From a virus: 64,000 nt of DNA. Of the stretch, positions 1 to 64,000 are shown piece by piece. The stretch lies in IMG/VR virus record IMGVR_UViG_3300037297_000135, positions 1-64,000 of that record; one strand, given 5' to 3'. The position numbers and the translations under genes were made by a program. Under the pieces are notes generated by a model. The model was given only the letters and a program-made list of their open reading frames with translations, did not search any database and was not told the origin of the DNA. The stretch's first letter is position 1. The number at the start of each line of letters is the position of its first letter.

Positions 1-1
1 A

Positions 2-706
2 TATACAATTAAAGATAAATATATTATTGAGCTTTATAATATAGAATATCTTGATGAAGATAAAGATAACAAAAACAATCCAGATAATTGTAAGAAAGAA
101 CCAGAACAACCTATTGACAAAAATGGTACTGACAAAAATGGTACTGATAAACCTATTGACAAAAATGGTCAATGCCAAAAGTGTCAAATAGCTTCAAACA
201 CTGATAAAAAGTGCAATAAAAAGCTATTGACAAAAATGGCACGTGATACTCATGATATATATAATAATAATATATATAATAATATATCATGTATCATGAA
301 AAATAAATCAAAATCGAAAAAGAAATTTATAAAAACACCACTTACAAAAAATGACAATGATTTTATTTGTGAAATTATAAAAACGTTTAAAGAAAAATAC
401 AATGCTGTATTGATAAAGGGTTGTATTGAAGCATTGTTTAGGAAAAAAGGTAAAAAAGCAAAAGAGCTGCTTTTGCATTATGTCAACAATTTTAAAAATC
501 ATTTGGAATCAGTGAGATATGTGATTTATGATATTGGAAGATTTTTCTATAGTACTGTGTTGAAAGAAATAGTAACACCAGTTCAATATGTACCACAACA
601 AAAGTCACAGGTTCAATATGTTCAAAAGCCTATTCAATCAACAAACTATGAGCAGCGAAAATATGATGATGAATTTTTTGAAGGTTTGTATACTAATGTT
701 GAATAG
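2..706 (+). CDS. Partial replication-initiator-like protein
   Basis: The reading frame is open from the first bases of the window, so the N-terminus lies outside; the internal ATG at 227 is not the real start. The visible 234 residues have an acidic/Asn-rich linker with repeated PIDKNG/TDKNG units, a short Cys pair (CQKC), a low-complexity Ile/Asn stretch, and a basic helical C-terminal domain ending in a Gln-rich tail. This layout (domain, variable linker, small C-terminal domain) is typical of phage replisome organisers/DnaD-like initiators, but I see no diagnostic motif. The linker DNA carries short direct repeats and an AT-rich inverted repeat, as expected when an initiator gene contains its own origin. 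Function is an inference from this arrangement and from the early-gene context. Confidence 0.45.
   Translation, partial: YTIKDKYIIELYNIEYLDEDKDNKNNPDNCKKEPEQPIDKNGTDKNGTDKPIDKNGQCQKCQIASNTDKKCNKKLLTKMARDTHDIYNNNIYNNISCIMKNKSKSKKKFIKTPLTKNDNDFICEIIKTFKEKYNAVLIKGCIEALFRKKGKKAKELLLHYVNNFKNHLESVRYVIYDIGRFFYSTVLKEIVTPVQYVPQQKSQVQYVQKPIQSTNYEQRKYDDEFFEGLYTNVE
111..240 (+). repeat. Short direct repeats (iteron-like) inside initiator gene
   Basis: Copies of ctattgacaaaaatgg occur at 111, 153 and 224, with a shorter tgacaaaaatggtac copy at 130. The first three copies are read in one codon phase (PIDKNG/TDKNG) but the copy at 224 is read in another phase (LLTKM). The conserved thing is therefore the DNA, not the peptide, which fits protein-binding iterons. 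Confidence 0.55.
244..296. repeat. AT-only region bounded by inverted repeat (possible unwinding element)
   Basis: Arms at 244-260 and 282-296 pair over 10 bp (catgatatat with atatatcatg) and, after a 2-nt bulge at 249-250, over 5 more (tgata with tatca). The 21-nt loop is pure A/T. It lies immediately 3' of the direct repeats, where a DNA-unwinding element would be expected. Origin function is inferred. Confidence 0.45.
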
Positions 707-726
707 ACAAAATTTGAATTTGGTCT

Positions 727-755
727 TTGACAAATAAATATTTGTGTTGCAAAAT
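727..755 (+). promoter_or_regulatory. Possible promoter (TTGACA, 17 bp, CAAAAT)
   Basis: A perfect -35 TTGACA at 727-732 is followed after 17 bp by a weak -10 (CAAAAT). It stands in the gap before the gene at 805. Confidence 0.3.
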
Positions 756-804
756 ATGGGAAATTGATATAAAATTTTTGTATACAAAAAAAGGAGTGAT
801 TTTG

Positions 805-1185
805 ATGTGTGATGAAAAAAAATCAAATAAATGCAATAAACAATTAAAATTGATTGAACATTCAAACAAAAATGTTGATATTTACAGAGATGAAAGCGAT
901 GGCAATGGTATAAATAAATATTTGGTTTCAATGAAAAATGATGTTGAAAGTATATTGTGTATACTGAATTTTCAAAACCAACCATTTTCTCAAGGAGTTA
1001 ACGGTATATCAATTGAAGATTTGTTGTATATTTGTGTCGATAGATTGAATGAGTTTCAAAAAGGTGGATTAGCTTGTGAGTATAATAAAAACGCAATAAA
1101 AGATATAAATAGTGCGATTTTAGAACTTGAAAAAAGAACCAAAGACCGTGAAAAAAGAAAAGTTGAAGGAACATACGAAAAATAA
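805..1185 (+). CDS. Acb2/Tad1-hairpin-like small phage protein (tentative)
   Basis: 126 residues from ATG 805, chosen because AAGGAG (790-795) sits at the right distance; the upstream ATG at 727 has no ribosome site. The C-terminal half has the pattern NGISIEDLL, DRLNEFQ, GLACEYN, then LEKRTKDR and RKVEGTYEK. I recognise this as a widespread small phage protein family with the form NGVT-EALL, DRL-FQ, ENALAL, RT-DR, VEGT. I tentatively relate that family to the helical-hairpin proteins that sequester cyclic-nucleotide alarms of CBASS/Thoeris defence (Acb2/Tad1 hairpin). The family resemblance is good; the biochemical role is inference. Confidence 0.45.
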   Translation: MCDEKKSNKCNKQLKLIEHSNKNVDIYRDESDGNGINKYLVSMKNDVESILCILNFQNQPFSQGVNGISIEDLLYICVDRLNEFQKGGLACEYNKNAIKDINSAILELEKRTKDREKRKVEGTYEK

Positions 1186-1196
1186 GGTGTGAATTT

Positions 1197-1538
1197 ATGG
1201 ATTTTGAAAAATATATTTTTAACACATTAAATAGTTTTGATGAAAAATCTGATGTTTTAAATTTTTTGTTTACAGAATATTTTAAATATAAAAATAATTG
1301 TAATCATTTGATAAAATTTGAAATAGATATTGATTACATAATTCAATATTTAAAAAATACAAAAAAATACAGTTTTACAAAATATTATGATATAAAAAAA
1401 TATATACATGAATTTGGAAAAATGAATTTGATAAATATTCATCAAAGTATATGTATTGATGGAAATTTTATGTATTCTATTAATTCAAATATTATGAATG
1501 CATTCAAAAAATGTATGTGTTTAACTTTAGTTAATTAA
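1197..1538 (+). CDS. Hypothetical protein, 113 aa
   Basis: Preceded by AAGGTG at a good distance and only 11 bases after the previous stop, so part of the same early operon. The protein is rich in Lys, Asn, Ile and Tyr and looks helical, with no recognisable motif or membrane segment. Function not recognised. Confidence 0.6.
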   Translation: MDFEKYIFNTLNSFDEKSDVLNFLFTEYFKYKNNCNHLIKFEIDIDYIIQYLKNTKKYSFTKYYDIKKYIHEFGKMNLINIHQSICIDGNFMYSINSNIMNAFKKCMCLTLVN

Positions 1539-1558
1539 TATAAAAAGGTGGTTTTTAA

Positions 1559-2059
1559 ATGAACAAAAACAAAAATATCGATGAAGTTTTAAATGGAATT
1601 ATAGAATCAAAAGATTGTATTGAAAGTTCGTTGTTGGCTGAATTACAGATTTCAATAATTGAAAACAAAAAAATATCAATACCTGATATGGCAGAAAGAA
1701 TAAGATTTATTAATGATTTAAAAGATGTAAGTGTTATAAAAATATTTAAATTGTTAAAAGAATTTCATGAAAAAGGAATAATTGTATTAAATGAAAATGC
1801 AACAATTGACAATTATGATTATTCAATGAAAGAAAATGTTTTAGAAAAACTTGAAAAACGTAATAATGATTTTTTGCCAGATGATATTCAAATGAAGATA
1901 TACATGTTTTTATGGTTAGTAAGTTTAATAGATTCGTATTACGAATTTAATACAATAATAAAATATACTGATGTAAAAGAATATATGGTGTATAGACATG
2001 TAAAAGAAATTGATATTGAAAAAATAAAAGAAAAAATAAATGATTTAGCAGATAAATAA
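1559..2059 (+). CDS. Hypothetical protein, 166 aa (possible N-terminal part of a split gene)
   Basis: Good ribosome site AAAAGGTGG before ATG 1559. The protein is helical and charged, with no motif I recognise. Its TAA stop (2057-2059) is followed in the same frame by an uninterrupted open frame to 2797, with no ribosome site between. The two pieces may have been one 412-residue protein broken by a nonsense change, or joined by occasional readthrough. Confidence 0.55.
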   Translation: MNKNKNIDEVLNGIIESKDCIESSLLAELQISIIENKKISIPDMAERIRFINDLKDVSVIKIFKLLKEFHEKGIIVLNENATIDNYDYSMKENVLEKLEKRNNDFLPDDIQMKIYMFLWLVSLIDSYYEFNTIIKYTDVKEYMVYRHVKEIDIEKIKEKINDLADK

Positions 2060-2119
2060 TTTATAAGTATAAAAGAAATTAATGAATCTAATTTTCATTT
2101 TAACCTAAATAAATATTAT

Positions 2120-2797
2120 ATGGATGCATGTATAAAATCAGTACCAAAAAATATAAAAATAGATTTTCATAATGTAGCACGTCATATTTATTGTATAATA
2201 ACAATAAATATATCTAATTTAAAAAATGAAGTAGAATATAATAATGATGTATACAAAATCTTTGATATTAAAGATTTTATAACATATATAGAATTGAATT
2301 ATAAATATAATGTAATATTTAAAGATGAATTTGTAAAATTGTTCAATAATAGATTTTTTATAAAATTAATTATTAATTATATATTAAAATTGGATGGCAG
2401 CAAAAATTATATATATATAAAAGATAATGATTCTGAATATATAAAATTAAAAAAATGGATTGTTTTAGAAAATAAAAAAATAAAACAATTAAAAGATAAA
2501 ATATTTAAAACAATTGATACTTTAAATGAATTAGAAAAAGATATATATATTGAATTGTTAAATCAAATATACAATGAATATAAAAATAATGAATCTATAA
2601 AAATAAATTTGAACAATATGAAAAAATATTCAATAGAAACTACAAAACAAATAGTTGAAACATTAATTAAAAAAGATGTAATTCCAGATATATATTTATC
2701 TAAAGTTAACAATTCAAATGAGTTAATTTTAGGGAAAATTGCTGAAAGTATATTTTTTGAAATATATGTAAAATGTATTAATGAATTTCAAAATTAA
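2120..2797 (+). CDS. Hypothetical protein, 225 aa (possible C-terminal part of a split gene)
   Basis: Same reading frame as the gene ending at 2059; the open frame actually runs from 2060. The first ATG at 2120 has no Shine-Dalgarno sequence, unlike nearly every other gene here, which argues that it was once translated as the continuation of the upstream gene. Helical, Lys/Ile/Asn-rich, no recognised motif. Confidence 0.4.
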   Translation: MDACIKSVPKNIKIDFHNVARHIYCIITINISNLKNEVEYNNDVYKIFDIKDFITYIELNYKYNVIFKDEFVKLFNNRFFIKLIINYILKLDGSKNYIYIKDNDSEYIKLKKWIVLENKKIKQLKDKIFKTIDTLNELEKDIYIELLNQIYNEYKNNESIKINLNNMKKYSIETTKQIVETLIKKDVIPDIYLSKVNNSNELILGKIAESIFFEIYVKCINEFQN

Positions 2798-2802
2798 AAA
2801 TA

Positions 2803-3027
2803 TTAATTTTTTATAGAATATAAAAATAATCGAATAAAATATACAAAAATTGTAAGCATAAAAAGAATAAAATTATTATTAATAGTAGCTAAAATTATAA
2901 TAAATAAGGCTACTATTAATATTGTTGGATAATATAAATATGATATAATTTTATTGTTTATTTTTTTGAAAACTTCATCATTAAAAAATACTAAAAACAT
3001 ATAAAATATAAAAACCAAATATATCAA
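2803..3027 (-). CDS. Small membrane protein, 74 aa
   Basis: Minus strand, probable TTG start at 3027 behind AAGGTGGTG. Almost entirely hydrophobic: an N-terminal segment, then a short loop with charged residues (FNDEVFKKINNK), then two more membrane segments. It directly follows the zinc-ribbon gene at 3041-3247 (13 bases between stop and start), making a two-gene minus-strand operon. Function unknown. Confidence 0.55.
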   Translation of the reverse strand: MIYLVFIFYMFLVFFNDEVFKKINNKIISYLYYPTILIVALFIIILATINNNFILFMLTIFVYFIRLFLYSIKN

Positions 3028-3040
3028 TATACACACCACC

Positions 3041-3247
3041 TTATAAAATAATTTTTCTAGCACATTCATTGCATATTGATATACCATGCACATGATATTG
3101 AACAATATTTTTATTACAAATATTACATTTAATTGGAATATTTTGAATCCAAACACACTTTAAACAAACATACATAATTTTATCATTTTCAAGATATTTT
3201 ATATGATAATCATAAGATGAATTTTTACAAAAAAAACATTGATTCAT
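3041..3247 (-). CDS. Zinc-ribbon protein, 68 aa
   Basis: Start chosen at the ATG ending at 3247, which has GGAAGTGAT upstream. It contains four CxxC pairs (CFFC, CLKC, CNIC, CNEC), enough to bind two zinc ions as two stacked ribbons; no other domain is present. First gene of a short minus-strand operon whose promoter region faces the gene at 3340. Role unknown; such proteins bind nucleic acid or other proteins. Confidence 0.65.
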   Translation of the reverse strand: MNQCFFCKNSSYDYHIKYLENDKIMYVCLKCVWIQNIPIKCNICNKNIVQYHVHGISICNECARKIIL

Positions 3248-3339
3248 AATATCACTTCCAAAAAATAATATTAATTTAATTATATCATAGATAAAAATAT
3301 TGTATAATAAAATATAAAATTGAAAAAGGAGTGTTAAAA

Positions 3340-4077
3340 TTGATTGAAATTTGGAAAACAAGAAAAGAAATGAATGAAGTATGTGATAAAAAAATGAGAA
3401 CTATGTCAAAACATCTTGATGTTATTGCGTATGGTTTAAAATCATTAAGAGACTCACAAACTGATTTGATTAAAGAAAAAATTAAAAAAGGATTAAAGAT
3501 TAGAATTCTTACTATGCATCCAGAAAATATTTTTTTGAAATATAAAGAACAAGAAGAACAAGTTAAAGAAGGTTCTATAAAAAATGATATTTATGATTTA
3601 GTAATTTGGATAGATAAATTAAAACATATAGCATATGAATCTGGTTTTAGTGAAGATAATATACAAATAAAATTCTATAAAATATTACCTTTAGATTTTT
3701 ATTTTAAAGTAGACTATTATATTTTTTATGGTGGTAATATGTATAATAAAACTTCTCAAGAATCATTATCATTTGGATATGATTCATTTGGTTTATTATT
3801 TACAGCATATTTACAATATTCAAAATATTTTGAATATTTATGGAGAAATAAAAATATTCAAAATGATTTCCAAAGATTTTTTTTTACATTTGGTTTTGGT
3901 CAACAAAATGAAGGATATGCACAAAAAGTTTATGCTACATCATGGGATAAAGCAAGAGAAAAAATGGTTGAAAAGCATCAGATAAAATGGGCATTTCAAT
4001 ATACAGAAGCAGAATGGAACAAAAATAAAAAAGAATATGATTTTAAAGAAAAATTTATAGAAGAGATAATAATATGA
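3340..4077 (+). CDS. Two-domain protein: DUF5919/PLD-like domain plus small phage domain
   Basis: TTG start at 3340, eight bases after GGAG (3328-3331). Residues about 45-165 contain KIRILTMHPEN, the motif PLDFYFKVDYYIFYGG and a region ending KYFEYLW; this resembles the DUF5919/phospholipase-D-like domain fused to bacterial regulators. The C-terminal 65 residues (FTFGFGQQNEGY, SWDKAREKM, KWAFQYTEAEW) resemble a stand-alone small phage protein of unknown function. The fusion of the two is unusual. No HKD catalytic motif is obvious, so enzymatic activity is uncertain. Confidence 0.5.
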   Translation: MIEIWKTRKEMNEVCDKKMRTMSKHLDVIAYGLKSLRDSQTDLIKEKIKKGLKIRILTMHPENIFLKYKEQEEQVKEGSIKNDIYDLVIWIDKLKHIAYESGFSEDNIQIKFYKILPLDFYFKVDYYIFYGGNMYNKTSQESLSFGYDSFGLLFTAYLQYSKYFEYLWRNKNIQNDFQRFFFTFGFGQQNEGYAQKVYATSWDKAREKMVEKHQIKWAFQYTEAEWNKNKKEYDFKEKFIEEIII

Positions 4078-4094
4078 TAATGTGGAGTTTAATT

Positions 4095-4361
4095 ATGAAA
4101 ATTTTTAAAGAAATAATTAATGGGTTTAAAAAATTGAACAAAAAATCAAAAAAAATATTTATGTTAGGTATTGGAATATTTTTATTTGGGCAAATTATGA
4201 AAATTTTAAATTTAATAAATCATTTTACAATATATAATGTTTTTTCAGTCATTTTTACATGTTGTTTATTTATTATTACGATATACATATTATTACATAT
4301 CAAAATTCAAATAGATTTTAGGTATCATTTTGGACGAAATTTTGATATATTAATCATCTAA
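4095..4361 (+). CDS. Small membrane protein, 88 aa
   Basis: ATG 4095 is preferred over 4074 because GGAG at 4083-4086 fits it. A basic N-terminal helix is followed by two membrane segments (about residues 22-40 and 48-70). Lies just downstream of the 3340 gene, probably cotranscribed, and converges on the minus-strand gene at 4350, sharing 12 bases. Function unknown. Confidence 0.55.
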   Translation: MKIFKEIINGFKKLNKKSKKIFMLGIGIFLFGQIMKILNLINHFTIYNVFSVIFTCCLFIITIYILLHIKIQIDFRYHFGRNFDILII

Positions 4362-4571
4362 TATTTTACGTATTAAATCTGCATAATTTTTAACTTTATT
4401 AAATTCGTCAAATTTATGTGATTTTAAAAGCGTAGAAATCAAATCTTTAATTTGACTGAATGTTTCTATATCCATTAAAACATGTGAATCATTGATTGAA
4501 TTCAGGCCTTTAATATCTTTAAGTTCTGTTTTACTTATTTTACTGATTAAAAATATATTGTTTACAATCAT
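4350..4571 (-). CDS. Hypothetical protein, 73 aa
   Basis: Minus strand with a very good AAAAGGAGTG ribosome site before ATG (4571). The protein is small, soluble and helical (TFSQIKDLISTLLKSHKFDEF). It diverges from the CTP synthase gene; TATAAT-like -10 boxes for both directions lie in the 90-bp AT-rich gap. A single isolated divergent gene of this size could be a regulator, but no DNA-binding motif is evident. Confidence 0.55.
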   Translation of the reverse strand: MIVNNIFLISKISKTELKDIKGLNSINDSHVLMDIETFSQIKDLISTLLKSHKFDEFNKVKNYADLIRKILDD

Positions 4572-4661
4572 ATTAAAGCACTCCTTTTTTTTATTATATT
4601 ATATAAAAAATTAAATAAAAATGATATAATAAAAAAAATATTTATTTAAAGGAGTGGTATT

Positions 4662-6254
4662 ATGCCAATTTATATACCAATAATTGGTGGAGTAATAAGT
4701 GGTTTAGGTAAAGGTGCGTTAGCTGCTTCGCTTGGTCAACTTATAAAAAATAAAATGAATTTAAGTGTTGGTATAATAAAGATAGACCCATATTTAAATA
4801 TTGATTGTGGAACTATGAATCCAGACCAACATGGTGAAGTTTTTGTAACTGAAGATGGTAAAGAAACTGATTTGGATTTGGGGCATTATGAAAGATTTTT
4901 AGACGAAAATCTTTTAAAAGACTCATGTATGACAATGGGTCAAATAACAAATGAAGTGCTTTTGGCTGAAAGAAATGGTGAATTTTTAGGGAAAGATATT
5001 CAAATAGTACCTAATATAACCGATAAAATAATTGAAAAAATAAATAAAATAGGGATTGAAAAAGATGTAGTAATAATTGAAGTTGGTGGAACAGTAGGTG
5101 ATTATGAAGCAGATTCAATTTTGTATGCAATAAAAAAACTTATGATTAAAAATAAATGTGTGTGTTTGTTTTTATCGAAATTAGATTGTGAAAGTGGTTC
5201 AATAAAAACTAAACCAATTCAAAATTCAGTCAAAACAATTGGTAGTTATGGGATTGAACCAGATATATTAATTGTAAGAGCATATAAAAATTTGACTGAT
5301 AATGATAAACAACACATAAAAGATAAATTAGAAGACTATGTAAAATATATATTATTTGGTGAAACAATTTCAAATATTTATGATTTGCCAAAATATTTTG
5401 AAAGTCAAGGTTTGTTAAGAATCTTGTCTTTGAAGATAGGAATAAGTTATGATGAAAAAAAAGTTGAATATAAAAAGTGGAATCCAATAGGATTAGATAT
5501 ATATAAAATTGCAATAGCAGAAAAATATCATGGAACCGACACATATATTTCAGTACAAGAAGCTATAAAACATATTGCTATAAATCAAAATATAAATATA
5601 GAGGTAGAGTTTGTTGATATAGAGTCTCAATTCACCATTGAACAATGGAAGATGTTTAATGGTGTAATAATACCAGGAGCATTTGGAGACAGATGCATGG
5701 AGAATAAGATAACATTATGTAATTATTTAAGAGAAAATAATGTACCAACATTAGGTTTATGTATGGGTATGCAAATTATGTGTATTGAGTTTGCAAGAAA
5801 TGTTTGTGATATTAAAAATGCAACATCTCAAGAATTTAAAAACGAAATGATAACAAATCCTGAATATATTGTTCATTTAATGAATGACCAACAATATGTT
5901 AAACAAGTTGGTGGTTCAATGAGATTAGGAAGTTATCCATGTAATTTGATGTGTGATTCGATTGCATATGAATGTTATAAAACAATATCAATTAATGAAA
6001 GACATAGACATAGATATGAATTCAATAATGAATATAGAAAGATTTTAAGTGAAAAAGGAATGAAGTTCACTGGTTTTAATCAAAAGTTAGATTTGATTGA
6101 AATAATTGAATTGGATAAAGAAACACATCCATTTTTTGTTGGAGTACAATTTCATTCAGAATTTAAATCAAGACCAAATAGACCACATCCATTGTTTTTA
6201 GGATTTTTTGATACAATAAAAAAAATCAGAATGGAGAATATAGAAGATGAATAA
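4662..6254 (+). CDS. pyrG: CTP synthase (glutamine-hydrolysing)
   Basis: 530 residues, full family length. It converts UTP to CTP using ATP and glutamine ammonia. The N-terminal synthetase domain has the P-loop-like GGVISGLGKGALAASLG and the conserved NIDCGTMNPDQHGEVFVTEDG region. The C-terminal class I glutaminase domain has PGAFGDR, the nucleophile in GLCMGMQ (Cys367) and the His-Glu pair in FHSEF (His498, Glu500), so the catalytic triad is intact. The usual HPE appears here as HSE. Overlaps the next gene by 8 bases. Phage-borne CTP synthase probably boosts or redirects pyrimidine pools during replication. Confidence 0.95.
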   Translation: MPIYIPIIGGVISGLGKGALAASLGQLIKNKMNLSVGIIKIDPYLNIDCGTMNPDQHGEVFVTEDGKETDLDLGHYERFLDENLLKDSCMTMGQITNEVLLAERNGEFLGKDIQIVPNITDKIIEKINKIGIEKDVVIIEVGGTVGDYEADSILYAIKKLMIKNKCVCLFLSKLDCESGSIKTKPIQNSVKTIGSYGIEPDILIVRAYKNLTDNDKQHIKDKLEDYVKYILFGETISNIYDLPKYFESQGLLRILSLKIGISYDEKKVEYKKWNPIGLDIYKIAIAEKYHGTDTYISVQEAIKHIAINQNINIEVEFVDIESQFTIEQWKMFNGVIIPGAFGDRCMENKITLCNYLRENNVPTLGLCMGMQIMCIEFARNVCDIKNATSQEFKNEMITNPEYIVHLMNDQQYVKQVGGSMRLGSYPCNLMCDSIAYECYKTISINERHRHRYEFNNEYRKILSEKGMKFTGFNQKLDLIEIIELDKETHPFFVGVQFHSEFKSRPNRPHPLFLGFFDTIKKIRMENIEDE

Positions 6255-6885
6255 AATGATAGTAATGTGTGGATTGCCTAGAAGTGGTAAAAGCACATGG
6301 ATTAAGAAAAATATAATATTAAAAAATCTGGTAATGAACAAGGTTGAATTTTTTAATATTACAAAAATGATAAATATTGTTATGGAAAAAAATGATAAAA
6401 ATGCATATAAAGAAAAAACACATAGATTTTTTAATATAGTTAAAGATGTATTTGAAGATATTTTAAATAAATACAATATAACGATTAACACATATTGTGA
6501 TTATAGTTTTGAATTTAGTTCAAATAAGTATGTAATTGTTTCAGCAGATGATATAAGAGAAAGTGTGCATAATAAAGAATATATTGCTTGTTTTGAACCA
6601 ATGATACAGGCAATACGAGAATATATATTGATTTATATTTTAAAAAAAGGATATAATGTGGTTATAGATGAAACTAATCTTACAATTGAAAGAAGAAAAA
6701 ATATTTTTAATTTGGTTAAAAAGTATGGAAAAAAATATAGTGTTAAATGTGTTGTAATAGATACTCCATTAGATGTGGTTTTGGAAAGAACTGAATTTGA
6801 TGATTTTAAAGAAACAATAAAAAGAAAATATAAAGAATCTACAATACCTATGAAAAAAGAAGGTTTTGATGAAATAATATTTTGA
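6247..6885 (+). CDS. P-loop kinase, polynucleotide-kinase-like
   Basis: 212 residues. Walker A is GLPRSGKST near the N-terminus; a later VVIDETNLTIERRKN segment matches the DETN/lid region of T4-Pnk-type AAA_33 kinases, followed by KCVVIDTPLDVVLERT. An insertion of about 70 residues separates Walker A from the VSADDIRE motif. No phosphatase domain is present. Likely phosphorylates 5' ends of nucleic acid or small nucleotides. The gene overlaps the end of pyrG, indicating coupled expression. Confidence 0.7.
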   Translation: MNKMIVMCGLPRSGKSTWIKKNIILKNLVMNKVEFFNITKMINIVMEKNDKNAYKEKTHRFFNIVKDVFEDILNKYNITINTYCDYSFEFSSNKYVIVSADDIRESVHNKEYIACFEPMIQAIREYILIYILKKGYNVVIDETNLTIERRKNIFNLVKKYGKKYSVKCVVIDTPLDVVLERTEFDDFKETIKRKYKESTIPMKKEGFDEIIF

Positions 6886-6912
6886 AAAATAAAAATTTAA
6901 AGGAGAATGAAT

Positions 6913-7632
6913 ATGTTTAGTTTAGAAAAAGCAAGAGAAGAAGTAAAACAAAGTTTTACTGTAAGCTTAGAAAAGAAATATCAAGAAACAAATATTGCAC
7001 ATGATATAGAAGCTGAAGTTAAATTTGCTTGTGATATATCAGGAAGTATGAATAGAAGAGATATGAGTGGGAAATTATATGATGATGGAACAGTAAATGA
7101 GATTGTAAAAAGATTTTTTGCGATAGCAAAAGAGCTTGACGACAACGGAGAGATGGAAATGTATCCGTTTTCAGTGTATTGTGAAGAATTAAAGGTGCAT
7201 GTGAAAGATGATAACTATGAAAATTATGTTAAAAAAGAAATAATGGGTTTTAATAAAAAGAAAGATTGGTATTTTGGTGGTACAAATTATGTGGCAATGA
7301 TAAAAGAAATATTAAAACATTGTAATAAAAAACCTCAATTGATATTATGTGTTGTAGATGGATGTACAACAAATAAAAAGCAAGCTAAAGAATTAATTAT
7401 ACAATCAGCAGAAAAACCGATTTTTTGGTTTTTTATAGGAATTGGAAACAATGAAAGGTTTGAATTTTTAGAAAGTTTAGATGATATGGATGAAAGCAAA
7501 AGAAAAATAGATAATGTAGATTTTAAACAGATTAAAGATATAACAAAAATAAGCAATAAAGAATTGTATGATATGATTTCAGATGAATTTGTTGGATGGT
7601 TTTATAAAGCTAAGGAGTTAAATATTTTTTAA
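6913..7632 (+). CDS. von Willebrand A domain protein (TerF/TerY-like)
   Basis: ATG 6913 is chosen because AAAGGAG (6899-6905) is too close to the ATG at 6907. The vWA fold covers nearly the whole 239 residues: MIDAS motif DISGS (Asp41, Ser43, Ser45), a Thr in FGGTNYV and an Asp in CVVDGCTT complete the metal site. Resembles the cytoplasmic TerF/TerY-type vWA proteins found in phages and stress operons. Sits directly behind the nucleic-acid kinase. Partner and role unknown. Confidence 0.75.
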   Translation: MFSLEKAREEVKQSFTVSLEKKYQETNIAHDIEAEVKFACDISGSMNRRDMSGKLYDDGTVNEIVKRFFAIAKELDDNGEMEMYPFSVYCEELKVHVKDDNYENYVKKEIMGFNKKKDWYFGGTNYVAMIKEILKHCNKKPQLILCVVDGCTTNKKQAKELIIQSAEKPIFWFFIGIGNNERFEFLESLDDMDESKRKIDNVDFKQIKDITKISNKELYDMISDEFVGWFYKAKELNIF

Positions 7633-8033
7633 TGAAAAAAAAAGTTCCAATACAAATGAAAATAATAACAATGTTTTTTTTAGTAATAATAATTTCATTT
7701 GTATTTTTTAAAAATACAAGTAAAATAAAATATAATGAACCTACTATAATTCAAACTATAAATATTGAAAAAACAATAAATGATGGAGATATTGAAAGAT
7801 ATGTAGGTTCAAGAGTTATATTTGAATGTACTGAAATAAAGAAGCATAACAGATATACAGAAATGTATTATGTATATATAAATGATAATAGTAGATATAA
7901 TGTGTTTTTGTATAAAAATATAAAAATACAAGATGATGATATGAATAAAAAAAAGAAAATAACAGGCTTTATAGATAGAGTTAGAAATGGAATTATATTT
8001 ATAAAGCCTGATAAAATAGATATTATAGAGTAA
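7632..8033 (+). CDS. Membrane-anchored small protein, probable OB fold
   Basis: Start overlaps the previous stop by one base (taatg). An N-terminal membrane helix (IITMFFLVIIISFVFF) is followed by an extracytoplasmic, beta-rich domain (VGSRVIFECTEIKK ... YVYINDNS ... KKKKITGFIDRV) of the type seen in tRNA_anti-like OB-fold lipoprotein-like proteins. A second protein of similar build is at 10134. Role unknown; may act at the cell envelope. Confidence 0.5.
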   Translation: MKKKVPIQMKIITMFFLVIIISFVFFKNTSKIKYNEPTIIQTINIEKTINDGDIERYVGSRVIFECTEIKKHNRYTEMYYVYINDNSRYNVFLYKNIKIQDDDMNKKKKITGFIDRVRNGIIFIKPDKIDIIE

Positions 8034-8049
8034 AAAGGATGTGTTTTAT

Positions 8050-8544
8050 ATGTTAAAATCATATAATGAAATTATAAAAGAAATAAAATGTAGTGATTTA
8101 AGTAATGATACAAAAAATATGTTGGAAAAAATTTCATATGACAAATTTAATAAAACAACAATTTTTGAAAAATATACAACTAATGATGAAATAATCAAAC
8201 AAACAAAAGAGTTGGGTGAAAGAATAGGGCTAATAAAAAATGGTGCTGTTAATGATGAATTTTTAATAAACAATGGTAAAATTTCAGCTTTTAATGTATC
8301 AGAAGTAAAAAAAATAGTAAATAAATTATATAATGATAAAAATGCATTGAGCGAAAGAGAAAAAAAATTTGTTAAATTAATCGAAAATTTAAATCTAATA
8401 AATTCCAAAAAAGAGTTTTTATATAGTAAAGAATTGGTAAAAATGATTACCACTGAAATGATTAAATTTTACAAAATTTACAATTACAAAAATAAAAGTT
8501 TTTTGATTGAAAATCCTCAAAAGCAAGTAGTATCAATGCGTTGA
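8050..8544 (+). CDS. Hypothetical protein, 164 aa
   Basis: ATG 8050 fits AAAAAGGA (8033-8039) better than the GTG at 8041. The protein is helical and charged, without a recognised domain. It is the last gene before the iteron origin region. Function not recognised. Confidence 0.55.
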   Translation: MLKSYNEIIKEIKCSDLSNDTKNMLEKISYDKFNKTTIFEKYTTNDEIIKQTKELGERIGLIKNGAVNDEFLINNGKISAFNVSEVKKIVNKLYNDKNALSEREKKFVKLIENLNLINSKKEFLYSKELVKMITTEMIKFYKIYNYKNKSFLIENPQKQVVSMR

Positions 8545-8602
8545 AGATTTTGTTTTAGTGGTTTGAAAATGATTGTTTTTACAAAATTTAACTCCTTTAT
8601 AG

Positions 8603-8619
8603 CCCAGTGATAAACTGGG
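8603..8619 (+). repeat. Small perfect hairpin upstream of iterons
   Basis: CCCAG and CTGGG arms separated by 7 bases (tgataaa). No T-run follows, so it is unlikely to be a terminator; it may be a structural part of the origin. Confidence 0.4.
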
Positions 8620-8631
8620 TTGTAGAGGGCA

Positions 8632-8710
8632 TACATAATAGACAAGTAATAGTACATAATAGACAAGTAATAGTACATAAGAGACAAGGGATAGTACATA
8701 ATAGACAAGT
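8632..8710 (+). repeat. Tandem 21-bp iterons
   Basis: Units start at 8632, 8653, 8674 and 8695 (last one 16 bp). The unit is tacataatagacaagtaatag; units 1 and 2 are identical and unit 3 differs at two positions. A spacing of 21 bp (two helical turns) is typical of RepA/Rep_3 initiator binding sites. The iterons abut a Rep_3 gene. Apparent minus-strand reading frames here are by-products of the repeats. Confidence 0.8.
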
Positions 8711-8767
8711 TTTTCGACCTCTGAACACGTTGATATGACAGGCGTTGAAGTATGCCTATAACTATAT

Positions 8768-8787
8768 ATAACTATTATAATAGTTAT
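8768..8787. promoter_or_regulatory. 20-bp perfect palindrome, possible rep operator
   Basis: The sequence from 8768 (ataactatta followed by its exact complement) is a perfect palindrome 49 bp before the rep start. Rep_3-family proteins commonly bind an inverted repeat as dimers to repress their own gene; that role is inferred here. Confidence 0.5.
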
Positions 8788-8835
8788 AATAAGACGTAAA
8801 AAAATAAAAAAATAAAAAAAAATAAGGATATAAAA

Positions 8836-9696
8836 ATGTATAACAATCTTGATTTTTTTGCAAAAGTAAAAATACATTATTTGGAAAACTTTCCTGATGT
8901 TTTTCAATTGAATTTTAGAAGATTAAAATTATTATGTAATATATATGGATTTTTAAATAATAAGTCAAAGCAATTAAAAATTAATGAATATATATTTAGA
9001 AGTGTTGACATAGTAGAGTATTTTGGTTATAGTAACAATTATAAAATTTTAAAAGAAGATTTAAATATTTTATCAAGATTAAAAGTAAATAATAAAATAA
9101 TATTTAAACATATCATATTTCGTCCAAAATTAGGTCTAATTTCTTTTGGAATAAATTCTAAGTATAAAAATACCTTTTCAAGATTAAAGTCTAATTTCAT
9201 CATTTTTGAGCTTAAAAACATAATAAGGCTAAAATATGATTTTTCTATTATTTTATATTGTTTATTAAAACAATATGAACCAATAAAGTATAGAATTATA
9301 TATTTAGATGATTTATATAAGTTTGCTAATATTGATAAAGATACTAAAATTAGTAGATTTATAGAAAATAAATTAAAAATAAGAATTGAAGAAATTAATA
9401 AATATTCTGATATATACATAACATATCATACAATAAAAAGTAATAGATATATTATAGGTATATATTTTAATATATATAGAAATAAGTATAGAATTGAATT
9501 TGATGAACAATTAAAGCTTGTATACATGTATTTAAAAAAAAATTATAATATAAATACTAATTTGACAATATTAGAACATTTTATTAATGTTGATGGTTTT
9601 AATAAAGTATATAATAAAGCTATAACGTATAAAGTAAGTTCAAATAAAGATAATACAAAATTATTTTATCAACATTTACTAAAAGAACAATATTAA
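8836..9696 (+). CDS. Rep_3-family plasmid replication initiator
   Basis: 286 residues with AAGGAT before the ATG. The protein has two winged-helix halves. The second is the more recognisable: RIIYLDDLYKFANI, then SRFIENKLKIRIEEINKYSDIYITYHTIKSN, then GIYFNIYRN, which follows the Rep_3 pattern of 'leader helix, EIN-S-L-I-Y, I-x-F-x-I'. Such initiators bind iterons to start replication of plasmids and plasmid-prophages. The 21-bp iterons and palindrome directly upstream support the call. The 3' end overlaps the convergent membrane gene by 4 bases. Confidence 0.8.
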   Translation: MYNNLDFFAKVKIHYLENFPDVFQLNFRRLKLLCNIYGFLNNKSKQLKINEYIFRSVDIVEYFGYSNNYKILKEDLNILSRLKVNNKIIFKHIIFRPKLGLISFGINSKYKNTFSRLKSNFIIFELKNIIRLKYDFSIILYCLLKQYEPIKYRIIYLDDLYKFANIDKDTKISRFIENKLKIRIEEINKYSDIYITYHTIKSNRYIIGIYFNIYRNKYRIEFDEQLKLVYMYLKKNYNINTNLTILEHFINVDGFNKVYNKAITYKVSSNKDNTKLFYQHLLKEQY

Positions 9697-10028
9697 GTAG
9701 ACTTAACAAGTAAATATAAATATATACTGATTCCAATAAATTCAAATATTATATTATTGTTATTTATAGGTATTAATATATACATAATTCCTATTATAGC
9801 AATAATTAAAATTAATAAAATCAAACTAATGTTTCTAATATTGGTTTTAGTATGATGAAAATATAAAGTTAAAAATAATGCTTTTAATGGTAAAAATAAA
9901 AATATTAATATTATTGAATATTTTGGTAAAAAATAATTAATAGTGAAATAAGTATAATATCCCATAAAAATAAAAGATAATGTAATTATACTTAGTTGTT
10001 TTATATTTATTAGTATTTTAGAAATCAT
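9693..10028 (-). CDS. Four-helix membrane protein, 111 aa
   Basis: Minus strand, excellent AGGAGGT ribosome site before the ATG ending at 10028. Four hydrophobic segments with short loops; the loop KALFLTLYFHHTKTN contains two His. Lies between rep and the divergent OB-fold gene. It could be a superinfection-immunity or plasmid-associated membrane protein, but this is a guess. Confidence 0.55.
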   Translation of the reverse strand: MISKILINIKQLSIITLSFIFMGYYTYFTINYFLPKYSIILIFLFLPLKALFLTLYFHHTKTNIRNISLILLILIIAIIGIMYILIPINNNNIIFEFIGISIYLYLLVKST

Positions 10029-10087
10029 TTTAAACCTCCTAATATTTATAAAACATATATTATAACATAATATTTATAAATACAATA

Positions 10088-10116
10088 TTGTTTTTATATT
10101 AAATTTATATTATAAT
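10088..10116 (+). promoter_or_regulatory. Promoter (TTGTTT, 17 bp, TATAAT)
   Basis: Perfect -10 TATAAT at 10111-10116 and a fair -35 at 10088, 17 bp apart. It stands just before the gene starting at 10134 and its operon with the RecD2-like helicase. Confidence 0.5.
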
Positions 10117-10133
10117 TATTAAAGGTGATAAAT

Positions 10134-10601
10134 ATGAAATTTAAAAAAATTATAGGTATAATTGCAATAATAATAATTACTGTAATAGTTAACTTTAGTA
10201 TTTTTTTGATTTATTTAAATCCTAAAAATACTAATCTTGTATTTTCTCAAAAAAGAAATGTAAAAATAGACAAAAATTTTAAATATGATGAAATCAGTGT
10301 AGAGACTTTAGTAAACAAATATACTGAAAATGAAGAATATGGTAATCATGTATATAAAGATAAAATATATACTGTTTATGGTAAAATTAATTATATAGAA
10401 TCTGATGAAAATTATATTACAATTAATCTTTATTCAGATAAGTATTTATATATAAATGTTTCGTGTAATATTTTTAAAAAAGATATTAAAAAAAAAGATA
10501 ATATAATAAAATTAAAACAAAATGATAATATAAAAATAACAGGAATAATTAAAGGTAAATTTTATGATATAATAGTGGATAATTGTATAATAAGGGAGTA
10601 A
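10134..10601 (+). CDS. Membrane-anchored tRNA_anti-like OB-fold protein
   Basis: ATG 10134 fits AAAGG; the GTG at 10125 overlaps the ribosome site. One N-terminal membrane helix, then a domain with NKYTENEEYGNHVYKDK, YTVYGKINYIE, NVSCNIF, LKQNDNIKITGIIKG and IIVDNCII. This order (Tyr..Asn-Glu..Tyr-x-Gly-Lys, V-x-G, C-x-F, L-K-x-G/N-D, V-x-G, L-x-N-C) matches the tRNA_anti-like OB-fold family of surface proteins. Related in build to the protein at 7632. Function unknown. Confidence 0.6.
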   Translation: MKFKKIIGIIAIIIITVIVNFSIFLIYLNPKNTNLVFSQKRNVKIDKNFKYDEISVETLVNKYTENEEYGNHVYKDKIYTVYGKINYIESDENYITINLYSDKYLYINVSCNIFKKDIKKKDNIIKLKQNDNIKITGIIKGKFYDIIVDNCIIRE

Positions 10602-10605
10602 TGAA

Positions 10606-12807
10606 TTGATGTTAAAGATGATTGTTGTGCCTAATCGATTAGTTTTTAAGAGTAAAGAAAATGATTTCAAAATATATAAAGTTAATATAATAGATGAAAA
10701 CAGCAATATACTTTCAATTGATGAAACAATATTAGGTGAAGTATATGATTTAATTATAGATGTAGAATATATAATTGAAGCTGAAAAAGAAGTAAACAAT
10801 ATTTTTGGTACTCAATATAGGATTAAAAATGTTTATAAAGTTGATTATTCAAAGAAAGATGAAGAATTATTGTTTGCTAATTTATTTGGGAAAAGGTTAT
10901 TAAACAAGGTTATAAGGTTTATAGAATATCCTATAACTGATTTTTTAAAAAAAGATTTTGAATTTGATAAAATTGGAATTAGTGAAAAAAGTTATAAAGA
11001 TATGAAAATAAAAATAATAGCAAACAAAATATATATTGATTCGATTTGTAAGTTTAAAGAAATCAATATATCTTTTAAATTGGCTAAAAAGATAATAGAT
11101 AAATATGGGTATAATGCAGTTGAGAAGGTAAAAAAGAATCCATATATACTTTATAAAGATATAAATGGAATTGGTTTTATAAAAGCAGACCAAATAGCAA
11201 GAAATTTAGGGATAAAAGGAAATGATAAAAATAGAATAGATGCTGCTATTCATTATGTTTTAGAAGATAATTTAAATCAAAGTAATACATGGATTTATAT
11301 AGATTATTTATATAATGAATTAGAAAAACTGCTTGAAATCACAATTGATGATTTAGACAATTATATTTACAAAAATGAATTTTATTTAAATGGAGATAAA
11401 ATATCATTACGAAAGATTGTTTTAATAGAAAAAGGAATTATAGATAATTTAAATAAAATAAAAAATTCTTTTTGTAGAAAGCTTTATAAAGATGAAGAAC
11501 TTGAATTTGGGATAAAAAACAATGTTGAATTTAAATATTCTGAAAAACAAATTGAATTTATAAAAAGTTTAAATACAAATAACTTGGTTTTATTATGTGG
11601 TTATGCTGGAACTGGTAAAACTGCATCTGTTAAAGCTGTTTTAGATATTTATTCAAGTGAATTTTATAATATAAAACTTTGTAGTCCAACTGCAAAAGCA
11701 GCAAAAGTTTTATCTGAATCAACAGGTAAAAAAGCTTTAACAATTCATAGATTGTTAGGGTGTAAGGGTAAAGGTAAATTTTTTTATAACAGAACTAATA
11801 AATTGCCATGTGATTTATTGATTATAGATGAAGCATCTATGATAGATATATATATGTTTAATCATATATTAAATGCTGTTGATAATGATTGTAGAGTTAT
11901 TATTATAGGAGATATTGCGCAATTAGAGAGTGTTCAATGTGGTAATGTATTCTATGATTTAATAAAATCAAGAGAATACAATATGGTGATATATAAAGAA
12001 GTATATAGGCAAGCAAAAGAATCAGGTATATTAACTATTGCTAATGAAGTTCGTAAAGGTAATAGTTATTATTTCAAAGAGCTTTTAAAAACAAAAAATC
12101 ATTTTGAAACAAATGAAGAAGGAAATGTAATTGGTTTTATAAATATAAAAGATAATTTCAATTTATTTTTGAATGATAAACAAAATATGATGAATAAATT
12201 ATTAGGGAATTATAAACAAAGTATTGAAAAATATGGTGTTGAAAATGTTTTAGTGATATCACCGTATAAAAAAGGTGATTTAGGAGTAAGAAATATAAAT
12301 GAAAGTATAAAAAAAATAGTAAATAATAAAGATGGTATTGAAATTAAAGGAGTTCTTTTTTCAATTGGCGATAAAGTAAAACATATAAAAAATGACTATG
12401 AAAGAGAACAATACGATAAAAAAAATTATGATATAACATTGAATGAATATGGTGTTTTCAATGGTGATTTTGGTATAATAGTTGATATTCAAGATGAAAT
12501 AATATTTGTAGATTATGAAGATAAAATCATAAAATATGAATACCCATACAATGATTTAGAATTGGCATATGCTATAACATGTCATAGTTCACAGGGTTCA
12601 CAAGCTGATTTAGTTATTGGGATTATGGATATTTCGCATTATATTAATTTAAAAAGAAATTTGTTATATACAATGATAACAAGAGCTAAAAAGAATTTTA
12701 TATTGATTGTGAATTCAAAAGCATTGTTTATTGCAATTAATAATAATACAAGCATAAAAAAACAAACTTATATAAACGATATAATAAATAATAAATTAAT
12801 AATATGA
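10606..12807 (+). CDS. RecD2-like SF1B DNA helicase
   Basis: 733 residues from TTG 10606 (ATG 10609 is an alternative; AAGGGAG at 10592-10598 serves either). The N-terminal region includes helix-hairpin-helix-like turns (NPYILYKDINGIGFIKAD). Then come motif I GYAGTGKT (Lys338), motif II LLIIDEASMID, the Q-containing DIAQLESV, and the C-terminal 2B/UvrD_C motifs ITCHSSQGSQADLVI and LLYTMITRAKKNFIL. These define RecD2-type 5'-3' helicases, which act in phage replication and recombination. Slightly short for RecD2 but all motifs are intact. Confidence 0.9.
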   Translation: MMLKMIVVPNRLVFKSKENDFKIYKVNIIDENSNILSIDETILGEVYDLIIDVEYIIEAEKEVNNIFGTQYRIKNVYKVDYSKKDEELLFANLFGKRLLNKVIRFIEYPITDFLKKDFEFDKIGISEKSYKDMKIKIIANKIYIDSICKFKEINISFKLAKKIIDKYGYNAVEKVKKNPYILYKDINGIGFIKADQIARNLGIKGNDKNRIDAAIHYVLEDNLNQSNTWIYIDYLYNELEKLLEITIDDLDNYIYKNEFYLNGDKISLRKIVLIEKGIIDNLNKIKNSFCRKLYKDEELEFGIKNNVEFKYSEKQIEFIKSLNTNNLVLLCGYAGTGKTASVKAVLDIYSSEFYNIKLCSPTAKAAKVLSESTGKKALTIHRLLGCKGKGKFFYNRTNKLPCDLLIIDEASMIDIYMFNHILNAVDNDCRVIIIGDIAQLESVQCGNVFYDLIKSREYNMVIYKEVYRQAKESGILTIANEVRKGNSYYFKELLKTKNHFETNEEGNVIGFINIKDNFNLFLNDKQNMMNKLLGNYKQSIEKYGVENVLVISPYKKGDLGVRNINESIKKIVNNKDGIEIKGVLFSIGDKVKHIKNDYEREQYDKKNYDITLNEYGVFNGDFGIIVDIQDEIIFVDYEDKIIKYEYPYNDLELAYAITCHSSQGSQADLVIGIMDISHYINLKRNLLYTMITRAKKNFILIVNSKALFIAINNNTSIKKQTYINDIINNKLII

Positions 12808-12816
12808 GGTGTAAAA

Positions 12817-13314
12817 ATGAGTGATATAAATAAAGAAGATATGAAAAAAGTGATTGAGAGTTTAGTTAATGCATTTAAACAAGAAAAACAAACGGAATTA
12901 AAAGATATAATTGATATTTTTAAAAATTTAAATATAAAACCTAAAAATTTTTATTTGTTTTTTATGTTTAATTTAAGAACAGCTATTGAAAGTGTATATG
13001 GCAAAAATAATGTTGATATAATTTTGTATTATAATATTTTTGAATGCAATATTGAAAATGTAATTTCAACTATTGAAGGAACTTGTTGTTGTGCTGATAA
13101 AGCAAATTATTTGATTTCTAAATATTTTGAATGGAAGAATAAAAATGAAATAATTGATTTTTCAACAAAAAAGAAAGAAGAATTTTGGATTCCAAATAAT
13201 GGTACATTTTTTGAATGGATGGATTTTATAGATTCAATAAAAGGATTGATATATGGAAATTTTGAAAAATATATGGAATGTTTAAAAACATTGTTGATTT
13301 ATAGTTTGAAATAA
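12817..13314 (+). CDS. Hypothetical protein, 165 aa
   Basis: Nine bases after the helicase stop, with AGGTG before the ATG. Helical; contains a cluster TCCCADK and aromatic-rich FFEWMDFIDS. No domain recognised. Last gene of the early operon before a terminator. Confidence 0.6.
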   Translation: MSDINKEDMKKVIESLVNAFKQEKQTELKDIIDIFKNLNIKPKNFYLFFMFNLRTAIESVYGKNNVDIILYYNIFECNIENVISTIEGTCCCADKANYLISKYFEWKNKNEIIDFSTKKKEEFWIPNNGTFFEWMDFIDSIKGLIYGNFEKYMECLKTLLIYSLK

Positions 13315-13379
13315 TATAATATATATACGTCGAATCATTTGTTTGTGTTTTTCAATGTTTAACTAAGTTGAATTTGAGC

Positions 13380-13413
13380 AAAAAAGGTTTATGATGTAGC
13401 ATAATCCTTTTTT
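13380..13413 (+). terminator. Intrinsic terminator
   Basis: aaaaaagg-tttatg pairs with cataatcctttttt (one internal mismatch), ending in a T-run. It closes the early operon ahead of a strong promoter. Confidence 0.6.
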
Positions 13414-13435
13414 GTTTGTAATAGAATGTATATAT

Positions 13436-13464
13436 TTGACATATTTGAAAAAATATATTATAAT
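13436..13464 (+). promoter_or_regulatory. Strong sigma-A promoter (TTGACA, 17 bp, TATAAT)
   Basis: Both hexamers are perfect and exactly 17 bp apart, 35 bp before the HTH-protein gene. Likely drives the regulator and perhaps the packaging genes. Confidence 0.85.
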
Positions 13465-13498
13465 TAAAATATATTTTACAAATAGGGAATGATTTTAC

Positions 13499-14467
13499 AT
13501 GTACAACAATATAGAGAAAATGTTATCTGAATTAGATTTTTCAAATCGTGATTTAGATTATCGGTTGAATATTTTAAATAATATTTTGTATGATGAATAC
13601 GGAGTTTTAAACAATGAATTGACAATATATTTAGATAATATAAATGTAAATTTAAATAAAAGTGATTTTTTAGTTTCAAATAATAAAATTGTTAAAATGT
13701 TAGAAAAAATGGCTGATTATTTATTGCATGTATATAAAAAAAAAGATGATGATAAAACATATAAGATTTATAAATATACAGAATTAATAAAAAAAGCAAC
13801 TGCTGAAAGAAAAAGCATAGGTATAATAATTAAAGATTTATATTTTAATTATGCTAGTAAAGATAAAAATGAAATTATTTATATTGAGTATAAAAAAAAT
13901 TGTTTAAAAGTAAAAAAACAAAAAATAACAAAAAAAGATTTTCAAACAATCCCAATTTTAAAAGATTATGAATATTTAAAAGAAAAGATAAAAGATGAAT
14001 TAAGCTTTTTAGATTCTCAAAATTTAAAAAATAAAAAAAGAAAAACGATTTTAAGAGCAATGTATGGTGAAATAGTAACAGACCAATTGTTAGTTAAAGA
14101 TTCAGTTTTAGGAACAATATATTTTAAAAATTCAAATAATATAAATATAAAAGATAATGATTATGTGCCTTTTAATTTTAATGATAGAAATAATATTTTA
14201 GAACTTTTAAGATGTAAAGAAGATTTAACAACTAGTATTGGTTGCATTGTATATGATTTAAATAATTTAATAAAAAAAATAAAATGGAGTAGTTTAGAAA
14301 AAACTATAATTCAAATGTATAAAGATGAAAAAAAAGTAATAGAGATTTCATATGAATTAGGATTAAAATATCATGAAGTAAGAAAATATATAAATAATAT
14401 ATATAAAAAAATAATTAAAAAATATAACATGCATTATAAAGCCTGGGTAAATAAAAAATATATATAG
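13499..14467 (+). CDS. Helix-turn-helix protein with sigma-70 region-4-like C-terminus
   Basis: 322 residues. The first two thirds are helical and unrecognised. Residues about 268-312 (SLEKTIIQMYKDEKKVIEISYELGLKYHEVRKYINNIYKKII) form a sigma-region-4/LuxR-like HTH: an L-E-K helix, 'I-x-E-I-S-x-x-L-G-L' turn and recognition helix. It has its own perfect promoter and stands just upstream of the packaging and head operon, so a late-gene transcription activator is the natural guess; a terminase-associated DNA-binding protein is the alternative. Confidence 0.55.
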   Translation: MYNNIEKMLSELDFSNRDLDYRLNILNNILYDEYGVLNNELTIYLDNINVNLNKSDFLVSNNKIVKMLEKMADYLLHVYKKKDDDKTYKIYKYTELIKKATAERKSIGIIIKDLYFNYASKDKNEIIYIEYKKNCLKVKKQKITKKDFQTIPILKDYEYLKEKIKDELSFLDSQNLKNKKRKTILRAMYGEIVTDQLLVKDSVLGTIYFKNSNNINIKDNDYVPFNFNDRNNILELLRCKEDLTTSIGCIVYDLNNLIKKIKWSSLEKTIIQMYKDEKKVIEISYELGLKYHEVRKYINNIYKKIIKKYNMHYKAWVNKKYI

Positions 14468-14603
14468 ATATTTACAAATGATGTAATAATATGTAATTAT
14501 AAATGACTATTATATTTTTTTAATTTTGAAATGTAAAAAAATATAAAATATGTATAAAATATACTTGACTTTATACATTATACTTTTTGAAAGGGGTGTA
14601 ATT

Positions 14604-14810
14604 ATGGCAAATTTAGTTAAATTAGATACGAAAGCTAGTGTTAATGGGTTGTTAGTGTCAATTGATGATAATGGTGATATGGTTGTTGCTGGAAAAGATG
14701 AATCAGAAACAGTAAATGTTATAAAGATAATAAAGATGTTTTTGAATCATGAAATCAAGTTATCAATTTCAAAGTCTGAAAAAGGTGATTTTGATGAAGA
14801 AAAACAATAA
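14604..14810 (+). CDS. Hypothetical protein, 68 aa
   Basis: ATG 14604 follows GAAAGGGGTG; the upstream ATG at 14550 has no ribosome site. Small soluble protein (ANLVKLDTKASVNGLLVSID). Its 3' end overlaps the next gene by 17 bases. Function unknown. Confidence 0.6.
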   Translation: MANLVKLDTKASVNGLLVSIDDNGDMVVAGKDESETVNVIKIIKMFLNHEIKLSISKSEKGDFDEEKQ

Positions 14811-15030
14811 TAAAATATATTTAGCTGTTGATAATAGCAATATGAAAAATGGAAAGATTATAAATTTTGAAGATATAGAAAAGATAAAAAACAGAATAAG
14901 TAAAAAAGTAAAAAGAATAAAAAAAGTAACAGATAAAAATGATGAAGTTGTTGAAATTTTAGTAAGTGAATTAAAAGAGATATTATGTGAAGAATGTTTT
15001 TTTAATTTAATAAGTTATTTAAAAGAATAG
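14794..15030 (+). CDS. Hypothetical protein, 78 aa
   Basis: ATG 14794 has AAAGGTG upstream. Basic N-terminal half and a CEECF motif near the C-terminus. Translationally coupled to the gene before it. Function unknown. Confidence 0.6.
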   Translation: MKKNNNKIYLAVDNSNMKNGKIINFEDIEKIKNRISKKVKRIKKVTDKNDEVVEILVSELKEILCEECFFNLISYLKE

Positions 15031-15042
15031 GGGAATGTAATT

Positions 15043-15447
15043 ATGGGATTAGATTATTTATTTATTTATGAAGATGAAAAAGATATAGGTTTATTAGTTG
15101 GATATTTAAGAAAAAGATATTTTGATGATATTTTTGTTTGTAAAAATCAAATACAAGTTTCAAATATACAATTTCTTTTAAGACCTAAAAAAGGTATTTG
15201 TGAAAATGTAAGAGGTATAAGAGTTGATGGTATATTTACATCATTTGATGCAAATGAAATTAATATAGAACAAAGGAATACATTATTGTATCCATTGCTT
15301 AAAACAGATAGTATTTTTATAAACAATGATTTATATTATATAAATGATATTTCAGATGAAATAGGAAAAGAAAAAGCACAAATGACTTATACGATGTTAA
15401 ATACAACATTATTTTTAGGTGGAACATTGTTAGGTACATGTGTATAA
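15043..15447 (+). CDS. Hypothetical protein, 134 aa
   Basis: Strong AGGGGAATG context. Predicted mixed alpha/beta with a hydrophobic Gly-rich end (TLFLGGTLLGTCV). Lies just ahead of tRNA-Gln and the terminase genes. Not recognised. Confidence 0.6.
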   Translation: MGLDYLFIYEDEKDIGLLVGYLRKRYFDDIFVCKNQIQVSNIQFLLRPKKGICENVRGIRVDGIFTSFDANEINIEQRNTLLYPLLKTDSIFINNDLYYINDISDEIGKEKAQMTYTMLNTTLFLGGTLLGTCV

Positions 15448-15455
15448 ATACAAAA

Positions 15456-15527
15456 TGGGATGTGGTCAAGTAGGTAAGACATCAGACTTTGAATCTGGTA
15501 TCATAGGTTCGACTCCTATCATCCCAG
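15456..15527 (+). tRNA. tRNA-Gln (TTG)
   Basis: Acceptor TGGGATG pairs fully with CATCCCA. D arm gtc/gac, anticodon loop ctttgaa between tcaga/tctgg, T arm atagg-ttcgact-cctat. No CCA encoded. Sits 27 bases before the small terminase gene. Confidence 0.92.
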
Positions 15528-15554
15528 TAAAAATGATTTTAATAGGGTGATAGT

Positions 15555-16388
15555 ATGGCAGATATAGTTAAGAAATGTGTTAAATGTGGTCAAAAAAAAG
15601 TTTTAAATGATTTTTATTCAAATAGTAAATGGAGAGAAGAATTTTATAGAGATAGATGGTGCAAAAAATGTGCTAGGATTCTAGTGATTGATGAAAATGT
15701 ATTAAAAGAATATTTTGATGATAATAGAAGAATTTACCCCAATAATTATTGGGGTAAAATTTATGAAAAAGCAAAAAAAAGTGTATCTAAAGATTTACCT
15801 GCTTTGCAAGGAAAAGAAAAGATGGATAAGATTTTAAAAACAACTAGAAATAATTGTTTTAGTTTGATGAATTTTAGAGCATATTATAAATTTATAGAAA
15901 CAGAATTAAAAGATGAAGATAAGGTTGTAGCTGAAGTAAGACAAGATGAAAGAATGAAATCATATAATAAAAAATGGCATGGATATTATACAAAAGAAGA
16001 TATAGATTATCTTGAAAAATATTATGAAGGATTAGATAATGATTTTAGGTTAAGTAATCATAGTTATAGGGATTATGCTAAAAAAGTTTGTAAAGCTAGT
16101 TTAGCAATGGATAAATTTTTTGCAGATATGCAAAGTGGTGTTGAAGGTGCAGAAAAAAAATATAAAGAATTAAAAGCTATTTTTGATACATTAAGTCAAA
16201 GTGCTAAGTTCGCTGAAAAATCAAGGTCAACAAATGATGTTGTTGGATATGGTAGTTTTGGAGAATTAACAAAAGCACTTGAAGATGATGGATTTTTAAC
16301 CAAACCTGTAAGATTTTCTGATGATGATATAGATTTAATAATAGATGAATTTAGATGGATAATTTCTGCTGTAGGTGAAAAATTCTAA
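15555..16388 (+). CDS. Putative terminase small subunit (zinc-finger type)
   Basis: 277 residues. The N-terminus has a zinc ribbon (CVKCGQKK ... CKKCAR), followed by a helical body. Its stop overlaps the start of the large terminase by one base, the usual place for the DNA-recognition subunit. Assignment rests mainly on position plus the DNA-binding-type ribbon. Confidence 0.65.
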   Translation: MADIVKKCVKCGQKKVLNDFYSNSKWREEFYRDRWCKKCARILVIDENVLKEYFDDNRRIYPNNYWGKIYEKAKKSVSKDLPALQGKEKMDKILKTTRNNCFSLMNFRAYYKFIETELKDEDKVVAEVRQDERMKSYNKKWHGYYTKEDIDYLEKYYEGLDNDFRLSNHSYRDYAKKVCKASLAMDKFFADMQSGVEGAEKKYKELKAIFDTLSQSAKFAEKSRSTNDVVGYGSFGELTKALEDDGFLTKPVRFSDDDIDLIIDEFRWIISAVGEKF

Positions 16389-18115
16389 TGGGAACATATC
16401 AAAATTTTTCACGAAAAAAGCAAGCTGAACAACAGGGGTTTATTCATCCATCATTACCAGAAAGTAACATTGTTTCAAATAAATGTAGAATAAAAAATGT
16501 ACAAGAATGGGTTCAACAGATTTGGTATTATAGAAAACATTTAGATATATTTGTAGAAGATTTTTTTTCAACTGAAGACCATCCAATAAAATTATATCCA
16601 TTTCAAAAAGTAATAATTCGTCAAATAGGAAATTGTCAATTTATAGATGATGTTGAAAGTCGTGGTTTAGGTAAAACATTTAAAGCTGCATTAGCTTTAT
16701 TTGGTTTAGGTGTGCTTTATCCAAAATCAGAAATTTTAGTTGTTTCAAAAACTGCAAGACAAGCTATATTAACAATAAAATATATAAAAAGTATTGCTGA
16801 AAAAAATACAAATGTTTCAAGAGAATTAAAGAGCATAAAGATTTCAAAAGATGAAGGAACTGTTGTTTTAAGAAATGGTACAGAAATTAAGGCAGTAGCA
16901 ATGAATAGTGATGGTAGTAATATTCGTGGTTTAAGAAAAAAGATAATATATATAGATGAATCTGCTTGGGTTTCAACAGAGATTGTTTTAACTGTTTTGA
17001 TGCCAATGTTGGAATTAAAAAGAGATGTATATTGGAAATTAAAAGACCAGGGTTTTAAAGATTTTCCATCAAAGTTTATTCAAACAAGTTCGGCATATTT
17101 AAAAAGTTGTGAATATTTTGAACGATTTAAGAAAAATCTTTCAGATATGAAAAAAGATGATAATAAATTCGTTTGTGCTATACCTTATACTGTTGGAGTA
17201 AAATATGGGATTTTGACAGAAGAATTTATTTTAGCACAAAAAAGCCAAATGCCAATTAATTCATTTGAAATGGAATGGAATGCTAGGTTTATTGGTTCTG
17301 CTGATGGTGCATGTTTTCCATATGATTTAACGGAACCATGTAGGGTGTTGGATAAAGTTGAATTAGTTCAACCAAGACATTCAAAAACAAAATATATTTT
17401 ATCTTTTGATATTGCAACTTCAAGTAAAGAAACTGCTGACAATGCATGTATTTGTTTGTTAAAGATTGTGGCGAATGAAAATGGAACATATAAAAAGTTT
17501 TTAGTAAATATAAAAACATATCATGGATTTAAGCTTGAACAATTAACTGAGGAATTAAGAATTTTCTGTATAAGATTTCCGAATATAGACAAAATAATAA
17601 TTGATATAAATGCTTTAGGTGAAGGTATGATTTCGTTGTTAAACGTGCCTTTTGTTTCTGATGAAAACAAAGAATATCCACCTTTATTGCCTGATGATTC
17701 AGAACATACATTAAAAGGAAGTAAGATTATAAGGTGTGTTCGTGCGGATAACAAATACAATAATAGGATGGCAACTGCAACAAGAATGTATCTTGAAAAC
17801 AAATCTTTAAAAATGCCTTTAACAAGTGCCAATTTAAGAAGAGATTTTGAAAATGAAGAAAATAAAAAAATGACAAAAGAAAAATTGGCTATTTTTATAG
17901 AAACAGATGCTTTGCAATATGAAATGGGAAATATTGTATCACGTATAACTCATAGTGGAAATATTATTTATGAAACTTCGAATGCATCAATGTTAAAGGA
18001 TAGATACACATCACTAGGCATGGCATTAGAATACATAATGGAATTAGAAAATTTAAATAAAAAAGAAAAAAACAAAGGAAATGAAATTTGTTTTGGTGGT
18101 GCATATAGGATGTAG
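16388..18115 (+). CDS. Terminase large subunit
   Basis: 575 residues. ATPase domain: an adenine-motif region LYPFQK, Walker A SRGLGKT (Lys96), Walker B IIYIDES (Asp190-Glu191). RNase-H-like nuclease domain: YILSFDIATSS with the first acidic residue and IIIDINALGEG with the second. It packages DNA into proheads and cuts concatemers. Full length with all motifs present. Confidence 0.93.
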   Translation: MGTYQNFSRKKQAEQQGFIHPSLPESNIVSNKCRIKNVQEWVQQIWYYRKHLDIFVEDFFSTEDHPIKLYPFQKVIIRQIGNCQFIDDVESRGLGKTFKAALALFGLGVLYPKSEILVVSKTARQAILTIKYIKSIAEKNTNVSRELKSIKISKDEGTVVLRNGTEIKAVAMNSDGSNIRGLRKKIIYIDESAWVSTEIVLTVLMPMLELKRDVYWKLKDQGFKDFPSKFIQTSSAYLKSCEYFERFKKNLSDMKKDDNKFVCAIPYTVGVKYGILTEEFILAQKSQMPINSFEMEWNARFIGSADGACFPYDLTEPCRVLDKVELVQPRHSKTKYILSFDIATSSKETADNACICLLKIVANENGTYKKFLVNIKTYHGFKLEQLTEELRIFCIRFPNIDKIIIDINALGEGMISLLNVPFVSDENKEYPPLLPDDSEHTLKGSKIIRCVRADNKYNNRMATATRMYLENKSLKMPLTSANLRRDFENEENKKMTKEKLAIFIETDALQYEMGNIVSRITHSGNIIYETSNASMLKDRYTSLGMALEYIMELENLNKKEKNKGNEICFGGAYRM

Positions 18116-18126
18116 GAGGTGAGGAA

Positions 18127-19608
18127 TTGGAAAAGTTGAACAACAAAGATATTGAATTTGAATGTATGGGAGCAAATTATAAAGACCCAAAGGATTATTT
18201 TTTTTCATATGAAAATAAAGATTTTTCATATAAAGGCGAATTAAAAAATTATAATTATGCTAATTTGTTAAAACAAAAGCAAGCTAATATCTATAAATTT
18301 ATGGAATTAGCTTCTTATTATGTAGATGCTGATGATATTTTTAGTGGGTTAATAAAAAGAGTTTTAACCCCATTTTCAATGACATCAGGATATACATTAA
18401 GTGGTGGAGAAAGAATTATAAAAAAATATAAAGATTTTCATGCTGCTACTGGATTTAAAGATGTTTTAAGATGTATATTTTTTGAATTATATACATTTGG
18501 AAATTGTTATATTTACATTATGGATGATGGACATTTAATTACTTTACCACCTCACCGTATAAAAATTTCAGATTTAATGAAAAAAGGCGAACCAATATTA
18601 GAATTTAACATTATGGAATTAAATAACATTAAATCAAATGTTGTTGAAGAAAGTTTTATAAAAACATTAGAGAAAAAATACGAAGGATATCCAAGAGAAA
18701 TAAAAGAGTCTTTAAAAAGAAATGCTAGTGCATGGGTTCAATTGAATCCAGATAGAACATTAGTAGTTCAAGAATCAAAACCAATGTGGGAAAAATATGC
18801 TATTCCTTTTATAAGTACTTGTTTAAAACCTTTAGCTAAAAAAGAATTAATTTCATATTATGAAGATACTTTATTAAATATGGGAGCAAAAGGATTTTTG
18901 CATGTAAAAGTTGGAGATAAAGATATTTTACCTGCACCAAATGGAAATCAATTAAATGAAGTTGTAAGTATTTTTAAAAGAGCATTAAACAAATATCCTT
19001 TGGCAGTTACAAATTGGTTGACAGATGCAAAATTTATTACTATGGAACAAGAAGATTTATTTGATAATTCAAAATATTCAGAAGTTAACAAACAAATCCT
19101 TAGTGCTGGAGGGATTTCGACAGTTATAGTTACAGGAGATTCTAGTAATGATAGTTTTGCAAGTGTTAATATGAGCATTGAAACTGCTGCTAAAAGAATT
19201 GGTCAAAATCAAGATAATGTTGCTGAAGCAATAAATAAATATCATTATAGGTTAAATAATTTATGGAATGGTGTAATAAAAAATATTCCAGAATTTAAAT
19301 TTAATAATTTAAATTTAACTAATAGTAATGAGTTAAAAAGTGAAGCTTTTACATTATGGCAATCTGGTAGTTTAAGTAGAAAAACTATGCTTGAAAAACA
19401 TGATTATAATTATGACCAAGAAAAAGAAAGGAAAGAAAAGGAAAAAGATGATGAAAAAGTTTTTACTATTCCAGTTAATCCCCACACAAGTAGTGGAGAT
19501 AATAACAATGATGATAGTACTGGTAGGCCAACTAAAAACACTAAAGATTTAAAAAGGGATAAAAACCAGAGTGATACTGGTAAACAACCTAAACCTTCTA
19601 ACAAATAG
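18127..19608 (+). CDS. Portal protein
   Basis: 493 residues from TTG 18127, directly behind AGGAGGTGAGG. Position immediately after the large terminase, the central helical region, and the disordered Asp/Ser/Lys-rich C-terminal tail (about the last 75 residues, with KERKEKEKDDEK and NPHTSSGD) are typical of phage portals. Forms the dodecameric DNA gateway at the capsid vertex. Confidence 0.85.
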   Translation: MEKLNNKDIEFECMGANYKDPKDYFFSYENKDFSYKGELKNYNYANLLKQKQANIYKFMELASYYVDADDIFSGLIKRVLTPFSMTSGYTLSGGERIIKKYKDFHAATGFKDVLRCIFFELYTFGNCYIYIMDDGHLITLPPHRIKISDLMKKGEPILEFNIMELNNIKSNVVEESFIKTLEKKYEGYPREIKESLKRNASAWVQLNPDRTLVVQESKPMWEKYAIPFISTCLKPLAKKELISYYEDTLLNMGAKGFLHVKVGDKDILPAPNGNQLNEVVSIFKRALNKYPLAVTNWLTDAKFITMEQEDLFDNSKYSEVNKQILSAGGISTVIVTGDSSNDSFASVNMSIETAAKRIGQNQDNVAEAINKYHYRLNNLWNGVIKNIPEFKFNNLNLTNSNELKSEAFTLWQSGSLSRKTMLEKHDYNYDQEKERKEKEKDDEKVFTIPVNPHTSSGDNNNDDSTGRPTKNTKDLKRDKNQSDTGKQPKPSNK

Positions 19609-19619
19609 GGGGTGGATAT

Positions 19620-21038
19620 ATGGCGAAAGAAATTTTATTAGGTCAAGTTGTTGAAATAAATTCTGATGAATCAAATGATATTTTTATGTCATTGCATATT
19701 AGGCTTTTAACAAATAAAAAAAATTTAAACAATGCAAGATTTACAGATGGTTTTATTAATAGTGTAATTGAAAATAGGGATTTTTATAATTGTATGCCTT
19801 TAGTATGTGAAAGAAAAAAAATTGAATACAAACAATATGAAATGTTAGGACATGCAAAAAATGAAGATGGTACTTTTGAAACAGACCAAATAGGAAGTTT
19901 TACATCATTTTATTCAAAATATAATAAAGAAAAAAAAAGAAATGAATTATTTGGTGTAGCAAAAGTATTTAAAAGATTCCCTAAAATATGTGAAGGAATA
20001 CAAGAGCTTTATGAACAAGATAAGCTCTTTTTTAGTGTTGAAGTTTATGTTGCCGAATATTTAGAAAGCAATAAAAATGAGAGAGTTATAGATGCTCACG
20101 AAGGAAACAAATTAATCGGTGATTGTATTGTTTCATATCCTGCCGAAAAAACTTCGGTTGCTGAAATTTTAATTGCTGAGGATAAGGAAGGTGAAAATAT
20201 GGCTGATAATAAAAAGACTGAAAAAGATTTTTTCGAAAAAACTGTAATGATTGAATCTTCTGAATTAGATTTAAGTCAGATTCAGAGTAAAGTTTATTCA
20301 AAATGCAGAGAAAAAATGGGTTCAGATGTTTATGATTATTACTGTTCAGAATTTGGGTATAATTACATAATTTTAAGAAGTTATGAAACTTCTAATTTAC
20401 ATAAGATAGATTATTCAGTAAATAATGATGAAGTTGATATAAGTGAAATGTATGAAGTTAAAAAGACGTATGTTTTAGCTGAAGCAGAAAATATGAAAGA
20501 TGGTGAAAAAACTGCTGAAATTTCTGAAAATAATACTAATAAGAATGAAGATACCATAAAAGATTTGAATAGTAAAATTAAAGCTTTAGAAAAAAGCAAT
20601 AGTGAAAACGAATCAAAAATTGTTGAATTAAATAATTCAATCGAATCTAAAGATAAAGAAATTCTTGAAGCAAAACAAAATATTAATTTATTAAGTGAAG
20701 AAGTTGTTTCACAAAAGAATGAAATTGCTGAACTTAATAAAAGTAAAACTAAATTAGAAAATTTGGAAAAAGAAATTGCGGAAAATAAAAAGGTTCAAAA
20801 ACAAACAGAATTAAATGAAAAATATTCTAAATTGTTATCTAAAGAAGTTATGGAATCTGATGAAGTTAAAAATGCAATTCTTGAATTAAATTCAAATTAT
20901 TTAAAAGATTTAGTTATAAATAGTGCTTTAGAAAAAGCTAATAAAGAGAAAGAAAAAGAAGTTATAACTGCTTCTATTAATGACCCAATTGATTTAAATG
21001 GTGGGGATTTTGTAAGTAAGTATATAACTCGTAATTAG
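19620..21038 (+). CDS. Prohead protease fused to scaffold
   Basis: 472 residues. Residues 1-190 are an alpha/beta domain with GHAKNEDG, GSFTSF and VYVAEYL segments, a layout consistent with prohead maturation proteases. A linker with an internal start leads into a strongly charged coiled coil (about 310-410) and a helical end, typical of scaffolding proteins. The arrangement resembles lambda C/Nu3. The protease catalytic residues are not certain to me; the scaffold part is clear. Confidence 0.7.
   Translation: MAKEILLGQVVEINSDESNDIFMSLHIRLLTNKKNLNNARFTDGFINSVIENRDFYNCMPLVCERKKIEYKQYEMLGHAKNEDGTFETDQIGSFTSFYSKYNKEKKRNELFGVAKVFKRFPKICEGIQELYEQDKLFFSVEVYVAEYLESNKNERVIDAHEGNKLIGDCIVSYPAEKTSVAEILIAEDKEGENMADNKKTEKDFFEKTVMIESSELDLSQIQSKVYSKCREKMGSDVYDYYCSEFGYNYIILRSYETSNLHKIDYSVNNDEVDISEMYEVKKTYVLAEAENMKDGEKTAEISENNTNKNEDTIKDLNSKIKALEKSNSENESKIVELNNSIESKDKEILEAKQNINLLSEEVVSQKNEIAELNKSKTKLENLEKEIAENKKVQKQTELNEKYSKLLSKEVMESDEVKNAILELNSNYLKDLVINSALEKANKEKEKEVITASINDPIDLNGGDFVSKYITRN
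20185..20201 (+). promoter_or_regulatory. Internal ribosome site and start for a separate scaffold protein
   Basis: GGAAGGTG is followed after five bases by an in-frame ATG (20199, residue 194 of the fusion, MADNKKTEK). Translation from here would give a 279-residue scaffold alone, ending at 21038. Confidence 0.5.
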
Positions 21039-21050
21039 GGAGGGATATAG

Positions 21051-21488
21051 ATGGCAGGTTTTGTAAAAGTTGGAAATAATAAATATTTAGGTACAATCAC
21101 TCTTGAAACTGGTCATGCTGATGTACATAATGGTGATTTTCTTGAAATAAATTGGGCTGCTGGAACTGCTGCTACACCAGGCAGTAATACAGTTATAAGT
21201 TATTTTGTTGAAAATATAATTGATACTGTTGATGAAGACCAAATAGATGATTTAGATTTTGTGATTAGTGCTGGTGAATATTTAAGATTAAAAAGATTGT
21301 TACCTGGTGAAATGTTCGTTACTACTAGATATAGTGGAACTGCGCCAAGTGCTGGTGATGAAGTTGATATTGGTACAACAGGTAAAATTACAGCAACAAG
21401 TGGTAGTCCTTCTCAGAAGTTTGTTGTTAAGGAAGTTGTCTCATTATGGGGTACTACTGCATATGTATGCTATGTTTTAGATGAATAA
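21051..21488 (+). CDS. Capsid decoration protein (putative)
   Basis: 145 residues, beta-rich and Gly/Thr/Ala-rich (FLEINWAAGTAATPG, GEMFVTTRYSGTAPSAGDEVDIG). Lies between scaffold and major capsid protein, where head-decoration proteins are usually encoded. Assigned by composition and position. Confidence 0.6.
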   Translation: MAGFVKVGNNKYLGTITLETGHADVHNGDFLEINWAAGTAATPGSNTVISYFVENIIDTVDEDQIDDLDFVISAGEYLRLKRLLPGEMFVTTRYSGTAPSAGDEVDIGTTGKITATSGSPSQKFVVKEVVSLWGTTAYVCYVLDE

Positions 21489-21509
21489 ATGAGAAGGGGG
21501 GAGTAACAA

Positions 21510-22523
21510 ATGGCTAAAAGAACAGATAAGGCCGTAGAAATATTTAGTAATTTACATTTAGGTAAAATAGATGAAAAGTCAATTGAGGTGCAAGAAGCTA
21601 GAAAAGCTATTCAAACATTAGCTCAAAATCCTACACCTGCAAATAGATATGAAATTGCTCAGTTAATGGGTTTTATAGTTAATGATATTATAAACCAAAA
21701 AACTCAATATTTACAAATGTTAGCTGATACAAAAAATGTAAGTATTGGAGAAAAAGCATATTTCAAAATTAAGAAATCAGGGGTACAAGCTTATATTCAA
21801 GCTAAAAATGGTACAACTGAAAGGTCAAGAATTTATAATGCATATACTAGTATTGAAACAAAAGAAGTTTCAGCTAGACCATATGTTAATTTGTATGAAT
21901 TGGCTGCTGGTAAAGTTAATTTTGATGAACTTATAAATGATGCTGCTGATGAAATGGAAAAGAAAATGGTTCAAAATATAGAAGCTACTTTATATGCTTC
22001 TTTTGCAGCTTATAATTATCCATTTTATGCTAGTGGTTCTGGTTTTGTTGCTGCTACTGTTGACCCAATGATTAGAGCATTTAGACGTTGGGGAAATGTA
22101 ACATTGCTTGGCGACCCTGTATTGCTTCAAAAAATTGCTGATAGTACAGGTTTTACAACAACTACAAGCACTAAACAATTTGCTGATAGCATTATAATTG
22201 AACAAAATCAAAATGGATTTATTGGTACATATAAAGGTTCAAATGTTATTCAAATGAATAATCCTTTTGAAAGAGGAACATTGCCTTCAACTGTATCTGG
22301 TTCAGATGTTGATGGTCAAGTATTAATGATTGAATTGCTTTATATAATTCCTGCTGGAACAGTTTCACCTTTAAAGGTTGTAATAGAAGGTGGAGTTGAA
22401 AGCATGGATGCTGTAAGCATAGATGACAACACAATGGATGTTTGTTTAAGACAATATTTCGGAAGTGCTGTTATATATGGAGATAATCCATATTTAGGTG
22501 TTTATGAAGATACTGCTCTTTAA
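21510..22523 (+). CDS. Major capsid protein
   Basis: 337 residues behind an AAGGGGGGAG site. The order of features fits an HK97-fold shell protein: helical N-arm, a VSARPYVNLYELAAGKVNFDEL region before a long spine-like helix (ADEMEKKMVQNIEATLYASF), and a C-terminal beta/helix part ending in SAVIYGDNPYLGVYED. Followed by a strong terminator, as expected for the most expressed gene. Confidence 0.88.
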   Translation: MAKRTDKAVEIFSNLHLGKIDEKSIEVQEARKAIQTLAQNPTPANRYEIAQLMGFIVNDIINQKTQYLQMLADTKNVSIGEKAYFKIKKSGVQAYIQAKNGTTERSRIYNAYTSIETKEVSARPYVNLYELAAGKVNFDELINDAADEMEKKMVQNIEATLYASFAAYNYPFYASGSGFVAATVDPMIRAFRRWGNVTLLGDPVLLQKIADSTGFTTTTSTKQFADSIIIEQNQNGFIGTYKGSNVIQMNNPFERGTLPSTVSGSDVDGQVLMIELLYIIPAGTVSPLKVVIEGGVESMDAVSIDDNTMDVCLRQYFGSAVIYGDNPYLGVYEDTAL

Positions 22524-22541
22524 AATTTAAATATACTTTGT

Positions 22542-22580
22542 CTGAGGATATTTTTTTTATATCCTCAGATGTAATTTTTT
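22542..22580 (+). terminator. Intrinsic terminator after capsid gene
   Basis: CTGAGGATAT and ATATCCTCAG form a perfect 10-bp stem with a T-only loop, followed by a T-rich stretch. Confidence 0.85.
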
Positions 22581-22601
22581 ATCAATGGAGGGAAATTAAG
22601 G

Positions 22602-23030
22602 ATGGATGAAAAATATAAAGTTGAAAACAGAAATAATTTTGCAGTAGGTATAACATTACAAAACCCTTATAGAGAACAGAATATAATGCCTATGAGTTTT
22701 GCAAAATTAAGTAAAGATGAAATTGCATATGTTGATTCTATATCAACATTGTTTAAAAGAGGTATGTTGTTTGTTGATGATGAAGAAATAAATGAAATGC
22801 TTGGATATAATGAAGTTAATAAAAATATTATATCTGAAGATGAAATAAAAACTTTGTTAAAGGGTAATATTTCAAATATGAAAAAAAGATTTAATCAACT
22901 TGATGAAATACATGCAAAAAATAAAGTGATTAAAGTTTTAAAAGAAATTGGTGCAGATTTAACAATGAAAAAAGTAAAATGGTTAAAAGATTTTTTTGGA
23001 AAAGAAATTTTTATAGATGAAATAGGTTAG
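22602..23030 (+). CDS. Head-tail region protein, 142 aa
   Basis: First gene after the capsid terminator. Contains VENRNNFAVGITLQNPYREQ at the N-terminus (residues 6-25) and a basic helical C-terminus. Its place suggests a head completion or neck function; no specific family recognised. Confidence 0.55.
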   Translation: MDEKYKVENRNNFAVGITLQNPYREQNIMPMSFAKLSKDEIAYVDSISTLFKRGMLFVDDEEINEMLGYNEVNKNIISEDEIKTLLKGNISNMKKRFNQLDEIHAKNKVIKVLKEIGADLTMKKVKWLKDFFGKEIFIDEIG

Positions 23031-23043
23031 GAGGTGGGCGTTC

Positions 23044-23502
23044 ATGTCTACTTCAATAGAATCAATTTCAACTCAATTACAAACCAACACAGCAAATCAA
23101 AGAACACCTACCGCATTAACTAGTGCTCAATATCTTGATATGGCTATTCAAGGTACAAAACAACTTTATATTGATATTGGTGATGAAGATAGTTGGAATA
23201 GCGAATTTGATAATGTGAGTACAATTACTAGAACTTTAAATATATTAGAATTTAAATATTGTGTATTAGCTTCTGAAATTATATTTTATGAATGGTTGAT
23301 TTGTGATTGGAATGATTTGGTAAGTTATACTACGAATGCTTTAACAGTTGCAAATGCAAATAAGCCATATGAAAATTTTGAAAAAATTATCGAAAAAAAA
23401 CAAAATCAATTAGTTAATTTATTCTACAAAATGACAGAATATACATCTATGGATGATATAGGTTCTATAGATGTAGAAAAAATAGAGTATGATTATGATT
23501 AA
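23044..23502 (+). CDS. Head-tail adaptor-like protein
   Basis: 152 residues, strong GGAGGTGGG site. Ser/Thr-rich start, then helices (YLDMAIQGTKQLYIDIGDEDSW) resembling the gp6/gp15-type connector that binds below the portal. Supported by position between capsid and head-closure genes. Confidence 0.6.
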   Translation: MSTSIESISTQLQTNTANQRTPTALTSAQYLDMAIQGTKQLYIDIGDEDSWNSEFDNVSTITRTLNILEFKYCVLASEIIFYEWLICDWNDLVSYTTNALTVANANKPYENFEKIIEKKQNQLVNLFYKMTEYTSMDDIGSIDVEKIEYDYD

Positions 23503-23531
23503 ACGATTTAGGCGGAAGGCCGAATTTAGAC

Positions 23532-23756
23532 ATGAAAGTTAAAGTTGAATATAAAAATAAAAAGTTAGATATTGTAAATGTTAATGAATATGATTTTGTA
23601 GAATATTGTAATTTAATGAGCAAAAGGGTTTTAGGTATTTTGTATAAATATGATAATTTGAAAAAAAATGAAATATCTTATGAAGATTTTAAAAAATATA
23701 TATTTAATGTTGCTGGAAATATAAAAAGAATTCCAGATAATATAAAGGGGGAATAG
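23532..23756 (+). CDS. Hypothetical neck-region protein, 74 aa
   Basis: Start at ATG 23532 after GGAAGG. Small alpha/beta protein (KVEYKNKKLDIVNVNEYDFVEYC). Two bases before the next start. Function unknown. Confidence 0.55.
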   Translation: MKVKVEYKNKKLDIVNVNEYDFVEYCNLMSKRVLGILYKYDNLKKNEISYEDFKKYIFNVAGNIKRIPDNIKGE

Positions 23757-23758
23757 AT

Positions 23759-24418
23759 ATGTATTTCTATAAACCCGATTATTTGCAAAATGATTTTGAT
23801 ACTTTACTTGAAACATTAGGAGAAGTTTATACATTAAATTATGATGAAGCAACTCCAACAACTTTTTATGGATTAGTTACTCAAATGCCTGTTAGAGGTA
23901 ATTTTAGAGATGTTGATGAAAAGAAAGAATTAGCTGTTTCATTAGATTTAGATATAAATAAAGGTGATTACATGACAGATAGCGATTCTATTGTATACAT
24001 ATGCAATTCAACTGTTTATGTAGATGTGAATTGTAAAACTACTCAAATTCAAATTTGCAATTATAATTTTACATTTGAAAGATGGCAAAACAAAAAAATT
24101 GATTCTGATGGTGTAACAGCAACACCAGCAAGTTATGTAGAAATAGCTAATGTTTATGGATATATTTCGAGAACAAATCAAGGAACATTTGATTCAAAGG
24201 AAGGGCAAGTTGGTATTTCTGGAACTCAAAGAATATTTGTTGGTTTAAAATATAATGATGATACAGCAAATATAAATATACATGATGAATTTGATTATTT
24301 TAATCAAAGGTATGAGGTTGTTGATTTGGATTATACTCAGATGAATAGTGACATGGTTAGTGGTTTAATATTTATATATGCTCAAATTAAAAGTGGTGGA
24401 GAAAATGAAAGTTCGTAA
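23759..24418 (+). CDS. Head closure / stopper-like protein
   Basis: 219 residues, beta-rich. Begins MYFYKPDYLQNDFDTLLETLGE and ends HDEFDYFNQRYEVVDLDY ... GLIFIYAQI, a pattern of small head-closure proteins (capped barrel; 'F-x-F-x-x-x-Y-x-V'). Its 3' end overlaps the next gene by 14 bases. Confidence 0.6.
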   Translation: MYFYKPDYLQNDFDTLLETLGEVYTLNYDEATPTTFYGLVTQMPVRGNFRDVDEKKELAVSLDLDINKGDYMTDSDSIVYICNSTVYVDVNCKTTQIQICNYNFTFERWQNKKIDSDGVTATPASYVEIANVYGYISRTNQGTFDSKEGQVGISGTQRIFVGLKYNDDTANINIHDEFDYFNQRYEVVDLDYTQMNSDMVSGLIFIYAQIKSGGENESS

Positions 24419-24977
24419 TAGTTTTGTAACTGTATTTATAAAAAAACTTTCAATTGAACTTACAAAACTTTCATCTGAAATATCTAATACAATGAAAGAA
24501 GAAATACAAAAACTTCCTGATTCTGGTTCATACGATAGTGTTGGTGCTACTGAATGGCGTAAAGATGTAATGAATAATATAAATTTTGCAATTGTTGATG
24601 AAACAATGACTTTGGTTCGTGAAATTGGTTTAGTTGGTGTTGATGCATTAACTATAAATAGAGGACTTTTAATAAATTATGGTATGGGTGAAACTTTAGA
24701 TGTTTCGAATCAATATTTACAAGAATATATGGCAACAAAAATGTATGATAGTAAAAGACAAGGATTTAAGGTTTATACTAGACCAGATGAATATGTTTAT
24801 GATTATGAAACTGGAACATATTATAAAAGCACTGCTGATACAAGACAAGAGATTCCATATTTTCATCAAAATCCAGCACATTTTTTTGAAAATGGAATAA
24901 TTGAGCTCAGACAAAGATTAGAGTTAGTGATTGATAATGTGATAAATCAAATAGATATATCTAGTTTCGTTTTATAG
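24405..24977 (+). CDS. Tail completion / neck protein (HK97 gp10-like)
   Basis: Start ATG 24405 lies behind GGTGGAG inside the previous gene. 190 residues; helical N-terminus with ELTKLSSEISNTMKEEIQKLP followed by a beta region and a C-terminal helix, as in HK97-gp10-like neck proteins. Assigned by order and build. Confidence 0.55.
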   Translation: MKVRNSFVTVFIKKLSIELTKLSSEISNTMKEEIQKLPDSGSYDSVGATEWRKDVMNNINFAIVDETMTLVREIGLVGVDALTINRGLLINYGMGETLDVSNQYLQEYMATKMYDSKRQGFKVYTRPDEYVYDYETGTYYKSTADTRQEIPYFHQNPAHFFENGIIELRQRLELVIDNVINQIDISSFVL

Positions 24978-24989
24978 GGGTGTGGTAAT

Positions 24990-25439
24990 ATGGACAATGC
25001 CACTGATATGAGTTTAATTTTCAAATCTTTGATACAAGATTCAACATTAAAAACATTAATGAATATAGATTCAAGTTTGCATAATGATTATAGTACATTA
25101 ATTGATAATTATTTTTTACAAACATATATTTCTGATAAATTCACAAATACCCCAATTTGTAGATTATTAATTAGATTTGGTACTCCTATGGCTACCAATA
25201 ATTATTATGTAAATTGGAATTATGTTCGTGTTGAATCATATGTACCAGTATGTATTGATATTATGGAGAATTTTGAATCAAGAACATTGAAAATTTCAGA
25301 TAGAATAGGAGAAGTTTTGAGTACAAGTTCAATAAATGATAGAAATTTAAGGATTTTTCAACCTTATGAATTAATATCATCAAGTAATTGGTTTAAACGT
25401 TTTGTAACAGTATTGGAATATAAAAAAGTATACTGTTGA
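24990..25439 (+). CDS. Tail terminator-like protein
   Basis: 149 residues, directly before the tail tube gene, where the tail terminator is normally encoded. Contains FKSLIQDSTLKTLMNI and a short beta region with PVCIDIMENF. Family not certain. Confidence 0.5.
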   Translation: MDNATDMSLIFKSLIQDSTLKTLMNIDSSLHNDYSTLIDNYFLQTYISDKFTNTPICRLLIRFGTPMATNNYYVNWNYVRVESYVPVCIDIMENFESRTLKISDRIGEVLSTSSINDRNLRIFQPYELISSSNWFKRFVTVLEYKKVYC

Positions 25440-25467
25440 TTTTTTTTGTTTAAGGGGGGAGTAATAT

Positions 25468-26238
25468 ATGGCTTTTAATGGAAAAGGTTTTATTATAGAT
25501 GTTCCAAAAGTATTATTACAAACATCAAATGGTAATTCTCATTTAGCTACTGCTGCTCAAGGTACAGTAACATTGGGTGGTGAAGATGTTGAAATTATGG
25601 GAGGTTGGAGTTTTTACAATCTTGCAAGAATAGATACAAAGAAAACAATAACCATTAGTTTGACTGATACACAATGGGATTTAGATGCTTTATGGTTAAA
25701 ATCTGGTGGTGCCAAAACTACTGCTGCAAGTAATTATTATTATTTTGGAACTCCATATACTGTAGATGCTTCAGCATATACAATTACATTACCACATGCT
25801 GCTGTTGCTAATTCTGTTGAGATAAATGATTTTACAGAAGAAACAGATTGTGCTACACCTGCTGCTAATACATTTGTAGTAAGCATTGGAGCAAGTACAA
25901 CTACTGTAACATTTGATTCTTCACAAGCAGGACAAGTATTATATCCACATTATTATGTTGCAACTGCAAGTACAACTAATATACTAACAGTACAGACAAC
26001 AGATTTCGCATTGTCAGGCTCAGCAATCATACAATTCCCATTGTACAGTGATGCTGATGCTGATGATTCAACAATAATTGCATATGTACAGTTAGAAATA
26101 TATAAGGTAAAAATAATGCCTTCGGATGAATTTTCAGGTCAATATAAACAAGCATCACAATTTAAATTAGACCTTGAAGGTTTAGACCCAAGACGTGATG
26201 ACGGAAATATGTATCAATTAATTGTATATGAAGTATAA
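25468..26238 (+). CDS. Major tail tube protein
   Basis: 256 residues after AAGGGGGGAG. Starts MAFNGKGFIIDVPKVLLQT, has TITISLTDTQWDLDALWL, and a middle domain rich in Thr/Ala/Ser with two immunoglobulin-like stretches, ending DLEGLDPRRDDGNMYQLIVYEV. This matches tail tube proteins of long-tailed Firmicute phages. Closed by a UUCG-loop terminator. Confidence 0.8.
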   Translation: MAFNGKGFIIDVPKVLLQTSNGNSHLATAAQGTVTLGGEDVEIMGGWSFYNLARIDTKKTITISLTDTQWDLDALWLKSGGAKTTAASNYYYFGTPYTVDASAYTITLPHAAVANSVEINDFTEETDCATPAANTFVVSIGASTTTVTFDSSQAGQVLYPHYYVATASTTNILTVQTTDFALSGSAIIQFPLYSDADADDSTIIAYVQLEIYKVKIMPSDEFSGQYKQASQFKLDLEGLDPRRDDGNMYQLIVYEV

Positions 26239-26256
26239 ATTAAATATAGATTTTTT

Positions 26257-26300
26257 AAAAATAGTTGTATGGACTTCGGTCTGTACAGCTATTTTTTTTT
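26257..26300 (+). terminator. Strong intrinsic terminator with TTCG tetraloop
   Basis: A 14-bp or longer stem (aaaatagttgtatggac with gtctgtacagctatttt, a few G-T pairs) is capped by TTCG and followed by nine T. Confidence 0.9.
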
Positions 26301-26317
26301 AGATTGGGGTGTGATTA

Positions 26318-26812
26318 ATGACTAATTATAGGGATTCTGGATTTGCAAGCACAACAATAACAAGACCAAGCAATGTTAATATATATGTTGATAATGATGT
26401 AATTTCAACAAGTTCAGGAAGTATTTTGACATTTTCAAATATAACTAAAATACCAGGAAGTAATGTAATTATAATAAATGCAAATATTATGATTAATACA
26501 AATACTGTTCCAAGTGGTATGGATGGTTTTAGATTGCATTTTTATAATGCTTCGCCAACTGCAATTGCAGACAATTCACCTTTTAATATTCCTGAAGCTG
26601 ATAGAAGCAAATATTTAGGATTTGCAACAATAGATACTCCTGTTGATTTTGGTGATACAGTTTATATTCAAAAAGTAAATATAAATAAAATGATTAAACT
26701 TGTAAATTGTCCAGATGTTTATGGCATTTTAGAAGCTGTTAATGGATTTACACCACCATCAGGAAGTATTTTTACTATTAGTATTGGTGTTTTAGGTGCT
26801 ATAGGTGTATAA
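26318..26812 (+). CDS. Virion structural protein (putative), 164 aa
   Basis: Beta-rich, Ser/Thr/Asn-rich. Contains GFRLHFYNASPTAIADNSPFNIPEADRSKYLGF, split here as the elements RLHFYNASPTAIADN and IPEADRSKYLG, which I recognise from conserved structural proteins of other tailed phages that follow tail or capsid genes. Exact role unknown. Confidence 0.55.
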   Translation: MTNYRDSGFASTTITRPSNVNIYVDNDVISTSSGSILTFSNITKIPGSNVIIINANIMINTNTVPSGMDGFRLHFYNASPTAIADNSPFNIPEADRSKYLGFATIDTPVDFGDTVYIQKVNINKMIKLVNCPDVYGILEAVNGFTPPSGSIFTISIGVLGAIGV

Positions 26813-26830
26813 AGAAGGAGGTATGATATT

Positions 26831-27250
26831 ATGGCTTCATTAAATATAATGGGTTATTTACCTATAAAATTATTTAATAAAGAAGTTGATTTAGATACAG
26901 ATACAATAAAATTAATGTTGCTATCAAGTTCGGCAACTCCAAATGTTGATGTACATGTTTATATAGAAGATTTAGAAGGTGATGAAGTTTCTGGAAGTGG
27001 ATATTCTGCTGGTGGTGAAACAGTTTCAAATATATCTATTTCATATATATCAGGTTCAAATACATGTAAATTTGATGCTGATGATGTGGTTTTTAGTGCT
27101 GTTACTATATCAACAAGATATGGTGTTTTATATGATGAAGATTCAAGTGTAATTATTGCATATTTAGATTTTGATTCAGAACAATCGCCAAGTGCAAGCG
27201 ATTTTACAGTAAGTTTTAATGCTGATGGAATGTTTACAGCAGTAGTATAG
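26831..27250 (+). CDS. Virion structural protein (putative), 139 aa
   Basis: Excellent AGGAGG site. Begins MASLNIMGYLPIKLFNKEVDLDT; then TIKLMLLSSSATPNVDVH and GSGYSAGGETVSN, features of a beta-sandwich family often found next to the preceding gene in phages. Likely a tail or capsid surface protein. Confidence 0.55.
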   Translation: MASLNIMGYLPIKLFNKEVDLDTDTIKLMLLSSSATPNVDVHVYIEDLEGDEVSGSGYSAGGETVSNISISYISGSNTCKFDADDVVFSAVTISTRYGVLYDEDSSVIIAYLDFDSEQSPSASDFTVSFNADGMFTAVV

Positions 27251-27263
27251 GAGGTGTTTGCAT

Positions 27264-29126
27264 ATGGCTGTAAGTGGAGATTGGACTTATACTGAGAGCG
27301 AAGGTAATGCCACTATTACAGATTATAGTGGTTCTGCAACACCTACTATACCAACGAGTTTGGATGGATATCCAGTTATTGGCATTGGTGCAAATGCATT
27401 AAAAAGTAAAAGTTTAATAAGTGTAACAATTGAACATGCAATAAATTTAGATGATGAATGTTTTGCAAATAATTCAGGTTTAACGGTAACACTTGATGCT
27501 GATGTAACAACATCTGTTACATCATCGGTTGCACCATTTGAAGGCTGTTCAATTGGTTCAAATTTAATAATTACAGAAAATGTTACAACAATTCCAGATT
27601 TGTTGTTTTTTGGTTGTGGGTTAACTGCCGTAACATTACCAAATAGTTTGACAGCAATTGGAAATAGTTCGTTTGATTTAAATTCATTAACATCGTTGAC
27701 GTTACCAAGTTCATTAACATCAATTGGTACATGGGCATTTTCATCAAATTCACTTTCATCTATAACACTTGACCATACTATGAATTTAGATGATGGTTGT
27801 TTTGGGTATAACGGTTCGATTACTGTAACGCTTGATGCTGATATAACAACATCTGTGTCTGCAAATAATCAACCATTTAAAAATTGTACGCTTGGTTCAA
27901 ATTTAACAATTACGGAAAATGTGACAACAATTCCAGGATTTTTATTTTATAATTGTGGATTGACAGCAGTAACATTACCAAGTTCATTAACAACTATTGA
28001 AAACAATGCATTTGATTTAAATTCATTAATATCAATAAATTTACCAAATTCATTAACATCAATTGGTGCTTGGGCATTTTCATCAAATTCACTTTCATCA
28101 ATAAATATTGACCATGTTATAAATTTGGATGATGGTTGTTTTGGATATAACGGTTCAATTAATGTAACACTTGATGCCAACATAACAACAAGTATTACAT
28201 TAACTGATAATGCACCATTTAAAGGTTGTACACTTGGTTCAAATTTAACAATTACAGAAAATGTTACTACAATTCCAGATATATTATTTTCTAATTGTGG
28301 GTTAACTGCTGTAACATTGCCAGATTCATTAACAACAATTGGACGTAGTTCATTTGATACAAATTCATTAACATCAATAACGTTACCAAATTCATTAACA
28401 TCAATTGGTGCTTGGGCATTTTCGTTAAATTCAATTTCGTCTATAACACTTGACCATGTTATGAATTTAGACGATGGTTGTTTTGGATATAACGGTTCGA
28501 TTACTGTAATACTTGATGCCAACATAACAACAAGTATACCAAATTATTCAAATACACCATTTTATAATTGCACAATTGGATCAGGGTTAACAATCACAGA
28601 AAATGTAACTACATTGCCAAATTATTTGTTTTGCAATTGTGGTTTAACAAGTGTTGTTGTGCCAAATACAATTACAGCATTTGGGTCAAATCAATTTTCA
28701 TATAATACTAATTTAGCAAATATATATATATATTCATTATCTTTTACTTCATCTAGTACATTAGAGAACAATATGTCTGTAGAAACACCAGGAACAATTT
28801 ATGGATATGCTGGTTCTAGTGCTCAAACTTTAGCTGATGGATATGCGACATATAATTTTTCTGCATTAATTGATATAACAGTAAATATGGATGTTGGATT
28901 GATAACTTTTTCAGGAAAAGAACCTATAATTCAAAGTCCAATAACAGTGAATATGGATGTAGGATTGATAACTTTTTCGGGTAAAGGTATAACTAAAAAT
29001 ACAACAGTAAACATGGATGCAGGATTGATAACCTTTTCAGGAAAAGATATAACAACAACAGGTGGAGAAGTTGAAATTGATTCTAATGATGGAATTGATT
29101 TGTTTTTGTTAGCAGATTTTATATAA
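27264..29126 (+). CDS. BspA-type leucine-rich-repeat protein
   Basis: 620 residues from ATG 27264 (AGGAGGTG upstream). From residue about 20 to 500 it is built of LRR_5/BspA repeats, with units such as TIPDLLFFGCGLTAVTLPNSL and FSSNSLSSITLDH. On a larger scale a block of about 113 residues is repeated four times (DNA period about 340 bp, around 27571, 27910, 28252 and 28593). The C-terminus has three copies of a TVNMDVGLITFSGK unit. No signal peptide. Its place among structural genes suggests a virion-surface adhesin or receptor-binding accessory. Confidence 0.8.
   Translation: MAVSGDWTYTESEGNATITDYSGSATPTIPTSLDGYPVIGIGANALKSKSLISVTIEHAINLDDECFANNSGLTVTLDADVTTSVTSSVAPFEGCSIGSNLIITENVTTIPDLLFFGCGLTAVTLPNSLTAIGNSSFDLNSLTSLTLPSSLTSIGTWAFSSNSLSSITLDHTMNLDDGCFGYNGSITVTLDADITTSVSANNQPFKNCTLGSNLTITENVTTIPGFLFYNCGLTAVTLPSSLTTIENNAFDLNSLISINLPNSLTSIGAWAFSSNSLSSINIDHVINLDDGCFGYNGSINVTLDANITTSITLTDNAPFKGCTLGSNLTITENVTTIPDILFSNCGLTAVTLPDSLTTIGRSSFDTNSLTSITLPNSLTSIGAWAFSLNSISSITLDHVMNLDDGCFGYNGSITVILDANITTSIPNYSNTPFYNCTIGSGLTITENVTTLPNYLFCNCGLTSVVVPNTITAFGSNQFSYNTNLANIYIYSLSFTSSSTLENNMSVETPGTIYGYAGSSAQTLADGYATYNFSALIDITVNMDVGLITFSGKEPIIQSPITVNMDVGLITFSGKGITKNTTVNMDAGLITFSGKDITTTGGEVEIDSNDGIDLFLLADFI
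27540..28620 (+). repeat. Four tandem ~340-bp repeats in the LRR gene
   Basis: The segment coding GSNLTITENVTTIP recurs at about 27556, 27895, 28237 and 28579. The copies are similar but not identical at DNA level and stay in frame, so the gene can gain or lose blocks by recombination. Confidence 0.75.
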
Positions 29127-29163
29127 ATAAAAAATAATTTAAAAATAGAATATTTTTTGATAT

Positions 29164-29207
29164 AATAGCATATATATAATCATATGATTATGTGTATGCT
29201 ATTTTTT
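29164..29207 (+). terminator. Intrinsic terminator
   Basis: AATAGCATATATATAATC pairs with GATTATGTGTATGCTATT (some G-T pairs), followed by T6. Confidence 0.75.
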
Positions 29208-29229
29208 GTTTATGGAGGTTTTGAATTGT

Positions 29230-29670
29230 ATGTATATTGAAAAGGGGAATATGTCATGTTTTATATTGATAGCAATTGTGTGTTTGATAATATATAATGT
29301 ATTTGTATCAATATTTTTTTTGTATATAAGATATGATTTTGATAAATATAGATTTAATTCAAAAATAGAATATAATTCATTAGCAACAATTTTAATTGGT
29401 ATATTCATGTTTATACCAATAATAGGATGTTTTTTTATTTGTAATATTATAGCTTCTAAATCAACAGGAACATGTGATGTATGTGATAAAACAGTATATT
29501 TTGATGCAAAATTTTGTAAACAATGTAAAACAACATATGATATAAACGACAAACATGATTTAAGGTTAGCAAAAGAAAAATACAGATTGCTTTCAAAAGC
29601 AAGAAAACAAGCGATTGATGAACAAATAAAAGGTTTGGAAGAAATATATAAAGAAGGTGATATTTTGTGA
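29230..29670 (+). CDS. Membrane protein with zinc ribbon, 146 aa
   Basis: ATG 29230 follows GGAGG; ATG 29251 behind AAAGGGG is an alternative. Two membrane helices (about 8-32 and 50-72) precede a zinc ribbon (CDVCDKTVYFDAKFCKQC) and a charged helical tail. The start of the next gene overlaps its stop by 4 bases. Function unknown. Confidence 0.55.
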   Translation: MYIEKGNMSCFILIAIVCLIIYNVFVSIFFLYIRYDFDKYRFNSKIEYNSLATILIGIFMFIPIIGCFFICNIIASKSTGTCDVCDKTVYFDAKFCKQCKTTYDINDKHDLRLAKEKYRLLSKARKQAIDEQIKGLEEIYKEGDIL

Positions 29671-30068
29671 AAATATTAAATAGTTTCAATATGTATGAAG
29701 GTTCGGGTTTTTATTTAAATGAATTGACTTTAGAATTAGATGAATATTTAACTGATAAATATAAAAAATTTGATAAAGATAATAAATATTTTACTGATAA
29801 AACTTATATTATGAAACATTTAGGATTAAAAAATATTTGGGCAATTAGAAAATTTGGAGCAACAAGAGGGCACATATTAATAAATAAAAATTTTGTGATA
29901 AAGGAAATTGAAATTTCAAAAGGCAGAGGATATGCAGACGGAATAAGTAATATTTCATGTTATCAAAGTAATATTTTAAAGTGTGTTGATTTAAGTAAAT
30001 ACCTGTATTGTAAATTAAAAATAAATGAAGAAGTTTTTAATGAAAAAATTTTTAAAAAAAATAAATAA
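29667..30068 (+). CDS. Hypothetical protein, 133 aa
   Basis: GTG start overlapping the previous stop (gtga), with AAGGTGAT upstream. Basic alpha/beta protein with a KFGATRGHILINKN stretch. No recognised family. Confidence 0.55.
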   Translation: MKILNSFNMYEGSGFYLNELTLELDEYLTDKYKKFDKDNKYFTDKTYIMKHLGLKNIWAIRKFGATRGHILINKNFVIKEIEISKGRGYADGISNISCYQSNILKCVDLSKYLYCKLKINEEVFNEKIFKKNK

Positions 30069-30094
30069 AATATTATAAATATACAAGTTTTGTA

Positions 30095-30122
30095 TTGCAT
30101 TTTTGTTAAAGTATGTTACAAT
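30095..30122 (+). promoter_or_regulatory. Promoter (TTGCAT, 16 bp, TACAAT)
   Basis: Hexamers each one mismatch from consensus-like forms, 45 bp before the secreted-protein start, giving the next gene its own transcript. Confidence 0.55.
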
Positions 30123-30166
30123 ATGTTTGTATTGAAACAATAATAAATATAACAGGAGGATTTAAA

Positions 30167-31018
30167 ATGTTCAAAAAACAAAACAAAGTAAAAAATAAAA
30201 TCTTTAGTATCTTAGTAGTTGCATTAGTATTTTCACTTGCTTTTGGTGGTATTGTTACAGCAGCAGGTGGAGTGGAAGCATTTTTTCCAACATATGACAC
30301 ATATATAAATGGTCAAAAAATTGATAATTCTGATATTCTTGTAAGAAATGGTCAAACTCATTTAAATATTTCAAAACTTGAATCATATGGAGTATTAAAA
30401 AATTGGAACGAACAAACTAGAACTGCTAATTTCTTTATTCCAAATCCATTACCTAATAATGGTAATTCAAATAGCATATCAGATTTAGCAAAATCTGGAG
30501 TTAGATTTTATAAAGGAAATGGAACATTTCTTGGTAATGGTATATTTTTAAATAAAGATTTAGTAATAGTTCCAAAACAAGTATATAAACCAACATTAAT
30601 TTTAAAAAGTTTAGATTATAAAAATACAGAAATAAATTTTGAGCCACAAGTTATTGCTCAAAATTCAAGATTAGTATTATTAAAAACAAAAGGTTACCAG
30701 TCAGATTATTTCGCAAAATTAGCAACAACAAAACCAGAAGCAGGAGAAGATATAATTTTAGTTGGTTCTATTCAACAACAACCAAATTTTTATAATTTTT
30801 CAACTGTAAAAGATGAATTTGATTTTAATTGGTTGACAACAGGAGATAAAGCTTATTTAAGGAGTTACAACAATTGTGATTCATCAGCAATTGGTGCAGG
30901 TATGTATACAAAAGATGGTTTGCTTGGTGGTATATTCGTAGTTAAAGGTGCTAATTATGCGATATCTATTACATTAAATGATATTAATTCATTTGTGCCA
31001 AATTCAATGTTGCCATAA
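30167..31018 (+). CDS. Secreted trypsin-fold pseudoprotease-like protein
   Basis: ATG 30167 is set by AGGAGG. 283 residues. A classical signal peptide (KKQNKVKNK, then a hydrophobic core to about residue 35) is followed by a short copper-amine-oxidase-N-like domain (YINGQKIDNSDILVRNGQTHLNIS). Residues about 110-283 follow the order of an S1C (DegP-like) protease: GNGTFLGNGIFLN, then VIVPKQVY where VTAAHV is expected, RLVLLKT where DLALLK is expected, GEDIILVGS, and SSAIGAGMYTKDGLLGGIFVV where GNSGGPL is expected. All three catalytic positions appear lost. Flanked by its own promoter and terminator. Confidence 0.65.
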   Translation: MFKKQNKVKNKIFSILVVALVFSLAFGGIVTAAGGVEAFFPTYDTYINGQKIDNSDILVRNGQTHLNISKLESYGVLKNWNEQTRTANFFIPNPLPNNGNSNSISDLAKSGVRFYKGNGTFLGNGIFLNKDLVIVPKQVYKPTLILKSLDYKNTEINFEPQVIAQNSRLVLLKTKGYQSDYFAKLATTKPEAGEDIILVGSIQQQPNFYNFSTVKDEFDFNWLTTGDKAYLRSYNNCDSSAIGAGMYTKDGLLGGIFVVKGANYAISITLNDINSFVPNSMLP

Positions 31019-31133
31019 ATATAAAACTAAAAATTAATTAAATGTAAATATCCTAGGAAATGTTTGCATTTGAAAAATAAAAAAATTATATAAAAAAAAG
31101 AAAATCATAAAAAAAAATAAATTGATTATAACT

Positions 31134-31172
31134 AAAACAAAGGATTGTATAATGCAATCCTTTGTTTTATTA
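31134..31172 (+). terminator. Intrinsic terminator, perfect 14-bp stem
   Basis: AAAACAAAGGATTG and CAATCCTTTGTTTT are exact complements around a 7-nt loop. Ends the secreted-protein transcript. An additional weak hairpin lies at about 31041-31072 in the otherwise featureless 3' region. Confidence 0.85.
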
Positions 31173-31192
31173 AAAAAACTTATAAAAAGTTA

Positions 31193-31221
31193 TTTACAAA
31201 AAGAATATATTGATATATAAT
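31193..31221 (+). promoter_or_regulatory. Promoter (TTTACA, 17 bp, TATAAT)
   Basis: Perfect -10 and near-perfect -35 with ideal spacing. It stands between two terminators and starts a transcript expected at about 31228. Confidence 0.75.
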
Positions 31222-31227
31222 GTAATA

Positions 31228-31321
31228 TGTGATATAGTTGAAGAATAATGACATAGCAACTTTTAAAGAAAATTAAGTGTTTACCAAAAAAAAGTATCTG
31301 AATATTTCAGGTGCTTTTTTT
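31228..31321 (+). ncRNA. Short leader/small RNA upstream of lysin
   Basis: A transcript from the promoter at 31193 would run about 94 nt to the hairpin at 31286-31321. It can form one stem (AGTTG with CAACT) before the terminator stem. It may be a free small RNA, or an attenuator leader that must be read through to express the lysin at 31352. Confidence 0.4.
31286..31321 (+). terminator. Intrinsic terminator / attenuator before lysin
   Basis: AAAAAAAGTATCTGAA pairs with TTCAGGTGCTTTTTTT (two G-T pairs) over a 3-nt loop; the arm itself supplies the T-run. It ends 17 bases before the lysin ribosome site. Confidence 0.8.
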
Positions 31322-31351
31322 ATGTAATTTTTTATGAGGGGAGTAGTGATT

Positions 31352-32185
31352 ATGTATAATATTTTTATTAGTCCAGGGCATTATGAATATACATGGGAGA
31401 AAGAACATGCAAAAGGTATTGTAGCGGATGATGGATTGTTTCAAGAATTTAATGATTTCAATATTAAGGTTCCTATATATTTAAATCCATTGTTAAAACA
31501 ACATCCAGATATTTTTAAAATACACCAACTTGAATATGATAACAACAAACTTGATAAAACACTTAGACAAAGAATTGATTTTATAAATGCAAATTGTTGT
31601 ATGAACGATATTATTGTTTCAATTCATGCTAATTACAATGATAATTTTAATGTTAAAGGACTTTGGTTGCTATACAGTGGTTCTAAGAGCAAGAAATTAG
31701 TTGATTTATATATAAAGCATTCTAAAGAAAATCTGATACCTTATACAAGGACATATAAATGTACAATTAAAGAAAAATGGTTGAATTTAGGGATTGTGTT
31801 AAAAACAAATTGTCCTGTGATTTTGATTGAAGCAGGATTTTTCAGTAATAAACAAGATAGAGCAATTTTGAAATCATCTAAATATCAAAAAGAGGTTGCA
31901 ATTAGTATTTATAAAATGATTTGTGAATATTATGGAATTGAACCAATTTTAGCAAGAAAAGATTTAAAACATATTGAAGCATGGAAAATGATTGAAGTTG
32001 AAAAAGCTGTAAAATATGGATTTATAGATAGTGATATTTGGGCAAGAGATATTGATGGTATGTTTCCACGTTGGGCAGTTTTAGAGATGTTGAATGATGA
32101 ACATGAATTGTTTTGTTTTAAATTAGATGAATTAAGGAAAGAATATGATTCAAAGTTTGATGAATTGAACAAAAAAATAAGTTAA
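31352..32185 (+). CDS. N-acetylmuramoyl-L-alanine amidase endolysin (Amidase_3)
   Basis: ATG 31352 lies eight bases after GGGGAG (31338-31343); the ATG at 31334 precedes the ribosome site. 277 residues. Catalytic domain 1-195: zinc ligands in SPGHY (His10), FQEFND (Glu32) and SIHANY (His92), and the catalytic Glu in ILIEAGFFSN. The C-terminal 80 residues are helical (EAWKMIEVEKAVKYGFIDSDIW resembles S-layer/SLH-like helices) and may bind the wall. Cleaves peptidoglycan at the end of infection. Confidence 0.88.
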   Translation: MYNIFISPGHYEYTWEKEHAKGIVADDGLFQEFNDFNIKVPIYLNPLLKQHPDIFKIHQLEYDNNKLDKTLRQRIDFINANCCMNDIIVSIHANYNDNFNVKGLWLLYSGSKSKKLVDLYIKHSKENLIPYTRTYKCTIKEKWLNLGIVLKTNCPVILIEAGFFSNKQDRAILKSSKYQKEVAISIYKMICEYYGIEPILARKDLKHIEAWKMIEVEKAVKYGFIDSDIWARDIDGMFPRWAVLEMLNDEHELFCFKLDELRKEYDSKFDELNKKIS

Positions 32186-32255
32186 ATTTATATTATATAA
32201 TGTATTAAAATATATGATATGGTATACTAGTTTAAAAGAAATTGGAGAAAGCAAT

Positions 32256-32618
32256 ATGAGACAAAACATATTACAAATAATAGATTTATATACAAACAAT
32301 TTAGAAATAGCAATTAAAAGTATTTTGCAAAAAAAAGAAGTTGAATTTGAACTTTGTAAAGTGAATTTTAAAATAATTACAAATTGTTGTTATAATATTT
32401 TTTATAAATATGAAAATTTGGTGCAAGAAATAAAAAATATTATTGATTGTGAATGTAATTTTTTTAATACGCAAGAAATATTAAAAGCTTTTTTTGGAGC
32501 AAATTATTGTATATATAATCATAAATTTATACAATTTAAATCATATATAGTAATGATAAAATTATTGATTTATGATTTATATAATGGTTTAAATAAAACG
32601 TTATTGACAATTGAATAA
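32256..32618 (+). CDS. Hypothetical helical protein, 120 aa
   Basis: ATG 32256 follows GGAGAAAG; the open frame upstream lacks a ribosome site. Helical, with scattered Cys residues (CNCCYN-like pattern not forming a clear zinc site). Next to lysin; no membrane helix, so not an obvious holin. Function unknown. Confidence 0.5.
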   Translation: MRQNILQIIDLYTNNLEIAIKSILQKKEVEFELCKVNFKIITNCCYNIFYKYENLVQEIKNIIDCECNFFNTQEILKAFFGANYCIYNHKFIQFKSYIVMIKLLIYDLYNGLNKTLLTIE

Positions 32619-32658
32619 AAAAAATATAAAATTAATAAAAATGTTTTATGGAGATAAT

Positions 32659-33207
32659 ATGGGAATTAAAGAAGAAAAAACTATTTCAAAAAAAATTGTA
32701 TATAGTGCTAGTAATGGATATATAAGTGTTGAAAAACATAATGTTTTAATTGGGGAAATAAATACTGTTAGAGAGGTTGTTAAACATCCACTATCAGCTT
32801 CAATGTTGATGCAAGATGGTGAATATGTTTATTTAATAAAACAATTTAGGAAATCAGTTGATAAAATGTTTATTGAAGTTCCAGCAGGTTTGTGTGAATT
32901 AAATGAACATCCAAAAGATACAGCAATAAGAGAATGTATGGAAGAGATAAATTATACAGTTACAAATGTTGAATTTGTTACAAAAATACATGGTTCAATT
33001 GGGTTTTCAAATGCATTAAATTATATATATACAGGTCAAAAAGGTATAAAATGCAATGTTGAAAAAGATTTTGATGAAAATATAGAAGTGTTTAAGATTG
33101 AGTTAAAAAAAGCATTAAAACTTGTTATTTCAAATGAAATAACTGATGCTAGAACTCAAAATGCTTTAATGTATTTGGCTTTAAAAAAAGGAATTAAAAT
33201 GTTTTAA
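32659..33207 (+). CDS. Nudix hydrolase, ADP-ribose pyrophosphatase-like
   Basis: ATG 32659 fits GGAG; the TTG at 32611 overlaps the previous gene without a ribosome site. 182 residues with a complete Nudix box (G-LCELN-E-HPKDTAI-RECMEE) and preceding EVPAG. The layout with a QFRKSVDK strand before the box resembles ADP-ribose/GDP-sugar pyrophosphatases. Phage Nudix enzymes clear nucleotide-linked signals or NAD-derived products; substrate unknown here. Confidence 0.82.
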   Translation: MGIKEEKTISKKIVYSASNGYISVEKHNVLIGEINTVREVVKHPLSASMLMQDGEYVYLIKQFRKSVDKMFIEVPAGLCELNEHPKDTAIRECMEEINYTVTNVEFVTKIHGSIGFSNALNYIYTGQKGIKCNVEKDFDENIEVFKIELKKALKLVISNEITDARTQNALMYLALKKGIKMF

Positions 33208-33208
33208 A

Positions 33209-33292
33209 GGACATATGCTCGAGTGGTTAAAGAGGACAGACTGTAAATCTGTTATCCAAGTGGTTTCGGTGGTTCAAATCCACCTATGTCCA
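33209..33292 (+). tRNA. tRNA-Tyr (GTA)
   Basis: Acceptor GGACATA pairs with TATGTCC; anticodon loop ctgtaaa between acaga/tctgt; long class II variable arm; T loop ttcaaat. It begins one base after the Nudix stop codon. No CCA encoded. Confidence 0.92.
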
Positions 33293-33334
33293 TAGTTTCT
33301 CGTATATGTGAATTTTTGGTATATACATTTTTTA

Positions 33335-33367
33335 ATACATAAGTTTAAAAGCTTATGTATTTTTTTT
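33335..33367 (+). terminator. Intrinsic terminator
   Basis: ATACATAAG and CTTATGTAT pair perfectly, followed by eight T. Ends the lysin-Nudix-tRNA transcript. Confidence 0.88.
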
Positions 33368-33378
33368 ATGAAAAATAT

Positions 33379-33407
33379 TTTACATTTATATTAAGTTGTA
33401 TTATAAT
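33379..33407 (+). promoter_or_regulatory. Promoter (TTTACA, 17 bp, TATAAT)
   Basis: Near-consensus promoter 44 bp before the first glycosyltransferase; likely start of the glycan operon. Confidence 0.75.
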
Positions 33408-33450
33408 AATATTATGTAAACTTAATTTTATTTTTTAGGGGAGTAAAGAA

Positions 33451-34470
33451 TTGAATAAAAAAAATATAAACATAGTATATGCAAGGACTATTGATTATGA
33501 TTTTGACCTTCAACAAAGGCCACATCATATAATGAATATACTTGCTGAACGAGGATATGATGTGTCTTGGTTTGATTCTGATTTTTCAGTTAGAAAAAGA
33601 CAAAATAAAATGAGAACTAAAATAAATGATAATTTATATGTGTATTATGATTGGGAAGTTTTTAAAAAAAGATTTGCTAATCCTGATATTTATTTTAGTA
33701 CTTGGTCTAAAAGATATGAAGATTTGGTTGATATCAAACCTAAACTTGGTGTGATTTATGATTCATTAGATAACTTTGAAGAAAACAGTAAAGATGAATC
33801 AATGATGATAAGTAAGTCTGATATTGTTTTAACTACTTCTCAATCTATTTATAGATTAAGGAAAAAGGAACATAATAATGTTGTAATGTGTCCTAATGGT
33901 TGTTTTGAAAATATTAAAATCAAACAATATCCAATTCCGATTGATTTAAAAAAGAATGTTGATATGAATAAACCAATCATATTATTTAGTGGAGCATTAG
34001 CAAGATGGTGTGATATAGAGTTGTTAGAAACAATAGCTGATTTATATCAATTAGTATTTGTTGGAAAACCTTTTGGTGTTCCAAATGTTCCAGATAATTT
34101 TATATATTTGGGATGCAAAACATATGATGAATTACAAATGTATTATCATCATTGTGATATAACATTATTGCCTTTTAATAGGAAACAAGAAGCTTTATAC
34201 AGTGACCCAATAAAAATATATGAATCATTATCACATGGTAAAATTTGTATTTCAACAAAGATTGAAGAAGCTGAAAAATTTGATAGAAAAGTAGTATATG
34301 TATCAAAAAGCAGAGAACATTTTTTACAAAATATAAAAAAAGCTTTAAAGCACAAAGATACGCAAGAGACAAAAGATATATGTATTAAAGAAGCTAAAAA
34401 GCATTCATGGGGAAAAAGAGTTGATATTATAGAAAATTGTATAATGAAATTGGTAAATAAGGAGATTTAA
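33451..34470 (+). CDS. Glycosyltransferase, GT4/GT-B type
   Basis: TTG start nine bases after GGGGAG. 339 residues. The GT-B fold is indicated by an N-terminal QQRPHHIMNILAERGYDV acceptor-domain helix and a C-terminal half with IILFSGALARWCDIELL, VFVGKPFG, and the donor-binding DPIKIYESLSHGKICIST (E-x7-like loop). Probably transfers a sugar to a phage or host surface component. First gene of a long glycan cluster. Confidence 0.8.
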   Translation: MNKKNINIVYARTIDYDFDLQQRPHHIMNILAERGYDVSWFDSDFSVRKRQNKMRTKINDNLYVYYDWEVFKKRFANPDIYFSTWSKRYEDLVDIKPKLGVIYDSLDNFEENSKDESMMISKSDIVLTTSQSIYRLRKKEHNNVVMCPNGCFENIKIKQYPIPIDLKKNVDMNKPIILFSGALARWCDIELLETIADLYQLVFVGKPFGVPNVPDNFIYLGCKTYDELQMYYHHCDITLLPFNRKQEALYSDPIKIYESLSHGKICISTKIEEAEKFDRKVVYVSKSREHFLQNIKKALKHKDTQETKDICIKEAKKHSWGKRVDIIENCIMKLVNKEI

Positions 34471-34471
34471 T

Positions 34472-35503
34472 ATGATTTTAAATAATAGGGATATAAACGT
34501 TTTGTTTTTGAATCCTGCACCCAGTTTAATTAAATATGGAATGTATTGGGGAGCAAAAAAATGTGGTTGTAATGCTGTGCTTTTGACTGATGAAAAAACA
34601 AGGGTTTTTACTGAAAGTCAGCAAGAACAATATAAAAGAATAGAAGCAGCAATTAAAAAATATGATATAAATGTTATATTTTGTGAAGGTTATGGTGGTA
34701 TGAATGCACCAGGAATAATAACACTTTGTAAAAAATATAATGTTCAATATCATCATTGGGCGATTGAAGACCCTGTAACACCTCATATTGGGGAAAATTT
34801 TGCTCGTGTTTCTAATTTTATTTGGACAACAACACAAGAATTTATATCAAAATATGAAAATATGGGATGCAAATCAGATTTATTGTTATTTGGTTGCAAT
34901 CCTGAATTTGATATAAACCCACCAGAAGAAAGATTTAAATCAGGAATATCTATTGTTGGAAGTAATTATGATAATAGATGGAAACAAGCAAAAGAATTCA
35001 TTTTGCCTTTGCTAGAGGATGAATTCGACCCTACAATTTATGGTTGGTGGTGGATGTCTGAAACACAACCATTTAAACTTCAGGATTATGGAAAAGAAAA
35101 ATATTATTGGATGATAAAAGAAGGAACACAAGACCAAGTCTTACCTTATGAATGGCTTCCGATAGTTGTAAATTCATCCAAGATTATGATTGGTTTAAAT
35201 TGTTCTGATGAATCAATAACACAAACATCATGTAGACCTTATGAAACATTATGTTTTGCTTATAATTCTGTATATCTTGCATGGTATACAAAAGCACAGG
35301 ATAGAATATTTGGAGATTATATTTATCAAGCTAAAACAGGTAAAGAAATGGTTGAAAAAGCAAGGATGATTTTAAAAATGACTGATGAAGAAAGACAAGC
35401 AAAAGCAACTAAAGCTAGAGAATGGGTTAGGAATTTTCATAGTTATGAATTAAGATTCCAACAAGTTGCTGAAAAGGTTAAGGAGTTAGATGCAAATGGC
35501 TAA
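34472..35503 (+). CDS. CgeB-like glycosyltransferase
   Basis: 343 residues. Pattern matches spore-maturation protein CgeB and relatives: N-terminal AAIKKYDINVIFCEGYGG, HHWAIEDPVTPH, then GSNYDNRWKQAKEFILPLL and the C-terminal PYETLCFAYNSVYLAW with an end helix MTDEERQAKATKAREWV. CgeB proteins act on spore or cell surface glycans. Follows the first GT by one base. Confidence 0.72.
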   Translation: MILNNRDINVLFLNPAPSLIKYGMYWGAKKCGCNAVLLTDEKTRVFTESQQEQYKRIEAAIKKYDINVIFCEGYGGMNAPGIITLCKKYNVQYHHWAIEDPVTPHIGENFARVSNFIWTTTQEFISKYENMGCKSDLLLFGCNPEFDINPPEERFKSGISIVGSNYDNRWKQAKEFILPLLEDEFDPTIYGWWWMSETQPFKLQDYGKEKYYWMIKEGTQDQVLPYEWLPIVVNSSKIMIGLNCSDESITQTSCRPYETLCFAYNSVYLAWYTKAQDRIFGDYIYQAKTGKEMVEKARMILKMTDEERQAKATKAREWVRNFHSYELRFQQVAEKVKELDANG

Positions 35504-35714
35504 TATGCAAAATGGGTATATAGAAAATATTTTTGTATATCATCCACCAAAAGAAGGACAACCAGAAAAATATGAAAGAATTAGAGCTAGTGTAAAAAAT
35601 ATAGCATATATATTTAATGCTGAATGTCCTGAATGTGAAGAATTTTATGAAGCAATAAAAAAACTAAGAGAAGCTGTTTCTTGGGCGAATGCTGCAATAG
35701 CAATAAATGAATAA
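35490..35714 (+). CDS. acb2: Acb2-like anti-CBASS protein
   Basis: 74 residues (ATG 35490, or ATG 35496 with better spacing from AAGGAG). Pattern: F-x-YHPPKEGQPEKYERIR near the N-terminus, a middle helix, then AIKKLREAVSWANAAIAINE at the C-terminus. This matches the Acb2 family (YH-P-K, Y-x-x-IR, 'LEEAVMWANAAIAR-N') of small helical-hairpin phage proteins that form hexamers and sequester cyclic di- and trinucleotides made by CBASS. Overlaps the CgeB-like gene by 14 bases. Family call is good; activity is inferred. Confidence 0.75.
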   Translation: MQMANMQNGYIENIFVYHPPKEGQPEKYERIRASVKNIAYIFNAECPECEEFYEAIKKLREAVSWANAAIAINE

Positions 35715-35749
35715 TATCAAATTAAATTAAATTAACGGAGGGAATTAAG

Positions 35750-36676
35750 ATGACAAAAGCAACATTAAAAGATACAAAATCAGTAATTTTTCAAGCATAT
35801 AAAGATGTGTTAAATGAATTAGAAAAAAATAGGGTTGTTGATTCTAAACAAGTAAAAAATGATATTATATTGAATAATGCTGACAATATAAAAAGTCCAA
35901 TAAATAAATTAGAAGAATTCGTAAGTGGATTTGATTCTATTTTAGAACAATACAATAATATAAAAGAAGCAATAAAAATAAAGAAAGAAGAGTTAAAAAG
36001 TATTTATGATATAGAAATAAAAACAGGAACTTTAGAAGCACTTATAATTACAATTGAGAAGTTAGAACAAGAGAAAAAAGATAAAGAAAATGAAATCGAA
36101 AAAATGTTTAAAAAAGGACAAGATGATTTAAAAAAGCAATTAGAATATGAAGAAGAAGAAGAAAAACGTAAAATAAGAAAAATGAAACAATTGGAACTTG
36201 ATGAATTAGAAGAAAAAATGAGAGAAAAGCAAAAACAAGTTGATTTAGAAAATGAAAAAAAAGAAGATTTGATAAGATTGAAGTATAAAGAATTGAATGA
36301 AATAATTGAAGATTTAGAAAAAAGAGAAAAAGATGTAATATCAAAAAATGATTTGATTGAAAATTTGCAAAAAGAAATTGAAACTATAAAAAAAGATACA
36401 ATTGAAGATGTTACAAATGAATTGCAAAAAAAGCAAAATGTACAAATAAAAGTAATTGAATCTAAATATGACAATAAAACGAATTTGCTTGAAGAAAAGA
36501 TAAATGACAAAAATGAAAGAATTGAAGAATTAAAAGATGAAAATGAAACTTTGAAAATTGAATTGAAAGAAGCATACAATGAACTTAAAGAATTGGCTGA
36601 AAAAGCTGTTGACAATTCAAAGTCAAATGAATTAGCAGGTGAATTGGGAAAAGCTTTAAGAGCTAAAAATAACTAA
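35750..36676 (+). CDS. Long coiled-coil protein, 308 aa
   Basis: AGGG site before ATG. From residue about 60 to the end the protein is almost continuous heptad-type coiled coil, with highly charged stretches (YEEEEEKRKIRKMKQLELDELEEKM). No enzymatic motif. Could be a structural or tethering factor; the minus-strand reading frames inside are shadows of the repetitive codons. Confidence 0.65.
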   Translation: MTKATLKDTKSVIFQAYKDVLNELEKNRVVDSKQVKNDIILNNADNIKSPINKLEEFVSGFDSILEQYNNIKEAIKIKKEELKSIYDIEIKTGTLEALIITIEKLEQEKKDKENEIEKMFKKGQDDLKKQLEYEEEEEKRKIRKMKQLELDELEEKMREKQKQVDLENEKKEDLIRLKYKELNEIIEDLEKREKDVISKNDLIENLQKEIETIKKDTIEDVTNELQKKQNVQIKVIESKYDNKTNLLEEKINDKNERIEELKDENETLKIELKEAYNELKELAEKAVDNSKSNELAGELGKALRAKNN

Positions 36677-36704
36677 TATTAAATTAAATAGGGGAGAATT
36701 GATT

Positions 36705-36956
36705 ATGATTACTGCTGCTGAAGCAAGAGAAAATGTTGATACTTTTAATGAAATGTCTAAAAAATATGATTTAAATGAAAAAGTAGTAATGGATGAAATA
36801 GAAAAAAAATCAAAAAATGGAGAAACACATTTAGATGTAATTTTAAATAATATTGAATTAAGACATGATTTTTTAAAATATTTATGTGCATTAGGATTTG
36901 AATATGATTTAGTTAAATTAGGAGCAATAGAAACTTTAGTGATTAAGTGGGGTTAA
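36705..36956 (+). CDS. Hypothetical protein, 83 aa
   Basis: ATG 36705 fits GGGGAG (36691-36696); the TTG at 36699 is too close. Small helical acidic protein starting MITAAEARENVDTFNEM. Similar N-termini occur in small phage neck/virion proteins, but I cannot assign a role. Confidence 0.55.
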   Translation: MITAAEARENVDTFNEMSKKYDLNEKVVMDEIEKKSKNGETHLDVILNNIELRHDFLKYLCALGFEYDLVKLGAIETLVIKWG

Positions 36957-36959
36957 AAA

Positions 36960-37559
36960 ATGAATGAAAATATAAATACGGTTGAATATTGGGATAAAAG
37001 ATTTGAAACTCAAAATGGTAAAACAAATTGGGAACTTTGTAACGGATGCAATCAATCAAAAAATTTCATGAAAACAATGATTAATAATTTGCCTGGACAA
37101 TGGATTTCAAAATTAAAGACATCTCACATTTTAGATGTGGGATGTGCTTTAGGAGATGGAACAAATTATTTATATAATAGATTTACAAAGGCTAAAATAG
37201 CAGGATATGATTTTTCGAAAAATGCTGTAAAATTAGCAAAGGAAAAATATCCAGATATAATTTTTTTAAATGAATTGATTAATGGAGAAAAATATGATTT
37301 TGTTTTAATAAACAATGTTTTACAATGTGTTGATGATTACGAAGAATTCATTAAAAGTTTTTTAGATGTTTCAAAAAAGTATATTGTGATAATGGTTCCT
37401 TTAGGAATCGAAGGAACAACAATTGAGCATTTTAATAAATTTGAATTAGAGTCATTTCCACAAGAAATTGGGAAGTTTTATAAAAGAAAACCAAAAATAG
37501 TAACTACTGATAATTGGTATTATAAACAAATCCTGATTAGATATGAAAGGATGGAATAA
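36960..37559 (+). CDS. SAM-dependent methyltransferase
   Basis: 199 residues. Class I Rossmann fold: motif I ILDVGCALGDGTNYL, motif II KIAGYDFSKNAVKLAKEK, and post-motif DFVLINNVLQCVDDYEEF. Located in the glycan cluster, so a sugar or small-molecule methyltransferase is likely rather than a DNA methyltransferase (no DPPY/NPPY motif). Confidence 0.78.
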   Translation: MNENINTVEYWDKRFETQNGKTNWELCNGCNQSKNFMKTMINNLPGQWISKLKTSHILDVGCALGDGTNYLYNRFTKAKIAGYDFSKNAVKLAKEKYPDIIFLNELINGEKYDFVLINNVLQCVDDYEEFIKSFLDVSKKYIVIMVPLGIEGTTIEHFNKFELESFPQEIGKFYKRKPKIVTTDNWYYKQILIRYERME

Positions 37560-37562
37560 AAA

Positions 37563-37835
37563 TTGGATATAAAATATAAATTAAAACAAATAGAAATGAG
37601 TCTTGAACATCAAAATGAAAATGTAAAAAATTTGGTTGAAAGTATATGTGATGGGATAAGAAAAAAGCTTGAAAAAAATGATTTTTCGTATAACTTTTGT
37701 GTGAATAAAGATAATGAAGTATTTAAAGATATACAAAAGGTTATAGGTATATTTAGAAATTTTGATATAACAATAAACGAATTTAAAGATACAGATAAAC
37801 AAACTATATTTTGTGTATATTTTAATAAGGAGTAA
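37563..37835 (+). CDS. Hypothetical protein, 90 aa
   Basis: TTG start with AAAGGATGG upstream. Alpha/beta protein, acidic, ending TDKQTIFCVYFNKE. Two bases separate it from the next glycosyltransferase. Unknown. Confidence 0.55.
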   Translation: MDIKYKLKQIEMSLEHQNENVKNLVESICDGIRKKLEKNDFSYNFCVNKDNEVFKDIQKVIGIFRNFDITINEFKDTDKQTIFCVYFNKE

Positions 37836-37837
37836 AT

Positions 37838-38851
37838 ATGAATATCTTGATAACATGTGATAGGCTTGATACTTTAGGTGGTCTTGAAGAGCATGTAATA
37901 AACAAAGTACAATATCTTTTAAATAATGGACATAGAGTTCATTTGGATTGCAACGCAATTAGTGAATATTATAAAAATAAAATATCACATAAAAATCTTT
38001 TAATATCATCACCGTGGAGTAATAATTGGGGTGATGTAATAAAAGATATAAATGGTTTTATGCCTGATATTATACATGCACATCCATTTAGTGCTATTGA
38101 CAGAGGTAATATTGTAAGAAGTTATTATTCAAAGGCAAAATTTTTTATAACAATACATGGTGAATATTGTTATACTGTTCCACATTATATATGTGATAGA
38201 ACAGATAAAATAATATTGGTTAATGATAAAATAAAGAATTACAATGACTATAAAACAGTTGTAATACCAAATGGTATTGATACAAAAAGATTTTCAAAAT
38301 CAAAAACCAAAAAAGAATATGATGGGTTAAAGACAAGAATAGCTGTAATATCAAGATTGCAAGATAACAAAGAAATACCTGTTTTTGAATTTTTAAATGT
38401 AAGTAATAGAATAAAATCATATATGCATATAGATATTGTAGGTGATGGCAAATATTTAGATGAAGTAAAAGAAAAAGTAAAAGAAAAAGATGAAAAATAT
38501 GTTCAATACAATATTACAGGTGCGGTTTCAAATGTTGAAATATATATGCAAGAAGCTGATTTGGTTTTGGGTTGTGATAGAGTTGCACTTGAAGCACTTT
38601 GTTGTGGAACTGATGTTTTTTACATGGGTCAAGGACATTGGAAAAATATTGTTACAATTTCAAATTATAAAGATTATATTTTTTCAAACAAAGGCATACA
38701 AAAATATACTGAAAATGAATTAGTTGATAATTTAAGCAGTTTGGTATGGAGTAAAAATTTAGGGAAACAACTTGGATTGTATGATGAAATTCGTAAAAAA
38801 TATAGTTTAGATGCACAAATGAAACAAATACTTGATTTGTATAAAGGGTGA
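37838..38851 (+). CDS. Glycosyltransferase, GT4/GT-B type
   Basis: 337 residues. Begins NILITCDRLDTLGGLEEHV (the GG loop of GT4 enzymes), then PDIIHAHPF, VIPNGIDTKRFSK, RIAVISRLQDNKE, DIVGDGKYLDEVK, and a donor site region ADLVLGCDRVALEALCCG (E-A-L-x-x-G). A retaining GT-B transferase; donor unknown. Confidence 0.85.
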   Translation: MNILITCDRLDTLGGLEEHVINKVQYLLNNGHRVHLDCNAISEYYKNKISHKNLLISSPWSNNWGDVIKDINGFMPDIIHAHPFSAIDRGNIVRSYYSKAKFFITIHGEYCYTVPHYICDRTDKIILVNDKIKNYNDYKTVVIPNGIDTKRFSKSKTKKEYDGLKTRIAVISRLQDNKEIPVFEFLNVSNRIKSYMHIDIVGDGKYLDEVKEKVKEKDEKYVQYNITGAVSNVEIYMQEADLVLGCDRVALEALCCGTDVFYMGQGHWKNIVTISNYKDYIFSNKGIQKYTENELVDNLSSLVWSKNLGKQLGLYDEIRKKYSLDAQMKQILDLYKG

Positions 38852-38856
38852 ATCAA

Positions 38857-38952
38857 ATGGAATATATTTTTTATTTAATTGATGGATTTATAATAGGTAG
38901 CATTTTAAGAATTATTTTAAGAATAATTGCATCAAAATATGAGGGAAATTAA
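38857..38952 (+). CDS. Very small membrane peptide, 31 aa
   Basis: ATG 38857 has AAAGGGTG upstream. One hydrophobic segment (IFYLIDGFIIGSILRIILRII) and a short charged tail. Its stop abuts the start of the next small gene. Fills most of a gap otherwise without genes. Confidence 0.45.
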   Translation: MEYIFYLIDGFIIGSILRIILRIIASKYEGN

Positions 38953-39132
38953 ATGATAATTTCAAAAATTTTAGCTTTATTGATTGGTATGATTATTGTA
39001 TGTATAATTTTAAATTTTATATTTATATTGTTTTTAGGAATTTGTAAATATATAGATTTAATGAGTTGTTTATTTGAATTTATGTTTAAAAAAAATATAA
39101 TTGGATTTAAATATAAAAATAAAGACAAATAA
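38953..39132 (+). CDS. Small membrane protein, 59 aa
   Basis: ATG 38953 directly after the previous stop, with GAGGGA upstream. One long hydrophobic helix (residues 5-31) and a basic end (FKKNIIGFKYKNKDK). Pairs of such small membrane proteins can be lysis or exclusion factors; function unknown. Confidence 0.5.
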   Translation: MIISKILALLIGMIIVCIILNFIFILFLGICKYIDLMSCLFEFMFKKNIIGFKYKNKDK

Positions 39133-39163
39133 TTTTAATTATTTTAAAGGGGAGTAAAAAAAT

Positions 39164-39916
39164 ATGATACAAATTCTTTGGGCGACTGCAAGGCCTAAAA
39201 TGTTCATTCAAAGACATAAAAATTGGATGAAAAATGCAAGCAAAAAGCATTTTATTCATACATTAGTTGCTGTAAACACAATTGATGAAAAAGACGAAAT
39301 ATTATTGAATTATGATGAAATATCACAAAGGTTACAAGATTATCAAGTAAAAGTAAAAGTAACAGGTGATGAAAATTTAGGTGTTGTTTATCCAATTTAT
39401 GAGCTTTCAAAAGATTTGAAATTGAATGATAAAGATATTGTGATTGTGGTTTGTGATGATGTTGAATGTCCTGAAAATTGGGATGAATATTTAGTTGATG
39501 AATTTAAACTATGGAATGGGGCTTTAATGATTCGTGATGGATATCAACATTATGAATATGATATATCTAAAATGATTTCAAAAAAAATCATACCACCTGC
39601 TGTTTCAATGCCTGTAATGACATTTAAATGTTTAAAGAAATTGAATATGATTATATTTCATCCAGATTATAAACATTATTTTGCGGATAATGAATTGTTT
39701 TTGAATTTGTATGAACTTGGATTGTTGAAAGATGATAGAAATTCAGATAGTGTGATTTTCGAACATATTCATTATTGTACTGGAAAAAGAGCAAGTGATA
39801 AATTGGATGATAAAATCATAGGTTTGGGAAATCAAGATAGAGGAATGTATTTTAAAAGAATAAATTTAGCTGTTCAAGATAGAATAAAATTAAATAGTTT
39901 TGGAGAAAACAAATGA
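39164..39916 (+). CDS. Glycosyltransferase-like protein (GT-A)
   Basis: 250 residues. GT-A features: IQILWATARP start, KDIVIVVCDDVECPENWDEYL with a DD metal-binding-type motif, then VSMPVMTFKCLKKL and HPDYKHYFADNELFLNLYELG (the 'D-E' acceptor segment of GT2-like enzymes). Probably an inverting transferase. Overlaps the following gene by 4 bases. Confidence 0.65.
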   Translation: MIQILWATARPKMFIQRHKNWMKNASKKHFIHTLVAVNTIDEKDEILLNYDEISQRLQDYQVKVKVTGDENLGVVYPIYELSKDLKLNDKDIVIVVCDDVECPENWDEYLVDEFKLWNGALMIRDGYQHYEYDISKMISKKIIPPAVSMPVMTFKCLKKLNMIIFHPDYKHYFADNELFLNLYELGLLKDDRNSDSVIFEHIHYCTGKRASDKLDDKIIGLGNQDRGMYFKRINLAVQDRIKLNSFGENK

Positions 39917-40230
39917 GATATGTTAAGTTAGGAATACTTTCATATTCAAATGAAAAAGAATACATTGGAAACATTTTGAAAATTGATAATGAAAATTTTA
40001 AATTAATTTGTAATAAAATGAATAAAAATTTGATTAAAGATTTTAAAAAATGTAAAAATGAATTTATATATGCTTTAGAAAAAAAATATGATAAAATAAA
40101 TGATAAACATGATATAAAAGTAATTATATGCTATAATTATTTTAATAAATGGGAATTTGAATTAATCACAAATATTAGAAATTGTAAAAGTGATTTATTT
40201 AAAGTTGATAAAGATTATATTTTAGCTTAG
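39913..40230 (+). CDS. Hypothetical protein, 105 aa
   Basis: Start overlaps the previous stop (atga). Basic alpha/beta protein with no recognised motif. Sits between a transferase and the radical SAM gene. Confidence 0.55.
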   Translation: MRYVKLGILSYSNEKEYIGNILKIDNENFKLICNKMNKNLIKDFKKCKNEFIYALEKKYDKINDKHDIKVIICYNYFNKWEFELITNIRNCKSDLFKVDKDYILA

Positions 40231-40240
40231 GAGATTGTTT

Positions 40241-42154
40241 ATGGATGTTGTATTATGTCAATTTGGGAATATGATAGGCGATAATGTTTATTTGCCATAT
40301 TCTATAGGTTGTATTGTGTCTTATTGCAAGCCCAAAACAAAAGATATAAATTATAAGATGTTGTATATTAAAAAGGATATAAACACCATTTTGGACGAAA
40401 TAGGTACACCTGATGTGCTTGCAATGAGTTCATATATATGGAATCATCAATACAATCTCAGAATTGCAAAACTAATCAATATAAAAAACCCTCAAACAAC
40501 AATCATTTTTGGAGGGCATGAGATAAATGGATTTGATAAAGATATATTTCAAAAATATCCATTTATTGATTTTGTTGTGAATGGTGAAGGTGAATATACA
40601 TTTTATAAAATACTTCAATCATTAAAAGGCGAAAATCATTTTTTTTACAACCATACAATTAATATGGGTGGTTCAGCAATGATATTGAAACAAAAAAATG
40701 ATTTTATAGATATAAATGATATACCAAGTCCATATTTAACAGATATATTTGATGATATAATGAAAGAAAAATATAATTTTACAGCATCACTTGAAACAAA
40801 TAGAGGTTGTCCATATCAGTGTTATTATTGTGATTGGGGCAATCATAAGGTAACAAATAAAAAAATGAGATTGTTTAATGAAGACCGTGTAAATGCTGAA
40901 ATAGAATGGTTTGGGAAAAATAAAATAGATTTTGTTTTTGGTTGTGATAGTAATTATGGTTTTTATGGCAAAAGAGATATGAAGTTTATAGATGAAATAA
41001 TTGAAACAAAAAAGACATATGGATTTCCAAATAAATTTCGTGTTTGTTATACTAAAAATAGTGATGAAACAATTTTCAAAATGAATAAAAAATTAAATGA
41101 GTTCAATCTTTCGAAAGGGGCAACAATATCATTTCAAAGTTTTAATAAACAAACATTAAAAGCTGTTAAAAGAAAAAATATGGGTATACAAGATTTTCAA
41201 AAATATATATTAATGTATAACAAAGAAAATATTCCAGTATATACAGAATTAATATTAGGTCTTCCAGAAGAAACATATGAATCATTTAAAGAAGGATTTA
41301 ATATTTTATTAAATAATATGCAACATAGTAATATTGTTGTATATTATTGTCAGGTATTAGAAAATAGTAAATTAAATGAAAAAGAATATAAAGAAAAATA
41401 TGATATAAAAATATCAAAGATTCCAATGTATGCTACACATACAAAATTTGAAAAAGACCAGATATTTGAATATGAAAACATTGTTGTAAAAACAGAAAAA
41501 ATGTTTAGAACTGATTGGGTTTGGTCTTGTATGTTTAGTTGGAGTGTTCAAACATTTCATTGTTTGGGTTTAACTCAATATATAGCTATACATTTAAAAT
41601 ATGTATATGGAATTGAATACAAAGATTTTTATACTAATTTAATATATTTAGAATTTAATAATAGTATTAATTTAATAAAAAATGAATATTTTAAAGTTAT
41701 GCATATATTTAATCAGGTTGCAGTTGAAAAAGGAAGTTTTAAATATATAGTAGATGATATAAATTGGCCGATTGAAGAAGGAAGTTTTCTTCATTTTATA
41801 GATAATTTTGATTTGTTTTATTTAGAAATTGTGGAATTTTTATTTAAAAAATATCCTGAAATCGCAAAAAATAAAGAAATAACTGAATTGATAAATTTTA
41901 ACAAATATATGTTATGTAAATATAATGACAAAATTTTTCATATGAAGATGAATTATTCATTTGTAGATATATTTGAAAAATATTTTGAAACTGGAAAATA
42001 TGAATTTGAAGAATGTAAAAATAGAACATATTATCCAGCAACAAAAAAATATAAAAATTTTAAAGATTTTGCTATAAATGTAGTTTGGTATGGTCGTAAA
42101 GGTGGAAAAACATTTAAGAATTTAAATGATATTAAAGTAGAGTATATTAAATGA
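40241..42154 (+). CDS. Radical SAM protein with cobalamin-binding-like N-terminal domain
   Basis: ATG 40241 is set by AGGAG (40229-40233). 637 residues. The N-terminal 140 residues are Rossmann-like with IIFGGHEINGFDKDIF and VVNGEGEYTFYKI, as in B12-binding radical SAM enzymes, although no DxHxxG motif is seen. The 4Fe-4S cluster site is CPYQCYYC (Cys190, 194, 197). The TIM-barrel part includes YTELILGLPEETYESF. Members of this class methylate or rearrange sugars and lipids; within a glycan cluster that is the likely use. Long C-terminal helical extension is unassigned. Confidence 0.8.
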   Translation: MDVVLCQFGNMIGDNVYLPYSIGCIVSYCKPKTKDINYKMLYIKKDINTILDEIGTPDVLAMSSYIWNHQYNLRIAKLINIKNPQTTIIFGGHEINGFDKDIFQKYPFIDFVVNGEGEYTFYKILQSLKGENHFFYNHTINMGGSAMILKQKNDFIDINDIPSPYLTDIFDDIMKEKYNFTASLETNRGCPYQCYYCDWGNHKVTNKKMRLFNEDRVNAEIEWFGKNKIDFVFGCDSNYGFYGKRDMKFIDEIIETKKTYGFPNKFRVCYTKNSDETIFKMNKKLNEFNLSKGATISFQSFNKQTLKAVKRKNMGIQDFQKYILMYNKENIPVYTELILGLPEETYESFKEGFNILLNNMQHSNIVVYYCQVLENSKLNEKEYKEKYDIKISKIPMYATHTKFEKDQIFEYENIVVKTEKMFRTDWVWSCMFSWSVQTFHCLGLTQYIAIHLKYVYGIEYKDFYTNLIYLEFNNSINLIKNEYFKVMHIFNQVAVEKGSFKYIVDDINWPIEEGSFLHFIDNFDLFYLEIVEFLFKKYPEIAKNKEITELINFNKYMLCKYNDKIFHMKMNYSFVDIFEKYFETGKYEFEECKNRTYYPATKKYKNFKDFAINVVWYGRKGGKTFKNLNDIKVEYIK

Positions 42155-42462
42155 TTATTGATGAAACTAAATTTTTTGATAAAAATAATATAAAGATAAA
42201 AGAATTTGATATAGTAAAATGTTATCCACATAAAAATGATACAGACCACAATATAGAAATAGGTATAGTTTTAAAAACTAAAGAAAATGGATGTTTTGAA
42301 TATATTTATAGATTAAATACACTTTGGTATGGTAAAAATAGATTGTCAAGTTATTCATATGGGAAATGGAGTTATACTTTATTTGATTTTGATAATAAAA
42401 TAGATTCAAAATATGTTGAAGTAATTGGTAATGCTTTATTAAATGATATAGATGATTTTTAG
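42151..42462 (+). CDS. Hypothetical protein, 103 aa
   Basis: ATG overlaps the radical SAM stop by 4 bases, indicating coupling. Beta-rich with FDIVKCYPHKND and IEIGIVLKTKENG, resembling small phage proteins of unknown role. Confidence 0.55.
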   Translation: MIIDETKFFDKNNIKIKEFDIVKCYPHKNDTDHNIEIGIVLKTKENGCFEYIYRLNTLWYGKNRLSSYSYGKWSYTLFDFDNKIDSKYVEVIGNALLNDIDDF

Positions 42463-42474
42463 GAGGATATAAAG

Positions 42475-43695
42475 ATGTTTGAATATGATGTTTGTGTTGT
42501 AGGTTTGGGAAGAGTTGGTTTACCTTTGGCATTAGCTTTTGATAATGCAGGTTTGAAGGTTTTTGGAATTGATTTGAATGAAAAAATATTAAAAAGTATA
42601 GAACATAAAGAAATGCCTTTTAAAGAAAAAGGATGTCAAGAATTGTTAGAGAAATCAAATTTGACTGTATCAAATGAATATGATGAAAATGTATTTAAAT
42701 GTGAAAACATTGTGATTTGTATAGGAACTCCGATTTTGAAAAATCGAGAAATTGATTTTTCATATTTAAAAAATGTTTTAGACAGCTTGATTCCATATAT
42801 ACAAATTGACCAAAATATTATTTTACGAAGTACAGTTAAACCATTATTAAGCGAAAGAATAAAAGAGTATATTGAATCAGAAAAAAATATGAAGTGTGGT
42901 TACGATTTTTATTTCAGTTTTTGTCCTGAAAGATTAGCTGAAGGCAAAGCATTAGAAGAAATTCAAAATTTGCCACAAATTATAGGTTGTGAAGATGATA
43001 AATCTTTTTATAAATCATCAATTTTATTCAGTAAAATTGTAAAAAAGGAAAGTTTGAAAACAACCTTATTAAATGCTGAACTTTCAAAAGTGTTTTTAAA
43101 TATGAGCAGATATGCTTATTTTGGGATAGTTAATTATTTAACTATTTTAGCTGATACATATAATTCAAATATACATGAAATATTGGAAATATCAAACAAC
43201 AATTATCCTAGACCAATTTTATTTGGACCAGGATTAACAGCTGGAACATGTTTAGTTAAGGATTGGAGAATGCCTGATGCTGATACGATGTATAGCAGTT
43301 TCTTTGAAACAATTGATTCAATCAATCAAAATATTATACAATATTTTTTACCAGATATTGAATCTTGTGTGATAAAAGATGAGTCAATTGGTATTTTAGG
43401 TTATACATTCAAAGCGAATTCAGATGATACAAGAGATTCTATTGTTCCGAATATCATAAGATATTTTGAAAACAGATTTTATAAAAAAATTATGATTCAT
43501 GATTCAAATGTAAACATTGAAGATGTACCTGAAGAACATTGTAAATACTTTAAATCATTTGATGAAGTTAAAAAAGCAGATGTTTTGATTATAGCTGTAA
43601 ATCATGATGAATATAAAAATCATATATATTCAAATGAAGTTGTTTTTGACATTTGGAATATAACTAAAAAAAATAAAATAATTCAATATAATTAG
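42475..43695 (+). CDS. UDP-glucose/GDP-mannose-type nucleotide-sugar dehydrogenase
   Basis: 406 residues behind AGGAGG. NAD-binding GLGRVGLPLALAF, then VICIGTPI, RSTVKP, SFCPERLAEGKALEE, central helix LNAELSKVFLNMSRYAYF with the conserved Lys, the catalytic Cys in AGTCLVKD, and the C-terminal domain GILGYTFKANSDDTRDS. Oxidises a nucleotide sugar to the uronic acid with two NAD+. The active-site loop AGTCLVKD replaces the usual GGxCxPKD, so the substrate may be unusual. Confidence 0.85.
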   Translation: MFEYDVCVVGLGRVGLPLALAFDNAGLKVFGIDLNEKILKSIEHKEMPFKEKGCQELLEKSNLTVSNEYDENVFKCENIVICIGTPILKNREIDFSYLKNVLDSLIPYIQIDQNIILRSTVKPLLSERIKEYIESEKNMKCGYDFYFSFCPERLAEGKALEEIQNLPQIIGCEDDKSFYKSSILFSKIVKKESLKTTLLNAELSKVFLNMSRYAYFGIVNYLTILADTYNSNIHEILEISNNNYPRPILFGPGLTAGTCLVKDWRMPDADTMYSSFFETIDSINQNIIQYFLPDIESCVIKDESIGILGYTFKANSDDTRDSIVPNIIRYFENRFYKKIMIHDSNVNIEDVPEEHCKYFKSFDEVKKADVLIIAVNHDEYKNHIYSNEVVFDIWNITKKNKIIQYN

Positions 43696-43712
43696 TAAGG
43701 ATTAATAATAAA

Positions 43713-64000: not shown

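What the first reader, a model, noticed from the sequence alone, without database searches (positions are those of the whole stretch)
8545..9696. Iteron origin plus Rep_3 initiator in a phage genome: probable phage-plasmid
Three exact-spaced 21-bp iterons plus a partial fourth, a 20-bp palindrome, an AT tract and a Rep_3-type initiator follow in the order of a plasmid origin. No integrase is seen in this window. The phage may persist as a plasmid, like the C. botulinum c-st prophage.
Basis: partly seen in the sequence, partly recalled or inferred. Interest (0 to 1): 0.75.

Follow-up and report, generated by a model that had tools for sequence, protein, structure and literature searches.

The report
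Plasmid-type origin in large phage
A 130-kb virus of bacteria carries a plasmid-style replication start site and its matching starter protein, so it probably survives inside its host as a free circular plasmid; such phage-plasmids are already known, and this looks like one more of them.

Summary
Window 8632-8710 holds four 21-bp iterons (two exact, one with three changes, one 16-bp partial). They are followed by a 22-bp perfect palindrome, an AT-rich tract and a 286-aa ORF (8836-9696) that passes both Pfam Rep_3 domains and folds like RepE/Pi bound to iteron DNA (Z 16.9 and 14.9). Divergent plasmid relatives carry 21-22 bp iteron arrays at the same place. The window is the first half of a 130.3-kb virus record whose ends overlap, so the genome maps as a circle. 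I also found cI-like regulators and a phage replisome. No ParA, ParM or TubZ motor was found. Best reading: a phage-plasmid with two replication systems (plasmid-type plus lytic), like P1 in plan. The comparison with c-st is loose, because TubZ is missing. The lifestyle is inferred: no copy-number or lysogen data exist. New member of a known kind.

The parts
8632..8710 (+). Iteron array: 21-bp direct repeats, 3 full copies (8632-8652, 8653-8673, 8674-8694) plus a 16-bp partial copy (8695-8710)
   Evidence: unique in the 130-kb genome
8767..8788 (.). 22-bp perfect palindrome TATAACTATTATAATAGTTATA between iterons and rep; possible rep promoter/operator (inferred)
   Evidence: presence of such palindromes alone is near chance in this AT-rich genome
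8789..8835 (+). AT-rich tract (90-93% A+T), candidate DNA unwinding element and rep leader
   Evidence: composition; function inferred
8836..9696 (+). rep: Rep_3 (WH1+WH2) replication initiator, 286 aa
   Evidence: Pfam PF01051 and PF21205 above cut-off; NCBIfam RepM/RepE weak; AlphaFold model matches RepE-iteron complex Z 16.9 and Pi Z 14.9
8041..8544 (+). 167-aa ORF directly upstream of the origin, no recognised family
10606..12807 (+). RecD2-type helicase directly downstream of the rep region; shared with Geobacillus virus E3
1..706 (+). 3' part of an O-like replication initiator gene that runs across the contig ends (its start is near position 130054 of the 130483-base record); contains in-frame ATTGACAAAAATGG-type repeats at 116, 131, 158 and 229 = candidate lytic origin
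   Evidence: PHROG 11233 E=4e-7 and 678 E=0.003; end overlap and 42-bp in-frame repeat difference

Best explanation
The locus is a plasmid-type theta origin with its own Rep_3 initiator, carried by a large circular-mapping tailed-phage genome, and it serves to keep the prophage as a low-copy circular plasmid. Rep monomers bind the iterons at 8632-8710 (fold and repeats shown; binding inferred). The neighbouring AT-rich tract at about 8789-8835 is opened and a helicase is loaded (inferred from RepE/Pi biology). Iteron pairing and Rep acting on its own promoter near the 22-bp palindrome limit copy number (inferred). The single tyrosine recombinase (87935-88801) resolves dimers (inferred from its relatives). 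In lytic growth the phage would switch to its own O-like initiator, whose gene spans the record's ends and holds internal repeats, and to its own DnaB, primase and DnaE (genes shown, switch inferred). Segregation would rest on copy number or on an unrecognised system, perhaps the ParB-like gene at 89854-90726.
For: Rep_3 domains over cut-off. Profile of relatives matches RepE, Pi and RepA of pPS10 in the PDB at 1e-33 to 1e-22. AlphaFold model pLDDT 78.5 matches RepE54-iteron DNA at Z 16.9, rmsd 3.6, 204 residues, and Pi at Z 14.9. Iterons above chance. Five of five plasmid rep relatives checked (Niallia, Priestia, Geobacillus, Peribacillus, Acinetobacter) have 21-22 bp tandem iterons just upstream of rep. 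Circular-mapping ends. One tyrosine recombinase, no large serine recombinase; best relatives are tyrosine recombinases of 19-kb Bacillus and Parageobacillus plasmids, E to 4e-17, against 1e-8 at best among phages. Relatives of that recombinase lie near rep_3 on Orenia and Bacillus contigs, and a tyrosine recombinase follows rep on a Priestia plasmid. Second, O-like initiator. cI-like repressors. Rep, O-like initiator, recombinase and ParB-like gene are absent from the nearest phage found, Geobacillus E3, while packaging and replisome genes are shared.
Against: No ParA, TubZ, actin-like (ALP_N) or PF02195 ParB match; the StbA/ParM search had no ringing control. The recombinase could be an integrase. 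Circular contigs also arise from terminally redundant linear phage DNA (PMC8026635). Rep is very divergent (branch 6.1) and lacks two near-invariant family residues (R139 is I, E142 is C). No DnaA box in the origin. No lysogen, copy-number or host data.
Confidence: 0.72

Rival explanations
1. The Rep_3/iteron module is (also or only) an origin for lytic DNA synthesis, not for a plasmid prophage.
For: The phage codes for its own DnaB-like helicase, primase, RecJ and DnaE polymerase, shared with Geobacillus virus E3; rep lies next to the recD2 gene that is part of that shared set.
Against: A separate O-like initiator with its own in-gene repeats is present, and E3 has the same replisome without any Rep_3. 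Known Rep_3 relatives are overwhelmingly on plasmids.
Confidence: 0.13
2. An ordinary integrating temperate phage: the tyrosine recombinase is the integrase and the Rep_3 module is an accessory acquired from a plasmid.
For: Catalytically complete tyrosine recombinase (R, HxxR, H, Y present by eye) with PHROG 'integrase' models as best hits; no partition motor.
Against: Closest relatives are plasmid and Xer-type enzymes. No tRNA lies next to it (nearest about 5.4 kb away). A dif-like site was not found above chance, which does not decide between the two.
Confidence: 0.12
3. The rep gene is a decaying or non-functional relic.
For: Long branch and loss of two near-invariant residues.
Against: Intact 286-aa frame with both winged-helix domains, well-preserved iterons of regular spacing, and a confident RepE-like model.
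Confidence: 0.03

Closest known systems
Plasmid Rep_3 iteron origins (RepE of F, Pi of R6K, Bacillales plasmid replicons such as Priestia, Niallia, Geobacillus)
   Same: WH1+WH2 initiator, 21-bp tandem iterons upstream of rep, AT-rich stretch beside them
   Different: Only 3 full iterons plus a partial; no exact DnaA box; protein about 25% identical, shorter (286 aa) than most Gram-positive relatives; sits in a phage genome
Phage P1
   Same: In plan: iteron-binding initiator for the plasmid state, a separate lytic initiator, and a tyrosine recombinase; circular plasmid prophage (P1 details partly from general knowledge)
   Different: P1 has ParA/ParB partition and unrelated phage genes; no partition motor found here
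Clostridium phage c-st
   Same: Large siphophage-like genome, one Xer-type tyrosine recombinase, plasmid prophage (PMC8026635)
   Different: c-st partitions by TubZ/TubR; none found here
C. difficile big plasmidial siphophages phiCD5763, phiCD2955, phiCD211
   Same: About 130-kb circular genomes that stay extrachromosomal, with phage replisome and recombinase genes (PMC5786514); among distant TerL relatives are five Clostridioides records
   Different: They carry parM-like genes; no Rep_3 hit in the phage collection
Geobacillus virus E3
   Same: Closest structural relative found (major capsid 38% identity); shares HNH protein, terminase, DnaB, primase, RecJ, DnaE and RecD2
   Different: No Rep_3, no O-like initiator match, no match to this recombinase

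Membership tests
Rep_3 (PF01051/PF21205) initiator | WH1 and WH2 domains above curated cut-off | tested here: met
   43 bits against 22.4 and 27.8 against 21.1
Rep_3 (PF01051/PF21205) initiator | Fold of iteron-bound RepE/Pi | tested here: met
   Z 16.9 and 14.9; Foldseek E 7e-9 for RepE54 with iteron DNA
Iteron theta origin | Directly repeated, helically phased 19-22 bp iterons beside rep | tested here: met
   four copies at 21-bp spacing, 126 bp upstream of the rep start
Iteron theta origin | AT-rich unwinding region | tested here: met
   90-93% A+T at 8780-8839 against 76% in the whole genome
Iteron theta origin | DnaA box | tested here: not met
   no TTATNCACA in 8500-9000; not a universal feature
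Iteron theta origin | Autonomous replication of the fragment | not testable with these tools
   needs cloning
Phage-plasmid | Phage structural and packaging genes plus plasmid replication initiator in one genome | tested here: met
Phage-plasmid | Circular genome | tested here: met
   ends overlap by 183 nt apart from a 42-bp repeat-copy difference; terminally redundant linear DNA would look the same
Phage-plasmid | Partition system (ParA, ParM or TubZ) | tested here: inconclusive
   no family or motif match; only a ParB-like PHROG 12305 protein; the ParM search had no working control
Phage-plasmid | Extrachromosomal prophage in lysogens | not testable with these tools
   no host or reads at hand
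Xer/plasmid resolvase | Tyrosine recombinase closer to XerA/C/D and plasmid enzymes than to phage integrases | tested here: inconclusive
   NCBIfam Xer models best but below cut-offs; plasmid hits stronger than phage hits; PHROGs call it integrase

The most novel reading that the evidence does not exclude
A new lineage of about 130-kb E3/SPbeta-related phage-plasmids that runs a plasmid Rep_3 origin and a phage O-like origin side by side, and segregates without any known partition motor, perhaps by a ParB-like protein alone or with the unknown gene beside it.
Probability: 0.25. Interest if true: 0.5.

Novelty: new member of a known kind. Interest (0 to 1): 0.36.

Why it matters
It adds a deeply divergent Rep_3 replicon to a large tailed phage that is otherwise unlike known phages at the DNA level, and gives a clear two-origin layout in which plasmid-state and lytic replication could be separated genetically. 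The apparent lack of a partition motor is the point most worth testing.

Tried and rejected
Close relatives of Rep in IMG/VR and GTDB genomes with the single protein: none; only an alignment query found distant ones. Exact iteron search in IMG/VR: none. TerL and MCP scans gave only one contig of the same metagenome, identical in those genes. DNA-level relatives among phages: none for window 1-25000. Portal search in phages: none. Folding Rep without an alignment failed (pLDDT 36); with 59 sequences it worked. The Rep tree does not place the protein: its branch is very long. dif-like sites: not above chance. Consensus promoters near rep are not clearly more frequent than chance. The IMG/VR contig L022 is a TubZ plasmid by its genes, not a phage; L021 is a tailed phage with Rep_3 next to ParA and ParB genes, i.e. 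another Rep_3 phage-plasmid candidate.

Full report
What is there. The window is bases 1-64000 of a 130,483-base virus record. The iterons occur nowhere else in the genome, and only 0.01 such matches are expected by chance. The palindrome by itself is not remarkable for 24% GC DNA.

The initiator. The 286-aa protein passes the curated Pfam cut-offs for both Rep_3 domains, and PHROG 4402 'replication initiation protein' matches. It is only about 20-28% identical to its relatives over the full alignment. An alignment of P0001 with nine plasmid relatives finds RepE, Pi and pPS10 RepA in the PDB. With 59 sequences the predicted structure (pLDDT 78.5) matches RepE bound to iteron DNA at Z 16.9 and Pi at Z 14.9. 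Control for anatomy: all five plasmid relatives examined for repeats (L012, L013, L014, L015, L018) carry 21-22 bp tandem repeats directly upstream of rep. Two near-invariant residues of the family (R139, E142) are replaced by I and C, and the tree branch is very long, so function is likely but not certain.

The genome around it. The record's ends overlap: bases 130301-130483 repeat bases 1-225 apart from a 42-bp in-frame repeat difference. The genome therefore maps as a circle of about 130.3 kb, although terminally redundant linear DNA would look the same (PMC8026635). The gene across the join codes for an O-like replication initiator (PHROG 11233 E=4e-7; PHROG 678 E=0.003) with four ATTGACAAAAATGG-type repeats inside it and 43-bp repeats upstream at 129741-129910. 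This looks like the lytic origin. The phage also has DnaB-like helicase, primase, RecJ, DnaE and RecD2 genes; these and the packaging and capsid genes are shared with Geobacillus virus E3, whereas Rep_3, the O-like protein, the tyrosine recombinase and the ParB-like protein are not.

Integration, resolution and partition. The only integrase-family gene is a 288-aa tyrosine recombinase at 87935-88801, minus strand. It has the R / HxxR / H / Y residues (by eye), Xer models score best in NCBIfam though below cut-off, and its best relatives are on small Bacillus and Parageobacillus plasmids. Relatives lie near rep_3 genes on Orenia and Bacillus contigs, and a tyrosine recombinase follows rep on a Priestia plasmid. 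No large serine recombinase was found. Next to the recombinase lies a ParB-like protein (PHROG 12305; not PF02195). No ParA, TubZ or actin-like motor was found, but the StbA search lacked a working control. cI-like regulators at 117312, 119157 and 121512 fit a temperate phage.

Reading. Most likely this is a phage-plasmid with a plasmid-type origin for the lysogenic state and a phage-type origin for lytic growth, as in P1 by general plan. Experimentally known circular plasmid prophages usually carry Xer-type recombinases and a partition system (PMC8026635); the first is met here, the second is not shown. The C. difficile big plasmidial siphophages (about 130 kb, parM-like; PMC5786514) are the closest in size and lifestyle. 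Shown here: sequence anatomy, family membership, fold, circular mapping, gene inventory. Inferred: DNA binding, origin activity, dimer resolution, lifestyle. The host is not known; low GC and the relatives suggest Bacillota.

Verdict. Real, well-formed, and a new member of a known kind. Interest is moderate: large Rep_3 phage-plasmids are not surprising, but the two-initiator layout and the missing partition motor are testable points.

Noticed in passing
genome 122532-122634, minus strand (L004:18532-18634): Circularly permuted tRNA-like RNA that matches the bacterial Y RNA family YrlA (RF02553, 37.3 bits, E=5e-5, below the 69-bit gathering score); ends are AU-rich and the Ro-binding stem is poorly conserved. 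No TROVE/Ro60 gene was found in the genome.
   Followed up: partly
window 48940-50445: 501-aa protein with a vWA-like DASKS motif and no Pfam family above cut-off; considered as a Ro-like partner of the Y RNA, not supported by TROVE or PDB searches.
   Followed up: partly
genome 1-225 and 130301-130483: Tandem-repeat copy difference of 42 bp, in frame, between the two ends of the contig inside the O-like initiator gene: possible natural variation in the lytic origin repeats.
   Followed up: partly
genome 67567-67700: Intergenic array of 24-bp repeats (unit TTTGCTTTTTGATATAAAAAAGAG and variants) upstream of a 705-aa ORF without a Pfam hit; could be a regulatory or centromere-like site.
   Followed up: no
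genome 107456-110593: About 3 kb almost without ORFs of 70 aa or more, between two gene blocks; contents unexplained.
   Followed up: no
window 4662-6254; 6907-7632; genome 124777-125361: By reading the sequence, a CTP synthase-like protein and a TerD-like protein; a TerF-type vWA protein by Pfam.
   Followed up: no
genome 111944-112453 and 126114-126833: Two proteins share a winged-helix segment with weak RepL similarity (PF05732 E=0.003 for the first); the second is fused to a GIY-YIG nuclease domain.
   Followed up: no
genome 127387-127623: 78-aa orphan that reads like the N-terminal arm-binding domain of phage tyrosine integrases; no Pfam, PHROG or NCBIfam hit.
   Followed up: partly
L021 (IMGVR_UViG_2909979649_000009): 28-kb tailed-phage contig with Rep_3 beside ParA and ParB genes: another likely Rep_3 phage-plasmid.
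   Followed up: partly
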